This document shows positions 1-64,000 of a stretch of 64,000 nucleotides of DNA, piece by piece (the first letter of the stretch is position 1; every line of letters begins with the position of its first letter). The DNA is taken from the NCBI RefSeq assembly GCF_019704555.1, contig NZ_AP024745.1:8626501-8690500 (forward strand), in the 5' to 3' direction. This DNA is from Actinoplanes sp. L3-i22. GTDB lineage: Bacteria > Actinomycetota > Actinomycetes > Mycobacteriales > Micromonosporaceae. Below the pieces are notes generated by a model. It made no database searches and was not told where the DNA came from. It saw only the letters and a program-made list of their open reading frames with translations. The position numbers and the translations under genes were made by a program.

Positions 1-177
1 GCCGGGACCCATCTTCAGGCCGTCGCACTCGACGGGGTGCCGGTACCCCTGATCGAGCGAGTCGCGGTCGAGCTCCGCGGCGGTCAGCGTGTGCCGGTCC
101 ACCGTCCACAGCCCGCCCGCGACGATGCCGAGCCCGATCACCAGCTGGACGATCCACCCGAAGAGTCTTCTGCGCAC
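1..177 (-). CDS. Membrane-anchored protein, N-terminal part only
   Basis: The reading frame opens at a GTG (177-175) and runs off the left edge, so only the first 59 residues are visible. They show a short basic start (RRRLFGW), one hydrophobic segment at about residues 8-25 (IVQLVIGLGIVAGGLW), then a polar stretch containing one Cys (HPVECDGLKMGPG). This looks like a signal anchor followed by an extracytoplasmic domain. No family is recognisable from this fragment. It diverges from the DUF4360 gene across about 250 bp. The start is uncertain because no clear ribosome binding site precedes it. Confidence 0.5.
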   Translation of the reverse strand, partial: MRRRLFGWIVQLVIGLGIVAGGLWTVDRHTLTAAELDRDSLDQGYRHPVECDGLKMGPG

Positions 178-359
178 GGCGACCTGTATAGCAGCCCGTC
201 CGGCCCGTTTTCCGCCCCGTTCCGGCGCCGGCCACCACGAAAGTGGACTAGCAGCAATTCCGGGCGGGCGTCGCGGAAATGCGCGGACACGGGCCGAACA
301 GCCACTGCCGGAAGACACCCGGACATCCGATTACGGTAAACACGGTGAGGCGAAATCAA

Positions 360-387
360 TTGCTTCGGTACGAATGCGAAATAGTCT
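360..387 (+). promoter_or_regulatory. Candidate promoter of the DUF4360 gene
   Basis: TTGCTT at 360-365 and TAGTCT at 382-387 are separated by 16 bp and sit in a locally AT-rich patch. The -10 fits the actinobacterial TANNNT pattern, giving a leader of roughly 37 nt before the ATG at 431. The rest of 178-430 holds nothing else recognisable. Based on sequence pattern only. Confidence 0.35.
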
Positions 388-430
388 TTCCCCGTCCCAG
401 TCGATCACCGAACCAACGGGGAGTCATCTC

Positions 431-1075
431 ATGTTCCGTCTCCTGACCGCCGGCGCCGCCGCGCTCGCCGCCGTCGCGATCGCCGCACCTGCCCAGGCCG
501 GCCCGCGGCCCGAACCCACGCCCGACCAGCGGATGACGATCCGGGTGGTGAACGCGAACGGCTCGGGCTGCCCGGACGGCACCACGAAGATCGCGGTCTC
601 GCCGGACAACACCGCCTTCACGCTCACCTACTCGGATTACACCGCCCAGGTCGGCCCGAAAGCCACTCCCCTGGATTTCCGGAAGAATTGCCAGCTGGCC
701 CTGGACGTGAAGGTGCCGACCGGATTCACGTTCGCGATCGCGAGCGCGGACTATCGCGGATATGCCAGCCTGGCGCGGGGCGCGTGGGCCCAGGAATCCG
801 CGAACTACTATTTCCAGGGCCATTCCCGGACCACTCGTTTCGAGCACACCCTGAAGGGCCCGTTCGACGACGACTGGCAGCGCGGGGACCGGGTCGGCAT
901 CGCGTCGCTGAGCTACCTGCCGTGCGGCGAGCGCCGATTCCTCAACATCAACACCGACCTGCGGGTGAACCGCGGCTCGTCGGACGCCCGCACCCAGACC
1001 AGCTTCATCTCGATGGACTCGACCGACGCGGCGATCAACACCGTCTACCACGTAGCCTGGCGCAAGTGCGCCTGA
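431..1075 (+). CDS. Secreted DUF4360 domain protein
   Basis: A 214-residue protein with a typical Sec signal peptide (MFRLLTAGAAALAAVAIAAPAQA, cleavage after about residue 23). The mature part matches the actinobacterial DUF4360 family: NGSGCPDGTTKIAVSPD near the start, FTLTYSDYTAQVG, RKNCQLALDVKVP, then DYRGYASLARGA and YYFQGHS. Two N-terminal Cys and C-terminal Cys residues probably form disulfides outside the cell. The family is common in Streptomyces relatives and in fungi and has no established biochemical function. The frame is open upstream, but ATG 431 is chosen because GGGGAG lies 6-12 nt before it and it begins the signal peptide. It is monocistronic, followed by a strong hairpin. 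Confidence 0.88.
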   Translation: MFRLLTAGAAALAAVAIAAPAQAGPRPEPTPDQRMTIRVVNANGSGCPDGTTKIAVSPDNTAFTLTYSDYTAQVGPKATPLDFRKNCQLALDVKVPTGFTFAIASADYRGYASLARGAWAQESANYYFQGHSRTTRFEHTLKGPFDDDWQRGDRVGIASLSYLPCGERRFLNINTDLRVNRGSSDARTQTSFISMDSTDAAINTVYHVAWRKCA

Positions 1076-1127
1076 CCTCTCGCAGTTCGAGTCAGCCCTG
1101 AGCCGGCTGTTCTAACCTGGCCCACCC

Positions 1128-1154
1128 GCATTGCGCCCGCCAAGGGCGCAATGC
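1128..1154. terminator. Bidirectional hairpin terminator
   Basis: A perfect 11-bp stem (GCATTGCGCCC, 1128-1138, with its complement at 1144-1154) closes a 5-nt loop between the convergent DUF4360 and YibE/F genes. There is no U-tract, as is usual in high-GC actinobacteria. It could serve both strands. Confidence 0.75.
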
Positions 1155-1182
1155 CTGCGAGCCGGAGGCGACGCCGGATAGC

Positions 1183-2436
1183 TCAGTTATCGAAAGCCGC
1201 CCACGGGCTCTCCGCGGGCGGGCGGTGGCGGCCGGCCGTCTCCTCGACGGTCGGCTCCGCCGGCCCATCGGCGCTCGCCTGCAGCGCGCGGTGCGCGAAG
1301 ACCGAGGCCAGCGCGGTGGTGATCGGCACCGCGGTGATCAGCCCGATCGTGCCGACCGCGCTGCGGACCAGCTCCTGGGCGATCAGCTGACCGGTGAGCA
1401 GTTCGCCGACCGGAGTGCCGCCAGTCGCGAAGAGCAACATCAACGGCAGCGAGGCGCCCGCGTACGCGAGGACGATGGTGTTGATCACCGAGGCGATGTG
1501 CGCGCGGCCGATCCTGGTCGCGGCGCCGTAGAGGCGGCGGAAGCCGTACGCCGGATTCGCCAGCGCCAGCTCGGTGACCGTCGCCGACTGGGTGACCGTC
1601 ACGTCGTCGAGCACCCCGAGCGAGCCGATCACGATGCTGGCCAGCAGCAGGCCCTGCATGTTGACCGAGCCCTGGGTGATCGACAGGAAGTTCGAGGTGT
1701 CGTCGGCGACGCCGGTCAGGTGCACCGCGGCGACGCTGATCTCGGCCAGCACCGTGGTGATCACGAGGCTGGCCAGGGTGCCGGCCACCGCGATCGTGGT
1801 GGTGATGGTCAGCCCGTGGGTCAGGTACAGCACGGTCAGCATGATCGCCGCCGAGCCGACCACCGCGACCAGCATCGGGGACCGGCCGTCCAGGATCGCC
1901 GGGACGATGAAGAACAGCAGCACCCCGAAGGTGACCGCGAGCCCGGCCAGCGCGGTCAGTCCGCGCCAGCGCCCGAACGCGACCACGGCCAGGGCGAACG
2001 CGATGCCGAGCAGCCACAGCTCGCGGGAGCGCTGATGGTCGGAGATCGACCAGGTGAGACCGCCGGCCTCGTTCTCCAGGCCCATCACGATCACCCGGTC
2101 GCCGCGGGAGATCTTCGGGGCACCCGGCCCGTACGGCAGCTCGGTGCTGATCACCTCGCCCGACTCGAGCCTGACCGTGGCCGTGCCGCACCCGGTGGGC
2201 TGGGTCTCCCCCGCCGGGACCGGCGCACACTCGCCGTGGGTGACCGCCTGCACCACCGCCTTGGACTGCGGCGGGCCGGCGGCGGTGTCCGCCTTCGGGG
2301 CGTCCCGGGGCCAGAGCAGCAGCATCCCGAGCGCGGTCAGCAGCACCGCCGGGATGAGCAGCATCAGCGTGAGCCGGCGGGCCTTCGGGAGCAGGACCGC
2401 GCCGTGGGCATGGCTGTGGCTGTGCGCTTCGGGCAT
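1183..2436 (-). CDS. YibE/F family multipass membrane protein
   Basis: A 417-residue membrane protein. The N-terminus is His-rich (EAHSHSHAHG), followed by TM1 at about 21-42, an extracytoplasmic domain of about 90 residues, and at least seven more hydrophobic helices from about residue 130. The YibE/F signature LGVLDDVTVTQSATVTEL is present. In Lactococcus, YibE and YibF were named as a predicted transporter pair; no substrate is firmly established. ATG 2436 is chosen because translation further upstream gives only low-complexity Pro/Arg sequence. The His-rich tail might bind metal, which is inference. Transcribed alone; it ends at the shared hairpin with the DUF4360 gene. Confidence 0.87.
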   Translation of the reverse strand: MPEAHSHSHAHGAVLLPKARRLTLMLLIPAVLLTALGMLLLWPRDAPKADTAAGPPQSKAVVQAVTHGECAPVPAGETQPTGCGTATVRLESGEVISTELPYGPGAPKISRGDRVIVMGLENEAGGLTWSISDHQRSRELWLLGIAFALAVVAFGRWRGLTALAGLAVTFGVLLFFIVPAILDGRSPMLVAVVGSAAIMLTVLYLTHGLTITTTIAVAGTLASLVITTVLAEISVAAVHLTGVADDTSNFLSITQGSVNMQGLLLASIVIGSLGVLDDVTVTQSATVTELALANPAYGFRRLYGAATRIGRAHIASVINTIVLAYAGASLPLMLLFATGGTPVGELLTGQLIAQELVRSAVGTIGLITAVPITTALASVFAHRALQASADGPAEPTVEETAGRHRPPAESPWAAFDN

Positions 2437-2530
2437 GCCGAACCCTAACCGGCCGGCCCGGACGGCGGCGTGTGCGGCCCGGAGCAGCCCCGATGCCGAC
2501 CGGAGCCGGCGAGTCAGGCGGGGCCGGGCG

Positions 2531-3214
2531 TCAGACGGGGCCGGGCGCCGGCGGCGCGGGACGGGGGCGGGCGGCGGCGCGGTCCTGGGCGGAACGGCCG
2601 AAGACGAGCCAGAAGTCGGTGATCGCGAGGGTGAGCGCGGGACGCCGCCCGGCCAGATATCCCAGGGGGCCGTCCGGGTCGGGGCGCCAGGCGGCATTCG
2701 CCGTACGCAAACCGCCTCGGCCTCGCACCGGGGTTCGCTTGACGTGCCCGCCCAGCTCCTGGGCGACGGTGAAGCCCAGCGGCAGGCGGCCCGGAACCCG
2801 GCGCTTCAGCCGGACCAGCGCGGACCCGATCGGGCTGCCGCCGGGTGTCGCGGCCGTCGCGTCGACCAGGTCGTCGTCGGCGTCGAGGGTGAACTCGGCC
2901 AGCTCCTTCGGGATGCCCCAGAGCCGCCGGCCGCCGTCCCGGGAGGCGACGCTGTCCACCCAGATGTCGGTGATGCTGACCCGGGGCCGGCCGCGCTCGT
3001 GGGTGAGCACCGCGCTGAGCAGTTCCCGGTAGTGCAGGACGCCGCCGGGCTGGTAGTCGACCCAGGCGGCGCCGACCGCGGCCCGGCCGCCGAACGACAG
3101 CGGCCGCACCGCCGCGCCCAGGACCTCAGGCAGCGGTGGCACGGCTCGCATCGGGACCAGGAAGACCGACAGGTACATCTGTCCGCGCAGGTGCCAGGGC
3201 TCGGGCGGGTACAT
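2531..3214 (-). CDS. Acetoacetate decarboxylase (ADC) family protein
   Basis: A 227-residue soluble protein of the ADC-like fold. The segment RRLWGIPKELAEF carries Lys103 in the position of the Schiff-base lysine of true acetoacetate decarboxylases (motif GYPK). ADC-family members are typically 240-270 residues, so this is slightly short, and the C-terminus is a Pro/Ala-rich tail. Many actinobacterial ADC-like proteins act on other substrates or are uncharacterised, so the reaction is not predicted here. It starts 24 bp after the chemotaxis receptor stop and may be cotranscribed with it. No strong ribosome binding site is visible before ATG 3214. Confidence 0.75.
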   Translation of the reverse strand: MYPPEPWHLRGQMYLSVFLVPMRAVPPLPEVLGAAVRPLSFGGRAAVGAAWVDYQPGGVLHYRELLSAVLTHERGRPRVSITDIWVDSVASRDGGRRLWGIPKELAEFTLDADDDLVDATAATPGGSPIGSALVRLKRRVPGRLPLGFTVAQELGGHVKRTPVRGRGGLRTANAAWRPDPDGPLGYLAGRRPALTLAITDFWLVFGRSAQDRAAARPRPAPPAPGPV

Positions 3215-3238
3215 GCCCTACACACTGGCATCGATGGG

Positions 3239-4807
3239 TCAGTAACGGAAGCGGGACACCACGGCCTGGAGCTGCGCGGAGGTGGTGGTCAGCTCGTCGG
3301 CCGCCCGCCGGGTGTCGCCGACCGTGTTCGTGGTGCGCCGGGTCGCCTCGGACACGCTGGTGATGGTGGCCGCGATGTCGCCGGCGCCGCCGGCCGCCTC
3401 GGTCAGCGTCCGGTTCATCTCGTGGGTGGTCGCGGTCTGCTCCTCGACCGCCGACGCGATGGTCAGCTGCAGGCCGTTGATCCGCTCGATGATCTCGCTG
3501 ATCTCCTCGATCGCGCTGACCGCGCCGCTGGTGTCGGCCTGGATCGACTGCACCCGCTGGGAGATGTCCTCGGTCGCCTTGGCGGTCTCCTGGGCCAGGT
3601 CCTTGACCTCGCCGGCCACCACCGCGAAGCCCTTGCCCAGCTCACCGGCGCGGGCCGCCTCGATGGTCGCGTTCAGCGCGAGCAGGTTGGTCTGCTCGGC
3701 GATGCTGGTGATCACCTTGACCACGGTGGCGATCTCGGCGGACGACTCGCCGAGCCGGGCGACGATCTGGTTGGTGGCCGCGGCGGCCCGGACGGCCTGC
3801 TCGACGACCTGGGTCGCCTCCGAGGTGGAGACGCTGATGTCGCGGATCGCCGAGCCCATCTCCTGGGCGCCGGCCGAGACGAACTGCAGGTTGTGCGAGA
3901 CCGAGTCGGCGGCCGCGGAGACCGTGCCGGCCTGGACCGACGCCTCGTTGGCGGCCGCGTCGACCGCGGTGGAGACCGAGGTCAGCTGCCCGGCCGCGTG
4001 CTGCAGGGTGGTGGCGCTGCCGGCCAGCTGCACCACGTCCTCGCGGAGCCGGGCGATGCCCTTGTCCAGCGCGGTGGCCATCTGGCCGACCTCGTCCTGG
4101 CTGGTCACCCCGGAGGTGCGGGTCAGGTCGCCCTCGGCCAGGCCCTCGGCCAGCTTGGCCACCCCGCGGACGTCGTTGCGGACCCGGCCGGCCACCCGGA
4201 AGCCGATCAGCAGGCTGATCAGCACCCCGGCGGCGAGCACCAGGGAGATGGCCCAGGTCGCCCGGGTGGCCGCGGCACTCGCGTCGGCCATCTGCGCCTC
4301 GGCCAGGCTGGAGGCCCGGGCCTGCAGCGCGTTCGCGTCGTCGCCGAGGGCGCCGTGGAGCTTGTTGTAGTCGATCAGGGCCTGGTCGAGGTCGGCCTTG
4401 GTGGCCGTGCTCCGGTCGGTGCTCATGAACTTCAGGTAGGCGGCCCAGTCGGTCTGCGCCGTGGACACCGTCGCGTCCCCGGGCAGCGTCTTGCTCAGGC
4501 TGGTCAGCGCGGCGTCGACGGCCGCCTTGTTGGCCTCCATCGACTTGGTGATCGCCGCGGCCAGGGTCGGGTAGAGCTGGACCGCCGACAGGTTGCCCGA
4601 GTAGGCCTCGATGTTCTGGCTGAAGTCGGTGACCGCCGACCCGATCGCGAGCGACTGGTGCTGGGCGTCGGCCGCCTTCTGGTTCAGGTCGTGCACCCGG
4701 TAGATCGCCATGCCGCCGACGATGACGCCACCGATGGTCGCGGTCAGGGCTGCCGCGCCGATCTTCGTCCGCAGAGAACGATTGTCGAACGCCCCACTCA
4801 AGCCCAT
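3239..4807 (-). CDS. Methyl-accepting chemotaxis protein
   Basis: A 522-residue transmembrane receptor. TM1 lies at about 14-36 and is followed by an extracytoplasmic helical sensor (4HB-MCP-like, about 37-175). TM2 is at about 178-200, followed by a HAMP domain, and then the cytoplasmic signalling domain. The conserved hairpin tip [19 protein letters not shown] is followed by [16 protein letters not shown], the region that contacts CheW and CheA. No C-terminal NWETF-like tether is present. No che genes are nearby, so it must signal to a system elsewhere. A chemoreceptor fits organisms with motile spores such as Actinoplanes. The ligand cannot be predicted. Confidence 0.93.
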
Positions 4808-4867
4808 GGCCGTACCTCTCGCTCAACAGTGTCTGACACCCGCTGAATCGGCACGGTTCGCTGCCGG

Positions 4868-5488
4868 TTAAGCAACCTCCGCCAACGCCTGAAAGATCAG
4901 ACTCGTGGACGCGGCCCCCGGGTCCTGATGTCCGATGCTACGTTCCCCCAGGTAGGAGGCGCGGCCTTTTCGAGCCTGGAGCGGGATGGTGGCCTCCGCC
5001 CCGGCCCGCGCGGCCCGCGCCGCGGCCCCGGCCGCCCCGGCCAGATCCGCTCCCCCGGCCACCGCCTGCTCGAAGGCGTCCAGGGCCGGCACGTACGCGT
5101 CGATCAGGGTCTTGTCCCCCGGCGCCGCGCCGCCCAGCTTGCGGACCGCCTCCAGCCCCGCGTGCAGCGCCGCCACCAGGTCGGACGGCTGCACCTCGGG
5201 GGTCGCCGGGAGGGCCTTGCCGGCCGCGCGCAGGGCGCTGCCGTAGAGCGGGCCGGACGCGCCGCCCACCCGGGACATCAGCGTGGTGCCGGACTTGACC
5301 AGCACCTCGGACACGGTTTCCGGCGGGGTCTTGTCCAGGGCGGCGAGCACCGCGGTGAAGCCACGGTTCAGGTTCACCCCGTGATCGCCGTCGCCGATCT
5401 CGGAGTCGAGCCGGGTGAGCCGGTCGACGTCGGCGGCGATCAGGGCCGCGGCGGAACGCATCCAGTCCCGGGCGAGCGTCACGTCCAC
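4868..5488 (-). CDS. dhaL: Dihydroxyacetone kinase, ADP-binding subunit DhaL
   Basis: A 206-residue DhaL-type subunit that holds the nucleotide used to phosphorylate dihydroxyacetone bound to DhaK. The metal-binding motif DSEIGDGDHGVN (Asp residues coordinating two Mg ions with ADP) is near residue 25-36, and the Ser/Gly loop GGASGPLYGS follows. Length matches the family (about 210). The start is GTG 5488, 2 nt after the dhaK stop, because upstream in-frame sequence lies inside dhaK in another frame. In PTS-dependent systems the ADP is a fixed cofactor re-phosphorylated by DhaM. It is the second gene of a dhaKL operon. Confidence 0.95.
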   Translation of the reverse strand: MDVTLARDWMRSAAALIAADVDRLTRLDSEIGDGDHGVNLNRGFTAVLAALDKTPPETVSEVLVKSGTTLMSRVGGASGPLYGSALRAAGKALPATPEVQPSDLVAALHAGLEAVRKLGGAAPGDKTLIDAYVPALDAFEQAVAGGADLAGAAGAAARAARAGAEATIPLQARKGRASYLGERSIGHQDPGAASTSLIFQALAEVA

Positions 5489-5490
5489 GG

Positions 5491-6483
5491 TCAGGCACCC
5501 CAGCGCAGTCCGGGGGTCCGCACCGGCGCGTCCCACAGGCGGATCATCTCGTCGGTGGCCTGGCACAGCGTGAGCGACATGCCGGCCATGTCCAGGCTGG
5601 TCACGTAGTTGCCGACGAGCTGCCGGGCGATCGGCACGCCGCGCTCCGCCAGGTACGCCGCGACCTCGCCGTAGACCAGGTACAGCTCGATCAGCGGGGT
5701 GCCGCCGAGCCCGTTGGCCAGCACGATCACCGGGCCGGGGAAGGACTTGGCGTCCAGGATCGCGTCCAGCGCGGAGCGGACCAGCTGCTTCGCCGGGCGC
5801 AGCTTCTCACGCCGGCGGCCCGGCTCGCCGTGGATGCCGACCCCGGCCTCGATCTCGTCGGCCGGCAGGTCGAAGCCGGGCCGGCCGGCCGCCGGGGTGG
5901 TGACCGCGGTCAACGCGTACGCGAACGAGCCGGAGGCCGCGTTGACCTCGCGCCCGAGCGCGGCGACCTCGCCGAGCTTGCCGCCCTCCTCGGCGCGCGC
6001 GCCGGCGATCTTCTCCACCAGCAGCGTCGCGCCGGTGCCGCGCCGGCCGGCGGTCCAGGTCGAGTCCTCCACCGCGACGTCGTCGTCGACCAGCACGGTC
6101 TCGACGCTGATCCCCTCGTCGGTGGCGAGCTCCGCGGCGAGCTGGAAGTTCATCACGTCGCCGGTGTAGTTCTTGACGATGTGGACCACGCCGGCGCCGC
6201 CGTCGACGGCCTTGGTCGCGGCCAGGATCTGATCCGGCACCGGGGAGGTGAAGACCTCACCGGGGCAGGCCGCGTCGAGCATGCCCGGCCCGACGAAGCC
6301 GCCGTGCAGCGGCTCGTGCCCGGACCCGCCGCCGGAGACCAGGCCCACCTTGCCGGGGCGTGGCGCGTCGGCCCGGGCGATGTACTGCTCCTCGGTGTCC
6401 ACCCGCAGCTCCGGATGGGCGGCGGCCAGCCCGGCCAGGGCCTGGGCCACCACATCGGCAGGATCGTTGATGAATTTCTTCAC
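5491..6483 (-). CDS. dhaK: Dihydroxyacetone kinase, substrate-binding subunit DhaK
   Basis: A 330-residue DhaK. It binds dihydroxyacetone covalently through a histidine hemiaminal. The expected residues are visible: GGGSGHEPLHGG (His56), NYTGDVMNF (Asp109) and AGVGIHGEPG (His218, the likely covalent His). The start is GTG 6483 with GAGGAG about 8 nt upstream. It is the first gene of dhaKL and divergent from dhaM across 66 bp that must hold both promoters. Together DhaK, DhaL and DhaM turn dihydroxyacetone into dihydroxyacetone phosphate using phosphoenolpyruvate through the PTS. Confidence 0.96.
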   Translation of the reverse strand: MKKFINDPADVVAQALAGLAAAHPELRVDTEEQYIARADAPRPGKVGLVSGGGSGHEPLHGGFVGPGMLDAACPGEVFTSPVPDQILAATKAVDGGAGVVHIVKNYTGDVMNFQLAAELATDEGISVETVLVDDDVAVEDSTWTAGRRGTGATLLVEKIAGARAEEGGKLGEVAALGREVNAASGSFAYALTAVTTPAAGRPGFDLPADEIEAGVGIHGEPGRRREKLRPAKQLVRSALDAILDAKSFPGPVIVLANGLGGTPLIELYLVYGEVAAYLAERGVPIARQLVGNYVTSLDMAGMSLTLCQATDEMIRLWDAPVRTPGLRWGA

Positions 6484-6549
6484 GACCGGCTCCTCTCCGC
6501 ATTTCCTCGAACACCCACTGCATCCTCGCGCGGTCTAGAGTCGAGATCC

Positions 6550-6933
6550 ATGGGGCTCGTGGGAATCGTGCTGGTTTCGCACTCCGAGCAGTTGGCGTCA
6601 GGTCTGCGTGACCTGTTGCGGCAGGTGGCCACGCCCGAGGTGCCGATCGTCGCGGCCGGCGGCACGCTCGACGGCGAGCTGGGCACGAGTCCGGACCGGC
6701 TCGCCGAGGCGATCGCGCAGGCCGACACCGGCGCCGGGGTGATCATCCTGGCCGATCTGGGCAGCGCGGTGCTGACCGCCCGCGCGGTCCTCGAGGACAG
6801 TCCCGGCCCGCTGCTGGTGGACGCGCCGTTCGTGGAGGGCGCGGTCGCCGCCGCGGTCACCGCGTCGACCGGCGCCGGCCTCACCGAGGTGGCCGACGCC
6901 GCGCGGGAGGCCCGCGATGTCGCCAAGTTCTGA
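6550..6933 (+). CDS. dhaM: PTS-dependent dihydroxyacetone kinase phosphotransferase subunit DhaM
   Basis: A 127-residue EIIA-mannose-like domain that carries phosphate to DhaL-bound ADP. The phospho-accepting His is in VLVSHSEQLASGL (His11), and the ILADLGSAVLTA and GPLLVDAPFVEGAV segments are typical. E. coli DhaM is a fusion of EIIA, HPr and EI domains. Here DhaM is one domain, and a separate HPr gene overlaps its 3' end by 17 bp. ATG 6550 begins the EIIA fold; sequence upstream is non-coding. Divergent from dhaKL. Confidence 0.94.
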   Translation: MGLVGIVLVSHSEQLASGLRDLLRQVATPEVPIVAAGGTLDGELGTSPDRLAEAIAQADTGAGVIILADLGSAVLTARAVLEDSPGPLLVDAPFVEGAVAAAVTASTGAGLTEVADAAREARDVAKF

Positions 6934-7186
6934 TGAGACCGCGATCGAGGTGGTGTTGCCGGCGGCGTTGCACGCCCGCCCGGCCGGCGAGGTGGTCCGG
7001 GCCGCCGCCCGCTTTCCGGCAGTTGTCGAGGTACGCCATCAGCATCGCGCCGCCCCCGCGAGGAGCGCCCTGAAACTCATGTCCCTCGGTGCCCCGGCCG
7101 GCGCCGTGGTGACCGTGCACGCCACCGGCGAGGACGCGGCCACGGCTGCCGAGGCGATCGCGGAAGTGCTGCGCACCGCTACCTGA
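6917..7186 (+). CDS. HPr-family phosphocarrier protein
   Basis: An 89-residue HPr. The active-site motif is AALHARPAGEV with phospho-His19 and Arg21. The SALKLMSLGAP segment covers the helix around the regulatory Ser of classical HPr, and the C-terminal helix EDAATAAEAIAEVLRTA is typical. It starts 17 bp inside dhaM, so it is almost certainly co-translated and likely passes phosphate to DhaM. Enzyme I is not in the window. It may be a dedicated HPr for dihydroxyacetone kinase or the general cell HPr; sequence alone does not decide. Confidence 0.92.
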   Translation: MSPSSDETAIEVVLPAALHARPAGEVVRAAARFPAVVEVRHQHRAAPARSALKLMSLGAPAGAVVTVHATGEDAATAAEAIAEVLRTAT

Positions 7187-7304
7187 GACGGTCGCCGGGA
7201 CGGCCGATAACGGTTTTTCTCGGCGCGCCCGGAAATCGCGTACGAATGGCCAGTCTTTCCTTTGTTTTGTTTTAAGGACCGGCCGGGTGCGCACTCCGCA
7301 CGCA

Positions 7305-7310
7305 TAACAT
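7305..7310 (+). promoter_or_regulatory. Candidate -10 element for the DUF1996 gene
   Basis: TAACAT at 7305-7310 fits TANNNT and would give a leader of about 30 nt before GTG 7347. An unusual T-rich run (7258-7276) lies upstream, between the HPr stop and this element. No convincing -35 was found. Nothing else is visible in 7187-7346. Confidence 0.3.
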
Positions 7311-7346
7311 TCCGGCGTCGTCGTGCAATGTTGTGGGGAGTTAGTC

Positions 7347-8510
7347 GTGTCGTCTTCCGCGATCCATGAGCCCGGCCGCCACGCGCGGCGCCCCCGGGGA
7401 TTGGCCGTCGCCGCGGCCGGAGTGGCCGTGGTCCTGATCGCCGGGATCGCCGTTGTCACCTTGACCCGGTCGCGGCCGGATGACACCAGCGCGAGTCTCC
7501 CGGTCTCGGTGCAGTCCTCGGCGTCGTCCGTCCCGTCGGCACCGATCGCCTCCCCGGCCGCGGCCTCGGTGAAGCCGCGGCCCAGTGCCTCGCCGTCGAC
7601 CGCCGCGCCGGTCGCCAAGGGTGGCTGGATCCCGATCGACCCGGTCGCCTGGAAGGCGCAGGTCGCCGCGTTCAAGGCGACCAGGGCCGACCCGCCCGGC
7701 GACGCCGGCAACCTGGCCGAGTTCCGGGCCGACTGCACCTACAGCCACCGCGGAGCCGACGATCCGATCGTCTTCCCGGGCCTGCCCGGCGCCTCGCACA
7801 TGCACTCGTTCGTCGGGAACAAGGGCCTGGACGCCGACACCACCGCCGGCGACCTGATGAAATTCACCGCCAGCACCTGCAAGCCGGCCGTGGACCATTC
7901 CGCCTACTGGGTGCCGACGCTCTACGACGCCGCGACAAAGAAGCCCGTCGAGACCACCGGTTTCCGCGTCTATTACCGTTCGATCCGGAGCAATTCGACC
8001 GGGATCATGCCGATGCCGAACGGCCTGCGCGAGATCGCCGGGGACGCCAAGAAGAAGGTGCCGACACCGCGCGGCGCCCAGGGCCAGTTCTACTGCGCGT
8101 TCTACGGCCCCGGCAATCTCGACGGCGACTCCCGCAGCACCAACGGGAACTGGCCGATCTGTGGCAGCCCGGCGCACCTGCACTTCACCCTGCAATTCCC
8201 GGACTGCTGGGACGGCAAGCACCTGGACAGCCCCAACCACAAAGACCATATTGCTTTCGGTACGAACGAGGGCTGCCCCGCCGACCACCCGGTGCGGATC
8301 CCGGCGTTGACGTTCGAGATCACGTACGGCGTGACCGGCTCGAAGGCCGGCTACTACCTGTCCTCCGACCCGGCCGGCAAGAGCGCCTCGTCGATGCACG
8401 GCGACGCGTTCCTGATGTGGAACGCGGCCGCCATGAACCAGCGGGTCCGCAACTGCATCGCCCAGCGCCGGACCTGCAACAACGACGGTTACGACAAGTT
8501 CTCGTTCTGA
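7347..8510 (+). CDS. DUF1996 domain secreted or membrane-anchored protein
   Basis: A 387-residue protein. A basic start is followed by a hydrophobic segment (about residues 19-38, LAVAAAGVAVVLIAGIAVVTL), a Ser/Ala/Pro linker (about 45-90) and a DUF1996 domain from about 110 to the end. Diagnostic stretches are FRADCTYSHRGADDPIVFPG, ASHMHSFVGN, and SPNHKDHIAFG. Multiple Cys residues suggest disulfides outside the membrane. The family occurs in fungi and actinobacteria and has no established activity. GTG 7347 is used because GTGGGGAG lies 7 nt upstream. Its stop is separated by a single base from the stop of the convergent exporter gene. Confidence 0.88.
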   Translation: MSSSAIHEPGRHARRPRGLAVAAAGVAVVLIAGIAVVTLTRSRPDDTSASLPVSVQSSASSVPSAPIASPAAASVKPRPSASPSTAAPVAKGGWIPIDPVAWKAQVAAFKATRADPPGDAGNLAEFRADCTYSHRGADDPIVFPGLPGASHMHSFVGNKGLDADTTAGDLMKFTASTCKPAVDHSAYWVPTLYDAATKKPVETTGFRVYYRSIRSNSTGIMPMPNGLREIAGDAKKKVPTPRGAQGQFYCAFYGPGNLDGDSRSTNGNWPICGSPAHLHFTLQFPDCWDGKHLDSPNHKDHIAFGTNEGCPADHPVRIPALTFEITYGVTGSKAGYYLSSDPAGKSASSMHGDAFLMWNAAAMNQRVRNCIAQRRTCNNDGYDKFSF

Positions 8511-8511
8511 C

Positions 8512-9792
8512 CTAGTGCGCGAGCACGACGACGGTGTCCGGTCGCTCCGCCGGGAGGCGGTGCGGCCGGACCACCAGAAAGCACACCACGGTCGCGGCCA
8601 GCATCCCGCCGAAGACCACGACGGCCATCGCCACCGCGCCGACGCCCAGGACACCGACCAGCGGGGCGGCCAGCGCGCCCACCCCGAACTGGACCGCGCC
8701 GAGCAGCGCCGCCGCGGTGCCGGCCGCCTCGCCGTGCCGGTTCAGCGCCAGGGCCGGCGCGTTCGGCATGACCAGGCCGACCGTGAAGAGCACCAGCCAG
8801 AGCGGGATCAGGATGCCGGTCAGCCCGCCCAGCTCGGTGGCCGCGAGGACCAGCATGACCAGGCCGAAGACCAGGCCGGCGACCAGCGAGGCCGCCATGA
8901 TCTGCTGCGGGGTCCAGCGGCGCAGCAGGCGCACGTTCAGCTGGGTGGCCCCGATCAGGCCGACCGCGCCGGCCGCGAAGATCAGCGCGAACTGCTGCTC
9001 GCTCATCCCGAACTGATCCTGCAGGACGAACGACGCGCCACTGACGTAGGCGAAGAGCGCCGCCATGGCCAGGCCGGCCACCAGGGTCAGGCCCACGTAC
9101 ACCCGGTCGGTGAGCAGCCGGCCGTAGTCCCGGAACGTGCCCAGCACCCCACCGTTGCGGCGGCGGGCGACCGGCAGCGTCTCCGGCAGCACCACCGCGG
9201 TGGCCGCCATGATCGCCAGGCCCACGCCGGTGAGCACCACGAACACGCCGCGCCAGGACGTCCAGTTCAGCACCAGGCCGCCGATGGTCGGCGCCAGGAT
9301 CGGCGCCACCCCGACGACCAGCATCAGCCGGGAGAACAGCCGGGCCGCGGACAGCCCGTCGAACAGGTCCCGCACCATCGCCATCGCGATGACCGCGGCC
9401 GCGGCGGCGCCCAGACCCTGCAGCACCCGCAGCGAGCCGAGCACGGCCAGGTTCGGCGCGAGGACGCAGAGCACCGAGGCGAGCACGTGCACCGCGATGC
9501 CGGCCAGCAGCGGGACCCGCCGCCCGACCGCGTCGGCGAGCGGGCCCACCAGAAGCTGGCCGAACGCCAGCCCGATCAGCGTCCCGGTCAGCGTGAGCTG
9601 CACCGCGGCGGCGGTGGCGTGCAGGTCGTCGGTGATCGTCGGCAGCGACGGCAGGTACATGTCGATCGTCAGCGGCCCGAGGGCGGTCAGGAAGCCGAGC
9701 ACCAGAACGATCCGGAAGCGGCGCCCCAGCGGGAGCAGCTCTCCCGGAGCGAGGTCGTCGGCGGGCGGGGCAATCGTGCGAGTCTCAGCCAC
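8512..9792 (-). CDS. Bcr/CflA family MFS drug exporter
   Basis: A 426-residue major facilitator with twelve predicted helices. The Bcr/CflA-type start GFLTALGPLTIDMYLPSLPTI covers TM1, and the MFS A-motif appears as GPLADAVGRRVPLL in the first cytoplasmic loop. Proteins of this group export bicyclomycin, chloramphenicol or sulfonamides by proton antiport. The actual substrate here is unknown. It is a single gene, convergent with the DUF1996 gene. No regulator is adjacent. Confidence 0.9.
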   Translation of the reverse strand: MAETRTIAPPADDLAPGELLPLGRRFRIVLVLGFLTALGPLTIDMYLPSLPTITDDLHATAAAVQLTLTGTLIGLAFGQLLVGPLADAVGRRVPLLAGIAVHVLASVLCVLAPNLAVLGSLRVLQGLGAAAAAVIAMAMVRDLFDGLSAARLFSRLMLVVGVAPILAPTIGGLVLNWTSWRGVFVVLTGVGLAIMAATAVVLPETLPVARRRNGGVLGTFRDYGRLLTDRVYVGLTLVAGLAMAALFAYVSGASFVLQDQFGMSEQQFALIFAAGAVGLIGATQLNVRLLRRWTPQQIMAASLVAGLVFGLVMLVLAATELGGLTGILIPLWLVLFTVGLVMPNAPALALNRHGEAAGTAAALLGAVQFGVGALAAPLVGVLGVGAVAMAVVVFGGMLAATVVCFLVVRPHRLPAERPDTVVVLAH

Positions 9793-9878
9793 GACCCCGA
9801 CAAGTCATCTACCAGCCAGTATCTTCCGGTATCCGGCCTTTGGTAACGGTGGTCACACCGGTCAGGCCACCGGGCCGG

Positions 9879-10724
9879 TCAGGGCGGGGTGATCGTTCCG
9901 GTCAGGTGGGGGCGTTTGCCGTGGACGGCGAAGTCCCACGCCGTACCCCCGGAAGTTGATGTTGAGGTGAAGCGGACCGTCGACGGGAGCAGGATCGGCT
10001 GCTTGAAGGCGACCTCGACGGTGTAGGCCGGGGGCAGGCGGCCCTCCAGGGCGGCCAGGCAGTGCGCCTTGGTCCACATGCCGTGCGCGATCTGCCGCGG
10101 GAAGCCGAACAGCTTCGCCCCCAGCCGCGACGTGTGGATCGGGTTGCGGTCGCCGGAGACGGCGGCGTAGTCGGTGCCGATCCGGGCGGGCAGGCGCCAG
10201 ACCGCCCCACCGGCCGGGGCCGCGTCGGACGAGGCACCGGAACCGGAGCCGGCCGGGGACGATTCCTTCCGCAGGTAGGTGGAGACGCCGCGCCACACCT
10301 CCTCGCCGTCCACCGACGCGGTCGCGACCATGTCGAACTGCCGCCCGCGCGGATGCTCCCGCAGGTCGGCCGCGCGCACGGTCAGGTCGAGCCGGCTCCC
10401 CGCGTCGATCGGCCGGCGCACGGTGATCCGGTTGGCCACGTGCACCAGGCCGATCATCGGCAGCGGGAACCCGGCCGCCGACATCAGGCGCATGGCCAGC
10501 GGAAACGCCAGGATGTGCGGGTAGGTGGCGGGCAGCGCGTCGGTGAGCCGCAGCCCGCACACCCGGTCGTAGCGGGCCAGGTGCGCCCGCGAGACGGTCA
10601 CGCCGCGATGCACCAGCTCGACGTCCGGCAGCACCGAGCCGGGCCGCCGGAGCAGGCCGAGGGCGGCCTTCGCGTACGCCACGCCGGTCCCGGGCCCTTC
10701 GGTCAGCTCGACCACGGCCACCAC
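9879..10724 (-). CDS. (R)-3-hydroxyacyl dehydratase, HtdX-like double hotdog protein
   Basis: A 281-residue double-hotdog protein. The N-terminal half is the degenerate hotdog, and the C-terminal half carries the MaoC hydratase-2 motif YAAVSGDRNPIHTS followed by AHGMWTKA (catalytic Asp and His). It follows the fabG4-like gene by 1 bp, and that gene is divergent from a thiolase. This order is the same as M. tuberculosis Rv0241c (htdX), Rv0242c (fabG4), Rv0243 (fadA2). By analogy it acts on R-3-hydroxyacyl-CoA or ACP substrates in fatty-acid chain modification. A Ser/Gly/Ala linker at about 155-175 joins the two halves. Confidence 0.88.
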   Translation of the reverse strand: MVAVVELTEGPGTGVAYAKAALGLLRRPGSVLPDVELVHRGVTVSRAHLARYDRVCGLRLTDALPATYPHILAFPLAMRLMSAAGFPLPMIGLVHVANRITVRRPIDAGSRLDLTVRAADLREHPRGRQFDMVATASVDGEEVWRGVSTYLRKESSPAGSGSGASSDAAPAGGAVWRLPARIGTDYAAVSGDRNPIHTSRLGAKLFGFPRQIAHGMWTKAHCLAALEGRLPPAYTVEVAFKQPILLPSTVRFTSTSTSGGTAWDFAVHGKRPHLTGTITPP

Positions 10725-10725
10725 G

Positions 10726-12066
10726 TCAGGCCCCCAGCAGGCTCTGGCCGCAGACCCGCACGACGTTCCCGCTGATCGTCGCGGACCCGGGCGACGCGAA
10801 CCAGGCGATCGTCTCGGCCACGTCGACCGGCAGCCCGCCCTGCGACATGCTGTTCAGCCGGCGGCCGGCCTCCCGGAGCCCGATCGGCATCTTCGCGGTC
10901 ATCGCCGTCTCGATGAAGCCGGGCGCCACCGCGTTGATCGTGATGCCCTTCGCCAGCAGCGCCGGCGCGGTCGACTGGACCAGCCCGATCACCCCGGCCT
11001 TGCTGGTCGCGTAGTTGGTCTGCCCGCGGTTCCCGGCGATCCCGGCGATCGAGGCGACCCCGACGATCCGCCCGCCCGACCTGATCAGGCCCTGGTCGAG
11101 GAGCAGGTCGTTGACCCGCTCGGGCGCGGTCAGGTTGACCCCGATCACCGAGTCCCAGCGACTCTCGTCCATCTTGAAGATCGTCTTGTCGCGGGTGATG
11201 CCGGCGTTGTGCACCAGGATGTCGACGCCGCCGTTCGGCCCGGCCGCCAGGTATCCGGCGAGCCGTTCCGGGGCGTCCGGGGCGGTCAGGTCGAGCTGCA
11301 GCGCGCGGCCGCGGGCCTTGTTGGCGACGTCCGCGAGCGCGTCGCCGGCGCCGGGCACGTCCAGCGCGATCACCTCGGCGCCGTCCCGCGCGAGGATCGC
11401 CGCGATCGACGCGCCGATCCCCCGGGCCGCGCCGGTGACCAGGGCGAGCTTGCCGGCGAGCGGCTGCGCCCAGTCGGCCGGCGTGGACACGCTGCCGGCA
11501 CCGACCCGGATCACCTGGCCGGACACGTAGGCGGAGCGGCCGCTGAGCAGGAACCGCAGCGTCGACTCGACGGTCTGCTCGCCGCCCGGCGCGACGTAGA
11601 CCAGCTGGGCCGTCACGCCGCGGCCGAACTCCTTGCCGATGCTCCGGGTCAGACCCTCCAGGCTCCGCTGCGCGGTCGCCTCCTTCGGGTCCGCCGTGGC
11701 TTCCGGTGGGGTGCCCAGCACGATCACGCGGCCGGAGACGTTCAGACTGCGGGCGTACGGGTGGAAGAAGTCGAACAGCGCCCGGAGTCCGGTGGAGTCA
11801 CTGATCCCGGTCGCGTCGAAGACCAGCGCGGCGTACTTCGCGCCGTCCCCGCCGGACTCCAGGACCGTGACGCCGGCACTCTCCAGCAGCTTCCCGACCG
11901 GCTCGGCGAGCCGTCCCCCGGGTGCCGCGCCGAGCAGCACCGGACCGGCCGCGACCGGGTCACCGGCGCGGTAGCGTCGCAACCGGGGCGGGTCGGGCAG
12001 CCCGAGACGCTTGACCACGGACCGGCCCAGACCGGAGTTGGCGAAGTTCGCGTACCTGTCAGCCAT
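10726..12066 (-). CDS. High-molecular-weight 3-oxoacyl-ACP/CoA reductase, FabG4-like
   Basis: A 446-residue two-domain SDR. Residues 1-195 form the flavodoxin-like N-terminal domain typical of HMwFabG proteins. Residues 205-446 are the ketoreductase domain with NAD-binding TGAARGIG (about 211-218), HNAG, and catalytic Ser339, Tyr352 and Lys356 in YATSK. M. tuberculosis FabG4 is a NADH-dependent reductase with the same layout. The gene starts at ATG 12066 only 6 nt after a TAGGGT -10 box and without a ribosome binding site, so the transcript may be leaderless. It is in an operon with the downstream htdX-like gene. Confidence 0.93.
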   Translation of the reverse strand: MADRYANFANSGLGRSVVKRLGLPDPPRLRRYRAGDPVAAGPVLLGAAPGGRLAEPVGKLLESAGVTVLESGGDGAKYAALVFDATGISDSTGLRALFDFFHPYARSLNVSGRVIVLGTPPEATADPKEATAQRSLEGLTRSIGKEFGRGVTAQLVYVAPGGEQTVESTLRFLLSGRSAYVSGQVIRVGAGSVSTPADWAQPLAGKLALVTGAARGIGASIAAILARDGAEVIALDVPGAGDALADVANKARGRALQLDLTAPDAPERLAGYLAAGPNGGVDILVHNAGITRDKTIFKMDESRWDSVIGVNLTAPERVNDLLLDQGLIRSGGRIVGVASIAGIAGNRGQTNYATSKAGVIGLVQSTAPALLAKGITINAVAPGFIETAMTAKMPIGLREAGRRLNSMSQGGLPVDVAETIAWFASPGSATISGNVVRVCGQSLLGA

Positions 12067-12120
12067 GCGAGTACCCTACCGGTCAGTAGCTAAGTCTTTG
12101 TCGATGTGTGGAGGATCGTC
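12067..12120. promoter_or_regulatory. Divergent promoter between fabG4-like and thiolase genes
   Basis: On the minus strand TAGGGT (12079-12074) lies 6 nt from the fabG4-like ATG, a leaderless arrangement. ACCGGTCAGTA at 12078-12088 overlaps this region and resembles half of a TetR-type site. For the thiolase, GGAGG (12110-12114) precedes GTG 12121 by 6 nt. No regulator gene is adjacent. Confidence 0.45.
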
Positions 12121-13398
12121 GTGCCGACCGTGCGCCGCGTCGCCGTCCTGGGCGGTAACCGTATCCCGTTCGCCCGGTCGAACGGGAAGTATGCCGCCGC
12201 TTCGAACCAGGACATGCTCACCGCCGCGCTGGACGGGCTGATCGCCCGGTTCGGCCTGGCCGGCGAGCACCTCGGCGAGGTCGTCGCGGGCGCCGTCCTC
12301 AAGCACTCGCGCGACTTCAACCTGACCCGCGAGGTGGTGCTCGGGTCCCGGCTCGACGCGCGGACCCCGGCCTACGACATCCAGCAGGCCTGCGGCACCG
12401 GCCTGGAGGCGGCGATCCTGGTCGCCAACAAGATCGCGCTGGGCCAGATCGACGCCGGCGTCGCGGGCGGCGTGGACACCACGTCGGACGCTCCGCTGCA
12501 GGTGAACGAGGACATGCGGCAGGCGCTGCTGGAGCTGAACCGGGCCCGGACGCTCGGCGCGCGGCTCAAGGCCGTCGCCAAGCTGCGCCCGCAGCAGGCG
12601 CTGAAGCCGGAGATCCCGCGCAACGCCGAGCCGCGCACCGGCCTGTCGATGGGCGAGCACGCCGCGATCACCGCGCTGAAGTGGAACGTGACCCGCGAGG
12701 CGCAGGACGAGCTGGCGCTGGCGTCGCATCGGCATCTGGCCGCGGCGTACGAAAGCGGATTTTTCGATGATCTTATGACGCCCTATCTGGGACTGACCCG
12801 GGATCAGAACCTGCGGGCCGACAGCACCGCGGCGAAGCTGGCGTCGCTCAAGCCGGTCTACGGCAAGGCGGGCGCGACCATGACGGCGGGCAACTCCACG
12901 CCGCTGACCGACGGCGCGTCGACCGTGCTGCTGGCCTCCGAGGAGTGGGCCGAGGCGCACTCGCTGCCGGTGCTGGCGTATTTCGCGGACTCGGAGGCGG
13001 CCGCGGTCGACTACGTGCACGGCGACGAGGGGCTGCTGATGGCGCCGGCCTACGCGGTGCCCCGGATGCTCGCCCGCAACGGCCTCACCCTGCAGGACTT
13101 CGACTACTACGAGATCCACGAGGCGTTCGCGTCGCAGGTGCTGTCCACGCTGGCCGCCTGGGAGTCGCCGCAGTTCTGCAAGGAGAAGCTCGGGCTGGAC
13201 GCGCCGCTCGGCTCGATCGACCGGGCCAAGCTCAACGTCAACGGCTCCTCGCTGGCCGCCGGGCACCCGTTCGCCGCGACCGGCGGGCGGATCGTGGCCA
13301 CCCTCGCGAAGCTGCTGGCGACGAAGGGCTCGGGCCGCGGCCTGATCTCCGTCTGCGCGGCCGGCGGCCAGGGCGTCGTCGCCATCCTGGAGCGCTGA
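12121..13398 (+). CDS. Acetyl-CoA C-acyltransferase (thiolase), FadA2/FadI-like
   Basis: A 425-residue thiolase that cleaves or forms 3-ketoacyl-CoA. The acylated Cys91 sits in QQACGTGLEAA. The C-terminal active site shows EIHEAFASQ, NGSSLAAGHPFAATGGR and SVCAAGGQG (second Cys). The length is slightly longer than degradative FadA and matches FadI and mycobacterial FadA2. GTG 12121 is chosen because of the GGAGG 6 nt before it. Divergent from fabG4-htdX, so the three genes can supply reductase, dehydratase and thiolase for one cycle. A strong hairpin follows the stop. Confidence 0.94.
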   Translation: MPTVRRVAVLGGNRIPFARSNGKYAAASNQDMLTAALDGLIARFGLAGEHLGEVVAGAVLKHSRDFNLTREVVLGSRLDARTPAYDIQQACGTGLEAAILVANKIALGQIDAGVAGGVDTTSDAPLQVNEDMRQALLELNRARTLGARLKAVAKLRPQQALKPEIPRNAEPRTGLSMGEHAAITALKWNVTREAQDELALASHRHLAAAYESGFFDDLMTPYLGLTRDQNLRADSTAAKLASLKPVYGKAGATMTAGNSTPLTDGASTVLLASEEWAEAHSLPVLAYFADSEAAAVDYVHGDEGLLMAPAYAVPRMLARNGLTLQDFDYYEIHEAFASQVLSTLAAWESPQFCKEKLGLDAPLGSIDRAKLNVNGSSLAAGHPFAATGGRIVATLAKLLATKGSGRGLISVCAAGGQGVVAILER

Positions 13399-13431
13399 AC
13401 CCCGGCCTGCGTCCGATAGCCGTCACAGGTA

Positions 13432-13456
13432 CTCCCCGGCACCGCGTGCCGGGGAG
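13432..13456 (+). terminator. Hairpin terminator after the thiolase gene
   Basis: An 11-bp perfect stem (CTCCCCGGCAC at 13432-13442 with its complement at 13446-13456) closes a 3-nt loop, 34 nt after the stop codon. No U-tract follows. Confidence 0.7.
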
Positions 13457-13481
13457 AGACTCGCACCGACGTGACTACCGG

Positions 13482-13501
13482 GCCCCGGCGATCGCCGGGG
13501 C
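13482..13501. repeat. Perfect 20-bp GC palindrome before the AfsR-type gene
   Basis: Bases 13482-13501 read the same on both strands (10 bp arms, no loop, centre GATC). It lies 19 nt before GTG 13521, just ahead of the ribosome binding site (GCAGGAG). It could be an operator or a 5' leader hairpin that limits translation. Confidence 0.5.
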
Positions 13502-13520
13502 GACAGGCAGGAGCGCGCGA

Positions 13521-16430
13521 GTGGACTTCCACGTTCTGGGGCCGGTCGAGGTGCTGGCCGGGGGCCGGCCGGCGGCGATCGGTGAGCCTCGCCAGCGGGC
13601 CGTGCTGGCGGTGCTGCTGCTGGAGGCGGGCCGGCCGGTCAGCCGCGACACGCTCATCGACCGGGTGTGGGGCGAGGCCGCGCCGCCGCAGGCGCGCCGC
13701 TCCCTCTACGCCCACATCGCCCGCCTGCGCCGTGCCCTCGCGCGGGCCGGCGGTCCCGGCGCCGCCCCGCTGACCCGCGCGACCGGTGGCTACCGGCTGG
13801 ACGTCGGCCCCGACCAGGTGGATGTGCTCCGCTTCCGGGACCTGCTGGCCCGCAGCCGCGAGGCCGGCCGGCCCGGCGCGGACCGGGCCGCCACCCTGCG
13901 TGCCGCGCTGGCGTTGTGGCGCGGTGACCCGCTCGCCGGCGTCGCCGGTTCCTGGGCCGACCGGATGCGGGACACCCTGCGGCAGGACCACGAGCAGGCC
14001 GTGGTGGCCTGGGCGCACGCCGAGCTCGAGCTCGGCGCGGCGGCCGTCGTGCTGGCGCCGCTGACCGAGCTGGTCGAGGAGCGACCGCTGCTGGAACCGG
14101 CCGCGGCCGCGCTGATCCTGGCCCTGCACGCGGCCGGCCGCAGCGCCGACGCGCTGGACCGCTTCGACCGCACCCGGCGCTTGCTGCGCGACGAGCTCGG
14201 CATCGACCCCGGCCCCGAGCTGCGGGCCGCCCACCGGACGGTGCTGCGCGGCGAGCCGCCGGCCCCGGCGGCCGGTCCGGTGCCGGCCGGGCTGCCGGCC
14301 GACGTCACCGCCTTCACCGGCCGGGCGGACGAGCTGGCCGCGTGCGACCGCCTGCTCGCCGCCGCCGGCGCGGGCCCGCTGACGATCTGCCTCACCGGTA
14401 CGGCCGGGGTCGGCAAGACCGCGCTCGCCGTGCGCTGGGCGCACCGGGTCCGCGACCGCTTCCCGGACGGTCAGCTCTACCTCAACCTGCGCGGCTACGA
14501 CCCGGAGCAGCCGGTCGCCCCGATCGACGCTCTCGGCACGCTGCTGACCCCGCTGGCCGGCGCCGGGCAGCCGATCCCGGCCGGCCTGGACGCGCGGGCC
14601 GCCCACTACCGGACCCTGCTCGCCGGCCGGCGCATGCTGATCGTGCTGGACAACGCGTCCACCGTGGCGCAGCTGCGGCACCTGCTGCCCGGCGCGGCCG
14701 GTTGCCTGGTCCTGATCACCAGCCGGGACTCGCTGGCCGGGCTGGTCTCGGTCAACGGGGCCCACCGGATCGTCCTGGACCTGTTGCCGGCGGGCGACGC
14801 GGCCCGCCTGCTGCGGCACCTCGTGGGCGTCCGCGTCGACCGGGAGCCACGGGCCGCGGCCCGCCTGGCCGAGCAGTGTGCCGGGCTCCCCCTGGCCCTG
14901 CGGATCGCGGCGGAGCTGGCCGCCACCCGGCCGGCGACCGGCCTGGCGGCGCTCACCCGGGAGCTGACCGAACAGCAGCGGCGCCTCGATCTGCTCAGCG
15001 ACGGCGCGGATCCGCACGCCGCGGTCAGCGCGGTGTTCTCCTGGTCGCTGCGGCATCTGCCGGCGTCGGCGGTCCGCCTGTTCACCCTGCTCGGACTGCA
15101 TCCGGGGCCGCATCCGGACCCGTACGCCGCGGCCGCGCTGGCCGGCGCCGGGCTGCTCGACGTGCGCCGCGACCTCGCCGTGCTGCTGCGCGCCCACCTG
15201 CTCCAGCTGACCGGCCCGGACCGTTACGGGCTGCACGACCTGCTGCGCGCGTACGCCGTCCGGCTCGCCGCCGACCCGCCCGCCGGCACCGACCCGGACG
15301 CGGCCGTGACCCGGCTGCTCGACCACTACCTGGCCGCCGCGGCCGCGGCGATGCGGATCCTCTACCCGGGGGAGGCCGGCCGCCGCCCGGCCATCCCGGA
15401 GTCGGCCACCCCGGCGCCGGAGATCGCCGACGCGGTCGCGGCCCGCCGGTGGCTGCGCCGGGAACTGCCGAACCTGGCCGCGGTGGCGGCGCACGCCGCG
15501 GCACACGATCGGCCGGTGCCGGCGGTTCGGGCGTCCGCGCTGCTATACCGCTACCTGGACGGCGACGATCACACCGCCGCCGTGACCATCCACAGCAGCG
15601 CCCGGGCCGCGGCCGGGGCGCTCGGCGACGCCGCCGCCGAGGCGTACGCGCTGAACGCCCTCGCCCACCTGAACGGACTCGCCGGGCGGCCGGAGATCGC
15701 GGTCGAGCAACTGGAACAGGCCCGCCGGCTCTCCGAACGCGCCGGCGACGAGCTAGGCCAGGCCCGCGCGCTGGGCAACCTGGCCGGTGTCGACGAGCAG
15801 CAGGCCCGGTACGCCGACGCGGCGGCCCGCTACGAGCAGGCGATGCTGCGCTACCGGCGGCTCGGCGATCTGACCGGCGAGGCGCACGCGCTGACCCGCC
15901 TGGCGTCGGTCGGCGCTCGCCTCGGCCGCGACCGCCAGGCTCGGGAACACGCCGAGCTGGCGCTCACCCTGCACCGCCGGGCCGGGCACACCTTCGGGGA
16001 GGCGTGGGCGCTCAACAGTCTCGGCGAGATCGAGGCCCGCTCGGGTCACCACGCCCGGTCCGCCGACCGGCACCGCCGGGCGCTCACCCTGTTCCGGGTG
16101 CTCGGCCACCGCAGCAGCCAGGCCGAGACCCTGGACCGGCTGGCCGCCTGCGAGACCCGGCTGGGCCGGTACGAGCAGGCCCGCGACCACCACCGCCAGG
16201 CTCTCGAGCTGTTCCGGGCGCTGGGCGACCGGATCGGGCAGGCGTCGGCGCGCAACGGGATGGCGGCGGCGCTGGCCGCCGCCGGGACGCGGGAGACCGG
16301 GCCGGGCGAGGTGCCCGGCCCGGTGACCGCGGATCAGCAGGGCCGGATCGAGGAGGCCTCGTCCTGGGCGCGCTTGCCGACCCAGGAGACCGCCTGCCCG
16401 GCCGGCATCGTGCCCACGAAACTGCCGTAG
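13521..16430 (+). CDS. AfsR/SARP-family regulator with NB-ARC and TPR domains
   Basis: A 969-residue transcription regulator. In order: OmpR-like winged helix (about 1-95), BTAD (about 100-245), NB-ARC ATPase with P-loop TGTAGVGKTALAV (about 291-303), and TPR repeats (about 690-925). This is the AfsR layout of Streptomyces, where such proteins activate specialised metabolism. GTG 13521 begins the winged helix. The last 33 residues are odd: the frame runs 97 bp into the convergent I36 gene and ends only at 16430, so the C-terminal tail is antisense to another protein. No biosynthetic cluster is next to it. Its targets are unknown. Confidence 0.92.
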   Translation: MDFHVLGPVEVLAGGRPAAIGEPRQRAVLAVLLLEAGRPVSRDTLIDRVWGEAAPPQARRSLYAHIARLRRALARAGGPGAAPLTRATGGYRLDVGPDQVDVLRFRDLLARSREAGRPGADRAATLRAALALWRGDPLAGVAGSWADRMRDTLRQDHEQAVVAWAHAELELGAAAVVLAPLTELVEERPLLEPAAAALILALHAAGRSADALDRFDRTRRLLRDELGIDPGPELRAAHRTVLRGEPPAPAAGPVPAGLPADVTAFTGRADELAACDRLLAAAGAGPLTICLTGTAGVGKTALAVRWAHRVRDRFPDGQLYLNLRGYDPEQPVAPIDALGTLLTPLAGAGQPIPAGLDARAAHYRTLLAGRRMLIVLDNASTVAQLRHLLPGAAGCLVLITSRDSLAGLVSVNGAHRIVLDLLPAGDAARLLRHLVGVRVDREPRAAARLAEQCAGLPLALRIAAELAATRPATGLAALTRELTEQQRRLDLLSDGADPHAAVSAVFSWSLRHLPASAVRLFTLLGLHPGPHPDPYAAAALAGAGLLDVRRDLAVLLRAHLLQLTGPDRYGLHDLLRAYAVRLAADPPAGTDPDAAVTRLLDHYLAAAAAAMRILYPGEAGRRPAIPESATPAPEIADAVAARRWLRRELPNLAAVAAHAAAHDRPVPAVRASALLYRYLDGDDHTAAVTIHSSARAAAGALGDAAAEAYALNALAHLNGLAGRPEIAVEQLEQARRLSERAGDELGQARALGNLAGVDEQQARYADAAARYEQAMLRYRRLGDLTGEAHALTRLASVGARLGRDRQAREHAELALTLHRRAGHTFGEAWALNSLGEIEARSGHHARSADRHRRALTLFRVLGHRSSQAETLDRLAACETRLGRYEQARDHHRQALELFRALGDRIGQASARNGMAAALAAAGTRETGPGEVPGPVTADQQGRIEEASSWARLPTQETACPAGIVPTKLP

Positions 16431-16789
16431 TTGATGTCGTAGTACCAGCAGTACGACCACGACGTGTTGTTCACCCACGCGCTCATCTGGTCGCCGAAGT
16501 TGCCGTCGCCGGCGCCGTGCTTCGGGCTGTCACAGCCGGCGCACGGGAAGACGTGCAGGCTCGGGATCGCGTCACCGGCCCCGAGGGTGAACACGTGGCC
16601 CTGGTAGTCCTTGTCGTTGTAGAGGCACACCGAGTCGGCCGGGCAGCCGGCGATCGCGGCGGCCGCCCGGGCGTTGCCGGCCGCCGGCGCGGCGGTGGCC
16701 GATGACGCCGCCGCGACCAGCCCCAGGATGCCCAGGGCCAGGGCGACCAGCAGACGTGCCACGGTCCACGATGATCGGGTTGAGGTCAT
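16334..16789 (-). CDS. Secreted peptidase inhibitor, I36 family
   Basis: A 151-residue secreted protein. The signal peptide is clear (about 1-34, ending SATAAPA). The mature part has the I36/beta-gamma-crystallin-like pattern: CPADSVCLYNDKDYQGHVFTL, six or more Cys, Trp/Tyr-rich WSYCWYYDINYGSF and MPAGQAVSWVGKRAQDEASSI. The best-known relative is the Streptomyces metalloprotease inhibitor SMPI. The ribosome binding site GGAAGGAGAG lies just upstream of ATG 16789. Its 3' end overlaps the convergent AfsR-type gene by 97 bp. Target protease unknown. Confidence 0.88.
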   Translation of the reverse strand: MTSTRSSWTVARLLVALALGILGLVAAASSATAAPAAGNARAAAAIAGCPADSVCLYNDKDYQGHVFTLGAGDAIPSLHVFPCAGCDSPKHGAGDGNFGDQMSAWVNNTSWSYCWYYDINYGSFVGTMPAGQAVSWVGKRAQDEASSIRPC

Positions 16790-16887
16790 GGCAATCTCTC
16801 CTTCCGCAGGGAACTCCGATGACCCGACGGTCCCGGTCCCGGGCTGCGGAAAGCTTGCGGAAAGGTGGTGAACGGACTCGGCGGGCG

Positions 16888-17466
16888 CTAGCAGCGCATC
16901 TCGCGGGCCTTCCGCTCGGGTTCGTCGGCCGCGTCCGACGGACCCTGGTCCGGCTCGTCGCAGTCCAGCATGCCGCTGGTGCCGGCGGCCTCCCAGCTCA
17001 CCACGGTGCCGTCCGCGGTGGTGCCGCCGCAGGTGTAGTGGAACGGCGTGTCGACGGTCCGGATCCACTCGTAGTTGACGAACCGTCCGGTGCCGTCGAC
17101 GCTGAACGACTCGCCGGTCGCCGGGTGGTGCACGGTCCCGTAGTCGACCAGGGGCCGGCTGTCCGCGTACGTCGCGGCCAGTTCCCGGTAGATCTGCTCG
17201 GCCGGCACCCGGGCGGTGGTCCGCAGCTCGGCGGTCCGGGTGTTGATCTCCTCGTACTCGACGGCCAGCTGGACGTTCTTCACGACCATCTCGTCGACCG
17301 GGGTGACGCCGGTCAGCAGGGTGCCCTTGATCGCCGTACCGAAAGTGGTCTGTCCTCCGGCGCACGCCGATGCCGAAGGCGAGGCGGCCGGGGCCGACCG
17401 GTCGCCGGAGCCGGTGCAGCCGGCCAGCAGGGCCAGCGCGACGAGAGGAAGGGGCCGCCAGATCAT
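16888..17466 (-). CDS. Lipoprotein of unknown function
   Basis: A 192-residue protein with a lipoprotein signal (MIWRPLPLVALALLAGC, lipidated Cys17), then a Ser/Ala linker and a globular domain of about 150 residues. Visible features are TTFGTAIKGTLLTGVTPVDEMVVKNVQLAVEYEE, a HYTCGG Cys and a C-terminal Cys. I do not recognise the family. It would be anchored to the outer face of the membrane. It lies 34 bp upstream of the xylanase stop on the same strand, so the xylanase transcript may read into it. Confidence 0.75.
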   Translation of the reverse strand: MIWRPLPLVALALLAGCTGSGDRSAPAASPSASACAGGQTTFGTAIKGTLLTGVTPVDEMVVKNVQLAVEYEEINTRTAELRTTARVPAEQIYRELAATYADSRPLVDYGTVHHPATGESFSVDGTGRFVNYEWIRTVDTPFHYTCGGTTADGTVVSWEAAGTSGMLDCDEPDQGPSDAADEPERKAREMRC

Positions 17467-17500
17467 GTGCTGAGCATGACGGCCCCGGGCAAACCTCGGG

Positions 17501-18895
<1,395 letters not shown>

Positions 18896-18913
18896 TTATC
18901 GACGCCGACCGAA

Positions 18914-18942
18914 ACGCTACCGACATGTTCCGGAAACCTCAA
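18914..18942 (-). promoter_or_regulatory. Candidate promoter of the xylanase gene
   Basis: On the minus strand TTGAGG (18942-18937) and TAGCGT (18919-18914) are separated by 17 bp, giving a leader of about 50 nt. The -10 overlaps a CCGAAA half-site (18909-18914) related to the full palindrome further upstream. Confidence 0.45.
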
Positions 18943-18974
18943 CCGGTTCAGCGCATGAATCAGCAGTTGGCAGC

Positions 18975-18991
18975 CTCCGAAAGTTTCGGAG
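18975..18991. promoter_or_regulatory. 17-bp palindrome CTCCGAAA-G-TTTCGGAG, likely operator
   Basis: Both 8-bp arms are perfect complements around a central G. The core CGAAAGTTTCG matches the GAAA-N-TTTC type element reported before xylanolytic genes of Streptomyces (xlnR/BxlR-type boxes). It is 116 bp upstream of the xylanase start and 100 bp from the divergent acyl-CoA dehydrogenase start. Confidence 0.65.
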
Positions 18992-19090
18992 TCTGATCTC
19001 CTTGGAGGTGAAAAACCCCGGGGGGTTGTGAGCCCGGTAACGCGCCCGTAGGGTTACTGACGAGTTAAGTACGCGTCACGCCGGAGAAGA

Positions 19091-20314
19091 ATGGGCACCG
19101 CTGTGGAGTTCTGGCTCGATCTCAACGAGGAACAATCGGATCTGCGCGACTGGGTGCACGGCTTCGCCGAGCAGGTCATCCGCCCGGCCGCCGCCGAGTG
19201 GGACGAGCGCGAGGAAACCCCCTGGCCGGTGCTGCAGGAGGCCGCCAAGATCGGTCTCTACGGCTTCGAGTTCCTGATCAACACCTGGTCGGACAACTCC
19301 GGCCTGTCCCTGCCGATCGCCAACGAGGAGCTCTTCTGGGGCGACGGCGGCATCGGCATGGCGATCTCCGGCACCTCGCTCGCGGTCGCCGCGATCTACG
19401 GCTCCGGCACGCCCGAGCAGCTGGTCGAGTGGGTGCCGCAGTGCTTCGGCGACGCCGACGACCCGAAGGTCGCGGCGTTCTGCTCGACCGAGCCGGAGGC
19501 CGGCTCGGACGTCGCCGCGATGAAGTCCCGCGCGGTCTACCACGAGGCCACCGACGAGTGGGTGCTCAGCGGCCAGAAGGCGTACGCGACGAACGGCGGC
19601 ATCGCCAACATCCACGTGGTCACCGCGAGTGTGGACCCGTCGCTCGGCTCGCGCGGGCAGGCCGCGTTCATCGTCCCGCCCGGCACGACCGGCCTGGTCG
19701 GCACGAAGAAGCTGAAGAAGCTCGGCCTGCGCGCCTCGCACACCGCGGACGTCTTCCTCGACGACGTGCGGATCCCGGGCAGCTGCCTGCTCGGCGGCAA
19801 GGACGCGCTCGACGAGCGTCTCGACCGCGCCCGCAACGCCGCGCCGAAGAACAAGAACGCCGCGATGCGTACGTTCGAGCTGTCCCGCCCCGCGGTCGGC
19901 GCCCAGGCACTCGGCATCGCCCGCGCCGCCTACGAGTACGCGCTGGAGTACGCGAAGAACCGGGTCGCCTTCGGCCGTCCGATCATCGAGAACCAGGCGA
20001 TCGCGTTCGCCCTGGCCGACATGCGGATGGAGATCGACGCCGCACGCCTGCTGGTCTGGCGCGCCGCGTGGATGGGCCGCAACGAGAAGCCGTTCACCGC
20101 CGGCGAGGGCTCGATGTCCAAACTGAAGGCCGGCGAGGTGGCGGTCGCGGTCACCGAGAAGGCGATCCAGATCCTCGGCGGCGCCGGCTATCTGCGCGAG
20201 CACCCGGTCGAGCGGATGTTCCGGGACGCCAAGATCTACACCATTTTCGAGGGGACCTCGGAGATTCAGCGCCTGGTCATCTCCCGCGCGATCTCCGGCA
20301 TGCAGATCCGCTGA
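19091..20314 (+). CDS. Acyl-CoA dehydrogenase
   Basis: A 407-residue FAD enzyme that introduces the alpha,beta double bond in acyl-CoA. Family features: FCSTEPEAGSDVAAMKSRA (FAD/substrate loop), YATNGG, KNRVAFGRPIIENQAIAFALADM, QILGGAGYLREHPVERMFRDAKI and IFEGTSEIQ with the catalytic Glu387. Length is normal for the short- and medium-chain group. GGAG lies 7 nt before ATG 19091. The acyl-CoA synthetase gene starts one base after its stop, so the two form an operon, with a convergent TetR gene at the end. The chain length used cannot be read from sequence. Confidence 0.94.
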   Translation: MGTAVEFWLDLNEEQSDLRDWVHGFAEQVIRPAAAEWDEREETPWPVLQEAAKIGLYGFEFLINTWSDNSGLSLPIANEELFWGDGGIGMAISGTSLAVAAIYGSGTPEQLVEWVPQCFGDADDPKVAAFCSTEPEAGSDVAAMKSRAVYHEATDEWVLSGQKAYATNGGIANIHVVTASVDPSLGSRGQAAFIVPPGTTGLVGTKKLKKLGLRASHTADVFLDDVRIPGSCLLGGKDALDERLDRARNAAPKNKNAAMRTFELSRPAVGAQALGIARAAYEYALEYAKNRVAFGRPIIENQAIAFALADMRMEIDAARLLVWRAAWMGRNEKPFTAGEGSMSKLKAGEVAVAVTEKAIQILGGAGYLREHPVERMFRDAKIYTIFEGTSEIQRLVISRAISGMQIR

Positions 20315-20315
20315 C

Positions 20316-21854
20316 ATGGACGCGCTTTTCATCGGTGCCACGATGCTGCGGCGCGGGCTGCTGAACCCCGGGAATCCGATCCGGATCGTGCGGCAGTTCG
20401 CGGCGCTCGGCCGGTGGGGATTCGGGCTCGCCGGCGAGCTGCGCCAGGCCGCGGCCCGCAGCCCGCGGCGGATCGCGGTCATCGACGATCAGCGCGAGGT
20501 CACGTACGCCGAATTGGTCGACCGCGCGGAACGGCTCGCCGCGAGCCTTCCGGCGGCGCCGGGGGAACGCGTCGGTCTGCTCTGCCGGAATTCGGCGCGC
20601 ATGATCGAGGCATTGATCGGCGTGACCACCCTCGGCGCCGATCCGGTGCTGATCAACACCGGTCTCTCGCCGAGCCAGCTGGCCTCGGTCGCGAAGGACC
20701 AGGGCCTGCGCGCGCTGATCTTCGACGACGAGTTCGCGCCGCGGGTCGCCCTGGTCGAGGGCGTGGAGAAGATCGGCGAGGAGCGCTTCGAGGAGCTGAT
20801 CACGGCCGCGCCGCGGGGATCGGGAACGGTCCCGCCGGAGCGCCCCGGGCGCACCATCGTGCTCACCTCCGGGACCACCGGGGTGCCGAAAGGGGCCCGC
20901 CGCCCGACGCCCGGCGGATTCCGCCCGCTCTGCTCGGTGATCGACCGGATTCCGTTGCGCGCGCAGGAACGCGTGCTGATCGCGGCGCCGCTCTTCCACA
21001 CCTGGGGATTCGCCGGGCTGCAGATCGCGCTCGCCTTGCGCGCCACCGTGGTGCTGCGCCGCAAATTCGATCCGGCCGCGATCGTCGGCGATCTGATCCG
21101 GCATTCCTGCACCGGCATGATCGCCGTCCCGGTGATGGTCCAGCAATTCCTGGAATTGCCGGAGAGCACCGGGAAACCGCCCCTGCGGGTGGTCGCGGTG
21201 AGCGGTTCGGCGCTGCCCGGCGGGCTGGCCACGCGATTCATGGATCGGTACGGCGACGTCCTCTACAACCTCTACGGATCGACCGAGGCGTCGTGGGCGT
21301 CGATCGCCACGCCCGCCGATCTGCGATTCGCCCCCAACACCGCGGGAAAACCTCCCTACGGTACGAAGGTCGCCGTGCTCGGCGACGACGGGGAACCGGT
21401 CCCGCCGGGCGAGGTCGGACGCCTGTTCGTCGGCAACGAGATGCTGTTCGAGGGCTACACGAACGGCGCCTCGAAGACCATGCACGAGGGTCTGCTGGCC
21501 ACCGGCGACCTCGGCCACGTGGACGCCGCCGGCCGGGTCTACGTGGACGGCCGCGAGGACGACATGATCGTCTCCGGCGGCGAGAACGTGTACCCCGCCG
21601 AGGTGGAGGGCCTGCTCGCCGACCTGCCCCAGGTCCGCGAGGTGGCGGTGATCGGCGTCCCGGACGACGAGTACGGTCAGCGGCTCGCGGCCTACCTGGT
21701 GCTGCGCGAGGCGGAGACCCTCGACCCGGAGGCGGTCCGCGAGCACGTGCGGCACCACCGGGCCCGCTTCAGCGTCCCCCGCGACGTGGTGTTCCTGGCC
21801 GAGCTGCCGCGCAACGCCACCGGCAAGGTCGTCACCCGCGACCTGCCCCGCTAG
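20316..21854 (+). CDS. Acyl-CoA synthetase (AMP-forming), FadD type
   Basis: A 512-residue adenylate-forming ligase that activates a carboxylic acid to its CoA ester. P-loop-like motif LTSGTTGVPKGARRP is at about residue 187-202, followed by LYGSTEASW (A5), the YVDGREDDMIVSGGENVYPAEVE hinge region and the catalytic Lys in NATGKVVTRDLP. It is translationally adjacent to the acyl-CoA dehydrogenase. Similar two-gene sets occur in mycobacteria for fatty-acid uptake and breakdown. Its 3' end overlaps the TetR gene stop by 4 bp. Confidence 0.92.
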   Translation: MDALFIGATMLRRGLLNPGNPIRIVRQFAALGRWGFGLAGELRQAAARSPRRIAVIDDQREVTYAELVDRAERLAASLPAAPGERVGLLCRNSARMIEALIGVTTLGADPVLINTGLSPSQLASVAKDQGLRALIFDDEFAPRVALVEGVEKIGEERFEELITAAPRGSGTVPPERPGRTIVLTSGTTGVPKGARRPTPGGFRPLCSVIDRIPLRAQERVLIAAPLFHTWGFAGLQIALALRATVVLRRKFDPAAIVGDLIRHSCTGMIAVPVMVQQFLELPESTGKPPLRVVAVSGSALPGGLATRFMDRYGDVLYNLYGSTEASWASIATPADLRFAPNTAGKPPYGTKVAVLGDDGEPVPPGEVGRLFVGNEMLFEGYTNGASKTMHEGLLATGDLGHVDAAGRVYVDGREDDMIVSGGENVYPAEVEGLLADLPQVREVAVIGVPDDEYGQRLAAYLVLREAETLDPEAVREHVRHHRARFSVPRDVVFLAELPRNATGKVVTRDLPR

Positions 21855-22429
21855 GGGGCGACCAGCCGGCGGACGCTGTCGCGCAGCAGGGCGCGCCGGC
21901 GTGCGTGGGACTCCTCGGGCTCGTCCGCGGTGGCCACGTAGAAGGTGCTGGCCGGGGACCACGCGCACGCCATCGCCAGCACCAGCGCGAACAGCTCCAC
22001 CGGATCCCCCGCCCGGACCTGGCCGGCGGCCTGCGCCCGGGCGATCGCCTGGAACTTCGGCTCGTCGGCCGAGCCGCCGCCGAGCCGGCCGACCGGCCGC
22101 CGTTCCAGGCGCAGCCACCCGGTCAGCCGGACCAACTCGGGGTGCCGCAGGTTCTCGTCGTAGACGGCGACGGCGAACCCCGGCAGGTCCGCCGCGTCGA
22201 AGCTCAGCGCGTCGATCAGCCGCTCGGCCCGGTCCGCCACGACCGCGTCGAACAGGGCGTCCTTGCTGCCGAAATAGCCGTACAGCTGGGCCTTGTTGGT
22301 CTGCGCGGCGACCATGATCCGGTCGACCCGGGCGCCGGCGATGCCGCGCTCGGCGAACTCCTCGGCGGCCGCGTCGAGGATCCGGCGGCTGGTGGCGGCG
22401 CCGCGGGCGCTGGTCGGCAGGGCTGGCAT
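21851..22429 (-). CDS. TetR-family transcriptional regulator
   Basis: A 192-residue regulator. The N-terminal helix-turn-helix is SRRILDAAAEEFAERGIAGARVDRIMVAAQTNKAQLYGYFGSKDALFDAVV (about 13-63), with the typical YGYFGSK end. The C-terminal ligand domain is consistent with the TetR_C group having PELVRLTGWLRLERR. It is divergent from the zinc alcohol dehydrogenase, and the 96 bp between them contain two inverted repeats, so control of that gene and of itself is the likely role. Its 3' end meets the fadD end. Confidence 0.9.
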   Translation of the reverse strand: MPALPTSARGAATSRRILDAAAEEFAERGIAGARVDRIMVAAQTNKAQLYGYFGSKDALFDAVVADRAERLIDALSFDAADLPGFAVAVYDENLRHPELVRLTGWLRLERRPVGRLGGGSADEPKFQAIARAQAAGQVRAGDPVELFALVLAMACAWSPASTFYVATADEPEESHARRRALLRDSVRRLVAP

Positions 22430-22441
22430 GCGACCAGATTA

Positions 22442-22463
22442 ACAAACAGACGAGTTGGTTTGT
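22442..22463. promoter_or_regulatory. Inverted repeat ACAAAC-N10-GTTTGT, candidate TetR operator
   Basis: Six-bp perfect arms at 22442-22447 and 22458-22463, centred 23 bp upstream of the TetR start. Overlapping AGAC (22448-22451) and GTCT (22462-22465) add further near-symmetry. AT-rich compared with surroundings. Confidence 0.55.
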
Positions 22464-22492
22464 CTTTCCGCGAAAAGGCGCTACGTTGGTGG

Positions 22493-22508
22493 CAGACCGA
22501 ATAGTCTG
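22493..22508. promoter_or_regulatory. Inverted repeat CAGAC-N6-GTCTG, second candidate operator
   Basis: Five-bp arms at 22493-22497 and 22504-22508 lie just before the ribosome binding site (GGAAGGA, 22512-22518) of the alcohol dehydrogenase. The CAGAC core also occurs at 22447-22451 in the first repeat, so one regulator could bind both. Confidence 0.45.
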
Positions 22509-22525
22509 TCTGGAAGGACGAAAGC

Positions 22526-23557
22526 ATGCGGACCACCACCGCCTGGCAGAGCAGCGGCACCTCCACCGCCCTGCGGCGCACCACGATCGAGCGCCGTGAC
22601 CTGCGGGCCGACGACATCGCCGTGCGAATCGACTTCTGCGGCGTCTGCCACAGCGACCTGCACGCCCTGCACGGCCTGGTCGGCAAGCCCACCGACGGCC
22701 TGGTGCCCGGCCACGAGTTCACCGGCACGGTCACCGCGACCGGCGCCGAGGTCACCGGGTTCGCCGTCGGCGACCGGGTCGCGGTCGGCACGATCGTCGA
22801 CTCCTGCGGCGTCTGCGCGATGTGCGCGATCGGTCAGGAGAACTTCTGCTACACCGGGCTCGTCACCACCTACGGCGCCGGCACCAAGGGCGGCTGGAGC
22901 CGGGAGTACGTGCTGCGGGAGAAGTTCGCCTACCGGCTGCCCGACGCCCTCGACCCGGCCGCCGCGGCCCCGCTGATGTGCGCCGGCATCACCATGTGGG
23001 AGCCGATGCGGGCGGCCGGGATCGGCCCGGGCAGCCGGGTCGCGGTCGCCGGCCTCGGCGGGCTCGGGCACCTCGGCGTGAAGCTCGCGGTCGCGCTCGG
23101 CGCGGAGGTCACCGTGCTCAGCCGCACGCCGGAGAAGGCCGCCGACGCCCGCGCCCTGGGCGCCACCGACCTGCTGGTCACGACCGATGACGATCAGCTG
23201 AGTGCGGCGTCCGGCCGGTTCGACCTGATCCTCGACACGATCGCCGCCCGGCACGACCTCTCGCCGCTGTTGCGCCTGGTCGCATTCGAGGGCACGCTCA
23301 GCGTCCTGGGCCTGCCGCTGGAGACGCCGGTCCGCCTGATGGAGCTGACCTTCGGCCGCAAGAACCTCAGCTCGTCCGGCACCGGCGGCACCCGGCACAC
23401 CGCTGAGCTGCTGGAGTTCTGCGCCGAGAAGGGCATCACCGCGGACGTCGAGGTGCTGCCGTCGGCCCGGGTCGAGGAGGCCCTGACCCGCCTGGAGAAG
23501 GGCGACGTCCGCTACCGCTTCGTCCTCGACATGTCCGATCTAGATCAAACCAATTGA
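22526..23557 (+). CDS. Zinc-dependent alcohol dehydrogenase (YahK/CAD-like)
   Basis: A 343-residue medium-chain dehydrogenase. Catalytic zinc ligands are in CGVCHSDLHALHG (Cys41) and GHEFTG (His63, Glu64). The structural zinc lobe has four Cys in DSCGVCAMCAIGQENFC. The Rossmann motif is VAVAGLGGLGHLGVKLA (about 170-187), indicating NAD(P) use. It resembles the YahK/cinnamyl-alcohol dehydrogenase group, which reduces aldehydes with NADPH. GGAAGGA precedes ATG 22526. It is divergent from the TetR gene and probably controlled by it. No terminator was seen in the 149-bp gap that follows. Confidence 0.93.
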   Translation: MRTTTAWQSSGTSTALRRTTIERRDLRADDIAVRIDFCGVCHSDLHALHGLVGKPTDGLVPGHEFTGTVTATGAEVTGFAVGDRVAVGTIVDSCGVCAMCAIGQENFCYTGLVTTYGAGTKGGWSREYVLREKFAYRLPDALDPAAAAPLMCAGITMWEPMRAAGIGPGSRVAVAGLGGLGHLGVKLAVALGAEVTVLSRTPEKAADARALGATDLLVTTDDDQLSAASGRFDLILDTIAARHDLSPLLRLVAFEGTLSVLGLPLETPVRLMELTFGRKNLSSSGTGGTRHTAELLEFCAEKGITADVEVLPSARVEEALTRLEKGDVRYRFVLDMSDLDQTN

Positions 23558-23706
23558 GACGTACGGCGGGTGCCCACGCCCGCCCGCACCCCGCCCGCGA
23601 CGCCGCCGGCACCCCACGCCCAGCCGCGCCTCCCGCCCCGGCCGGCACGCACGGTCGCCCGAAGCCCGGAACACGACCACGAGCGCCGGCCGGTGAGCGC
23701 GAGCGG

Positions 23707-26700
23707 TCAGCGGTGGGTGACCGTCTCCGGGGTTTCGAGGCTGACCGAGGGCGTGTCGTCGCGGCGCGGCAGGGTGGCCGGGTCGGGCAGGTCGAGCAGG
23801 TCGTCCGCCGGCGCGGCGATCAGGCCGTTCCGGTGGGCGATCAGCCGCCCCCCGGCGACCAGGTCGTCCAGCATCGCGGCGAGCCGCGCCGACCCCGCCT
23901 TGTTCGAGCTCCACCCGAACAGCCGGGCCGCCGCGGCGAGCAGGTCGTCGCTCTCCACCAGGCCGGCGTCCAGCACCAGGTACTCCAGGGCCAGCTGCAG
24001 CTCGGACTCGGCGACCTGCTCCGGCTTGCGGGACACCTCGTCGCCCGGGACCCGCACGGCCGGGATCGGCGCGTCGGCGGCGGTCACGAACGTACCGTCG
24101 AAGGTCGCACTTGAATCGGCGACAGCCGATTCGATGGCCTGGCGGATCGGCTGGGTGACCCGGCTGATCGCCCAGGCCTCGCGGATCCGGCGCACCACCA
24201 CGGCGATGTGCACCGGGCCTTCGACCTCGGCAATTCTTTCGACGGTACGGATCAGCAGCGCCCGCACCACCGCGTCGTTGACCCGGGCCGCCGCCGGCAG
24301 CGGTTCGAGCACCGCGTGCTGGTAGGGCAGCGCCCACTCGGGCGGCTGCGCGGGCCGGGTGACCAGGTCGACGTCGGGCTCGGCGAAGACGTCCGGGACC
24401 GCGAGCGCGTTCTCGATCGCGGCGCGCAGCCGGCCCTCCTCCTCGGCCCGGTCCCGGAACCAGGCGACGCTCCAGACCCGGTGCAGGTGCCAGCCGAGGC
24501 CGTGCAGGACCTGCTCGTGCAGCCGGTCCCGGTCCCGGGCCAGCGGGAACGCGGCGTATCCGGGGCCGTCGCACTGGATGCCCAGGGCGTAGGCGCCGCC
24601 GACCGGCTCGGCGTGCCGGATCCCGATCTCGATCCGGCTCCGCCCCGCGCCGACCTGGCGGGTGACCGCGTAGCCCCACTTCTCGACCACCTCGGCGACC
24701 GACTCGGCCATCGGCGACAGCGCGCTCTCCTCGCCCGGCAGCCCGGCGGAGTCGAGGTACGCGGCCAGCCGCCGCTCCCCCTCGTCGGCCGGTTCCTCGC
24801 GCCGCGCCTCGGCGATCGAGGTGACCACCTCGACGCGCTGGCGGGCCCGGGTGATCGCGACGTCCAGGCGCCGGGCGCCGGCCGGGCCGCCCGCCGCGGC
24901 GAGGTCCGCTCCGGTGGACAGGATGATCACGTCCCGCTCGTCGCCCTGCGCCGCGTCGGCGGGCTTGACGAAGAAGCCGGTCAGCGGGTCGTCGCCGAGG
25001 AACCGTTCCAGGTCGGGCCGGGCGCCGAGCACGGTCTCCACCGCGTCGGCGACCGCGTCGGCCTGGCCGGTGGTCAGCGTGACCACGCCGAGCGACAGCG
25101 TCGGCCGGGTGCTGAAGTGGTGCGCGACCCGCTCGGCGACCAGCGCGGCCTCGACCGGCGCGTCGACCGGCGGCAGCAGCCGCAGGCCGAGGTCCGGCCC
25201 GGCCGGGTGCGCGCTCGGGAACGTGACCAGGCGGTCCTGGTAGAACGTGTGGTTGGCGAAGCCGATCAGCGACTCGTGCCGGCTGCGGTAGTGCCGGGTC
25301 AGCGCGAGCCGGGTGAACGCGGCGCAGTCGTTCGCGGCCACCAGCACCGACGGGCCGCCGCCGGCCGGGGCGAGCTGGGCGTCGTCGCCGATCACCACGA
25401 GCGACTTCCCGCGGTGGGCGCAGGCCACCGCGGCGGCCGGCGTCATCCGGGACGCCTCGTCGATGATCACCACGTCGAAGCGCTCACCGGCCGGCAGGTA
25501 GCGGCTGACCGCGGCCGGCGGCATCACGAAACACGGTTTGAGGGCGGCGGTGGCGTCCCACGTACGGTCGAGAAGCTCGCGGACCGGGAGGTGGCCGTCG
25601 GTCTTGAGCCCCTCGGCCCGGATCAGCGCGGGCGCGCCGTCGGCGGTGACCGCCGGCCGCCGCGCGTTCAGCGCCTCGATGATCGTGCCGGCCGCGTCCT
25701 GCATCAGGTCGGCGTCGAGCCGGCGGAACTCCTCGACCAACTCGTTGCGCTCGATCGAGGCGAGCGGTTCGAGCCGCTCGTCCTCGGCGATGACCGCGTC
25801 CGCCCAGGCCCGGTAGACGGTCCGCTCGATCACCCGGCCGAGCCGCCCGACCTCGATGCCGTGGTCGGCGCAGTAGTCGACGGCGGTGTCCAGGCCGTGC
25901 TCGGCGAGCACCTCGCGGGCCGCCAGGTAGTCGAACCACTCGCGCTGGCCGGACTCGTCGTCGCGCAGGTCGCGCAGCAGGTCCCGGGCCGTCTCGTAGC
26001 GGTCCAGGGTGGTGCCGAGCCGGACCTGCCGGGCCGGGCCGAACGCGTCGATGATCCGCTGCCGGGCCTCCTGCCACAGTTCGATCAGCGTGCTCAGGTC
26101 CGGGTTCCGGGTGGCTCGCAGCGCCGCGGCCTGGTCCCCGGTGAGCGCCGCGTCCGCCCCGGTCCGCAGGGTACGGGCCCCGGCCGCCCAGTCCAGCGCC
26201 TGGCCGATCGCCCGCAGATCGGTGTCCCGCCCGCGGTACATGTCGCCGAGCGCGGCCTGCAGCCCCGGCGCGGCCTCGGCCAGCGCCCGGGCCGACGCGA
26301 CCACCTGTTTGCGCACCGCGGCGATCTCCGCCGCCGACGCCACGTCCAGTTCCCGTTTGGCGACCGCGTCGAGCTGGCCGACCGCGGCGGACGCCGCCCG
26401 CAGCGGCCCGACCTGGGCGCGCAGCCACTCGACCGCGGCGACCACCGGGCCGAGCCCGAGCTCCGGCCGGGCGGCCGCCTCGGGCGCCGGGTGCAGCGTG
26501 GTCCGCCAGTGCCGGAACACGTCGCGGGCCTCGTTCACCACGCGCAGCAGCTCGCCGTCGCCGGCGCGGTTGCAGACGTACGCGATCACCGCGGCGAGCG
26601 CCTCCGGCGGCGTCACCCGCAGCGCCTCGCCGACCGTCTCCAGGGCCCGGCCGATCGCCAGGAAGTCGGTGTCCAGCCGCCGCCAGTAGCGGCCCAGCAT

Positions 26701-28959
26701 GGCCGCGTTCTGCCGTTCCGCCGCGATCAGGCCCTCGTTGGCGCGCCGCCAGGCGACCGCGAGCGGCAGGTTGGCGACCGCCTCGTCGGCGGTGACGCCG
26801 GGCTCGGCGAGCGCGACCACGGTCTCCTTGTCCCAGCGGTGCCCGGCCAGGAGCTTGCGCATGCCGCGGTGCACGGTGGCGAACCGCTCGGCGAGATCCT
26901 CGACCGGCTCGTGCAGGACCGCCTCGGTGAAGTACTCGCGGGCCTGGGCGCGGGCCGCGGCGACCGCCTCGACGTGCCGCCGCAGCGCGCCGGCCGCGGC
27001 GTGCACGCCGGCCTGCGCGCCGGGCCCGAACCAGGCCGACTCCGGCTTGTCCGGGCGGGCGCCGAGCTCGGCGATCACGGTGACCAGCTCGACGTCGGAG
27101 AAGGTGACCACGTCCGGCAGGCCGAGCCGGCCGGTGATCCGGTCCAGGCTCTTCTGCTGGATCTCCAGCTCGTCGGCGTCCGCGGCGAACCGGCCGGCCA
27201 GGGCCTTCGCCGCGGCCGCGGTCAGCGGCGGCAGCTCGACCGCGGGCGGGTCCAGCTCGGGCGGCGCCGGCAGCTCGGCGACGTCCTGCTCGGCGAGGGC
27301 GGCGGCGGCCAGCCCGGTCCGGGCCCGGGCCTGCTCCTCGGCCCGGCGGATCTCCTCGATCAGCCGGGCGAGCGTCTCGGCGGCCTCGCGGACCGGGCGC
27401 AGGGTGGGCGCGGTGAGCCAGTGGTCGGCGGCCGCGGCCGGGCGGGACGCGGCGTGCGCGGCCAGGCCGGCCAGGTCCGCGGCGTCGACCGGGAGCCGGA
27501 CGTGGAAGGCGGCGGCGAGCGGCCCGAACGCGTCGGTGGCGTCGGTCAGCGCGTCCAGCGCGAGCTGCGCCTCCTCCAGCGCGGCGTCGAGCGGCGCCTT
27601 CGCCATCACCTCGCGCCAGCGGAATCCGCTGCGCTCGGTGGCCGGCCGCCACGCGCCCCGCAGGCGCTCGGCGGCGGCGCGGACCCGGTCCAGGGCGTCC
27701 TCGGTCAGGGCGAGGGGCTGCAGGGCGGCGGCCGGGGCGGCCAGCTCGCCGTCGAGCAGTGCGTACCGGCCGAGCACCTCGTGCAGGCTGTGGCCGAGCG
27801 GTTCGCGGGGCTCGTTGACGCTCGCCGCGTACGCGCTCAGCCGCTCCCGCCGGTCCCGCAGCGTCTGCCGGTCCAGCTCGTCCATCCCGGGCGACGGCAG
27901 CGGCACCGCCTCCAGCGCGGCGGCCAGCGCGGACGCCACCTGGCGCCGGCCGGCCCGCTGCCCGTGCAGGTCGAGCAGGTAGTTGCCGAGCCCGGCGGCG
28001 GCCAGCCGGTGCTGGACCACGTCGAGCGCCGACGCGGTCTCGGAGACGAACAGGACCCGCTTCCCGGCGTGGGTGAGCGCGCCGATCATGTTCGCCACGG
28101 TCTGCGACTTGCCGGTCCCGGGCGGGCCGTCGATCACGAAGCTGTGCCCGTCCAGCGCGGCGGTGATGCACACCCGCTGGTCGGCGTCGGCGTCCAGGAG
28201 CAGCGGCACGTCCTCGTCGGCGGCGCGCGGCTCGAAGCCGAGACTGCCGTCCTCGGTCGCCAGCGCCCGGACCACCGGGTGCCGCAGGATGTCCGCCTCG
28301 TTCTCGGTCAGGTCCTGCCGGATCGCCTCGGCGGCCAGGTCGAAGCGGGCCAGCACGACCGCGTCGGCGAGCCGCCAGCCGGACTTGCTCGCGATTCGCG
28401 AGCGCAGCTGCCCGAGGTCGCCGGTCAGCTCGACGCCCTGCGCGCGCAGCCGCCGGGCCAGCGCCGGGTTGAGCACCGGGTCGCCGGTGGCGGCGCGCAG
28501 CCGGGGCACCTCGCCCGGGCCGAGCGCGACCAGGTCGACCGGGGTGAGCAGGACCGGGGCGGCGTGTGCCGCGCCGGTCCCGTCCTGCCAGTGCAGCAGG
28601 CCGGTGGCCAGGTGCAGGACGTCCTCGCCGTGGTCCAGGCTCTCCTGGTGGGCGTGCCGGCGCAGGTGCCGCAGCAGGGTCTGCAGGGTGGCGGCGGGCA
28701 GTTCGGTCCGCAGCACGTCCCCGCCGGCCGATCCGCCGCCGGTCCCGCCCTCGAACGCCCAGTCCCGGCCCTGCCGCAGGCGGTCCAGGACGGTGCCCGG
28801 GCCGGGTCCGGTGATCTCGACCAGATCGGTCCCGGCCCGCGGCAGGTCGATCAGCCGGTCTGCGGCGCTCGGGTCGGTGATCCCGTCGCGCCAGGCGGCG
28901 AGAGCCGCGCGGGCGTCGTCGCCCGGCCCGATCTGTCCGTCTGCATCATCCGGCCGCAT
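23707..28959 (-). CDS. DUF4011-type SF1 helicase with C-terminal Vsr-like nuclease domain
   Basis: A 1750-residue protein. In order: DUF4011-like N-terminal region (about 1-250), SF1 helicase with Walker A GPPGTGKSQT (about 278), a long Ala/Leu/Glu-rich coiled-coil insert (about 340-1100), Walker B VIIDEASRMTP (about 1160), GDDAQLAP, TRHYRSRHESL, QGDERDVIILS and DVAITRARQRVEV. Then a MTES_1575/Vsr-type nuclease-like domain (about 1435-1535, GIQCDGPGYAAFPLARDRDRL) and a DUF3320 winged helix (about 1590-1660). This matches the layout of Hhe (DUF4011-helicase-Vsr) proteins reported as antiphage. ATG 28959 is preferred; a TTG at 28998 is an alternative. It is monocistronic. Confidence 0.85.
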   Translation of the reverse strand: MRPDDADGQIGPGDDARAALAAWRDGITDPSAADRLIDLPRAGTDLVEITGPGPGTVLDRLRQGRDWAFEGGTGGGSAGGDVLRTELPAATLQTLLRHLRRHAHQESLDHGEDVLHLATGLLHWQDGTGAAHAAPVLLTPVDLVALGPGEVPRLRAATGDPVLNPALARRLRAQGVELTGDLGQLRSRIASKSGWRLADAVVLARFDLAAEAIRQDLTENEADILRHPVVRALATEDGSLGFEPRAADEDVPLLLDADADQRVCITAALDGHSFVIDGPPGTGKSQTVANMIGALTHAGKRVLFVSETASALDVVQHRLAAAGLGNYLLDLHGQRAGRRQVASALAAALEAVPLPSPGMDELDRQTLRDRRERLSAYAASVNEPREPLGHSLHEVLGRYALLDGELAAPAAALQPLALTEDALDRVRAAAERLRGAWRPATERSGFRWREVMAKAPLDAALEEAQLALDALTDATDAFGPLAAAFHVRLPVDAADLAGLAAHAASRPAAAADHWLTAPTLRPVREAAETLARLIEEIRRAEEQARARTGLAAAALAEQDVAELPAPPELDPPAVELPPLTAAAAKALAGRFAADADELEIQQKSLDRITGRLGLPDVVTFSDVELVTVIAELGARPDKPESAWFGPGAQAGVHAAAGALRRHVEAVAAARAQAREYFTEAVLHEPVEDLAERFATVHRGMRKLLAGHRWDKETVVALAEPGVTADEAVANLPLAVAWRRANEGLIAAERQNAAMLGRYWRRLDTDFLAIGRALETVGEALRVTPPEALAAVIAYVCNRAGDGELLRVVNEARDVFRHWRTTLHPAPEAAARPELGLGPVVAAVEWLRAQVGPLRAASAAVGQLDAVAKRELDVASAAEIAAVRKQVVASARALAEAAPGLQAALGDMYRGRDTDLRAIGQALDWAAGARTLRTGADAALTGDQAAALRATRNPDLSTLIELWQEARQRIIDAFGPARQVRLGTTLDRYETARDLLRDLRDDESGQREWFDYLAAREVLAEHGLDTAVDYCADHGIEVGRLGRVIERTVYRAWADAVIAEDERLEPLASIERNELVEEFRRLDADLMQDAAGTIIEALNARRPAVTADGAPALIRAEGLKTDGHLPVRELLDRTWDATAALKPCFVMPPAAVSRYLPAGERFDVVIIDEASRMTPAAAVACAHRGKSLVVIGDDAQLAPAGGGPSVLVAANDCAAFTRLALTRHYRSRHESLIGFANHTFYQDRLVTFPSAHPAGPDLGLRLLPPVDAPVEAALVAERVAHHFSTRPTLSLGVVTLTTGQADAVADAVETVLGARPDLERFLGDDPLTGFFVKPADAAQGDERDVIILSTGADLAAAGGPAGARRLDVAITRARQRVEVVTSIAEARREEPADEGERRLAAYLDSAGLPGEESALSPMAESVAEVVEKWGYAVTRQVGAGRSRIEIGIRHAEPVGGAYALGIQCDGPGYAAFPLARDRDRLHEQVLHGLGWHLHRVWSVAWFRDRAEEEGRLRAAIENALAVPDVFAEPDVDLVTRPAQPPEWALPYQHAVLEPLPAAARVNDAVVRALLIRTVERIAEVEGPVHIAVVVRRIREAWAISRVTQPIRQAIESAVADSSATFDGTFVTAADAPIPAVRVPGDEVSRKPEQVAESELQLALEYLVLDAGLVESDDLLAAAARLFGWSSNKAGSARLAAMLDDLVAGGRLIAHRNGLIAAPADDLLDLPDPATLPRRDDTPSVSLETPETVTHR

Positions 28960-29037
28960 GTGCCCATTGCAGCAAGGCAACCGATACCTTGCTGGCAATT
29001 CGTCCGAATCACACCTCTGCCGGTCCGGGTTGAGCCG

Positions 29038-30600
29038 TTATTTCTTGCGGCGGGCCACCAGCACCGCGTCGTGGATGACCCCGTCCTGGCCCGGACGCGG
29101 GCGCTTCTCCGTGGTCAGCACGTCCCACTCGGCCGGGTCCAGGCCGGCCGCCAGCTCCTCGGCGGTGAACATCATGTCCGGGAAGTGCATCGGGCGCGCG
29201 GCGGTGGCCAGGTCGTCCGGGTGGTGGCCGGCGATCAGCAGCGTGCCGCCGGCGGTGACCGCCGCGGCCAGCCGGGCGTAGAGCTCCCGCCGCGCCGCCC
29301 CCGGAAGGTGCATGAAGTGCGCCGACACCAGGTCGTACGACCGCTCGGCGGGCGGCTCCGAGCGCAGGTCGGCCCGGGTGAACGTGATCCGGTCGGCGAG
29401 CCCGGCGGCCGCGGCGTGCCCGGCCGCCCGGCTCAGCGCCTCCGCGGCGATGTCCACGCCGGTGACCGTCCAGCCCCGCTCGGCCAGCCAGAGCGCGTCG
29501 GCGCCCTCGCCGCAGCCGACGTCCAGGGCCCGCCCGGCCGGCAGCCCGGCGGCCTCGGCGACCAGCTGCGCGTTCGGCCGACCGCTCCAGATCGCCGGCT
29601 TGGCCCGGTAGCGTTCCTCCCAGGCGTCCGCCTCGAAGATGGTCGCCTGCTGGCGGCGGTACTCGGTGACCGCGTCCCGGCTCTCCCCGGCGATCAGGTC
29701 CATGTTGATCATCGCGCCGGCGGTCTGCCCGGCCGCGGCGGCGACCGCCACGGTCGCGCCCAGGTTGGTGACGTTGCCGGCCACCCAGACGCCGGGCACC
29801 GCGGTCGCCCCGGTCTCCTCGGCCGCGATCCGCAGGCCGACCTCGTGCCCGTTCATCTCCATCGGGACCGGCTCCAGGCCCAGCGACTCCAGGAGCGCCG
29901 AGCGGGCCACGAACCGCGGGCCGACCGCGACCGCTTCCAGGCCGATCACCCGGCCGCCGGCCAGCCGCACGCCGGTGATCCGGTCGTCGTCGATCTCCAC
30001 CGCCTCGACCGGCTCCCGGACGACCGGGATCCGGCGGGCGGCCAGCAGCTCGGCCTGCTCGGGATCCGGCTCCGGGGTGCCGTTCAGCAGGTAGACCACG
30101 TCGTCGCTGAGCTGCCGCCAGAGCTGCGCCTGGTGCAGGCTCAGCGGCCCGGCGGCCAGCACGCCGATCCGCTTGCCGCGCAGCTCCCAGCCGTGGCAGT
30201 ACGGGCAGTGCGCCACGTCGGCGCCCCACCGCCGCGCCAGCCCCGGGATCGCCGGCAGCTCGTCGACCAGGCCGGTGGTGACCAGCAGCCGGCGCCCGAG
30301 CACCCGCGCCCCGTCGGCCAGGGTGACCAGGAAGCCGTCCGCGGTGCGCTCGGCCCGCTCGGCGGTGCCCTCGCGGACCTCACCGCCGTACTCGGCGAGC
30401 TCGGCCCGGCCCGCTTTGTACAGCTCGGCGGGCGGGACGCCCTCCCGGCCGAGCAGGTTGTGCACGTGGCCGGCCGGGGCGTTGCGCGGGTCGCCCCGGT
30501 CGATCACCAGGACCGAGCGACGGGACCGGGCCAGGGTCACGGCCCCGCTCAGGCCGGCCGCGCCGCCGCCGATGACCACCACGTCGTACGTCTGCTCCAT
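29038..30600 (-). CDS. Thioredoxin-reductase-like oxidoreductase fused to SAM methyltransferase
   Basis: A 520-residue fusion. Residues 1-305 are a TrxR-like FAD/NAD(P) oxidoreductase: FAD motif VVIGGGAAGLSGA (8-20), redox pair Cys132-Cys135 in HCPYCHGWE, NAD region GVLAAGPLSL, and a C-terminal FAD segment WVAGNV. Residues 325-520 are a class I methyltransferase with motif I ALDVGCGEGADALWLA (358-373) and GVDIAAEAL. The substrate is unknown; linked thiol redox chemistry and S- or O-methylation is a guess. GGAG precedes ATG 30600. It is divergent from an XRE-cupin regulator across 74 bp. Confidence 0.9.
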   Translation of the reverse strand: MEQTYDVVVIGGGAAGLSGAVTLARSRRSVLVIDRGDPRNAPAGHVHNLLGREGVPPAELYKAGRAELAEYGGEVREGTAERAERTADGFLVTLADGARVLGRRLLVTTGLVDELPAIPGLARRWGADVAHCPYCHGWELRGKRIGVLAAGPLSLHQAQLWRQLSDDVVYLLNGTPEPDPEQAELLAARRIPVVREPVEAVEIDDDRITGVRLAGGRVIGLEAVAVGPRFVARSALLESLGLEPVPMEMNGHEVGLRIAAEETGATAVPGVWVAGNVTNLGATVAVAAAAGQTAGAMINMDLIAGESRDAVTEYRRQQATIFEADAWEERYRAKPAIWSGRPNAQLVAEAAGLPAGRALDVGCGEGADALWLAERGWTVTGVDIAAEALSRAAGHAAAAGLADRITFTRADLRSEPPAERSYDLVSAHFMHLPGAARRELYARLAAAVTAGGTLLIAGHHPDDLATAARPMHFPDMMFTAEELAAGLDPAEWDVLTTEKRPRPGQDGVIHDAVLVARRKK

Positions 30601-30652
30601 GGTCTTTCTCCTTTTTTCGCCGCTGCAGCCACCGTCGCTCGCCGCACCCGGG

Positions 30653-30674
30653 AACAGCAAGTAAGTTTGCTGTT
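30653..30674. promoter_or_regulatory. Inverted repeat over a leaderless promoter of the XRE-cupin gene
   Basis: AACAGCAA (30653-30660) and TTGCTGTT (30667-30674) are perfect 8-bp arms with a 6-bp spacer, ending at the base before ATG 30675. A -10-like TAAGTT (30662-30667) lies inside, 7 nt from the ATG, and no ribosome binding site is present. This fits a leaderless promoter covered by an autoregulatory operator. Confidence 0.7.
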
Positions 30675-31250
30675 ATGGCAAAGGATCTGGCCTCGGTCGG
30701 CCCCCGGCTGCGGACGCTCCGGCAGAAACGTGACATCACGCTGACCCAGCTCGCCGCGACCACCGGCATCTCGGTCAGCACGCTCTCCCGGCTGGAGTCC
30801 GGCGACCGCAAGCCGACCCTGGAGCTGCTGCTGCCGCTCGCCGAGGCCTACCAGGTGACCCTCGACGAGCTGGTCGACGCGCCGGAGACCGGTGACCCGC
30901 GGGTCCGGCAGCGGCCGATCGAGCGCAACGGGCACACCTACATCCCGCTGACCCGGCGGCCCGGCGGGGTCCAGGCGTTCAAGCAGATCATCCCGCCGAC
31001 GGCCGCGGAGTGCGATCTCGAACAGCAGACCCACGAGGGGTACGAGTGGCTCTACGTGCTCAGCGGCCGGGTCCGGTTGCTGCTCGGCGCGCACGACATC
31101 GTGCTCCTGCCGGGCGAGGCGGCCGAGTTCGACACCCGGCAGCCGCACCTGATCCTGAACCCCGGCCCGGAGCCCGCCGAGATCCTCAGCCTGTTCGGCC
31201 CGCAGGGCGAGCGCGTCCACGTCCGGGCCAGACCCAAGATCCAGACCTGA
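30675..31250 (+). CDS. XRE-family regulator with C-terminal cupin domain
   Basis: A 191-residue regulator. The helix-turn-helix is LRTLRQKRDITLTQLAATTGISVSTLSRLESGDRKP (about 12-47), and a cupin_2 domain (about 95-185) follows with HEGYEWLYVLSGRVRLLLG and LLPGEAAEFD. Such proteins usually sense a small ligand in the cupin pocket. It is divergent from the oxidoreductase-methyltransferase fusion and probably controls that gene and itself through the inverted repeat at its start codon. ATG 30675 appears to be leaderless. Confidence 0.92.
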   Translation: MAKDLASVGPRLRTLRQKRDITLTQLAATTGISVSTLSRLESGDRKPTLELLLPLAEAYQVTLDELVDAPETGDPRVRQRPIERNGHTYIPLTRRPGGVQAFKQIIPPTAAECDLEQQTHEGYEWLYVLSGRVRLLLGAHDIVLLPGEAAEFDTRQPHLILNPGPEPAEILSLFGPQGERVHVRARPKIQT

Positions 31251-31260
31251 CCCCTTCTTT

Positions 31261-31316
31261 GGTACGGCGTCAGCCCGGTCCCGCACCAGCCCCCGGGCAC
31301 CGGCTCACGCCGTACC
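31261..31316. repeat. 10-bp inverted repeat GGTACGGCGT with 36-nt loop
   Basis: GGTACGGCGT (31261-31270) and ACGCCGTACC (31307-31316) flank a GC-rich loop; CTTT and GAAAG outside extend the pairing with one bulge. It sits between the XRE gene stop and the crotonase start. It could be a terminator or an operator; the long loop makes a simple terminator less likely. Confidence 0.5.
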
Positions 31317-31341
31317 GAAAGCTGGTTTAGGGTCTGGGCTC

Positions 31342-32139
31342 GTGGATCTTTCTGTGACGGTGGACGAGGGCGTGGCGCTGCTGGAGATGCGGCGACCGCC
31401 GGCGAACCACTTCGACGAGGCGCTGATCGGCGGGATCGTCGACGCCGCGCTGGAGCTGGACGCGGATCCGGCGTGCCGGGTCATCCTGCTGGCCTCGGAG
31501 GGCAGGCACTTCTGCGCGGGCGCGGACTTCGGCGGCGGGGACTTCGCCGCGGATCACGTGGACGCGGCGGCGCGGCTGTACCGGCGCGCGGTGCGGCTCT
31601 TCGACGTGCGGACGCCGATCGTCGCGGCGGTGCAGGGCACCGCGGTCGGCGGCGGGCTCGGGCTGGCCTGCGCGGCGGACTTCCGGGTCGCCGAGGCCGG
31701 CACCCGGTTCGTGGCGAACTTCGCGCGGCTGGGGTTCCACCAGGGCTTCGGGCTGAGCGTGACGCTGCCCGAGCTGATCGGGCGGCAGAAGGCGACCGAC
31801 CTGCTGCTGACCGCGCGGCGGGTGGGCGGCGAGGAGGCCTACCGGATCGGGCTGGCCGACCGCCTCGCCGAGCCGGGCCGGGTGCGGGAAACCGCGCGGG
31901 CGCTCGCGCTGGAGATCGCCGCCTCGGCGCCGCTCGCGGTCCGGTCGATGCGGGCCACGCTGCGCGGCGATCTGGCCGGGCGGGTCCGGGCGGCGCTGGA
32001 GCACGAGCTGGCCGAGCAGAAGATCCACTGGGCGACGCCGGACGCCGCCGAGGGCATCGCGGCCAGCCTGGCCCGGCGCGCTCCGAACTTCACCGGTTCC
32101 GTGGACTTCACGGGTTCCCCGGACCGGCCGGGAACGTGA
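31342..32139 (+). CDS. Enoyl-CoA hydratase/isomerase family (crotonase) protein
   Basis: A 265-residue crotonase-fold protein that should bind an acyl-CoA thioester. The oxyanion-hole regions are HFCAGADFGGGD and QGTAVGGGLGLACAADFRVA. The two glutamates of classical hydratases (in GGGxE and QPE) appear replaced: the sequence reads GGGLG and FVANFARLG. So this is probably not a standard hydratase and may be an isomerase, hydrolase or other crotonase. GTG 31342 lies 8 nt after TAGGGT (31328-31333), so the transcript may be leaderless. Its 3' end overlaps the convergent kinase gene by 32 bp. Confidence 0.85.
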   Translation: MDLSVTVDEGVALLEMRRPPANHFDEALIGGIVDAALELDADPACRVILLASEGRHFCAGADFGGGDFAADHVDAAARLYRRAVRLFDVRTPIVAAVQGTAVGGGLGLACAADFRVAEAGTRFVANFARLGFHQGFGLSVTLPELIGRQKATDLLLTARRVGGEEAYRIGLADRLAEPGRVRETARALALEIAASAPLAVRSMRATLRGDLAGRVRAALEHELAEQKIHWATPDAAEGIAASLARRAPNFTGSVDFTGSPDRPGT

Positions 32140-33178
32140 CGACCATGGCGACGCCGGGGTCGCGGGGCTCGGCCACCGCCTCCCCGCCGTGCGCCCGGGC
32201 CAGCTGCCGGACGATCCACAGGCCGAGCCCGACACCCTCCGGGCCGCCGACCGCGAACTGACCGAACAGGGTGGCGCGCAGGCTCTCCGGGACGCCCGGC
32301 CCGTGATCCCGGACCTCCAGCCGGTCGGTGTCGCCGTCGCGACCGATCCGGATCACGACCGGCGGACGGCCGTACCGGAGGGCGTTGGTGACCAGGTTCA
32401 GCAGGATCTGCTCGAAGCGCTGCTTGTCGACGCAGATCCGCAGGGCCGGATCCACCTCCACCTCGATCTCCTCGTCCGGCCGCAGATAGCTCAGCGCGTC
32501 CTCGATGAGCTCGAGCGCGGAGTGCTCCTGCCGGTCCAGCCTCAGGTGCCCGGAGCTGTCGATCCGCTGCACGTCGAGGAGCGCGTCGGCGAGCCGGTTG
32601 ATCCGCGCGGTCTGCCGCAGCGCCATGTCCAGCATCGTCGCCGGCATCCCGGTGGCGTCCTCGCGCAGCTCGTCCAGGACGATCCGGATCCCGCTCAGCG
32701 GGCTGCGGACGTCGTGCGCCAGGGTGTTCATCAGCGCGGCCCGCCACTGCTCGATCCGGGCCAGCCGCTCCCGGTCCTCCCGCAGGTGACGGGCCTGCGC
32801 CTCGATCAGCAGGGCGACCGCGAGGGCGATCGGCATCAGGATGAACGCGCTGCCGATGACGATCTCCGGCTGACCGGTCACGATCAGCGGAACCAGGTAC
32901 GCGACGGTGCCCGGCAGGACGTAGCCGATCAGCACCCAGCGCGGAAAGTGCAGCCCGGCCCAGGCGAACATCAGCACCAGGAACGGGCCGGTGCCGGTCG
33001 ACACCCCGCCGAACGACCAGGTGGAGAGGCCGAGCACGGCGAAACTGGGCAGCCCGAGCAGCGCCGGGGCGTTCGGCCACTCCGGCCGCCAGCGGATCAG
33101 CAGGGCGGCCAGCGCCAGCACCAGGTCGCAGGCCGCGACCAGGAGCAGCCGGTGTGCCCGGTCCGGCGTGTTCAGCAT
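32108..33178 (-). CDS. Orphan membrane sensor histidine kinase
   Basis: A 356-residue kinase, counting from ATG 33178. A membrane domain of about five helices (about 10-125) is followed by a short coiled coil and a HisKA domain with LAHDVRSPLSGIR (phospho-His155). The HATPase has LLNLVTNALRYG (N box), DHGPGVP and GVGLGLWIV. There is no extracytoplasmic sensor domain, and no response regulator is adjacent. The N-terminus is doubtful: the frame stays open and hydrophobic (about 37 codons, ALLALAGLLALLG) up to the stop of the upstream dehydrogenase at 33293, but holds no ATG, GTG or TTG. See the finding on this. Confidence 0.85.
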   Translation of the reverse strand: MLNTPDRAHRLLLVAACDLVLALAALLIRWRPEWPNAPALLGLPSFAVLGLSTWSFGGVSTGTGPFLVLMFAWAGLHFPRWVLIGYVLPGTVAYLVPLIVTGQPEIVIGSAFILMPIALAVALLIEAQARHLREDRERLARIEQWRAALMNTLAHDVRSPLSGIRIVLDELREDATGMPATMLDMALRQTARINRLADALLDVQRIDSSGHLRLDRQEHSALELIEDALSYLRPDEEIEVEVDPALRICVDKQRFEQILLNLVTNALRYGRPPVVIRIGRDGDTDRLEVRDHGPGVPESLRATLFGQFAVGGPEGVGLGLWIVRQLARAHGGEAVAEPRDPGVAMVVTFPAGPGNP

Positions 33179-33292
33179 GCCGAGCAGCGCGAGCAGACCG
33201 GCGAGCGCCAGCAGCGCCGACGACTGCCGGGCGGCGGCCCGCGGTCCGCTCCCCAGCAGGCGAAATGGTCCGACGTGTTCTACACGGTCAAG

Positions 33293-34231
33293 TTAGGCGA
33301 CCCGGTTCCGCAGGGGGCGGTCGTTCACGAACGCGGCGACGTTTTCCTCGATCAGCGTCGCGGCGCCGAGCGGCCGGCCACCGGCCGCGTGCGGGCTGAT
33401 GATCACGTTCGGCTCGTCCCACAGCCCGGAGTCCACCGGCAGCGGCTCGGTCTCGAAGACGTCCAGGGCCGCGCCGGCGATCCGGCCCGCGCGCACCGCA
33501 CTGATCAGGTCTTTCTCGTCGAGCGTGCTGCCCCGGCCGACGTTCACCACCCAGGCGTGCGACGGCAGGAGATCAAAAACAGGACCGTGCAATGTGCGTA
33601 CGGTGTCAGCCGTCGCCGGAAGGATCGAGATCAGCACGTCCGCGGTCGGCAGCAGCCGGTCCAGATCCGTTTCGGTCACCACCGGGAAACCGTGCCGCTC
33701 CCCCGCGCTGCGGGCCACCCCGGTGACCCGGGCGCCGAGCGCGGCCAGCAGCGGGGCCAGGGTCGCCGCGATCCCGCCGAACCCCCAGATCACCACGTGC
33801 GCGTCCCGCAGCGTACGGAAGGAATGCTTTTCCCGGACCGGTTGCAGGCCGCCCAGCTCGCCCGCCCAGCGATGGCCGATCTGGGCCCGGACCAGCAGGT
33901 TCAGCCGGCGGGCGGCGGCCAGCACCAGCGCCAGGGTGTGCTCGGCGACGGTCCGGTCGTGCAGCCCGAGCCCGGCGGTGACCGTGACGTCCGGGCCGAA
34001 GCCGGCCTGCAGCACCGCGTCCGGGCCGGCCGCCAGGGTCTGCACCCAGCGCAGCCGATCGAGCCGGCGGGCGGCGTCGGCCAGCTGACCGGGCGGATTG
34101 CCCCAGACCACCAGCACCTCGGCGTCGAGGTGGTCGTCGGGGATCGGCTCGGCGGTCGCGTAGACCACACCGGTGACGCCGGGCGGCAGGGTGACGTCGA
34201 GTTCCACGGAGTCGGGCAGCAGCACCTTCAT
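33293..34231 (-). CDS. D-isomer-specific 2-hydroxyacid dehydrogenase
   Basis: A 312-residue NAD(P)-dependent dehydrogenase that interconverts D-2-hydroxy acids and 2-keto acids. The NAD-binding motif is VIWGFGGIAATLA. The catalytic Arg is in VVNVGRGSTLDE, the Glu in DVFETEPLPVDSGLW and the His in NVIISPHAAGG. Length matches the glyoxylate/hydroxypyruvate reductase group. It is upstream of the kinase gene on the same strand and shares its frame, with only a TAA between them. Substrate unknown. Confidence 0.93.
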   Translation of the reverse strand: MKVLLPDSVELDVTLPPGVTGVVYATAEPIPDDHLDAEVLVVWGNPPGQLADAARRLDRLRWVQTLAAGPDAVLQAGFGPDVTVTAGLGLHDRTVAEHTLALVLAAARRLNLLVRAQIGHRWAGELGGLQPVREKHSFRTLRDAHVVIWGFGGIAATLAPLLAALGARVTGVARSAGERHGFPVVTETDLDRLLPTADVLISILPATADTVRTLHGPVFDLLPSHAWVVNVGRGSTLDEKDLISAVRAGRIAGAALDVFETEPLPVDSGLWDEPNVIISPHAAGGRPLGAATLIEENVAAFVNDRPLRNRVA

Positions 34232-34501
34232 GATCGGCGATTTTGCCAGTCGCGGCGTCTATCCGTCGTCTACCGGGCTCCCCCAGCATGGGCGGCACGG
34301 ATCGGTGCGCGGGCGGGCCGGACATGCCACTGCCCTATCAGGGGTGTGTCCGTGCTGATCCGGTGCCCGGCGGCGGGCGGCCGCCGGGCACCCGCCCGTC
34401 GCTTTTGTGCACCCGCCGTGACGTGGGATGCAAGTGGCACGCAAGTGCGCTCCCGGAGACTGTCCGCTCAGTATTGACCGGTCTCATCAAGGAGCACCCT
34501 C
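34232..34501. other. Intergenic region, divergent dehydrogenase and hemerythrin genes
   Basis: 270 bp without a supported gene. The only structured part is the set of 11-bp-spaced heptamers at 34419-34447 and the AAGGAG ribosome binding site at 34489-34494. Confidence 0.6.
34419..34447 (+). promoter_or_regulatory. Heptamer direct repeats with 11-bp pitch, candidate SARP site
   Basis: GCAAGTG at 34430-34436 and again at 34441-34447, with a weaker TGACGTG at 34419-34425. The 11-bp pitch equals one helical turn and is the known arrangement for SARP binding. A SARP gene is the second gene of the operon that follows. The nearest -10-like hexamer (TATTGA, 34472) is farther away than the usual 8 bp. 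Confidence 0.5.
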
Positions 34502-35197
34502 TTGCCCGGCACGAGCACGCCGTACACCCAGGAAATGATCATGATCCATCGGGTGTTCCGGCGCGAAGCGGCCCAGTTGCGGCAGTACGTCGGCGCGGTC
34601 CGGAGCGGCGACGTCGCCCGGGCACGGCAGTTGGCCGGCGTCGTCCGCGAGTACATCGGCGGGCTGCACCACCACCACAGCGGCGAGGACGAGCTGATCT
34701 GGCCACTGCTGCACGCCCGCGCCCAGGTCCACGACGACCTGGTCACCCGGATGGAGAAGCAGCACGAGGCGCTCGACGGGACGCTCACCGAGATCCAGTA
34801 CCTGCTGCCGCAGTGGGAGGCCGCCGCCGAGGAGACGGACCGGGACGAGCTGGTCGCCGCCCTCGCGGCCCACGAGCGGATCCTCCAGCAGCACCTCGCC
34901 GATGAGGAGGGCCTGGTCATGCCGCTCGTCGAGGAGCACCTCACGCTCGCCGAGTGGGAGCGGGTCGGTAAGAACGGGCTGGAGGGCATGCCGAAGAACC
35001 GGATCTTCCTGGCGCTCGGCGCGATCCTCGAGGACGCCACCCCGGTCGAGAGGGCCGAGTTCCTGAAGAAGGTGCCGCTGCCGGGGCGGATCGCGTGGAA
35101 GCTGGTCGGGCAGCGGCAGTACCGCAGTTGGCGCGCCGCGATCCGCGGCGACGAGGCCGCCGCTCCCGCCGGCCGGGTCCAGGGCGGTACCCCGTGA
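34502..35197 (+). CDS. Hemerythrin HHE-domain protein
   Basis: A 231-residue four-helix bundle of the hemerythrin/HHE type. Likely di-iron ligands: His in MIHRVFRRE, the GLHHHHSGEDELIWP cluster (helix 2), EKQHEALDG (helix 3), and LQQHLADEEGLVMPL (helix 4). Such proteins bind oxygen or nitric oxide or store iron. TTG 34502 is chosen because AAGGAG lies 7 nt upstream; ATG codons at 34532 and 34538 are possible. Its last four bases (GTGA) overlap the start of the SARP gene, so the two are translationally coupled. Oxygen or nitric-oxide sensing feeding a SARP is inference. Confidence 0.88.
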   Translation: MPGTSTPYTQEMIMIHRVFRREAAQLRQYVGAVRSGDVARARQLAGVVREYIGGLHHHHSGEDELIWPLLHARAQVHDDLVTRMEKQHEALDGTLTEIQYLLPQWEAAAEETDRDELVAALAAHERILQQHLADEEGLVMPLVEEHLTLAEWERVGKNGLEGMPKNRIFLALGAILEDATPVERAEFLKKVPLPGRIAWKLVGQRQYRSWRAAIRGDEAAAPAGRVQGGTP

Positions 35198-35946
35198 CGG
35201 TCACGTTTGCCCTGCTGGGGCCGGTGCGGGCCTGGCGCAACGGCAACGAGATTCCGCTCGGCTCGCCGCAACAGCGCACCGCGCTGACCGTGCTGCTGCT
35301 CCGCGAGGGCCTGCTGACCACCGTCGACGAGCTGGTCGACGCGATCTGGCCGGTGGACCCGCCGACGTCGGCGGTCGCCACGGTCCGCACGTACCTGTCC
35401 CGGCTGCGTCGCCTGCTCTGCTTCCAGCACGGGGTCCGGATAGGTTGGATCGGCGGCGGCTACGTGCTGTCCGCGCCGGCCGGCTCGATCGACGTGCAGC
35501 TGTTCCACGAGTACACGGCGGCGGCCACCGAGGCGCTGCGCCGGGGAGAACACGCGGAGGCGGCGGCCGCGCTGCGAGCGGCGGTGGCGCTGCACCGCGG
35601 CACCCCGCTGGCCGGAGCGGCCGGCGGCTACGTCGAGGGCCAGCGCGCCCGGCTCCTGGAGCTCTGCCAGGGCGCGGCGGTGGACCTGGCCGCCGTGACG
35701 GTCGAACTGGGCGGCTACGCCGAGGCGATCGCGGAACTCCGCGCGATGGTCGCGGAGGAACCACTGCGCGAACAGTGCCACGCGCTGCTGATGACCGCGC
35801 TGTACCGGAGCGGGCGGACGGCGGACGCCCTCGCGCACTACCGCCAGGTACACCGCATGCTCGCCGACGAACTCGGCGTGGACCCGACACCCGAGCTACG
35901 CCACCTCCACCAGCGAATCCTGCTCGGCGCCACCGCCCGCGCCTAA
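35194..35946 (+). CDS. Short SARP-type transcriptional activator
   Basis: A 250-residue SARP with only the OmpR-like winged helix (about 1-95, FALLGPVRAWRNGNEIPLGSPQQRTALTVLLL) and the BTAD (about 100-248, ending DELGVDPTPELRHLHQRIL). There is no ATPase, as in pathway-specific activators such as ActII-ORF4. GTG 35194 overlaps the hemerythrin stop. It may act on the heptamer repeats in front of its own operon. No biosynthetic cluster is visible in the window. Confidence 0.92.
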   Translation: MTVTFALLGPVRAWRNGNEIPLGSPQQRTALTVLLLREGLLTTVDELVDAIWPVDPPTSAVATVRTYLSRLRRLLCFQHGVRIGWIGGGYVLSAPAGSIDVQLFHEYTAAATEALRRGEHAEAAAALRAAVALHRGTPLAGAAGGYVEGQRARLLELCQGAAVDLAAVTVELGGYAEAIAELRAMVAEEPLREQCHALLMTALYRSGRTADALAHYRQVHRMLADELGVDPTPELRHLHQRILLGATARA

Positions 35947-35956
35947 TTCGCCTTCC

Positions 35957-35989
35957 AGAAGGCCGGCCCCCATCGGGTGCCGGCCTTCT
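35957..35989 (+). terminator. Hairpin terminator after the hemerythrin-SARP operon
   Basis: AGAAGGCCGGC (35957-35967) pairs with GCCGGCCTTCT (35979-35989) around an 11-nt loop, in which CCC and GGG can extend the stem. It begins 11 nt after the SARP stop codon. Confidence 0.8.
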
Positions 35990-36125
35990 CTCCCGCACCG
36001 TTCTTTCCGCGCAGCGATCGCGGCCGCGTGCGCTTGTTTCCGCACGGCCGCGCCGGTCCGCTATTCCGCGCGGCTGATCCACGGGCGTAGGCACTGCGGA
36101 CGGACTCGCGGCGGCGGGTGTGGGA

Positions 36126-37823
36126 TCAGGCGGCGAGGCAGGCTACGCCGAGCAGGGCGCTCAGGACGCCACAGAGGTGGACGGCGGGGAGGCGTTCGCG
36201 CAGCACCGAGGTGTTCAGGAGGACGGTGACCGCGGGGTACAGCGAGGCGAGCACCGCCGCGGCCCCGAGCGCCCCGACGGACGCCGCCAGCGCGAAGGCC
36301 CCGTCCGCCACGCTCTCCAGCGCACCCACCGCGATCGGGATGCTCACCGCGGGCAGTCCCCAGCTCCGCGGCCCCCACCTCCGCAGCCCCCAACTCCGCA
36401 GCCCCCAGCCCCGCGGCCCCCACCTCCGCAGCCGCCCACCGAGCGGCTCCGCCCAGCGCGACGGCCCGGACGGCCGCCAGAAGAACGCGAGCACGAGAGC
36501 CGCCAGCCCACCGAACACCCGGCAATAGGCCGTAGCGACATACGGGTCCTCGACCGACGCCTCATGAAGCAGCACGAAGTACGTCCCGAAGCCCATCGCC
36601 GCCCCGCTCGCGTACCACACCGCCGAGCCCCGCCGCCGCTTGTCCACACCAGCGGGTTGTCCACAGGCCTCCCGCGCCCCGACCCCGGACTCGACCACAA
36701 TGGCCTGAGGGGGCACCCCCGTGGAGGGTGGGCCCTGTCTGACCACGGAAGCCGAGGGCGGGCCCTGTCTGACCACGGAAGCCGAGGGCGGGCCCAGCCG
36801 GACCACGGAAGCCGAGGGCGGCCCCTGCCGGACCACAGGAGCGGAGGGCATTCCCTTCCGGGCCACGGAGAGCGAGGCGGAGCGCAGGACCGACGGCACC
36901 GGCAGACGAGCCGCGCCGGCCGGGCGGGGAGAAACGACGGACAGCACCCGGGCGGATGCTCCGGGCAGCCAGCCGCGAGACTCGGCGCGCGGCGAGCCGA
37001 GACGCGCCGCCGCCGGCGATCGGAGGGACCCGGCGGACATCACGTGGGCGGACGCTCCGGGCAGCGAGCCGCGAGACTCCGCGCGCGACAAACCGTGAGA
37101 CTCCGCGGGCAGCAAGCCGAGACGCGCCGCCGCCGGTGAGCGGAGGGGTCCAGCGGGCAGCGCGCGGAGGGACAACCGGGACGGCAAGGCAAGGCGCGCC
37201 GCTGCCGGCGACCGGAGGGGTCCAGCGGGCAGCGCGCGGAGGGACGGCGCAGGCAACGCATGGAGAGACGGCGCAGGCAACGTGTGGGGAGACGGCGCAG
37301 GCAACGCATGGAGAGACGGCGCAGGCAACGTGTGGAGAGGCGGTGCGGCCAGCGGGTGGGGAGACGGCGCGGGTAGCGGGGCCGGGTGGTGTGGGGTTGG
37401 GGCGGGGTCGGCGGGGGTGACCGGCCAACTGGCGAGGGTGATGCCGGCCAGGGCGGCGAGTGCGCCGACCGCGCCGCCCGGGCCGAGGTGTTCCCCGTGG
37501 GTCAGGCCCCAGGCGACCGGGACCAGGGCGGCGCCGGCCGCCACCGGGGCGACCACGGCCAGCGAGCCGTCGCGCATCGCCAGATAGAGCAGCCCCATCG
37601 CCGGGAGTCCCAGGACGCCGGCCACCGCGGTGATCAGCAGCAGTCGGCGGTCCGCGGTGAAGCCGACGGCCAGCAGGACCAGCAGGCCCAGGACCAGGCC
37701 GGTGACCTTGGAGCCGACGAGCACGGTCCGTACCGGGAAGCGCCGTGCGCACCAGCCGGCCAGGAAGTCCGAACAGCCCCACGCGCCGGCCGCCACCGCG
37801 GCCAGTGCCATCGTCCATCCCAC
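36126..37823 (-). CDS. EamA/DMT-family transporter with a repeat-rich insertion
   Basis: A 565-residue protein made of two DMT transporter halves. The first half (about 1-136) has five hydrophobic helices and starts MALAAVAAGAWGCSDFLAG. The second half (about 399-565) starts AVWYASGAAMGFGTYFVLL. Normal members have about 290-310 residues. Between the halves lie about 260 residues of Ala/Leu/Pro/Ser/Arg-rich tandem repeats (LPAPSLHA, SASVVRQGPP), and a Trp/Arg/Gly repeat (RRWGP/RSWGL) sits in a loop of the second half. The frame is kept through all repeats, so the gene may still be made. GTG 37823 is used; GTG 37835 is an alternative. Substrate unknown. Confidence 0.8.
   Translation of the reverse strand: MGWTMALAAVAAGAWGCSDFLAGWCARRFPVRTVLVGSKVTGLVLGLLVLLAVGFTADRRLLLITAVAGVLGLPAMGLLYLAMRDGSLAVVAPVAAGAALVPVAWGLTHGEHLGPGGAVGALAALAGITLASWPVTPADPAPTPHHPAPLPAPSPHPLAAPPLHTLPAPSLHALPAPSPHTLPAPSLHALPAPSLRALPAGPLRSPAAARLALPSRLSLRALPAGPLRSPAAARLGLLPAESHGLSRAESRGSLPGASAHVMSAGSLRSPAAARLGSPRAESRGWLPGASARVLSVVSPRPAGAARLPVPSVLRSASLSVARKGMPSAPVVRQGPPSASVVRLGPPSASVVRQGPPSASVVRQGPPSTGVPPQAIVVESGVGAREACGQPAGVDKRRRGSAVWYASGAAMGFGTYFVLLHEASVEDPYVATAYCRVFGGLAALVLAFFWRPSGPSRWAEPLGGRLRRWGPRGWGLRSWGLRRWGPRSWGLPAVSIPIAVGALESVADGAFALAASVGALGAAAVLASLYPAVTVLLNTSVLRERLPAVHLCGVLSALLGVACLAA
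36361..36435. repeat. 15-bp tandem repeat, five units, in the transporter gene
   Basis: Five consecutive 15-bp units (variants of CACCTCCGCAGCCCC) start at 36361, 36376, 36391, 36406 and 36421. On the minus strand they encode five-residue RSWGL/RRWGP units in a loop of the second transporter half. Confidence 0.85.
36724..36873. repeat. 30-bp tandem repeat, five units, in the transporter gene
   Basis: Five 30-bp units begin at 36724, 36754, 36784, 36814 and 36844. The first three are nearly identical, the last two diverged. Each encodes one ten-residue unit such as SASVVRQGPP on the minus strand. Confidence 0.9.
37243..37386. repeat. 24-bp tandem repeat, six units, in the transporter gene
   Basis: Six 24-bp units begin at 37243 and repeat to 37386. 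Units alternate between two forms (ending CATGGAGA and TGTGGGGA), which suggests 48-bp duplication steps. They encode LPAPSLHA and LPAPSPHT octapeptides on the minus strand. Confidence 0.9.
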
Positions 37824-37835
37824 TGTTTCCGTCAC

Positions 37836-38152
37836 TCCCTGTTCTGCTGTCGACGAACTGCCGCAACTCGGCGACAGTCCGGCGCAAGGTGCCGCGTTTG
37901 CCCTACCGATTAACGGGCAGCACCGTCGACAGGCGATTGACGGTCGCAAAACACCGGAAACGGATGTCTGTCGCGTTGCCGACGACAGCCGCCCACGAAA
38001 CGAGAACGACTCGGGTCTGCCCTTAAGATCCCGGCAACGAACTTGCGCGCGGTAACCCTGCGTCAAGTTCCGGAACCCCGCCCCAGCGCCCGCCGGCCGA
38101 TCCCCGGTGCCCCGGGCGCGACCCCACACCGATTACGTGGAGTGATCGATCG
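37836..38152. other. Intergenic region upstream of the large SARP gene
   Basis: About 320 bp between the divergent transporter and SARP genes. Several short AT-richer patches are present (for example ACCGATTAACGG near 37907), but no clear promoter pair, hairpin or gene apart from the small ORF that begins at 38153. Confidence 0.5.
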
Positions 38153-38290
38153 ATGCCCTGCTCGCGAACCCCGGTCCGGCAGGGCTCCCACATGTCCAAA
38201 ACCGGCCTGCCGGCCACCACCCGCCCGACCAGGAGCGGGAGCCGCCCGGCCGAGGACCGGCGCGGCCGCACGGAAGACCGGCGGGCATGA
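38153..38290 (+). CDS. Possible 45-codon leader ORF coupled to the SARP gene
   Basis: An ATG at 38153 with GGAG (38139-38142) 10 nt upstream opens a 45-codon frame. It is basic and rich in Arg, Thr and Ser (begins MPCSRTPVRQGSHMSK, ends RRGRTEDRRA). Its TGA (38288-38290) overlaps the SARP ATG at 38287 in an ATGA arrangement. The SARP start has no good ribosome binding site of its own, so translation of this ORF could be needed for SARP production. It could equally be chance in GC-rich DNA. Confidence 0.35.
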   Translation: MPCSRTPVRQGSHMSKTGLPATTRPTRSGSRPAEDRRGRTEDRRA

Positions 38291-41097
38291 TCGAGATTCG
38301 GGTGCTCGGGCCGGTCGAGGCGGACGTCGACGGCACCCCCGTCCCGCTGGGCGGCTACCAGCAGCAGGCGGTCCTGGCCATGCTGGTCGCGGCCGGCGGC
38401 CAGGTCGTCCCGGTGGACCGGATCGTCGACCAGCTCTGGGGCGACACCCCACCCCCACGCCCGCTGGCGTCGCTGCAGGCGTACGTCTCCCGCCTGCGCC
38501 GCCTCCTGGAACCGGACCGCCCACCGCGAGCCGAAGCCCGGGTCCTGGTCAGTGAGGGCGCCGGCTACGCGCTGCGGCTGGACCCGGAGTCGGTGGACGC
38601 CTGGCGGGTCGAGGGGATCCTGCAGCGGGTCCAGGACCTGCGCCCGCAGGGCCTGTCCCGGGCCGGCGCCGAGTCCGCCCTGACCCTGTTGCGGACGGCC
38701 GGCGCGATCTGGCGGGGCACGCCGTTCGAGCAGTTCACCGACGAGCCGTGGGCGCGGGCGGCGGTGGCCCGGCTGGCCGAGGCGCGGGTGGTGCTGGAGC
38801 AGCGGATCGTGGTGTGCCTGCTGGTGCTGGGCCGGCTGGGCGAGGCGGTGCCGGCGGCCCGGGCGCTGGCCGAGTCGGAGCCGCTGCGCGGGCAGGCCTG
38901 GCGGTTGTGGGCGGTGGCGCTGTGGGCGGCGGAGCGGTCCGCGGAGGCGCTCGACGTGCTGCGCCGGCACCGGCGGCATCTGGCCGAGGAGCTGGGTCTG
39001 GAGCCGGAGCCGGCGCTGGCCGGGCTGGAGCGGGCGATTCTGGAGCAGTGCCACGAGCGGCTGGCGACCGAGTTGCGGTTCGGCCTGCCCGCGGAAGATC
39101 AAGATCCGTTCCCGGTACGACCGGCGCAGCTCCCGCGTTCCCCGGCGACGTTCGCGGCCCGGGAGCCGGAGCTGGCCGAGCTGGCCCGGCACGCGGATGC
39201 CCCGGACGGCGCCCCGCTGGTCGTGATCAGCGGGGTCGGCGGGGTGGGGAAGACGACGCTCGCGGTCCGCTGGGCGCATCAGGTCGCGGACCGGTTCCCG
39301 GACGGTCAGCTCTACGCCGACCTGCGCGGATACGGCCCGGAGGACGCCCCGGCCGCGCCCGGTGACGTGCTGCTCGGCTTCCTCGGGGCGCTGGGCGTGC
39401 CGGACCACCGGATCCCGCCCGGGGTCGCGGACCGCACCGCGTTGTTCCGCAGTGTCCTGGCCGGCCGCCGGATGCTGCTGATCCTGGACAACGCCCGGGA
39501 CGCCGGCCAGGTGCGGCCGTTGCTGCCCGGCGCGGCCGGCTGCGCGGTCGTGGTGACCAGCCGCAACCGGCTGGGCGCGCTGCTCGTCTCGGACGGCGCC
39601 CCGGCCGTGCACCTGGACGGCTTCCAGGACGAGGAGGCGCGCGCCTATCTGGCGAACCGGCTGGGCGCGGAGCTGACCGACGCGGAGCCGGCGGCGCGGG
39701 ACGCGATCGTGGCGCACTGCGGCGGGCTGCCGCTGGCGCTGGCCGTGGTCTGCGCGCGGATCGCCGGCCGGCCCGGGTTCACCCTGGCCACGGTCGCCGA
39801 GGAGCTGGCCGAGGAGGGCGGGCTGGACGCGTACCTGCGGGCGGTCTTCTCCTGGTCGTACCGGCAGCTGCCGACGCCGGCGGCGGAGCTGTTCCGGCAT
39901 CTGGCGCTGCATCCGGGGCCGGATGTCACGCTGGCCGCGGCGGTGAACGTGGGCGGCTCCCGGGCGCTGCTGCACGAGCTGTGCGACGCGCATCTGCTGA
40001 ACGAGCGGCGGCCCGGCCGGTTCGCCTATCACGACCTGGTCCGGGGGTACGCGGTCGAGCAGGCCGGCCTCCAGGACTCCCCGGCGGTCCGGGAGCGGGT
40101 GCTGGCCCGGCTGGTCGAGCATCATCTCTACTCGGCGCGCAACGCCGCGCGGGCGTACATGTCGTACCCCCGCCCGGATCGGACCGGGGAGATGACGCCG
40201 GGGATCGTGCCGGTCGAGTTCACCGGGCGCGAACCGGCGCTGGTCTGGATGGACCGCGAGTACGAGAACGTGATGGCGCTCGCCGAGCACTGCCGCACCC
40301 CGGCCCTGGAGCACTACCTGCCGTGGCTGGCCTGGACGGTGCTGCCGTACCAGCAGGACATCCGGTTCCAGGTGGAGGACTCGTTCACGCTGATCGAGTG
40401 GGCGCTGGAGGTGGCCGAGCGGACCGGGGACCGGTGGTGGACCGGGTTCCTGACGTACGTGACCGGCCGCGGTCACCTGTGGCTGAACCGGTACGACGCG
40501 GCCGGCCCCTACCTGGACCGGGCGATCGCGGTGGGCCGGGCGATGGACGATCCGCTGCGGCTGGCGCACGGGCTGCTCGGCAAGGCGGTGGCGATCCTCG
40601 GCATGCACGAGGCGCCGACCCGGGAGCAGGCCGAGGCGGCGTATCCGTACGGCCGGGAGGCGCTGGAGAACTACCGCCGGGTCGCGCACGAGTCGGCGCG
40701 GCTGGAGGAGGCCGCCGCGCTGCACCCGATCGGCTGGTGGCACTTCTATCAGCCGGGTGGGCGGGCGACGGCGTTCGCGCTGTTCGCCGAGAGCGTCGAG
40801 ATCCATCTGCGGTGGCACAACTCGATGGGCGCGGCCAGCTCGTCGATGCATCTGGGGCGGCTGCACCAGGCGGCCGGGGACATCCCGGCGGCGGTCGCGG
40901 CGTTCGAGAAGGCGCTCGACCTGTACGGGACGACGGTCGGCAATCAGCGCATCGAGCCGTTGATCGGCCTCTACCTGCTGCACCGGGAGGCGGGCGACGA
41001 CGCGGCCGCCGAGCGGGCGCGGGCCGAGGCGCTGGGTCTGCTGGAGACCGCGCGGTACCCGGACCTGACGCGTTTGCAGGCACTTCTCGGGGCGTGA
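38287..41097 (+). CDS. AfsR/SARP-family regulator with NB-ARC and TPR domains
   Basis: A 936-residue regulator. Winged helix at about 1-95 (IRVLGPVEADVDGTPVPLGG...), BTAD at about 100-255 ending LGLEPEPALAGLE, NB-ARC ATPase with P-loop ISGVGGVGKTTLAV at about 312-325 and RMLLILDNARDAGQ as the Walker B region, then TPR-like helices (about 690-930). It is the same architecture as the 969-residue regulator at 13.5 kb but clearly diverged, so the two are not a recent duplication. The arabinofuranosidase genes follow 261 bp downstream. Whether it controls them is unknown. Confidence 0.93.
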   Translation: MIEIRVLGPVEADVDGTPVPLGGYQQQAVLAMLVAAGGQVVPVDRIVDQLWGDTPPPRPLASLQAYVSRLRRLLEPDRPPRAEARVLVSEGAGYALRLDPESVDAWRVEGILQRVQDLRPQGLSRAGAESALTLLRTAGAIWRGTPFEQFTDEPWARAAVARLAEARVVLEQRIVVCLLVLGRLGEAVPAARALAESEPLRGQAWRLWAVALWAAERSAEALDVLRRHRRHLAEELGLEPEPALAGLERAILEQCHERLATELRFGLPAEDQDPFPVRPAQLPRSPATFAAREPELAELARHADAPDGAPLVVISGVGGVGKTTLAVRWAHQVADRFPDGQLYADLRGYGPEDAPAAPGDVLLGFLGALGVPDHRIPPGVADRTALFRSVLAGRRMLLILDNARDAGQVRPLLPGAAGCAVVVTSRNRLGALLVSDGAPAVHLDGFQDEEARAYLANRLGAELTDAEPAARDAIVAHCGGLPLALAVVCARIAGRPGFTLATVAEELAEEGGLDAYLRAVFSWSYRQLPTPAAELFRHLALHPGPDVTLAAAVNVGGSRALLHELCDAHLLNERRPGRFAYHDLVRGYAVEQAGLQDSPAVRERVLARLVEHHLYSARNAARAYMSYPRPDRTGEMTPGIVPVEFTGREPALVWMDREYENVMALAEHCRTPALEHYLPWLAWTVLPYQQDIRFQVEDSFTLIEWALEVAERTGDRWWTGFLTYVTGRGHLWLNRYDAAGPYLDRAIAVGRAMDDPLRLAHGLLGKAVAILGMHEAPTREQAEAAYPYGREALENYRRVAHESARLEEAAALHPIGWWHFYQPGGRATAFALFAESVEIHLRWHNSMGAASSSMHLGRLHQAAGDIPAAVAAFEKALDLYGTTVGNQRIEPLIGLYLLHREAGDDAAAERARAEALGLLETARYPDLTRLQALLGA

Positions 41098-41109
41098 CGC
41101 CCGTCAATA

Positions 41110-41121
41110 CGCCGTACGGCG
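41110..41121. repeat. 12-bp perfect palindrome CGCCGTACGGCG
   Basis: Located 13 nt after the SARP stop. Its core resembles the GGTACGGCGT arms at 31261-31316. Too short to call a terminator with confidence. Confidence 0.35.
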
Positions 41122-41181
41122 AAATGGTCTTTGTCTTTTGACAGGAAACTGTCCTATGAGAACTTCACCCGGGCCACGGTA

Positions 41182-41193
41182 GTGAACGTTAAC
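41182..41193. promoter_or_regulatory. LacI-type operator candidate GTGAACGTTAAC
   Basis: A 12-bp palindrome with one mismatched pair and a central CG, the common form of LacI-family operators for sugar genes. It lies 166 bp before the GH51 gene and about 60 bp before the -35-like TTGACA. No LacI gene is in the window. Confidence 0.45.
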
Positions 41194-41254
41194 AAGACGT
41201 CGGAAGATGCGCCAGAGCTTGAGTTTCAGCAGCCAGGACATCGAAGCCAACCTC

Positions 41255-41284
41255 TTGACAGCGCCATCGATGTTTGCGTACACA
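41255..41284 (+). promoter_or_regulatory. Candidate promoter of the arabinofuranosidase operon
   Basis: A consensus TTGACA (41255-41260) is followed after 18 bp by TACACA (41279-41284). The leader would be about 68 nt before ATG 41359. The region 41098-41358 is less GC-rich than coding DNA on both sides. Confidence 0.45.
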
Positions 41285-41358
41285 TTGCCTACCGCCCCAA
41301 CGCGAAACATCCCCGACACTTCCACGTTGCGTCTCCACCCCGCACCGGAGGACTCCGC

Positions 41359-43821
41359 ATGCCCCGATCCACAAAGCGCCTGGCCGGCCTCGCCGTCGTC
41401 CTGGTCACCCTGCCGCTGGCGGTCGCGCCGCCGGTCTCGGCCGCCGCGGTCGAGCCGGACTACACGATCAAGGTCAGCCCGAGAGCGGACGGCGCCGCGC
41501 TGTCCAAGCAGCAGTACGGCGTCTTCTTCGAGGACATCAACTACGCGGCCGACGGCGGGCTCTACGCCGAGCTGGTCCGCAACCGCTCGTTCGAGTTCAA
41601 CGCGACCGACGCGACCGGCTACACCGGCCTGACCGCCTGGACCGCCACCGGCAGCGCCACCGTGGTGAACGACGACCAGCGGCTCAACGACCGCAACCGC
41701 AACTACCTGGCGCTGAACGGCAGCGTCACCAACGCCGGCTACAACAGCGGCATCGCCACGAAAAAAGGCGACATTTACGATTTCTCAATCTGGGCCCGCG
41801 GAGACGCCGCGGTCACAATAACGCTGACCGGCGCCGCGCCACTCACGATCGCCGCCACCGGTGACGCCTGGAAGAAGTACACCGGCGTCCTCAAAGCGAC
41901 CACCACCACCGACAAGGGCCGGCTGAGCGTAGCCAGCAGCACCCCGGTGAAGATCGACGAGGTCTCGCTGTTCCCCCGCGACACCTACCAGGGCCGGAAG
42001 AACGGCCTGCGCGACGACCTGGCCGAGAAGATCGCCGCGTTGAAGCCGGGCTTCGTCCGCTTCCCCGGCGGCTGCCTGGTCAACACCGGCAGCATGTACT
42101 CCTACGACGCGGCGAACAACTACCCGCGCGCCCGGGCGTACCAGTGGAAGGACACCGTCGGGCCGGTCGAGACCCGCGCGACGAACAAGAACTTCTGGGG
42201 CTACAACCAGTCCTACGGCCTGGGCTACTACGAGTACTTCCAGTTCGCCGAGGACATCGGCGCGATGCCGCTGCCGGTGCTGCCCGCGCTGGTCACCGGC
42301 TGTGGGCAGAACCGGGCCACGGTGGACGACGCGCTGCTGCAGCGGCACGTCCAGGACGCGCTCGACCTGATCGAGTTCGCGAACGGGCCGGTCACCTCGA
42401 CCTGGGGCAAGGTGCGCGCGCAGATGGGCCACCCCAAGCCGTTCGGGCTGACCACGGTCGCGGTCGGCAACGAGGAAAACCTGCCCGAGCAGTACTGGGC
42501 GAACTTCCTCAAGTTCGAGGCCGCGATCAAGGCGAAGTACCCGGACTTCACGGTGGTCAGCAACTCCGGCCCGGACGACCAGGGCGCCACGTTCGACAAC
42601 CTCTGGGCCAAGAACAAGGCCAACGGCACGGACCTGGTGGACGAGCACTACTACAACAGCCCGTCCTGGTTCCTGCAGAACAACGCGCGGTACGACGCGT
42701 ACGACAGAAATGGTCCGAAGGTCTTCCTCGGCGAATATGCCTCGCTGGACGCCAAGTTCGCCAACTCGCTGGCCGAGGCCGCCTACATGACCGGCCTGGA
42801 GCGCAACGCCGACGTGGTGAAGATGGCGTCCTACGCACCGCTGCTCGCCAACATCGACAACGTCCAGTGGAAGCCGGACATGATCTGGTTCGACAACGAC
42901 GAGTCGTGGGGTTCGACCAGCTACCAGACGCAGAAGCTGTTCATGAACAACGTCGGCGACCGGGTCGTGCCGAGCACGGTCAGCGGCGGCGGCGTGGTGC
43001 TGCCGAAACCGATCACCGGCGCGATCGGCCTGTCCACCTGGCGGACCGCGGCCACCTACGACGACGTCAAGGTGACCCGGCCGGACGGCACGACGATCTT
43101 CGCCGACGACTTCAACGACGGGAACGCCGACGGCTGGACCGCGGTGCAGCCGCGCGGCAACTGGACGGTGAGCAACGGCGGGTACGCCCAGACGACCACG
43201 GACACCGAGGACACCATGGTCAAGGCGGCGACGATCACCGACACCGACTACGACTACACGCTCAAGGCGACCAAGCAGGCCGGCGCCGAGGGCTTCCTGG
43301 TCGCGTTCGGCATCCAGGACACCGGCAACTTCTACTGGTGGAACCTGGGCGGCTGGAACAACACCCAGGGTGCGGTCGAGAAGGGGATCACCTCCGCCAA
43401 GGAGCAGATCCTGACCAAACCCAACACGATCAACACCGGTCAGACGTACGACCTGAAGGTCTCCGTCCGCGGCACCAAGGTCACCCTGTACCTGGACGGC
43501 GCCGAGTGGGGCAGCTTCGACGACAACGCGGTGACCGAGCCGTTCGCCCAGGTCGTGACGACCGACGCGAAGACCGGCGAGCTGATCGTCAAGGTGGTCA
43601 ACGCCAAGGACACCGCCGCGGTCACGAAGATCGACCTCGGTGGCCGCAAGGTCGCGGGCACGGCCAAGATGACCGTCCTGGCCGGTGACCCGGGCGAGCA
43701 GAACACCCGGACGGCCGAGCCGATCCTGCCGGTGACCAGCACGATCAAGGGCGTCTCGGCGAGCTTCACCCGCGAGTTCCCGGCGAACTCGATCACCTTC
43801 CTGCGCATCCGGACCCGATGA
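41359..43821 (+). CDS. Secreted alpha-L-arabinofuranosidase, GH51
   Basis: An 820-residue secreted enzyme that releases arabinose side chains from arabinoxylan or arabinan. The signal peptide (about 1-29, ends PPVSAAA) is followed by an N-terminal CBM4/9-like sandwich (about 75-205) and a GH51 barrel. Acid/base Glu372 is in VAVGNEENLP and nucleophile Glu459 in KVFLGEYASLD. A LamG-like module (about 575-715, DDFNDGNADGWTAVQPRGNW) is inserted before the final beta domain. GGAGG lies 7 nt before ATG 41359. It is first in an operon with the GH43 gene. Confidence 0.94.
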   Translation: MPRSTKRLAGLAVVLVTLPLAVAPPVSAAAVEPDYTIKVSPRADGAALSKQQYGVFFEDINYAADGGLYAELVRNRSFEFNATDATGYTGLTAWTATGSATVVNDDQRLNDRNRNYLALNGSVTNAGYNSGIATKKGDIYDFSIWARGDAAVTITLTGAAPLTIAATGDAWKKYTGVLKATTTTDKGRLSVASSTPVKIDEVSLFPRDTYQGRKNGLRDDLAEKIAALKPGFVRFPGGCLVNTGSMYSYDAANNYPRARAYQWKDTVGPVETRATNKNFWGYNQSYGLGYYEYFQFAEDIGAMPLPVLPALVTGCGQNRATVDDALLQRHVQDALDLIEFANGPVTSTWGKVRAQMGHPKPFGLTTVAVGNEENLPEQYWANFLKFEAAIKAKYPDFTVVSNSGPDDQGATFDNLWAKNKANGTDLVDEHYYNSPSWFLQNNARYDAYDRNGPKVFLGEYASLDAKFANSLAEAAYMTGLERNADVVKMASYAPLLANIDNVQWKPDMIWFDNDESWGSTSYQTQKLFMNNVGDRVVPSTVSGGGVVLPKPITGAIGLSTWRTAATYDDVKVTRPDGTTIFADDFNDGNADGWTAVQPRGNWTVSNGGYAQTTTDTEDTMVKAATITDTDYDYTLKATKQAGAEGFLVAFGIQDTGNFYWWNLGGWNNTQGAVEKGITSAKEQILTKPNTINTGQTYDLKVSVRGTKVTLYLDGAEWGSFDDNAVTEPFAQVVTTDAKTGELIVKVVNAKDTAAVTKIDLGGRKVAGTAKMTVLAGDPGEQNTRTAEPILPVTSTIKGVSASFTREFPANSITFLRIRTR

Positions 43822-43832
43822 GGAGCCCGATC

Positions 43833-45221
43833 ATGAATCGTCGGACCCTACTGACCGGCAGCGCCGCCCTCGGCACGCTCGCCGTCGTCCTGCCCGCCGG
43901 CGCCGAGGGCGCCCCGCACGCCGACCCGGTGCGCAGCGACGCCGAGATCTACGGCGTCCCGACCACCCAGCCGCTGATCAGCCAGCGGGCCGACCCGTTC
44001 ATCAGCCGGCGGTACGACGGGAAGTACTACTTCACCGGGTCGGTCCCCGCCTACGACAAGATCATCTTGCGGTCGTCGGACACGATCGCCGGACTCACCG
44101 ACGCCGCCGAGACGACCATCTGGACCCGGCCGTCGAGCGGGAAGATGGGCGGTTTCGTCTGGGCGCCGGAGATCCACCGGATCGGCGGCAAGTGGTACGT
44201 CTACTTCACCAACAGCGACGCGAACGACATCTGGCACATCCGCCCGTTCGTCCTCGAATCAGCTCTCGACGATCCGATGGATCCGGCCGGCTGGACCGTC
44301 AAGGGCGAGATCGCCCTGGAGTGGGACAGCTTCGCGCTGGACGCCACGGTGTTCAGCCACCGCGGGAAGCAGTACCTGCTGTGGGCGCAGAGCGAGCCGG
44401 AGATCGTGGCGAACTCCAGCGTCTACATCGCCGAACTGGCCAACCCGTGGACGCTGAAGAGCAAGCCGACCCGGCTCACCACGCCCACCAAGAGCTGGGA
44501 GATCCAGGGCTACCGGGTGAACGAGGGACCGGCGGTCATCATCCGGAACGGGCGGGTGTTCCTGACCTACTCGGCCAGCGCGACCGACGCGAACTACTGC
44601 ATGGGCCTGCTCACCGCGGACGCCCACGCCGACCTGCTGGACCGGGCCAGCTGGGTGAAGAGCCCGGACCCGATCTTCGTCAGCAACGACGACACCAGGC
44701 GCTGGGGTCCCGGGCACAACTCGTTCACGGTGGCCGAGGACGGGGTGACCGACGTGCTGGTCTACCACGCCCGCGACTACAAGCAGATCACCGGCGACCC
44801 GCTGTACGACCCGAACCGGCACACCCGGGTGCAGAAGCTCTACTGGCACCCGGACGGGACGCCGCTGTTCGGCGTGCCGGTCGGGGACGGCGGGCCGATC
44901 GTCCGGCTCTCGCCCGGCGGCGACACGTTCGTGCACCACGCGGGGACCGCCGTCCAGGTCGCCCCGGCGCCGCGTGACCTGGGCGCGACCCAGTTCCGGT
45001 TCACCGGCGACGGGCTGATCCAGTCCGTCGACAAGCCGGCGCTGTTCGTCCGGATCGACGGCACCTCGGTGACGCTGGACGCCACCGGCACGCCGGTCCG
45101 CCGGGTCCCGGCCCGGGGTGGCGTGACCATCCGTACCGTCGCCGACCCGGCCGTCTACCTGCGGGTTTCCGCCGGCGTGGTGACGACCGGCACGACCGGT
45201 ACGGTGTTCCGGCAGAGCTAA
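43833..45221 (+). CDS. Secreted GH43-family glycosidase (arabinofuranosidase/xylosidase)
   Basis: A 462-residue protein. The N-terminus (MNRRTLLTGSAALGTLAVVLPAGA) looks like a Tat-type signal with twin Arg. The five-bladed GH43 catalytic residues are visible: Asp54 in QRADPFISRR (base), Asp in SFALDATVFSH, and Glu in RVNEGPAVII (acid). The C-terminal part (about 330-462) is beta-rich and may be an AbfB-like binding domain. ATG 43833 is used because AGGAG lies 7 nt upstream; an ATG at 43818 overlaps the GH51 stop (ATGA). Function with the GH51 enzyme on arabinan or arabinoxylan is inferred from the operon. Confidence 0.92.
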   Translation: MNRRTLLTGSAALGTLAVVLPAGAEGAPHADPVRSDAEIYGVPTTQPLISQRADPFISRRYDGKYYFTGSVPAYDKIILRSSDTIAGLTDAAETTIWTRPSSGKMGGFVWAPEIHRIGGKWYVYFTNSDANDIWHIRPFVLESALDDPMDPAGWTVKGEIALEWDSFALDATVFSHRGKQYLLWAQSEPEIVANSSVYIAELANPWTLKSKPTRLTTPTKSWEIQGYRVNEGPAVIIRNGRVFLTYSASATDANYCMGLLTADAHADLLDRASWVKSPDPIFVSNDDTRRWGPGHNSFTVAEDGVTDVLVYHARDYKQITGDPLYDPNRHTRVQKLYWHPDGTPLFGVPVGDGGPIVRLSPGGDTFVHHAGTAVQVAPAPRDLGATQFRFTGDGLIQSVDKPALFVRIDGTSVTLDATGTPVRRVPARGGVTIRTVADPAVYLRVSAGVVTTGTTGTVFRQS

Positions 45222-45258
45222 GGCTCAGATCGGCCACCGGCGGCCCGATGATGCGGGG

Positions 45259-46419
45259 GTGTTCACCGCCCCTGAGATCAGCGAGCAGCCGGTGGCCGAC
45301 GGCCGTTCCCGGGCCGTCGACGCGAGTTCGCTGGCGTACGTGCAGGTCGACCGGACCGGCCTGATCCGGGACTGGAATCCGGCCGCGGAACGGCTGTTCG
45401 GCTGGCCGCGCGCCGAGGTGCTCGGCCGCTCGCTGGCGGACACCATCGTCCCGGCTTCGCTGCGCTCCGGGCACAACGCCGGGTTCGCGCGCCGGGTCGC
45501 GATCGGGGACGGGCCGGACATGGGCCACCGCTTCGAGGTGCCGGCCGTGCACCGCGACGGCGCCGAGCTGAACATCTCGATGACCCTCGACTCGATCGGG
45601 CCCGAGGGCTTCTGCGCGTTCATCTCCGACCAGACCGACATGCATCAGGCCAAGCAGGAGTTGCAGCGCAGCAACCAGCTGATCAACGCGATCCTGCAGC
45701 ACACCACCGCGGTCATCTCGGCCAAGGACCTGGACGGGCGCTACCTGTTCGTCAACGGCGAGTACGAGCGGGTCTTCCAGGTCAGCGCCGCCGACATGGC
45801 CGGCCGCGGCGAGGAGGACGTGATGCCGGCCGCGGTCGCCGCCGGCAGCCGCGCCCACGACGTCGAGGTCACCGAGACCGGCGACGCCAAGACCGTCCTG
45901 GAGCTGTTGCCGTTCGGCGACGAGATCCGGGAGTACGTGGTCACCCGCGTCCCGCTGGCCGACCCGGACGGCTCGGTCTACGGCGTGTGCACGATCGCGA
46001 TCGACGACACCGCCCGGCGGCGCACCGAGGCCGCCCTGGCCGCCGGCGAGGAACGCTTCCGCAGCACCGTCAACAACGCGCCCGGGATGCTCTACCAGTT
46101 CCGGGTCGACGCCGAGGGCGCCCGGTTCACCTTCGTCTCGGACGCCTGCCGGGACATCTACGGTGTGGAGCCGTCCGAGGTCACCTCGGCCGCCGGGGAG
46201 ATCGTGGACCGGATCGCCGAGGACGAGCGGGACGCCTACCTCGCCTCGGTCCGGCACTCCGCGGAGACCCTGGAACCGTGGGAATGGCAGGGCACGATCA
46301 TCCGCCGGGACGGGGGCCGGCGCCTGCTGCACGGCATGGCCCGCCCGCACCGCGGGCCGGACGGGGCGACCGTGTGGGACGGGATCCTGCTCGACCGGAC
46401 CCACGGCGGGAACCTGTGA
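45259..46419 (+). CDS. Triple-PAS sensor protein
   Basis: A 386-residue soluble protein with three PAS domains and no output domain. PAS1 (about 22-130) contains DRTGLIRDWNPAAERLFGW. PAS2 (about 140-260) contains VISAKDLDGRYLFVNGEYERVF. PAS3 (about 268-384) contains FTFVSDACRDIYGVEPSEV. A short coiled coil joins PAS1 and PAS2. The final GTGA overlaps the start of the GGDEF-EAL gene, so the two proteins are made together. It probably provides input for that cyclic-di-GMP enzyme. The start is GTG 45259, only 37 nt after the GH43 stop, without a strong ribosome binding site. Confidence 0.87.
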   Translation: MFTAPEISEQPVADGRSRAVDASSLAYVQVDRTGLIRDWNPAAERLFGWPRAEVLGRSLADTIVPASLRSGHNAGFARRVAIGDGPDMGHRFEVPAVHRDGAELNISMTLDSIGPEGFCAFISDQTDMHQAKQELQRSNQLINAILQHTTAVISAKDLDGRYLFVNGEYERVFQVSAADMAGRGEEDVMPAAVAAGSRAHDVEVTETGDAKTVLELLPFGDEIREYVVTRVPLADPDGSVYGVCTIAIDDTARRRTEAALAAGEERFRSTVNNAPGMLYQFRVDAEGARFTFVSDACRDIYGVEPSEVTSAAGEIVDRIAEDERDAYLASVRHSAETLEPWEWQGTIIRRDGGRRLLHGMARPHRGPDGATVWDGILLDRTHGGNL

Positions 46420-48095
46420 GCGCGCCCCGTCTGCCCCGCAAGCTGGGCGAGCTCGCCGTGCCGACGGCGCCGCTGCCGCTCGACACCCCGGTCCACGACG
46501 TCGAGGCGGCGCTGCGCCGGGGCGGGCACACCCCGGGCGTGATCGTGGTGACCGCGACCGGTCCCGTGCTCCTCACCCCGGCCCGCCTGGACACGATCGC
46601 GACCGCGCCGGTCGGGGTACGCCGTACCGTCGCCGATCTTTCCCTGGCCGCCTCCCTGATCCTGCCCGCCGACACCGACATCGACGTGGCCGCCGAGGCG
46701 GCCCTGGCCCGGCCGGGCGCCGCACGCGAGGAGCCGGTCCTGGTCCGGTGGCCGGACGGCCGCTGCGGGATCGCCCCGATCATGGACCTGCTGGCCGCGA
46801 TGGCCGGCCGGTACGCCAAGCTGTCCCGCACCGACCAGCTCACCGGCCTGCCCAACCGCGGCCTGATCGCCGCCGAGGGCCGGCGCCGGCTGGAGTCCGG
46901 GAACCTGATCGCCGTGCTGCACCTGGGTCTGGACCAGTTCCAGGACGCCAACGACGTGCTCGGCCACCACGGCGCGGACGCGCTGCTGCACCGGGTCGCG
47001 GTCGCGCTCACCGCCGCCCACGGCGCCGGCAACCTGGCCGCCCGGCTCGACGGCGACCAGTTCCTGGTGCTGCTCTCCGAGCTGCCCGGCGGGCACACCC
47101 CGCAGAGCATGGGCCGGCAGCTCGCGGCCGGCATCCGCGGCCCGCACCAGATCGACGGGCTGCCGATCGGCGTCGAGGTCAGCATCGGCATCACCCCGGC
47201 CGACCACCACGACTTCGCGGTGCTGCAGCGCCGCGCGGCCGCCGCGATGCGCCGCGCCAAGCAGGAACGCACCGGCGTGGTCGAGTGGACGCCCGGCCTG
47301 GACACCACCCAGCGGGTCGACCTGCGCCAGCTCACCGAGCTGCGGACCGGCCTGAAGAGCGGCCACCTGCGCCTGCACTACCAGCCGCTGCACGACGCGG
47401 TCACCCGCGAGATGAACGGCGTCGAGGCGCTGGTCCGCTGGCAGCACCCGCAGCGCGGACTGCTGCCGCCCGGCGTCTTCCTCCCCGACGCGGAACGCTC
47501 CGACGTCATCCTGGAGCTCACCGACTGGGTGCTGGCCGAGGCGCTGCACCAGGCCGCGGTCTGGCGGCGGGCCGGGCACCACGTGCCGGTCTCGGTCAAC
47601 CTGCCGGCGTCCTACCTGGCCCAGGCCCGCGCGATCCCGACGATCCTGACCATGCTGGGGCTGGAACAGGTGCCCGCCGAGCTGCTCACCGTCGAGATCA
47701 CCGAGACCGCGGTCCTGACCCGCCCGGACGAGGTCGCGGCCCAGCTCGCCGAGCTGCGGCTGCGCGGTGTCCGGGTGGCGATCGACGACTTCGGCACCGG
47801 CTACACGTCGCTGGGCCTGCTCCCCCGCCTGCCGATCGACGAGCTGAAGATCGACCGCTCGTTCGTCGTCCAGATGCACGAGTCCCCGGCCCACGCCACG
47901 ATCATCGACTCGGTGATCGCGATCGCGAAGTCGCTCGGCATGAAGGTCGTCGCCGAGGGCGTCGAGGACGAGCCGACCGCGGCCGACCTGGCCCGGGCCG
48001 GCGTCGACCTGCTGCAGGGCTACCACCTCAACCGGCCCACCCCACCCGAGGCGATCCCGCTGGCGTCAGCTCCGCCGCTGCTCACGGCCGTCTAA
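46416..48095 (+). CDS. GGDEF-EAL cyclic-di-GMP protein with degenerate GGDEF
   Basis: A 559-residue protein. An N-terminal CBS-like segment (about 10-125, PVHDVEAALRRGGHTPGVIVV) is followed by a GGDEF domain (about 137-300, TDQLTGLPNRG) and an EAL domain (about 315-550). The GGDEF signature reads DGDQF (about 210-214), so cyclase activity is doubtful. The EAL domain keeps EALVRW, EITETAV, DDFGTGYTSL, LKIDRSFV and VAEGVE, as in active phosphodiesterases. It probably breaks down cyclic-di-GMP. GTG 46416 overlaps the stop of the PAS protein. Confidence 0.93.
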   Translation: MSAPRLPRKLGELAVPTAPLPLDTPVHDVEAALRRGGHTPGVIVVTATGPVLLTPARLDTIATAPVGVRRTVADLSLAASLILPADTDIDVAAEAALARPGAAREEPVLVRWPDGRCGIAPIMDLLAAMAGRYAKLSRTDQLTGLPNRGLIAAEGRRRLESGNLIAVLHLGLDQFQDANDVLGHHGADALLHRVAVALTAAHGAGNLAARLDGDQFLVLLSELPGGHTPQSMGRQLAAGIRGPHQIDGLPIGVEVSIGITPADHHDFAVLQRRAAAAMRRAKQERTGVVEWTPGLDTTQRVDLRQLTELRTGLKSGHLRLHYQPLHDAVTREMNGVEALVRWQHPQRGLLPPGVFLPDAERSDVILELTDWVLAEALHQAAVWRRAGHHVPVSVNLPASYLAQARAIPTILTMLGLEQVPAELLTVEITETAVLTRPDEVAAQLAELRLRGVRVAIDDFGTGYTSLGLLPRLPIDELKIDRSFVVQMHESPAHATIIDSVIAIAKSLGMKVVAEGVEDEPTAADLARAGVDLLQGYHLNRPTPPEAIPLASAPPLLTAV

Positions 48096-48149
48096 TTGCC
48101 CACGGTACGGCGTATTGCCCGCGCCCGCCCCCACCCGGTCCCGCGGCGG

Positions 48150-49625
48150 CTATTCGGGTGAGGCGGCGCGGAAGTCAGCGGGGCGCAGGCGGGCGGTCCG
48201 GCGGCGGTATTCGGTGGCCATGCCGGGCCAGTTGGTGACGATGCGGCCGCTGGGCGTGCGGTACCAGCTCTGGCAGGCGGTCCAGACACTTCCGGCGAGG
48301 CGGGTCTGGAGCTCGTCGTCGTAGGCGGCCGCGGTCTCCGGCCGTACCTCAAGCGGGTTTTGATCTTGAGAAAGATGACGGACGGCCTGGGTGATCCAGC
48401 GGGCCTGGGACTCGTGGAAGAAGACCACCGAGGTGTTGCCGGTGTTCGTGTTCGGGCCGTAGACCAGGAACATGTTGGGGAAACCGGGGACCGCCATGCC
48501 GAGGTAGGCGTGCGCGCCGTCCTGCCACACGGTGTCGAGCGAGGCGCCGTCCCGGCCGGTGACCTTGATCGGGACGAGGAACTCGGTGGCCGCGAAGCCG
48601 GTGCCGTAGACCAGCACGTCGACCGGGTGCTCCACGCCGTCGGCGGTCCGGATGCCGGTCGGGGTCACCGCGATGATCTTCTCGGTGACCAGGTCGACGT
48701 CCGGGCGGGCCAGGGTGGGCAGCCAGGCGTTGGTGAACAGGACCCGTTTGCAGCCCATCGGCTCGTCCGGGGTGACCTTGCGGCGCAGCTCCGGATCGCG
48801 GACCTGCCAGCGGCGCTGGGTGCGGGAGACGCCGCGCAGGAGCGCGATCGCGGCCCGGTTGCCGGTGACGGCGAGGCCGGTGACCACGGTCATCAGCCAC
48901 GTTCCGGCGCGCGCGGCGCCCATCGCCGACGGGATCGATCGGTACAGGCCGCTGCGGATCCGGCCGTAGCGGCGGTCCGGTTTGGGCAGCGTCCAGGGCG
49001 CGCTCCGCTGGAAGACCGTGACGTGCGCGGCGACCCCCGCGATCGCCGGGACCAGCTGGATCGCGCTGGCGCCGGTGCCGATCACGGCGACCCGGCGGCC
49101 CTCGATCGGCACCGACGCGTCCCAGTCCGCGGTGTGCATCGCCGGGCCGTCGAAGTCGCCGGGCAGCCGCGGGATGACCGGGCGGGAGAGCTGGCCGACC
49201 GCGGGGACCAGCACGTCGGCCGCCAGGGTCGCGCCGGTGGTGGTGGTGACCTGCCAGTGGGTGCCGGTCCAGTGGGCGGTGGCCACCTCCGTACCGAATC
49301 GGATCTTGTCTCTCAGGCCGAATCGGTCGACGCAGGCGTCGAGGTAGGCGAGGATCTCGGGCTGCGGCGGGAAGCGGCGGGACCAGGCCGGGTTCTGGGC
49401 GTAGGAGTAGGAGTAGAGCGGCGCCGGGATGTCGCAGGCGCAGCCGGGGTAGCGGTTGTCCCGCCAGACGCCGCCGGCGCGGTCCGCCTTCTCCAGGACG
49501 GTGAGGTCGGTGAAGCCGGCTTTGAGCAGCTCGTTGGCGACCGCGACCCCGCCGAAGCCGGCCCCGATGATCAGGATCCGGGTGCTCGGCGGGCCTGAAT
49601 TTCGATCAGGAGGCGGGCTGCTCAT
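48150..49625 (-). CDS. Baeyer-Villiger type flavin monooxygenase
   Basis: A 491-residue FAD/NADPH monooxygenase. The FAD motif is IIGAGFGGVAVANEL (about 19-33). The NADPH motif is VAVIGTGASAIQLVP, just after the Baeyer-Villiger fingerprint FDGPAMHTADWD (about 158-169, FxGxxxHxxxW). It inserts oxygen into ketones to give esters or lactones; substrate unknown. Its ATG overlaps the stop of the upstream GMC oxidase gene by 4 bp, so the pair is one operon. Sterol or terpenoid oxidation is a possible joint role. Confidence 0.93.
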   Translation of the reverse strand: MSSPPPDRNSGPPSTRILIIGAGFGGVAVANELLKAGFTDLTVLEKADRAGGVWRDNRYPGCACDIPAPLYSYSYAQNPAWSRRFPPQPEILAYLDACVDRFGLRDKIRFGTEVATAHWTGTHWQVTTTTGATLAADVLVPAVGQLSRPVIPRLPGDFDGPAMHTADWDASVPIEGRRVAVIGTGASAIQLVPAIAGVAAHVTVFQRSAPWTLPKPDRRYGRIRSGLYRSIPSAMGAARAGTWLMTVVTGLAVTGNRAAIALLRGVSRTQRRWQVRDPELRRKVTPDEPMGCKRVLFTNAWLPTLARPDVDLVTEKIIAVTPTGIRTADGVEHPVDVLVYGTGFAATEFLVPIKVTGRDGASLDTVWQDGAHAYLGMAVPGFPNMFLVYGPNTNTGNTSVVFFHESQARWITQAVRHLSQDQNPLEVRPETAAAYDDELQTRLAGSVWTACQSWYRTPSGRIVTNWPGMATEYRRRTARLRPADFRAASPE

Positions 49626-51277
49626 CGGTCCTCGCTTCGGATCAGGCGCAGGGCGGCCGGTGCGGTTGCCGGGACCGCCGGTTGGCTTGGAATGACCGGA
49701 TTTATCGCGACATAGCCATCGCCGAGCGCCGGCCGTGCGTCGTCGTCACCCGCGTTCGGCCACAGCGCGACCGCCCGCTCCGCCAGCGCCGTGATGGTCA
49801 GCGACGGGTTCACCCCGAGGTTCGCCGCGACCACCGACCCGTCGATCACGTGCAGCCCGGGGTGCCCGTAGAGCCGGTGATACGGATCCACCACCGCCCC
49901 GATCGCGCAGCCCCCGATGAAATGCCCGGTCACCGGCTTGCCGACCAGTTCGGTGTACGACCCCAGCGGCACCCCGTCGATCTTCTCCGCGGTCCGCCGG
50001 GCCACGTCGTGCGCGACCGGCACCCACTCCGGGTTCGGCTCGCCGATCCCCGGCCGGCTGGTCAGCCGCCCCCGCTTGCGGAACACCGTGATCGAGTTGT
50101 CCAGCGGCTGCATGGCGAGCAGCACCACGGTCTGCCGCGACCAGTCCCGGGGCGACAGGTAGAGCCGCAGGTCCCGCCCCGCCCTGGCGAGCTGCTTGAG
50201 CCCCGCCCACCAGCGCGGCCGGCCTCGGCCGTCGTCGACCATCACGGTGGAGAGCAGCGCGAGCAGGTTGCTGCCCGGGCCGTAGCGGACCGGCTCGACG
50301 TGCGTGACCGGGTCCGGGTGGATCGAAGAGGTGATCGCGACGCCGTGGCTGTAGTCGCGGTCCCGGCGCCGGGTCCGCGCGCCCAGGATCGACTCCGAGT
50401 TGGTGCGGCTCAGCTCGCCCAGGCGCGGCGACACGTGCGGCAGGCTGCCCCGGTCGCGCAGGCGGTGCAGCAGTCGCTGGGTGCCGAGCGCGCCGGCCGC
50501 GAAGACGACCTGCTTCGCGGTGAGGCTGTCGTTCCGCAGTCCGCCGGTCCGGCGGGTGTCGACGGCGTAGCCACCGTCGGGCAGCGGCCGGACGTCCCGG
50601 ACCGTGGTCAGCGGATGAACCGTCGCGCCCGCCCGCTCGGCCAGGTACAGATAGTTCTTCACCAGGGTGTTCTTGGCGTTGTTCCGGCAGCCGGTCATGC
50701 ACGACCCGCACAGCGTGCAGTTCCGCCGGCTCGGGCCGGCCCCGCCGAAGAACGGGTCCGGCACTTCGGCGCCGGGTTGTGCTCCGAACAAGACCCCCAC
50801 CGGGGTACGGCGATAGGTCGCCCCCACCCCCAGATCGTCCGCGACCGCCCGCAGCGCCTGATCGGATGCCGTCTCGACCGGGTTCACGGTCACCCCGAGC
50901 ATCCGTTTCGCCTGGTCGTAGTAGGGCGCGAGCTCGGCCTTCCAATCCGTGATCGCGGACCACTGCGGGTCGGCGTAGAACGCGTCCGGCGGCTCGTACA
51001 GCGTGTTCGCGTAGCCCAGCGAGCCCCCGCCGACGCCGGCCCCCGACATGATCAGCACATTCTTGAGCAGGGTGAGCCGCAGGATGCCGTAGCAGCCGAG
51101 CGCCGGCGCGTACACGTAGTCCCGCAGCCGCCAGGACGTCTTGGCGAACTGCTCGTCGGTGAACCGGCGGCCGGCCTCGAGCACGCCCACGCGGTAGCCC
51201 TTCTCGGTCAGGCGCAGCGCGGTCACGCTGCCCCCGAACCCGGAGCCGATCACGAGGACGTCGTAGTCGTACGACAT
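49622..51277 (-). CDS. GMC-type oxidoreductase, cholesterol-oxidase (ChoD)-like
   Basis: A 551-residue flavoprotein. The FAD motif is VLVIGSGFGGSVTALRL (about 7-23). GMC signatures include SGAGVGGGSLGYANTL and the C-terminal GNxxxDGS-like HVIDGSVVAANLGVNPSLTITALAER with active-site His/Asn. The segment NCTLCGSCMTGCRNNAKNTL has four closely spaced Cys, a feature of the mycobacterial ChoD group rather than of secreted cholesterol oxidases. No signal peptide is present. It probably oxidises a sterol-like or other hydrophobic alcohol. First gene of the operon with the monooxygenase, divergent from an alpha/beta hydrolase. Confidence 0.9.
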   Translation of the reverse strand: MSYDYDVLVIGSGFGGSVTALRLTEKGYRVGVLEAGRRFTDEQFAKTSWRLRDYVYAPALGCYGILRLTLLKNVLIMSGAGVGGGSLGYANTLYEPPDAFYADPQWSAITDWKAELAPYYDQAKRMLGVTVNPVETASDQALRAVADDLGVGATYRRTPVGVLFGAQPGAEVPDPFFGGAGPSRRNCTLCGSCMTGCRNNAKNTLVKNYLYLAERAGATVHPLTTVRDVRPLPDGGYAVDTRRTGGLRNDSLTAKQVVFAAGALGTQRLLHRLRDRGSLPHVSPRLGELSRTNSESILGARTRRRDRDYSHGVAITSSIHPDPVTHVEPVRYGPGSNLLALLSTVMVDDGRGRPRWWAGLKQLARAGRDLRLYLSPRDWSRQTVVLLAMQPLDNSITVFRKRGRLTSRPGIGEPNPEWVPVAHDVARRTAEKIDGVPLGSYTELVGKPVTGHFIGGCAIGAVVDPYHRLYGHPGLHVIDGSVVAANLGVNPSLTITALAERAVALWPNAGDDDARPALGDGYVAINPVIPSQPAVPATAPAALRLIRSEDR

Positions 51278-51303
51278 CGCCGTAGCATCACGCCCTTATT
51301 GGC

Positions 51304-51322
51304 AACATGTCAACAACGTGTT
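51304..51322. promoter_or_regulatory. Near-palindrome AACATG-N7-CGTGTT between divergent genes
   Basis: Six-bp arms (one mismatch) at 51304-51309 and 51317-51322 lie between the GMC oxidase and hydrolase starts. TetR-type size and position. Sequence symmetry is the only evidence. Confidence 0.35.
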
Positions 51323-51396
51323 TCCGGTATCCCGCACACCGCGAATCAACCCGCCCGGCGGTGTCCTTCGCCGGCCTGGCACGGCAGGGTGCTCGG

Positions 51397-52209
51397 ATGA
51401 CGTCGCCGAACCACCACCGCCGGGGCTCCGGGCCGCCGCTGCTGCTGATCCACGGCATCGGCAGCCGCTGGCAGGTGTGGAACCCGATCCTCGACCTGCT
51501 GGCGCCGCACCGCGACGTGATCGCCGTCGACCTGCCCGGCTTCGGCGCCTCCCCGCTCTGGTCGCCGCCGGCCGGCCGGATCCCCGGGTCGGTGCCGCAC
51601 CTCGCCGACCTGATGGAGACGTTCCTGGACGCGCTCGGCCTCGGCCGGGTGGCGGTCGGCGGCAGCTCGATGGGCGGCGGCATCGCCCTCGAACTCGGCC
51701 GTCGCGGACGGGCGCGGGCGGTGACGGTGTTCTCGCCGGTCGGCTTCTGGGCGCCGGGCGGCGGGCGCTGGGGGCGCTTCGTGGTCGGCGCGGCCCGGGC
51801 CGGGAGCAGCGCGCTCGACCCGCTGCTCCCCCGGCTGATGGCGTCCCGGGCGGGGCGGGCGGCGCTGTGCTCGGTCTTCTACGCGCACCCCGGGGGCCTG
51901 GATCCGGCGGACTGCCTGGACGATGCGCGGGCGCTCGCCGGGGCGCCCGGGTTCGGGGCGGCGCGGACCGCGTTCGGGCGGCTCGCGCCCTGGTCGGCGG
52001 TCGATCCGGGGGCGCTGACCCGGATACCGGTGACCGTCGCGTGGGGGACGCGGGACGCCGTGCTGCCGTACCGTAATCAGGCTTTTCGGGCTCGAAGGTT
52101 TCTTCCCGGCGCGCGCCACGTGCCGCTTCGCGGCTGCGGGCACCTGCCGTTCCCGGACGATCCGCGACGGTGCGCCGACCTGCTGCTGTCAGGGCCAGAC
52201 GGCCAGTAG
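51397..52209 (+). CDS. Alpha/beta hydrolase
   Basis: A 270-residue alpha/beta hydrolase. The oxyanion motif is LLLIHGIGSRWQVW (about 15-28), the nucleophile elbow is GGSSMGGGIALEL (Ser in GSSMGG, about 90), the acid is likely in WGTRDAVLPY, and the His in GCGHLPFPDDP. It could hydrolyse an ester or lactone made by the divergent Baeyer-Villiger operon, which is inference from context. ATG 51397 is chosen; an ATG at 51307 is possible but would overlap the operator-like repeat. Its 3' end overlaps the convergent gene by 21 bp. Confidence 0.9.
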   Translation: MTSPNHHRRGSGPPLLLIHGIGSRWQVWNPILDLLAPHRDVIAVDLPGFGASPLWSPPAGRIPGSVPHLADLMETFLDALGLGRVAVGGSSMGGGIALELGRRGRARAVTVFSPVGFWAPGGGRWGRFVVGAARAGSSALDPLLPRLMASRAGRAALCSVFYAHPGGLDPADCLDDARALAGAPGFGAARTAFGRLAPWSAVDPGALTRIPVTVAWGTRDAVLPYRNQAFRARRFLPGARHVPLRGCGHLPFPDDPRRCADLLLSGPDGQ

Positions 52210-53358
52210 GAACGCCGCGTCGGCGGGCGTCCCGGACGGTGCGCGGCACAGGACCCGGACGTCCCCGGGCGCGGCGACGCAGGTCGCGTCCGAGTCGTAC
52301 GCGGTCACCTGCACGCTCCCGGCCGCCCCGGGCAGACTCACGTGATAGTCCCCCACGCCGGATCGGGTGACCGTGTTCGATCCTGCGCCGCGATTGCGGT
52401 TGAAGTCCCCGGTCGCGGTGTAGCCGGCCTCGGACGGGCGGTCGGCGCGCAGGTAGGCGCCGGCCGTGCCGACCGCGAACGTCACCCCGAAGCGGGAGTC
52501 CACGGCCTGGCCGGCGGCGTCCCGGCAGCGGACCCGGACGGCCAGATACCGGCCTTCGGGGTAGGCGAACCACCGCTCCACCCCGCACACCGTCGCCGCG
52601 TCGCCGACCGCGGTGACCTGCACCGTCCCGCCCGTCGCGCCGTCCTGATGACCGAGATAGACCACGTACGACCCGACGTCCTCCCGGTCCGCCGAGTTGA
52701 TCCCGCCGGCCTGTGAGTTGAAGCTGTACGCGTCCTCGATCGTCTGACTGGCCCGGCCCGGATCACCCAGCCGCAGGTAGGCCGCGGTGCCGTCGCCGCC
52801 GGTCAGGTACCAGTAGCGCGCCGAGAACCCGCTGTCCGCCGGCGCGCCCGCGCGATCGAAACAGGCCACCTCGACCTGCTCGTCGGCGCCGTCCGGGCGC
52901 CAGTCCGGCAGTGTGCAGATCCGGTCGTCGGTGGTGACCGGGGTGACCTCGGCGACGCCGCCGTCCGCACCCAGCTTCCCGAAGGTGACCAGGTAGCGGC
53001 CGGTCGCCGTCCGCTCGACGCGGTTCTCGCCGGTTGCCGAGTTGCACTGCTCAGCGGGCCGGTAGCGGCCCTCGGCGGGGCGGTCGGCGAGCACGTGCCC
53101 GGAGCGTCCGCGGGCCCCGGCCGGGCAGTCGGGGTGGACCGGCTTCGGCTTGGCGGCCCAGGTGACCACCATGATCAGAATCGGCAGCACCCCGCCGACC
53201 AGGGCGACCAGGGCGACGATCGCGCTGATCCGCGGCTCGGACGGGCCGGGCCGCGGGCCGGGCGAGATCCAGTCGCCGACCGCGGTCATCGCGCGCGAGG
53301 CCAGGCCGTCGAATCGACGGCGCAGGTCCGCGGCGGTCCGGGCCGGCGTCAACGGCAT
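52189..53358 (-). CDS. Membrane-anchored protein with three tandem beta-domain repeats
   Basis: A 389-residue protein of unknown family. One TM helix at about 44-69 puts the C-terminal 320 residues outside. That part consists of three similar domains at about 97-185, 191-296 and 301-389. Each has a GxYxV-like strand, a V(T/Q)VTA strand (AEVTP, VQVTA, VQVTA) and two Cys (148/166, 258/278, 360/371), likely one disulfide per domain. The conserved tail is C-x-D/A-x-x-G-x-x-x-D-x-x-F. It starts 10 bp inside the end of the lipoprotein gene, so the two are co-translated. A cell-surface role is likely. Confidence 0.78.
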   Translation of the reverse strand: MPLTPARTAADLRRRFDGLASRAMTAVGDWISPGPRPGPSEPRISAIVALVALVGGVLPILIMVVTWAAKPKPVHPDCPAGARGRSGHVLADRPAEGRYRPAEQCNSATGENRVERTATGRYLVTFGKLGADGGVAEVTPVTTDDRICTLPDWRPDGADEQVEVACFDRAGAPADSGFSARYWYLTGGDGTAAYLRLGDPGRASQTIEDAYSFNSQAGGINSADREDVGSYVVYLGHQDGATGGTVQVTAVGDAATVCGVERWFAYPEGRYLAVRVRCRDAAGQAVDSRFGVTFAVGTAGAYLRADRPSEAGYTATGDFNRNRGAGSNTVTRSGVGDYHVSLPGAAGSVQVTAYDSDATCVAAPGDVRVLCRAPSGTPADAAFLLAVWP

Positions 53359-53876
53359 CCCGCGCCGCCGCAGCCTCCGCCGGTCGTCGCCCGCTCCGGG
53401 GCCGCGGCGGGCGGGGACGCCGGGCCGGGATCCGCCGGGGTGGGCGGCGCCTGGGTCTTCTTCGGCTTCGCCGACGGGGTCAAGGTGACCGGTGGGTTCA
53501 CTTCCACTTGGGTACGGGGGTGCGCGCGGCGCGGCTCCACCCGTGGCAGCGGCGTCCGATCACGCATCCGCCCATGTCCGACATTTCCTGATGTGGGCTT
53601 CGGCGTGCTCGGCGGCTCTCCGCCCGGCTCCTCGTCACCCGGCAGGACATCGCGCGGCAGGTCGTCGCCCGGCAGAACGTCCCGGGTCGGCTCCAGCTCC
53701 GGTTCCTCCGGGGCGAGCACGGTCCGGCGCGGCGCCACCGGACTCGACGGCAGGCGGTCCGACACCGGGGTGAGCGACCGCCCCGCCCCGCCCCGGTCCT
53801 CGGTGGACGCGCCGCAGCCGGCCAGCGTCATCCCGGCCAGAACCGCGGCCACCAAGAGGTTTCGCCCTCGAATCAC
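53349..53876 (-). CDS. Proline-rich lipoprotein
   Basis: A 175-residue lipoprotein with signal MIRGRNLLVAAVLAGMTLAGC (lipidated Cys21). The rest is disordered, Pro/Arg/Glu-rich, with degenerate repeats (RDVLPGDDLP, RDVLPGDEEP), and ends in a Cys/Gly-rich tail (TTGGGCGGAGCR). No family recognised. It overlaps the following gene by 10 bp and probably works with that anchored protein at the cell surface. Confidence 0.7.
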   Translation of the reverse strand: MIRGRNLLVAAVLAGMTLAGCGASTEDRGGAGRSLTPVSDRLPSSPVAPRRTVLAPEEPELEPTRDVLPGDDLPRDVLPGDEEPGGEPPSTPKPTSGNVGHGRMRDRTPLPRVEPRRAHPRTQVEVNPPVTLTPSAKPKKTQAPPTPADPGPASPPAAAPERATTGGGCGGAGCR

Positions 53877-54000
53877 CGAACCTCCACCACACCCGTCTGC
53901 TCCTCAAACGACCCACCGCCGGAACGGTGATGCGGTCCGGGCCCTCGCGCTGCCACACTTCTGAGCGGCCCCGCCCGTACCTGATGAGGAGCTCGCTGAC

Positions 54001-54753
54001 ATGGCCCTGAACGACGCCGCGAAACTGCTGGCCCAGGCCCGCCACGTGGTGGTCTTCACCGGCGCCGGGATCTCGGCGGAGAGCGGCGTCCCCACCTTCC
54101 GGGACGCGCTGACCGGCCTGTGGTCCCGTTTCGACGCGCAGGCGCTGGCCACGCCACAGGCCTTCCAGGAGGACCCGGACCTGGTCTGGGGGTGGTACGA
54201 GTGGCGCCGCCAGTTGGTTCAGCGGGTCCGCCCGAACCAGGGCCACCTCGCCGTCGCCCGCCTCGCCACCCACGTCCCGCAGCTGACCGTGATCACCCAG
54301 AACGTCGACGACCTGCACGAACGCGCCGGCTCGGAGTCCCCGGTCCACCTGCACGGCAGCCTCTTCAGCCCGCGCTGCGCGACCTGCTCCCGGCCCGCGC
54401 CGCTCCCGGCCGGCGACGAGCAGCCCGAGGAGGGCCGCCGGGTCCCGCCGCCGCACTGCGCGCACTGTGCCGGTCTGATCCGGCCGGGGGTCGTCTGGTT
54501 CGGCGAGCAGCTTCCCGAGGCGGCGCTGGAGTCGGCCGCCCGGGCCGCCTCGGAGTGCGACGTGCTGTTGACGATCGGCACGTCGGGCCTGGTCTACCCG
54601 GCGGCGGAGCTGCCCCGGCTGGCGGCCCGCTCGGGCGCCGCGGTGATCCAGGTCAACCCGCAGCCCACCCCGCTGGACCCGATCGCCAGGGTGAACCTGG
54701 TCGGCCCCGCCGCGGAGATCCTGCCCGGCCTGGTCTCTGCCGCCTGGAGCTGA
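54001..54753 (+). CDS. cobB: NAD-dependent protein deacylase, sirtuin (CobB-type)
   Basis: A 250-residue sirtuin that removes acyl groups from lysines using NAD. Visible: NAD loop FTGAGISAESGVPTFRDALTGLW (19-41), ITQNVDDLHERAGS, catalytic His118 in HLHGSLF, and zinc Cys pairs CATC (126/129) and CAHC. Tyr66 and Arg69 in WYEWRR match the pair that gives class III sirtuins desuccinylase activity, so it may remove succinyl or malonyl as well as acetyl groups. GAGGAG precedes ATG 54001. The ATPase gene follows in the same direction 102 bp downstream but has its own repeat-containing upstream region. Confidence 0.94.
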   Translation: MALNDAAKLLAQARHVVVFTGAGISAESGVPTFRDALTGLWSRFDAQALATPQAFQEDPDLVWGWYEWRRQLVQRVRPNQGHLAVARLATHVPQLTVITQNVDDLHERAGSESPVHLHGSLFSPRCATCSRPAPLPAGDEQPEEGRRVPPPHCAHCAGLIRPGVVWFGEQLPEAALESAARAASECDVLLTIGTSGLVYPAAELPRLAARSGAAVIQVNPQPTPLDPIARVNLVGPAAEILPGLVSAAWS

Positions 54754-54795
54754 GCTGTCTGGACCTGAGCCGCCTGGAGCTGACGCCAGTCCGTG

Positions 54796-54837
54796 TAACT
54801 CCAGTTATCATAACTGTAGTTATCATAACTGTAGTTA
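54796..54837. promoter_or_regulatory. Three tandem 12-bp palindromes TAACT-N2-AGTTA
   Basis: Palindromes at 54796-54807, 54811-54822 and 54826-54837 are separated by TCA, giving an exact 15-bp period. TATCAT hexamers, good -10 matches, span the junctions (54806-54811 and 54821-54826). The block is AT-rich in a GC-rich genome and ends 18 bp before the ATPase start. It looks like a multi-site operator over a promoter. Confidence 0.75.
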
Positions 54838-54855
54838 CGTTAAGGCGGGCCCGCG

Positions 54856-56340
54856 ATGACGCTCGAACGACCAGCCCGGATGTTCGACCGGGACCGGGAG
54901 TGGAAAGCCCTCAGCGCCTTCATCGACGATCCCCGCCCCGGGGCCACGCTGGGCGTGGTCTCGGGGCGCCGGCGCCAGGGCAAGACCTTCCTGCTCCGGT
55001 CGCTCTGTGAGGCCGCTGGCGGGTTCTACTTCCCCGCCGACGAGGGCATCGACCGGGAGTCCCTCAACAAGCTCGGCGCGCTTCTCGGGCAGTTCACCGG
55101 CGCGCCCGGGCCCATCGCCTTCGAGGGCTGGCATCAGGCTGTCGACGCGCTTCTCGGGCTCAGCCATGACCGGCGCATCCCGGTCGTCATCGACGAGTTC
55201 CCCTACCTCGTGCGCGCCAACCCCAGCCTGCCCTCGATCATCCAGAACGCGCTCGCCCCGCTGCGCCCGGAGCGCGACAACAGCCGGGTCGGCCTCCTGC
55301 TCTGCGGTTCCGCGATGTCCTTCATGGGCCGCCTGCTCAGCGGCAACGCTCCGCTGCGCGGACGAGCCGGTCTCGAACTGATGGTGCCCACGCTCGACCA
55401 TCGACTCGCCGCCGAGTTCTGGGGCGTCGACGATCCGGTCACGGCCCTGATGACCCACGCCGTGGTCGGTGGAACGCCGGCCTACCGGAGCGACTTCGCC
55501 CGCGACGACAAGCCGGCCGGGCCGGACGACTTCGACGCGTGGGTGATCCGGACCGTGCTGAGCCCGGCCAGCCCGCTGTTCCGCGAGGCGCGCTATCTCC
55601 TCGCGGACGAGCCGGACCTGCACGACAGCTCGCTCTACCACTCCGTGCTCGCCGCGATCGCCTCCGGCAACGCGCAGCGGGGTGCGATCGCCTCCTACAT
55701 GGGACGCAAAACGGGCGACCTGGCCCACCCGCTGACCGTGCTGGAGGACTGCGGCCTGATCGTCCGGGAGCCGGACGTCTTCAAGGACAACCGGACCACC
55801 TTCCGGATCGCCGAGCCGCTGGTCACCTTCTACCACGCGGTGATGCGGCCGATCTGGTCCGACCTGGAGTTCACCGACGACACGGCCCGGTTGTGGCGAC
55901 GCAGCCGCGCGCGTTTCGTCAGTGGTGTGCTCGGGCCGCACTTCGAGCAGGTCTGCCGCTTCTGGACCCGGCACATGGCGCCACCCGAGCTGTTCGGCGA
56001 CTATCCGAACGTGGCCGGCGCCGGCACCGTCAACGATCCGACCAACCGGACCTCGCACGAGGTGGACGTCGTGGTGTTCGGGCTCGACGACGACAACCGG
56101 CGGCCGCTGCTGGCGATCGGCGAGGTCAAGTGGGGCGAGACGATGGGCCTCGGCCACGTCGAGCGGCTGCGCCGGATCCGGGCCCTGCTGGTGGCCCAGA
56201 AACGGCTCGGCGCGGAGACCGCCCGGCTCGCCTGCTACAGCGGCACCGGCTTCGCCCCCGAGCTGGTCGAGGCGGCCGCCCGCGAACCGGAGATCGTGCT
56301 GGTCGGGCTCACGGACCTGTACCGGGCCGGGCCTACCTGA
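54856..56340 (+). CDS. AAA-type ATPase with C-terminal DUF234 nuclease-like domain
   Basis: A 494-residue protein. The N-terminal STAND/archaeal-type ATPase has Walker A VVSGRRRQGKTFLL (about 34-47), Walker B IPVVIDEFPYLV (about 104-115) and a sensor LLLCGSAMSFM. A winged helix (about 260-330, IASGNAQRGAIASYMGRKTGDLAHPLTVLEDCGLI) follows. The C-terminal DUF234 region has SHEVDVVVFG and LLAIGEVKWGE, the Asp and Glu-x-Lys of a PD-(D/E)XK fold. The family is common in archaea and patchy in bacteria, with no clear function; mobile-element or defence roles have been suggested. Its promoter carries three palindromes. The 3' end overlaps the convergent gene by 8 bp. Confidence 0.88.
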   Translation: MTLERPARMFDRDREWKALSAFIDDPRPGATLGVVSGRRRQGKTFLLRSLCEAAGGFYFPADEGIDRESLNKLGALLGQFTGAPGPIAFEGWHQAVDALLGLSHDRRIPVVIDEFPYLVRANPSLPSIIQNALAPLRPERDNSRVGLLLCGSAMSFMGRLLSGNAPLRGRAGLELMVPTLDHRLAAEFWGVDDPVTALMTHAVVGGTPAYRSDFARDDKPAGPDDFDAWVIRTVLSPASPLFREARYLLADEPDLHDSSLYHSVLAAIASGNAQRGAIASYMGRKTGDLAHPLTVLEDCGLIVREPDVFKDNRTTFRIAEPLVTFYHAVMRPIWSDLEFTDDTARLWRRSRARFVSGVLGPHFEQVCRFWTRHMAPPELFGDYPNVAGAGTVNDPTNRTSHEVDVVVFGLDDDNRRPLLAIGEVKWGETMGLGHVERLRRIRALLVAQKRLGAETARLACYSGTGFAPELVEAAAREPEIVLVGLTDLYRAGPT

Positions 56341-57652
56341 CGGTCAGGGTCACGCCGAGCGCGTTGGTCCCGGTCGACGCGTTCCAGGTGCCCGGGTTGG
56401 CCAGCCGGATGGCGTAGGCCGGCGTCGACGCCAGCCGGGCCGACGGGTCCGGCAGGGACAGCGCGATCGGGTAGGCGCCCGCCTTGCGCGGGGCGGTGAA
56501 CGTCGCCGTCAGCGTGACCGGCCGCGACGGTGACCACGTGCGGACGTCGGCGGCGACCGGCACGGCCTGGGTCGCCGGGCCGGACAGCACGAGACGTACC
56601 GGGCGGTTCTGGGCCGGGGCCGCGTACCCCTCGTTGGTGATCGTCAGGCGGACCGTGACCGGACCGCCCGGCGTGACCGAGGCCGGCAGCGTCGCCGAGA
56701 CCAGGCGAAGGCGGTAGCCGAGCCGCCGCGACGCCTCGGCGCGACCGGCCGCGCCCCACGAGTCCAGCACGTCGGTGTTGAAGGACGGGTTGAGGTACGT
56801 CCAGTGGTACGCCGCCAGTTCGGTGGCCGCCGACGCCCAGCCGGAGCGCGCCGACGGGTCGCAGGTCTCGCCGCCGACCAGCATCGACGGGCTCTGCGCG
56901 GCCATCCAGGCGAAGTCCGTGGCGGCCGGGAACGTGCCGTAGTCGTCGGTGCCGGCCAGGAAGCAGTCGTCGTGGATCCCGACGCGGGCCGCCGACGCCG
57001 CCGGGACCAGCCGCTTCCGGATCTCCGGCGTGCGCACCTGGATCAGCGCCGGCGTCGCGGCGAGCAGCGCGGTGATCACCTGACCGCGGTCCGACCAGTC
57101 CGATGTGGTGAAGTTCGTGGTGTAGTACCACTCGCCCCACCGCCCGACGAAGCCCGCCTGGACCGCGGTGATCAGGTCGGCGTTCGTGGTCAGAATCGGA
57201 CTAAGCTGCCCGATCTGCCGGACCACCCGGGCGACCGGGGCGTCCCGGTCGTCGTCGGCGCTGTAGGCGAACCGGAGGACCAGTTTCACGCCCGCCTGGC
57301 GGGCCGCGGCGAAATCCGCCGCGATCAATGCCAGATCGGCGCCGGAAATGGCGTCCAGGTCGCGGTATTTCTCCAGGTAGACGATGCGATAAACGACGCT
57401 TCGCGATTGCGACGTACGGGCGGTGGCCAGCTCACCGGCGTCGAGCGGCACCCACCCGCTGCCGTCCGCCCGCAGGTGCGTCTCCGTCCAGGAGAAGAAG
57501 CCGCGCCCCGGATTCGCGAAATCGTCACTCGACACGGCGTACGTCCGAGTCGTGGTCTTGATGGTTTTCGGGGTTGCCGCGCAAGCGGTGCCGGGCACCA
57601 GGAGAACGGCGGCCGCCGCCACGGCCGGAAGAATGCGCATGACGGCGACCAT
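56333..57652 (-). CDS. Secreted DUF4832/DUF4874 protein
   Basis: A 439-residue secreted protein with a signal peptide at about 1-27 (MRILPAVAAAAVLLVPGTACA). A TIM-barrel-like DUF4874 region (about 35-200) has NPGRGFFSWTETHLRADGSG and VVYRIVYLEKYRDL. DUF4832 (about 200-439) has GRWGEWYYTT, VGIHDDCFLAGTDDYGTF and a C-terminal beta-sandwich. This pair of domains is typical of putative glycoside-hydrolase-like surface proteins; no activity is established. ATG 57652 is used; ATG 57640 is equally possible. It is monocistronic and convergent with the ATPase gene. Confidence 0.85.
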   Translation of the reverse strand: MVAVMRILPAVAAAAVLLVPGTACAATPKTIKTTTRTYAVSSDDFANPGRGFFSWTETHLRADGSGWVPLDAGELATARTSQSRSVVYRIVYLEKYRDLDAISGADLALIAADFAAARQAGVKLVLRFAYSADDDRDAPVARVVRQIGQLSPILTTNADLITAVQAGFVGRWGEWYYTTNFTTSDWSDRGQVITALLAATPALIQVRTPEIRKRLVPAASAARVGIHDDCFLAGTDDYGTFPAATDFAWMAAQSPSMLVGGETCDPSARSGWASAATELAAYHWTYLNPSFNTDVLDSWGAAGRAEASRRLGYRLRLVSATLPASVTPGGPVTVRLTITNEGYAAPAQNRPVRLVLSGPATQAVPVAADVRTWSPSRPVTLTATFTAPRKAGAYPIALSLPDPSARLASTPAYAIRLANPGTWNASTGTNALGVTLTVR

Positions 57653-57678
57653 CGTCGCGCCGGGACCGGACCTGAGAA

Positions 57679-59145
57679 CTATCCGGGCAGCGGCAGATTC
57701 CGCAGCGGCCCTTTCCGGACCTTGTTCGAACCGGTCTTCGGCAGGTCGCCGACGACGTCCACGTAGACCGGGATCTTGTATTTCGCGAGCCGGTCCCGCA
57801 GGAAGGCCGGCACGTCCCCGGGTTCCAGCGCGGAACCCTGCCGGGGCACCACGAAGGCCCGCCCGACCTCGCCCCACCTGGGGTCCGGCACGCCGACGAC
57901 GGCCACCTCGGCCACCCCGGGGTGTTCGAAGATGGCGGCCTCGACCTCCGCCGGATACACGTTCTCGCCGCCGGAGATGTACATGTCCTTGGTCCGGTCG
58001 ACGATCCGGAAATGGCCGGACCCATCGACGACCGCCACATCCCCGGACCGGAACCAGGCGCCGTCCGCGAATGCCGCCGCGGTGGCCGGCGGGTCATTCC
58101 AGTAGCCGGGCGTCACGTTCGGCCCGCGGACCAGCACCTCACCGGGCTCACCCGGATCAGTGTCGGTCAGGTCCGGCCGGACGCACCGCACGTCCGCGAA
58201 GAACACCGGCAGCCCCGCCGAGCCGACGTGCTCGCGACTCTCCCGCGCCTCCAGGAAGGTCGCGCCGGGCGCCGTCTCGGTCATCCCGTAGCCCTGGCAG
58301 AACAGCAGGCCACGCTCCTGGTATCGGTGGATCAGCGCCTCCGGCACGGACGCGCCGCCGGTCATCAGGCTGCGCACCGAGCCGAGATCCGCGCCGGCCC
58401 AGCGCGGTGACTGGCTGAGCCCGGCGAACATCGTGGCGACGCCGAACATCCAGGTGACGCGGTGCCGCTCGATCAGGTCGAAGCAGCCGTCCACGTCCCA
58501 GCTCGGCATGATCACCGAGGTGCCGCCCTTGAGGAACGTCGGCAGCAGGCACTGGTCGAGCGCCGCGACGTGGAAGAGCGGGGCGCTGACCAGGGTCACC
58601 TCGTCGCTGGCCACGTCGACGCAGACGAGCAGGTTGTAGCAGTTCCAGATCAGGTTGCCGTGGGTGAGCATGGCGCCCTTGGGGTGCCCGGTCGTCCCCG
58701 AGGTGTAGAGGATCGCGGCGACGTCGTCCAGCCCGACCGATTCATCCGGATAAATTGGCTCTTTCTCCGGAATTTCATCGCGCGAGTAGGTCACCGGCGC
58801 GCTGACCGCCGGCATGCCCGGCGCGTGGATCAGCACCGACGCCCCGCTGTGCTGGAGCTGATACTCCAGCTCCGCGGCGGTCAGCCGGAAATTCAGCGGC
58901 ACGAAGATCGCCCCCAGCGTCCAGGCGGCGAACATCGTCTCCACGAAGGCCGGATGATTCGGCCCGAGATAGGCGACCCGGTCGCCCCGCCGCACCCCGG
59001 AGTCCCGGAGTGCGGCGGCGAGCCGGGCGATCCGGTCGTGCAGCTCGGCGTACGTCACCCGCCGCTCGCCGAAGATCAGCGCGACGCGCCCGGGCGACAT
59101 CGCCGCCCGGCGCGCCGGCCAGCAGCCCAGCCCCGCGTTGTGCAT
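57679..59145 (-). CDS. Acyl-CoA synthetase (AMP-forming), last gene of the operon
   Basis: A 488-residue ligase of the 4-coumarate/medium-chain acyl-CoA type. Motifs: ILYTSGTTGHPKGAMLTHGN (about 156-175), GYGMTETAPGATFLE, WFRSGDVAVVDGSGHF and the C-terminal DRTKDMYISGGENVYPAEVE with Lys in TGSNKVRKGPLRN. It should activate the carboxylic acid handled by the other three enzymes of the operon. It starts 11 bp after the MaoC gene stop. Upstream in-frame sequence is antisense to the MaoC gene, so ATG 59145 is used. Confidence 0.93.
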   Translation of the reverse strand: MHNAGLGCWPARRAAMSPGRVALIFGERRVTYAELHDRIARLAAALRDSGVRRGDRVAYLGPNHPAFVETMFAAWTLGAIFVPLNFRLTAAELEYQLQHSGASVLIHAPGMPAVSAPVTYSRDEIPEKEPIYPDESVGLDDVAAILYTSGTTGHPKGAMLTHGNLIWNCYNLLVCVDVASDEVTLVSAPLFHVAALDQCLLPTFLKGGTSVIMPSWDVDGCFDLIERHRVTWMFGVATMFAGLSQSPRWAGADLGSVRSLMTGGASVPEALIHRYQERGLLFCQGYGMTETAPGATFLEARESREHVGSAGLPVFFADVRCVRPDLTDTDPGEPGEVLVRGPNVTPGYWNDPPATAAAFADGAWFRSGDVAVVDGSGHFRIVDRTKDMYISGGENVYPAEVEAAIFEHPGVAEVAVVGVPDPRWGEVGRAFVVPRQGSALEPGDVPAFLRDRLAKYKIPVYVDVVGDLPKTGSNKVRKGPLRNLPLPG

Positions 59146-59156
59146 GGGGACAGGCC

Positions 59157-59612
59157 TCAGGCGTACTGGCGGTAGACGGTGCGGGCGACGCAGGCCGGCT
59201 TGTCGACGCCGTCGATCTGCACGGTGAAGTCGAACGTGCTCTGCGTGCCGCCGGGCACGTCGTCGACGCTGACCACGGTCGCCGCCAGCCGGATCTTCGA
59301 GCCGACCCGGACCGGGTGCGGGAACCGGACCTTCTCCAGCCCGTAGTTCACCCCCATCTTGACGCCCTCGACCTTGAGGAGATCCCCGAAGAGCGGGATG
59401 ACCAGCGACAACGTCAGGTAGCCGTGCGCGATCGGGCCGCCGAACGGGCCGCCCTTGGCGCGCTCGGGGTCCACGTGGATCCACTGGTGGTCGCCGGTCG
59501 CGTCGGCGAACGTGTTCACCCGCTCCTGGGTGATCTCCAGCCACTCGCTGGCACCGAGGTCCTTGCCCGCGAGGGCCTTGAGCTCGTCGAGCCCGTTCAC
59601 CACGGTCGTCAT
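59157..59612 (-). CDS. MaoC-type (R)-enoyl-CoA hydratase, HtdZ-like
   Basis: A 151-residue single-hotdog hydratase, the same length as M. tuberculosis HtdZ (Rv0130). The hydratase-2 motif is FADATGDHQWIHVDPERAKGG (Asp and His catalytic, about 35-55), followed by GPIAHGYLTLSL and NYGLEKVRFPHPVRVG. It should add water to trans-2-enoyl-CoA to give the R-3-hydroxy form. Its ATG overlaps the stop of the amidohydrolase gene (ATGA, 59609-59612), and the FadD gene follows 11 bp later. GAGAGG lies upstream. Confidence 0.93.
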   Translation of the reverse strand: MTTVVNGLDELKALAGKDLGASEWLEITQERVNTFADATGDHQWIHVDPERAKGGPFGGPIAHGYLTLSLVIPLFGDLLKVEGVKMGVNYGLEKVRFPHPVRVGSKIRLAATVVSVDDVPGGTQSTFDFTVQIDGVDKPACVARTVYRQYA

Positions 59613-60484
59613 TTCGTGTCCTCTCCAAAAAACAGACGGGCGGCATTCAACTTCAAGATCTTTTCCCGTACGGCGTCCTTCAGCTCCAGCTTCGCGAAGT
59701 CCGCCAGCCAGCGATCCGGGGTGATCACCGGATAGTCCGAGCCGAACAGCACCTTGTCCTGCAGCAGACTGTTCGCGTACCGGACGAGCTGCGGCGGGAA
59801 GTACTTCGGCGACCAGCCGGACAGGTCGATGTACACGTGCTCCTTGTGCGTGGCGACGGCCAGCGCCTCGTCCTGCCACGGGAACGACGGGTGGGCCAGG
59901 ATGACCCGCAGGTCGGGGAAGTCCACGGCCACGTCGTCGACCAGCATCGGGTTCGAGTACTTCAGCCGGATCCCGCCGCCGCCGCGCACGTTCGCGCCGA
60001 TCCCGGTCTGCCCGGTGTGGAACAGCGCGACCGCGCCCAGCTCCTGGATCGCCTCGTAGAGCGGGTAGGCCAGCCGGTCGTCCGGCGCGAAGCCCTGGAT
60101 GCTGGGGTGGAACTTGAAGCCGCGGACGCCGTACCCGGTGACCAGGCGGTGCGCCTCGCGGACGCCGGCCCGGCCCTTGTGCGGGTCGATGCTGGCGAAC
60201 GGGATCAGCGTGTCCGGATGCGCCGCGCAGCTCTCCGCGATCTCCTCGTTGGCGATCCGCGGGTGGCCGGTGGCGTGCTCGGCGTCGACGGTGAAGACGA
60301 CGGCGGCCATCTTGCGCTCGCGGTAGTAGTCGGCCATCTCGTCGATGGTCGGCTGCCGATGGCCGTGCGCCTTGAAGTAGTCCGCTGACGCTCCGAGCAG
60401 CTCCGGGCTCAGCGAGCTGTGCCCGTCCTTGCTCACCTCGGCGTGCGTGTGCACGTCGATCGCGGTCAGTTGCGAGGTGTCCAT
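59609..60484 (-). CDS. Amidohydrolase-family metal enzyme (ACMSD-like)
   Basis: A 291-residue TIM-barrel metal hydrolase of the amidohydrolase_2 group. Metal-binding HxH is in AIDVHTHAEV (about 9-18). Further likely ligands are His in GFKFHPSIQG, His in ALFHTGQTG, His in VILAHPSFPW and Asp in FGSDYPVITP. Relatives include ACMS decarboxylase and several C-C bond hydrolases, so decarboxylation or hydrolytic ring or chain cleavage of a CoA-derived or free intermediate is plausible. It lies between SDR (2 bp gap) and MaoC (4 bp overlap). Confidence 0.9.
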   Translation of the reverse strand: MDTSQLTAIDVHTHAEVSKDGHSSLSPELLGASADYFKAHGHRQPTIDEMADYYRERKMAAVVFTVDAEHATGHPRIANEEIAESCAAHPDTLIPFASIDPHKGRAGVREAHRLVTGYGVRGFKFHPSIQGFAPDDRLAYPLYEAIQELGAVALFHTGQTGIGANVRGGGGIRLKYSNPMLVDDVAVDFPDLRVILAHPSFPWQDEALAVATHKEHVYIDLSGWSPKYFPPQLVRYANSLLQDKVLFGSDYPVITPDRWLADFAKLELKDAVREKILKLNAARLFFGEDTK

Positions 60485-60486
60485 GA

Positions 60487-61374
60487 TCAGTTGCCCGGGG
60501 CCGCGGGGGCCGGGATGCCGTAGGTCTCCGCTCGGAAATTCCAGGACCCGGCGATGTCATCGGCCGGCCATCCACCCTCCCGGTAGGCGATCTCCTTCTC
60601 GGCCGGGTGCGACCAGAGCGCCAGCTTGTCGCCGCCGATCCCGATCGCCTGCCCGGTGATGGCCTTCGAGGCGTCCGAGGCCAGGAACGTGATCAGCCCG
60701 GTGACGTCGTCCACGGTCCCGAGGCCCTCGTCATGGCGCAGCCAGGCCGGATAGGGCTGCCCGGTGCGCTCGGCCTCCTCGATCACCGGCGCGAAGGCCG
60801 GGATCGTCTTGGTCATCTCGGTCGCCGCGATCGGCACCACGGCGTTCACCGTGATCTCGCTGCGGGCCAGCTCGAGCGCCCAGGTGCGGGCCATCGCCGC
60901 GATCCCGGCCTTGGCCGCCGCGTAGTTCGTCTGCCCGAAGTTCCCACGCTGGCCGGCCGGGGAAGCGATCAGGATGATCCGCCCGCCGCCGCCCTGCTCC
61001 CGCATCCGGATCGCGGCGGCCCGGGCACACGTGAACGTGCCCCGCAGGTGCGTCCGGATCACCGCGTCGAAGTCGTCGTCGGTCATCTTCCACAGCACCC
61101 GGTCGCGCAGAATGCCGGCGTTGGTGATCAGCACGTCGAGCCGGCCGAACGCCTCGACCGCGGCCGCGACCAGCTGCTCCGCGCTCGCGGTGTCACCCAC
61201 CGCCGCCGCGACCCCGACGGATCCGGGGACCTGCGCCACCGCCGCGTCGACCGCGGCCCGGTCCACGTCGTTGACCACGACCGACGCGCCGGCCGCGGCG
61301 AGCGCCCTGGCATATGCGAGGCCGAGTCCCCGGCCGCTGCCGGTGACGACGGCGACCTTGCCGCTCAGATCCAT
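60487..61374 (-). CDS. Short-chain dehydrogenase, (R)-3-hydroxyacyl-CoA dehydrogenase type
   Basis: A 295-residue SDR. NAD motif VTGSGRGLGLAYARAL (about 10-25), NDVD, NAG, catalytic Ser in LIASPAGQRG and YAAAK (Tyr and Lys). The long C-terminus (WSHPAEKEIAYREGGWPADDIAG) and the overall form resemble the dehydrogenase unit of peroxisomal multifunctional enzyme 2, which is R-specific. This fits the R-specific MaoC hydratase in the same operon. It is the first gene, divergent from the MarR gene, with GAGAGG before ATG 61374. Confidence 0.92.
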   Translation of the reverse strand: MDLSGKVAVVTGSGRGLGLAYARALAAAGASVVVNDVDRAAVDAAVAQVPGSVGVAAAVGDTASAEQLVAAAVEAFGRLDVLITNAGILRDRVLWKMTDDDFDAVIRTHLRGTFTCARAAAIRMREQGGGGRIILIASPAGQRGNFGQTNYAAAKAGIAAMARTWALELARSEITVNAVVPIAATEMTKTIPAFAPVIEEAERTGQPYPAWLRHDEGLGTVDDVTGLITFLASDASKAITGQAIGIGGDKLALWSHPAEKEIAYREGGWPADDIAGSWNFRAETYGIPAPAAPGN

Positions 61375-61459
61375 GTGTTTCAACCTCTCACGAGAACGGT
61401 GGGTGGCGCGACGGGTTCGGGCCCCGCAGCCCGTCGAACCCGGCGCGCCACCCCCGATT

Positions 61460-61474
61460 AACAGGATTCCTGTT
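61460..61474. promoter_or_regulatory. Perfect palindrome AACAGGATTCCTGTT, likely MarR operator
   Basis: Seven-bp arms around a central T, located between the divergent SDR operon and MarR gene. A second, imperfect copy with CAGGTTTCCTG at its core lies at 61495-61509, 35 bp centre to centre. Typical size and position for MarR-family sites. Confidence 0.8.
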
Positions 61475-61494
61475 GATCCCGAGTCTTGAGGATG

Positions 61495-61509
61495 ATCAGG
61501 TTTCCTGTC
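61495..61509. promoter_or_regulatory. Second copy of the MarR-type palindrome (imperfect)
   Basis: ATCAGGTTTCCTGTC matches the perfect site at 61460 in 12 of 15 positions, including the full CAGG and CCTGT half-site cores. A -10-like TAATGT (61517-61522) for the MarR gene follows, so binding here would repress the regulator itself. Confidence 0.65.
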
Positions 61510-61554
61510 AATGGGGTAATGTCGCAGCATCTTCACGACCGTTCGGAGGACCCC

Positions 61555-61965
61555 ATGCCGTCGCTGCTCTACCTGGTCAAACAGCTCGAGCTGGCAGTCC
61601 GCGCCCGCCTGGACGAGGTGGTCCGCGGGCACGGGATCACGGCGCTGCAGTACACGGCACTGACCGTCCTGGAACGGCACGACGGCCTGTCCGCGGCCCA
61701 GTTGGCCCGCGACTCGTTCGTGACGGCCCAGTCCATCGCGGACATGGTCCGCGCCCTGGAGAGCCGCGGGCTGATCCGCCGCGAACGCAACACCGGCAAC
61801 CGGCGCGAGCTGCTGATCCACCTGACCCCGGAGGGGCGCGGACTGCTGGCGACGGTGGCCGGGCCGGTCCAGGAGCTGGAGGCCCGGATGACGGCCAAGT
61901 TGACCGGCGCCCAGGCCGACGAGCTCCGGCAGAGCCTGGTCACCGCCTGGCAGTCCCTCTCCTGA
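61555..61965 (+). CDS. MarR-family transcriptional regulator
   Basis: A 136-residue regulator of normal MarR length. The winged helix covers about 25-95: GITALQYTALTVLERHDGLSAAQLARDSFVTAQSIADMVRALESRGLIRRERNTGNRRELLIHLTPEG, with the wing Asp/Arg region NRRE. Many MarR repressors next to CoA-ligase operons respond to the CoA-thioester product. It is divergent from the SDR-amidohydrolase-MaoC-FadD operon with the two palindromes between. GGAGGA lies 5 nt before ATG 61555. Confidence 0.93.
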   Translation: MPSLLYLVKQLELAVRARLDEVVRGHGITALQYTALTVLERHDGLSAAQLARDSFVTAQSIADMVRALESRGLIRRERNTGNRRELLIHLTPEGRGLLATVAGPVQELEARMTAKLTGAQADELRQSLVTAWQSLS

Positions 61966-62822
61966 GAAGACCCCGCCCGGCCCCGCCGCCCGGCCCCGCC
62001 GCCCGGCCCCGCCGCCCCGCCCGGCCCCGCCGCCCCGCCCGGCCCCGCCGCCCGGCCCCGCCGCCCCGCCCGGCCCCGCCGCCCCGCCCGGCCCCGCCGC
62101 CCCAAGCGCGGCACGAGGCAGCCCCGGCCCAACGCGGCCCGGCGCAGCGCGACATGGCCCGGCGCGGACCCGGCCCAGCCCGGGCCGAAGCAGCGCGGCA
62201 TGGCCCGGCCCGGCACAGCCTGGCCCAGCGCGGCCAGCCCGACCCGACCCCACCCGGCCCGACCCGGCCCGGCATGGCCCGGCATGGCCCGGCATGGCCC
62301 GGCATGGCCCGGCATGGCCCGGCATGGCGCAGCGCGGCCAGCCCGACCCCACCCGGCCCGACCCGGCCCGGCCCGGCATGGCCCGGCCCGGCCCGGCATG
62401 GCCCGGCATGGCCCGGCATGGCCCGGCATGGCGCAGCGCGGCCAGCCCAGCGCGGCCCAGCGCGGCCCAGCGCGGCCCAGCCCCACCCGGCCCGGCATGG
62501 CCCGGCATGGCCCGGCGCGGGGCGGCCCGGCGCGGGGCGGCGCGGGGCGGGGCGGCGCGGGGCGGCGCGGGGCGGGGCGGCGCGGGGCGGGGCGGCGCGG
62601 GGCGGGGCGGCGCGGGGCGGGGCGGCGCGGGGCGGGGCGGCGCGGGGCGGGGCGGCGCGGGGCGGGGCGGCGCGGGGCGGGGCGGACCCCGCCCACCCAG
62701 GGGGCTGACCGCCTCCGGGATCGCTGGGGGCGCGATCGCCACCCCCGATCCTGCCGCAAATCCGCAAGATCACGCCGGCCCCCTGTGGATAACCGCCCAG
62801 TGTGGATAACCCCGGCGGCCCC
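61966..62822. repeat. GC-only minisatellite block between MarR and amidase genes
   Basis: About 700 bp of this 857-bp gap are tandem repeats with almost no A or T. Block A (61972-62105) has C-rich units such as CGCCCGGCCCCGC. Block B (62120-62520) has GGCATGGCCC decamers, six in a row at 62271-62330, in longer repeats of about 100 bp that begin AGCGCGGCCAGCCC (62227 and 62331). Block C (62541-62685) has nine full 15-bp units CGCGGGGCGGGGCGG and one 10-bp variant. The long open frames through it on both strands reflect absence of stop codons and are not genes. Confidence 0.9.
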
Positions 62823-64000
62823 TCAGCCTCGTGGCAGGATCGGAGCAACCGGCGGGAACGCACTCTCGATGTCACGGGCGGCGGCGAGAGCGATGTGCTC
62901 CCCCTGCTGGCGGGCGATGACCTGCACGCCCAGCGGCCGGTTCCCGGCTACCCCGGTGGGCACGGCCACCGCGGGCAGTCCGAGGAAGTTCGCCGTGACC
63001 AGCAGGCGGTGGGCTTTCCAGAGCTCGGTGGTGGCGGCCGGGCCGGACAGATCGAAGCCGATCAGGGGCATCGGCTGCGTGGTGACCGGTCCGAGCACGA
63101 CCGGGTAGCGAGCGTGGAAGGCGCGCCACGCCGCGGCATGGACGAACCGTTCCGCCCAGGCGCCCTGATAGGCCGAGGAGGTGTCGAGAAGTTGCACGTC
63201 GACGATGTTGTCCTTGAAGTACTGCACTGTCCCCGCCGACAGCGGTCCGGGGAACACCCCGGGGGTGAGCAGCATCGGCGCGTTCTCCGTGGAGGAGAGC
63301 TGCCGCCAGATCGTGGCGCACCGGTCGACGGCCGGCGGCGCGGCCTCCTCGACCTCCCAGCCGGCCGCGGCCAGGGCGGTGGCGGCGGACCGGACCGCGG
63401 CGGCCACGACCGGGTCGACACCCCAACCGCAGGGGTCGACGGTGACGGCGACCCGGCGCGGGCCGTCGTAGCCGGACGGGTGTTCCACCGTGACGCTGAG
63501 CGGATCGAAGTCGTCGGCGCCGTGCATCACGCCGAAGAGCAGGTCGAGGTCGGCCACCGATCGGGCGAGCGGCCCGTTCACCGCCATGTGCTGGATCGAC
63601 AACGGCAGTGGCTCGACCGCGCGGCTCGGCGCCGCCACCCGGCCGGCCGACGTCCGCAGCGCGGCGATCCCGGCGGCGTGCCCGGGCAGCCGCAGCGACC
63701 CGCCGTAGTCGTTGCCGAGCCCGGCGGCGACCATGCCGGTGGCCACCGCGACCGCGTCGCCGCCGCTGGAGCCGCCCGGTACCCGCGCCGGGTCCCACGG
63801 GTTCAGCGTCCGGCCGAACAGGTCGTTGTCGGTGTCCCAGCGCAGCCCGATGTCCGGCATGTTCCCGCGGGCGACCGGGATCGCGCCGGCGGCCAGGAGC
63901 TTGTCGACGAAGGTCGCGTTGGCCGGCGGAATGTGATCAGCCGCGAACGGCAGGCCGGAGGTGGTCGCCGACCAGGTCAGGTCGATGTTCTCCTTGACCG
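62823..64000 (-). CDS. Amidase signature family protein, N-terminus missing
   Basis: The last 392 residues of an amidase; the start lies beyond the right edge. The Ser-Ser-Lys triad is visible: Lys in VKENIDLTW at the edge, cis-Ser in PGGSSGGDAVA and nucleophile Ser in DYGGSLRLPG. The C-terminal region has LPAVAVPTG as in the family. It hydrolyses amide bonds of an unknown substrate. The frame continues upstream of ATG 63860, which is therefore internal. It converges on the minisatellite block. Confidence 0.92.
   Translation of the reverse strand, partial: VKENIDLTWSATTSGLPFAADHIPPANATFVDKLLAAGAIPVARGNMPDIGLRWDTDNDLFGRTLNPWDPARVPGGSSGGDAVAVATGMVAAGLGNDYGGSLRLPGHAAGIAALRTSAGRVAAPSRAVEPLPLSIQHMAVNGPLARSVADLDLLFGVMHGADDFDPLSVTVEHPSGYDGPRRVAVTVDPCGWGVDPVVAAAVRSAATALAAAGWEVEEAAPPAVDRCATIWRQLSSTENAPMLLTPGVFPGPLSAGTVQYFKDNIVDVQLLDTSSAYQGAWAERFVHAAAWRAFHARYPVVLGPVTTQPMPLIGFDLSGPAATTELWKAHRLLVTANFLGLPAVAVPTGVAGNRPLGVQVIARQQGEHIALAAARDIESAFPPVAPILPRG

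Follow-up and report, generated by a model that had tools for sequence, protein, structure and literature searches.

A probable cou-type operon for hydroxycinnamate deacetylation beside a divergent MarR gene in Actinoplanes sp. L3-i22

Organization of the operon and its products

The window is a stretch of 64,000 nucleotides from the 12-Mb genome of Actinoplanes sp. L3-i22. At 57679-61965 it contains a MarR-family gene that is divergent from a tight operon of four genes, which encode a short-chain dehydrogenase (SDR), an amidohydrolase, a MaoC-type protein and an acyl-CoA ligase in this order. The four operon genes lie on the minus strand and the MarR gene on the plus strand. The SDR gene (60487..61374) is separated from the amidohydrolase gene (59609..60484) by a gap of 2 bp, the latter overlaps the MaoC gene (59157..59612) by an ATGA, and 11 bp lie between the MaoC gene and the ligase gene (57679..59145). 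The MarR gene occupies 61555..61965, with alternative starts possible at 61519 or 61486. All five products score above the Pfam cut-offs of their families: PF13561/PF00106 for the SDR, PF04909 for the amidohydrolase, PF01575 for the MaoC protein, PF00501 and PF13193 for the ligase, and PF01047 for the putative MarR repressor. Thus, the tight coupling and the divergent regulator of the original prediction were confirmed by the coordinates and Pfam. No transporter was found among the four neighbouring open reading frames that were scanned.

The SDR carries the motifs TGSGRGLG and YAAAK and is predicted to be a 3-hydroxyacyl-CoA dehydrogenase. Among curated models, a FabG fits it best, and the 25 best of the 220 models all fall under their own cut-offs. 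The MaoC protein is a predicted enoyl-CoA hydratase. The best solved relatives of the ligase are 8weu and 8wev (564 bits, residues 1-482), the latter named Feruloyl-CoA Synthetase, and these relatives suggest a hydroxycinnamate-type enzyme, probably a feruloyl- or p-coumaroyl-CoA synthetase. In the amidohydrolase, His12, His14, His156, His198 and Asp250 are invariant in all five aligned sequences. NCBI or UniRef give the name 4-hydroxyphenyl-beta-ketoacyl-CoA hydrolase to at least 12 among the 120 listed relatives of this protein. These names are annotations, and the protein is a candidate CouO-type hydrolase of this kind.

Comparison with the cou locus and other genomes

The nearest described counterpart is the cou system of Rhodococcus jostii RHA1, in which CouO, a member of the amidohydrolase superfamily, performs the last step to the free aromatic acid (PMC4737184). 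Since RHA1 is absent from the 80 named loci that were returned, a locus of the close relative Rhodococcus wratislaviensis (L035) stands in for it; the MarR protein of L035 is identical to the crystallised RHA1 CouR at 143 of 146 residues. Like the window, the L035 locus has a MarR gene divergent from SDR, amidohydrolase and MaoC genes in this order. The encoded enzymes are 63% (SDR, adjoining CouR), 63% (amidohydrolase, over 281 residues) and 56% (MaoC) identical to those of the window. The two loci differ in the ligase gene, which lies directly 3' of the MaoC gene in the window, whereas no ligase-like match was found in L035 and its 7-kb flanks at half coverage and E 1e-6.

Of 30 loci fetched from this genus, that of the window included, 28 keep the four genes in the order seen here. 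Therefore, the arrangement of the operon is not a matter of chance. The 80 named loci were the top hits for an alignment with a Rhodococcus sequence at its head, and this set includes neither RHA1 nor Streptomyces scabies. In 23 of them, the amidohydrolase is the sole one of the five proteins that passes the identity cut-offs; the scattering of single homologues, named beforehand as a result that would count against the predicted novelty, thus occurs only in part, at the cut-offs used. The order SDR-amidohydrolase-ligase-MaoC was observed in 14 of the 80. At one locus (L001), all four families are present with a GntR gene behind the MaoC gene, and the ligase is distant (29%). A plasmid search matched 105 records; 4 were inspected from 40 among the matches listed, and 2 of 4 Rhodococcus records were covered. 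A literature search on Actinoplanes gave no work naming Actinoplanes among the best 10 of 51 matches.

Several other described systems resemble the window in their gene content. The phd genes of Corynebacterium glutamicum (PhdA, PhdE, PhdB and PhdC, with PhdR) encode a hydroxycinnamate route with a MarR-type repressor, according to PMC5479773 and PMC7593625; as described there, the system has the four reactions and the type of repressor proposed for the window, PhdE being termed an enoyl-CoA hydratase. In S. scabies, the proteins of the consecutive tags SCAB_15591, 15601, 15611 and 15621 are annotated as MaoC, feruloyl-CoA synthetase, amidohydrolase and dehydrogenase, the same set as in the window, although the tag numbers give the order SDR-amidohydrolase-ligase-MaoC, which differs from that of the window. 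In the accessible part of PMC6904314, these four proteins were detected with ferulate only, expression of SCAB_15591 and SCAB_15601 rose more than 100-fold with ferulic acid and 300-fold with coumaric acid, and the ligase and hydratase alone are assigned to ferulate conversion. By analogy, these proteomic and qRT-PCR results may serve as the nearest proxy for the conversion of p-coumarate or ferulate and for induction by these acids.

The CouO-type amidohydrolase also serves further routes. HpeF of acetovanillone catabolism in strain GD02 is 95% identical to CouO and is a hydrolase of the same type as that in the window. The hpeE-hpeF system differs in that the beta-keto acid is reached via a carboxylase and a phosphatase, without a hydratase and an SDR (PMC9618137). 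One of the named loci (L003) has the amidohydrolase gene behind that of an acyl-CoA synthetase, which would fit the hpeE-hpeF arrangement; no SDR or MaoC match was found at this locus.

Proposed pathway and alternative readings

The operon is best read as encoding the CoA-dependent beta-oxidative deacetylation of p-hydroxycinnamates such as p-coumarate, ferulate and caffeate (probability about 0.9), with substrates and order of reactions that we infer from the gene set. The ligase would convert the hydroxycinnamate to the cinnamoyl-CoA, and the MaoC protein would hydrate the double bond already present in the side chain. The SDR would then oxidize the 3-hydroxyl to a ketone, converting 3-hydroxy-3-aryl-propanoyl-CoA to the beta-keto thioester, from which the CouO-type amidohydrolase would release the free hydroxybenzoate and acetyl-CoA by hydrolysis. 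No acyl-CoA dehydrogenase is needed, because the substrate is already unsaturated, and the role of the thiolase is most likely taken over by the amidohydrolase. The resulting 4-hydroxybenzoate or vanillate may be converted to protocatechuate by a PobA-like or VanA-like enzyme and enter the beta-ketoadipate pathway. The genome of the window encodes PcaH (351.9 bits, above the cut-off), a PobA-like protein (480.6 bits, below the curated cut-off of 538.7) at a distance of about 1 kb, and a VanA_C protein above its cut-off, suggesting that it contains the lower route through protocatechuate.

It is improbable that the same chemistry serves mainly another substrate, be it an aryl-alkenoic acid that is longer or carries other substituents (piperic acid and methylenedioxycinnamate are examples) or a 2-enoic fatty acid. 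The case for such a substrate comes from Rhodococcus ruber No. 14, where PipU, PipV, PipW and PipX, described as similar to hydroxycinnamate enzymes, convert piperic to piperonylic acid in vitro and accept ferulate, crotonate and trans-2-dodecenoate as well. By description, the four pip genes are contiguous and all four enzymes are required in vitro, a likeness to the window, whereas their physiological substrate carries a C5 side chain. Even these enzymes, as reported in PMC12753220, are most active on ferulate (270% of the activity on piperic acid), and the closest solved relative of the window ligase is a feruloyl-CoA synthetase.

Feruloyl-CoA synthetase also starts the non-beta-oxidative Fcs/Ech route, in which a hydratase-aldolase releases vanillin, a route reported for C. 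glutamicum as an alternative. The content of the operon leads us to reject this route as very unlikely: neither Ech nor a vanillin dehydrogenase is encoded by the four genes as judged by Pfam, and the MaoC hydratase, the SDR and the CouO-type hydrolase have no part in the Fcs/Ech/Vdh route as described in PMC5479773. Least likely of all is a genuinely unassigned route that would cleave a ring or a chain by an ACMSD-like decarboxylase, a reading rejected given the cou-type identity (63%) and the gene order shared with L035: although the amidohydrolase belongs to PF04909 and decarboxylases occur among its weak solved matches, its nearest solved structure is 3irs, an uncharacterised protein (E 1.1e-21), decarboxylase structures of PF04909 match at E 3.8e-6 or weaker, and no close kinship to a characterised decarboxylase of this family (ACMSD-type) was found among solved structures.

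The beta-oxidative deacetylation of hydroxycinnamates remains the most likely function, and the roles originally proposed (acid activation for the ligase, hydration for MaoC and oxidation for the SDR) are upheld in their logic by the match to the cou and phd pathways. The original prediction also placed an ACMSD-like enzyme in the position of the thiolase, acting by decarboxylation or hydrolysis; the replacement and the hydrolysis hold, but decarboxylation is not needed and, judged from the structural matches, the ACMSD label is loose. The prediction knew no named pathway with such a set, a claim of novelty that was to fail if the operon matched a characterised pathway; it falls, because the operon matches cou (PMC4737184) and phd (PMC5479773). 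Most likely, the pathway is the one already described in R. jostii RHA1 and C. glutamicum, and the operon of this soil bacterium is essentially ordinary, the regulator apart.

The divergent regulator and its paired palindromes

The MarR protein of the window is only 26% identical over 103 residues to the CouR orthologue of L035 (BLASTP). The DNA-contacting Arg36 and Arg38 of CouR align with Thr29 and Leu31 of the window protein, in an alignment of 26% identity that begins two residues before Arg36. CouR was not among the best five alignments when sought via the Rhizobium MarR of another locus (L002). The CouR box, ATTGA-N5-TCAAT (PMC4737184), is present as an exact copy in L035, where 14 of 200 shuffles also match if one mismatch is allowed. 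No such box was found at 61370-61570 between the MarR and SDR genes of the window, which contains instead a pair of operator-like CAGG-N3-CCTG palindromes, AACAGG-N3-CCTGTT (61460..61474) and, 35 bp away, ATCAGG-N3-CCTGTC (61495..61509).

The palindromes are conserved in the divergent MarR/SDR intergenic regions. At least one site is present in all 28 divergent loci and two sites in 27 of the 28, compared with 0.12 and 0.000 loci, respectively, expected from mononucleotide shuffles. In the window by itself, the pair does not stand out (2 matches with up to two mismatches vs. 0.81 expected; 17 of 100 shuffles reach 2), and conservation is what supports it. Exact ACAGG-N3-CCTGT occurs in two places genome-wide, the operon and position 1831745, against four for the reversed-pattern control; thus, the motif by itself defines no regulon.

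The MarR protein most likely represses in both directions via the two palindromes as its predicted operators, with a hydroxycinnamoyl-CoA, or an aromatic compound related to it, as the probable signal for its release. Since this MarR lineage lacks the CouR arginines and is paired with other palindromes, it may sense its ligand in a way unlike the CoA-phosphate occlusion shown for CouR. We give even odds to the proposal that Actinoplanes and several Streptomyces keep a cou-type operon under a distinct lineage of MarR proteins that has neither arginine, binds the conserved CAGG-N3-CCTG pair and senses a hydroxycinnamoyl-CoA or a free phenolic otherwise than CouR does. The regulator looks different and, with its paired palindromes, is the somewhat new part of the locus and its one testable novelty. 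For the rest, the analysis removes a claimed unknown pathway; many relatives of the amidohydrolase are labelled just 'amidohydrolase family protein', and the genes now have a concrete likely role, the use of lignin- and plant-derived phenolic acids.

Organization of the operon

The five genes lie at the positions and with the gaps of the original prediction, and each family assignment is backed by Pfam. On the reverse strand, the SDR gene (60487-61374) retains intact TGSGRGLG and YAAAK motifs, the amidohydrolase gene (59609-60484) an intact HTH motif (H12, H14), H156, H198 and D250, the MaoC gene (59157-59612) an intact DATGDHQWIHVD motif and the acyl-CoA ligase gene (57679-59145) an intact YTSGTTGHPKG motif. 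We take these residues and motifs to be metal ligands or signatures of the respective families. The Pfam-supported MarR gene (61555-61965) lies on the forward strand. The ligase gene is followed on its own strand by a DUF4874- and DUF4832-containing gene (56333-57661) that shows no apparent link to the pathway. Tandem repeats of very high G+C content (61971-62685, ~700 bp, listed periods of 5 to 104 bp) separate the MarR gene from a reverse-strand amidase-family gene (PF01425, 62823-64000), whose frame is open to the right end of the window and continues beyond. The long open frames spanning the repeats on both strands are probably composition artefacts.

Relationship to the cou locus and distribution of the gene set

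The amidohydrolase search scored 8000 candidates. Among the best 120 listed, at least 12 carry the name 4-hydroxyphenyl-beta-ketoacyl-CoA hydrolase (NCBI or UniRef), the step of CouO in R. jostii RHA1 (PMC4737184), and the remaining named relatives are mostly called amidohydrolase or TIM-barrel hydrolase. The closest of the listed matches is from Actinoplanes sp. HUAS TT8 (95%), and the nearest named ones listed are mostly from Actinoplanes, the basis on which the host is placed in this genus. The link to cou was tested by using five aligned amidohydrolases to scan named genomes, which placed a Rhodococcus wratislaviensis locus (L035) at the top. Its MarR protein matches crystallised CouR (5cyv) with 298 bits and 143 identities over all 146 residues, and the locus contains an exact ATTGA-N5-TCAAT box. 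Its SDR, amidohydrolase and MaoC-type genes are divergent from MarR in the order of the window (63%, 63% and 56% identity), in agreement with the published divergent couR and couN sharing one operator between them (PMC4737184). No ligase match at half coverage was found in this locus, including its 7-kb flanks. Among solved structures, the ligase matches 8weu (Fatty-acyl-CoA synthase) and 8wev (Feruloyl-CoA Synthetase) best, with 564 bits over residues 1-482, followed by FadD13 with 296 bits. The host genome, a single 12.0-Mb contig, encodes ten further ligase matches at E <= 1e-40, the best at 40% identity.

Amidohydrolase matches at E <= 1e-30 occur in 41 of 67 genus genomes, the host's own included. 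Among the 30 genus loci returned, 28 contain all four genes in the window's order and two (L028 and L032) the amidohydrolase alone; a divergent MarR at >=45% identity accompanies 22 of the 28, a count that misses more distant MarR genes as the flanks were ~1.5 kb. The named loci are the best 80 of 575 confirmed relatives of a query alignment headed by a Rhodococcus sequence. SDR, amidohydrolase and MaoC each reach at least 50% in 39 of these 80; the ligase reaches at least 44% in 33 of the 39, and MarR in addition at least 45% in six. The amidohydrolase is the sole gene passing in 23 of the 80 and is therefore not confined to this operon; consistent with this, the acetovanillone-catabolic hydrolase HpeF is reported to be 95% identical to CouO (PMC9618137). 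On a Rhodococcus sp. JS3073 plasmid (L003, 5902-8870), a CouO-type hydrolase gene directly follows an acyl-CoA synthetase gene with no SDR or MaoC match, an arrangement consistent with hpeE-hpeF. An R. opacus plasmid locus (L001, 7986-12006) carries the four families in the order amidohydrolase-ligase-SDR-MaoC, followed by a GntR gene; its ligase is distant (29%), and the locus perhaps represents a variant for another substrate.

The MarR regulator and its putative operators

The window MarR shares 26% identity over 103 residues with the CouR orthologue of L035, and Arg36 and Arg38 of CouR align with Thr29 and Leu31. This reading of the arginines is moderately firm, as the alignment starts just two residues ahead of Arg36. 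Eleven NCBIfam models matched, all under cut-off (best HpaR, 58.1 vs 121.2 bits). Identity among the MarR proteins encoded in conserved cou clusters is reported as 19-37%, and at least one of the two arginines is retained, with Lys replacing Arg36 in two; the R. palustris and Sphingobium SYK-6 proteins have neither, yet hydroxycinnamoyl-CoA abolishes their DNA binding (PMC4737184). The divergence of the window MarR is thus compatible with the same ligand. No description of this lineage was found in the literature searched, little of which targeted Actinoplanes and MarR jointly.

The MarR-SDR intergenic region contains two CAGG-N3-CCTG palindromes 35 bp apart. Across 28 divergent loci (22 of the genus loci and six named loci, five from Streptomyces and one from Actinoplanes), at least one palindrome occurs in all 28 and two in 27, compared with 0.12 and 0.000 loci expected from mononucleotide shuffles. 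As the loci are related, the counts show conservation and not 28 separate events. Within the window alone, or the genome alone, the motif is no rarer than chance allows. In a Gordonia rhizosphera locus (L039), exact CouR-type boxes lie shortly ahead of a ligase-like gene (box at 3537, gene at 3605, 46%) and of an SDR gene (5998 and 6063), an arrangement resembling a CouR-type regulon with two promoters.

The predicted hydroxycinnamate pathway

Published experiments on other organisms support the assignment. A table of S. scabies proteins detected solely with ferulic acid lists SCAB_15591 (MaoC family dehydratase, also given as enoyl-CoA hydratase), SCAB_15601 (feruloyl-CoA synthetase), SCAB_15611 (amidohydrolase) and SCAB_15621 (dehydrogenase/reductase). 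By qRT-PCR, SCAB_15601 and SCAB_15591 rose >100-fold with ferulic acid and 300-fold with coumaric acid, and the cited sections assign ferulate conversion just to these two (PMC6904314). The excerpted accounts of C. glutamicum describe the PhdA ligase, PhdE hydratase, PhdB 3-hydroxyacyl-CoA dehydrogenase and PhdC 3-oxoacyl-CoA ketohydrolase (PMC5479773), controlled by the MarR-type PhdR, which p-coumaroyl-CoA releases (PMC7593625); a review excerpt gives an identical route to that of the phd genes (PMC10765951). Purified PipU, V, W and X of R. ruber, described as resembling hydroxycinnamate enzymes, jointly convert piperic acid, each one being required, with ferulate the best among five substrates; the cited part reports no direct detection of the PipX and PipV products (PMC12753220).

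The claim that no named pathway has this gene set fails, since the cou-type locus shares the order of the SDR, amidohydrolase and MaoC genes at 56-63% identity. The absence of an acyl-CoA dehydrogenase and a thiolase, pointed out in the original prediction, would be explained by an unsaturated substrate and a CouO-type hydrolase. No dehydrogenase is needed because a hydroxycinnamate already carries the 2,3 double bond, according to the cited passages (PMC4737184, PMC12753220), and a CouO-type hydrolase would replace the thiolase and release the free acid, as in the published pathway. Elsewhere in the genome, a PobA-like protein (2879111-2880268) covers model positions 1-389 of 390 but, at 480.6 bits, falls short of the curated cut-off (538.7); PcaH (2881185-2881838, 351.9 bits) lies ~1 kb from it, and a VanA_C protein (98.6 bits) at 8779323, ~89 kb past the window's end, both above cut-off. 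These proteins are consistent with conversion of 4-hydroxybenzoate and vanillate to protocatechuate. The operon is most likely a further instance of a known pathway, under a regulator of a lineage not described in the literature searched.
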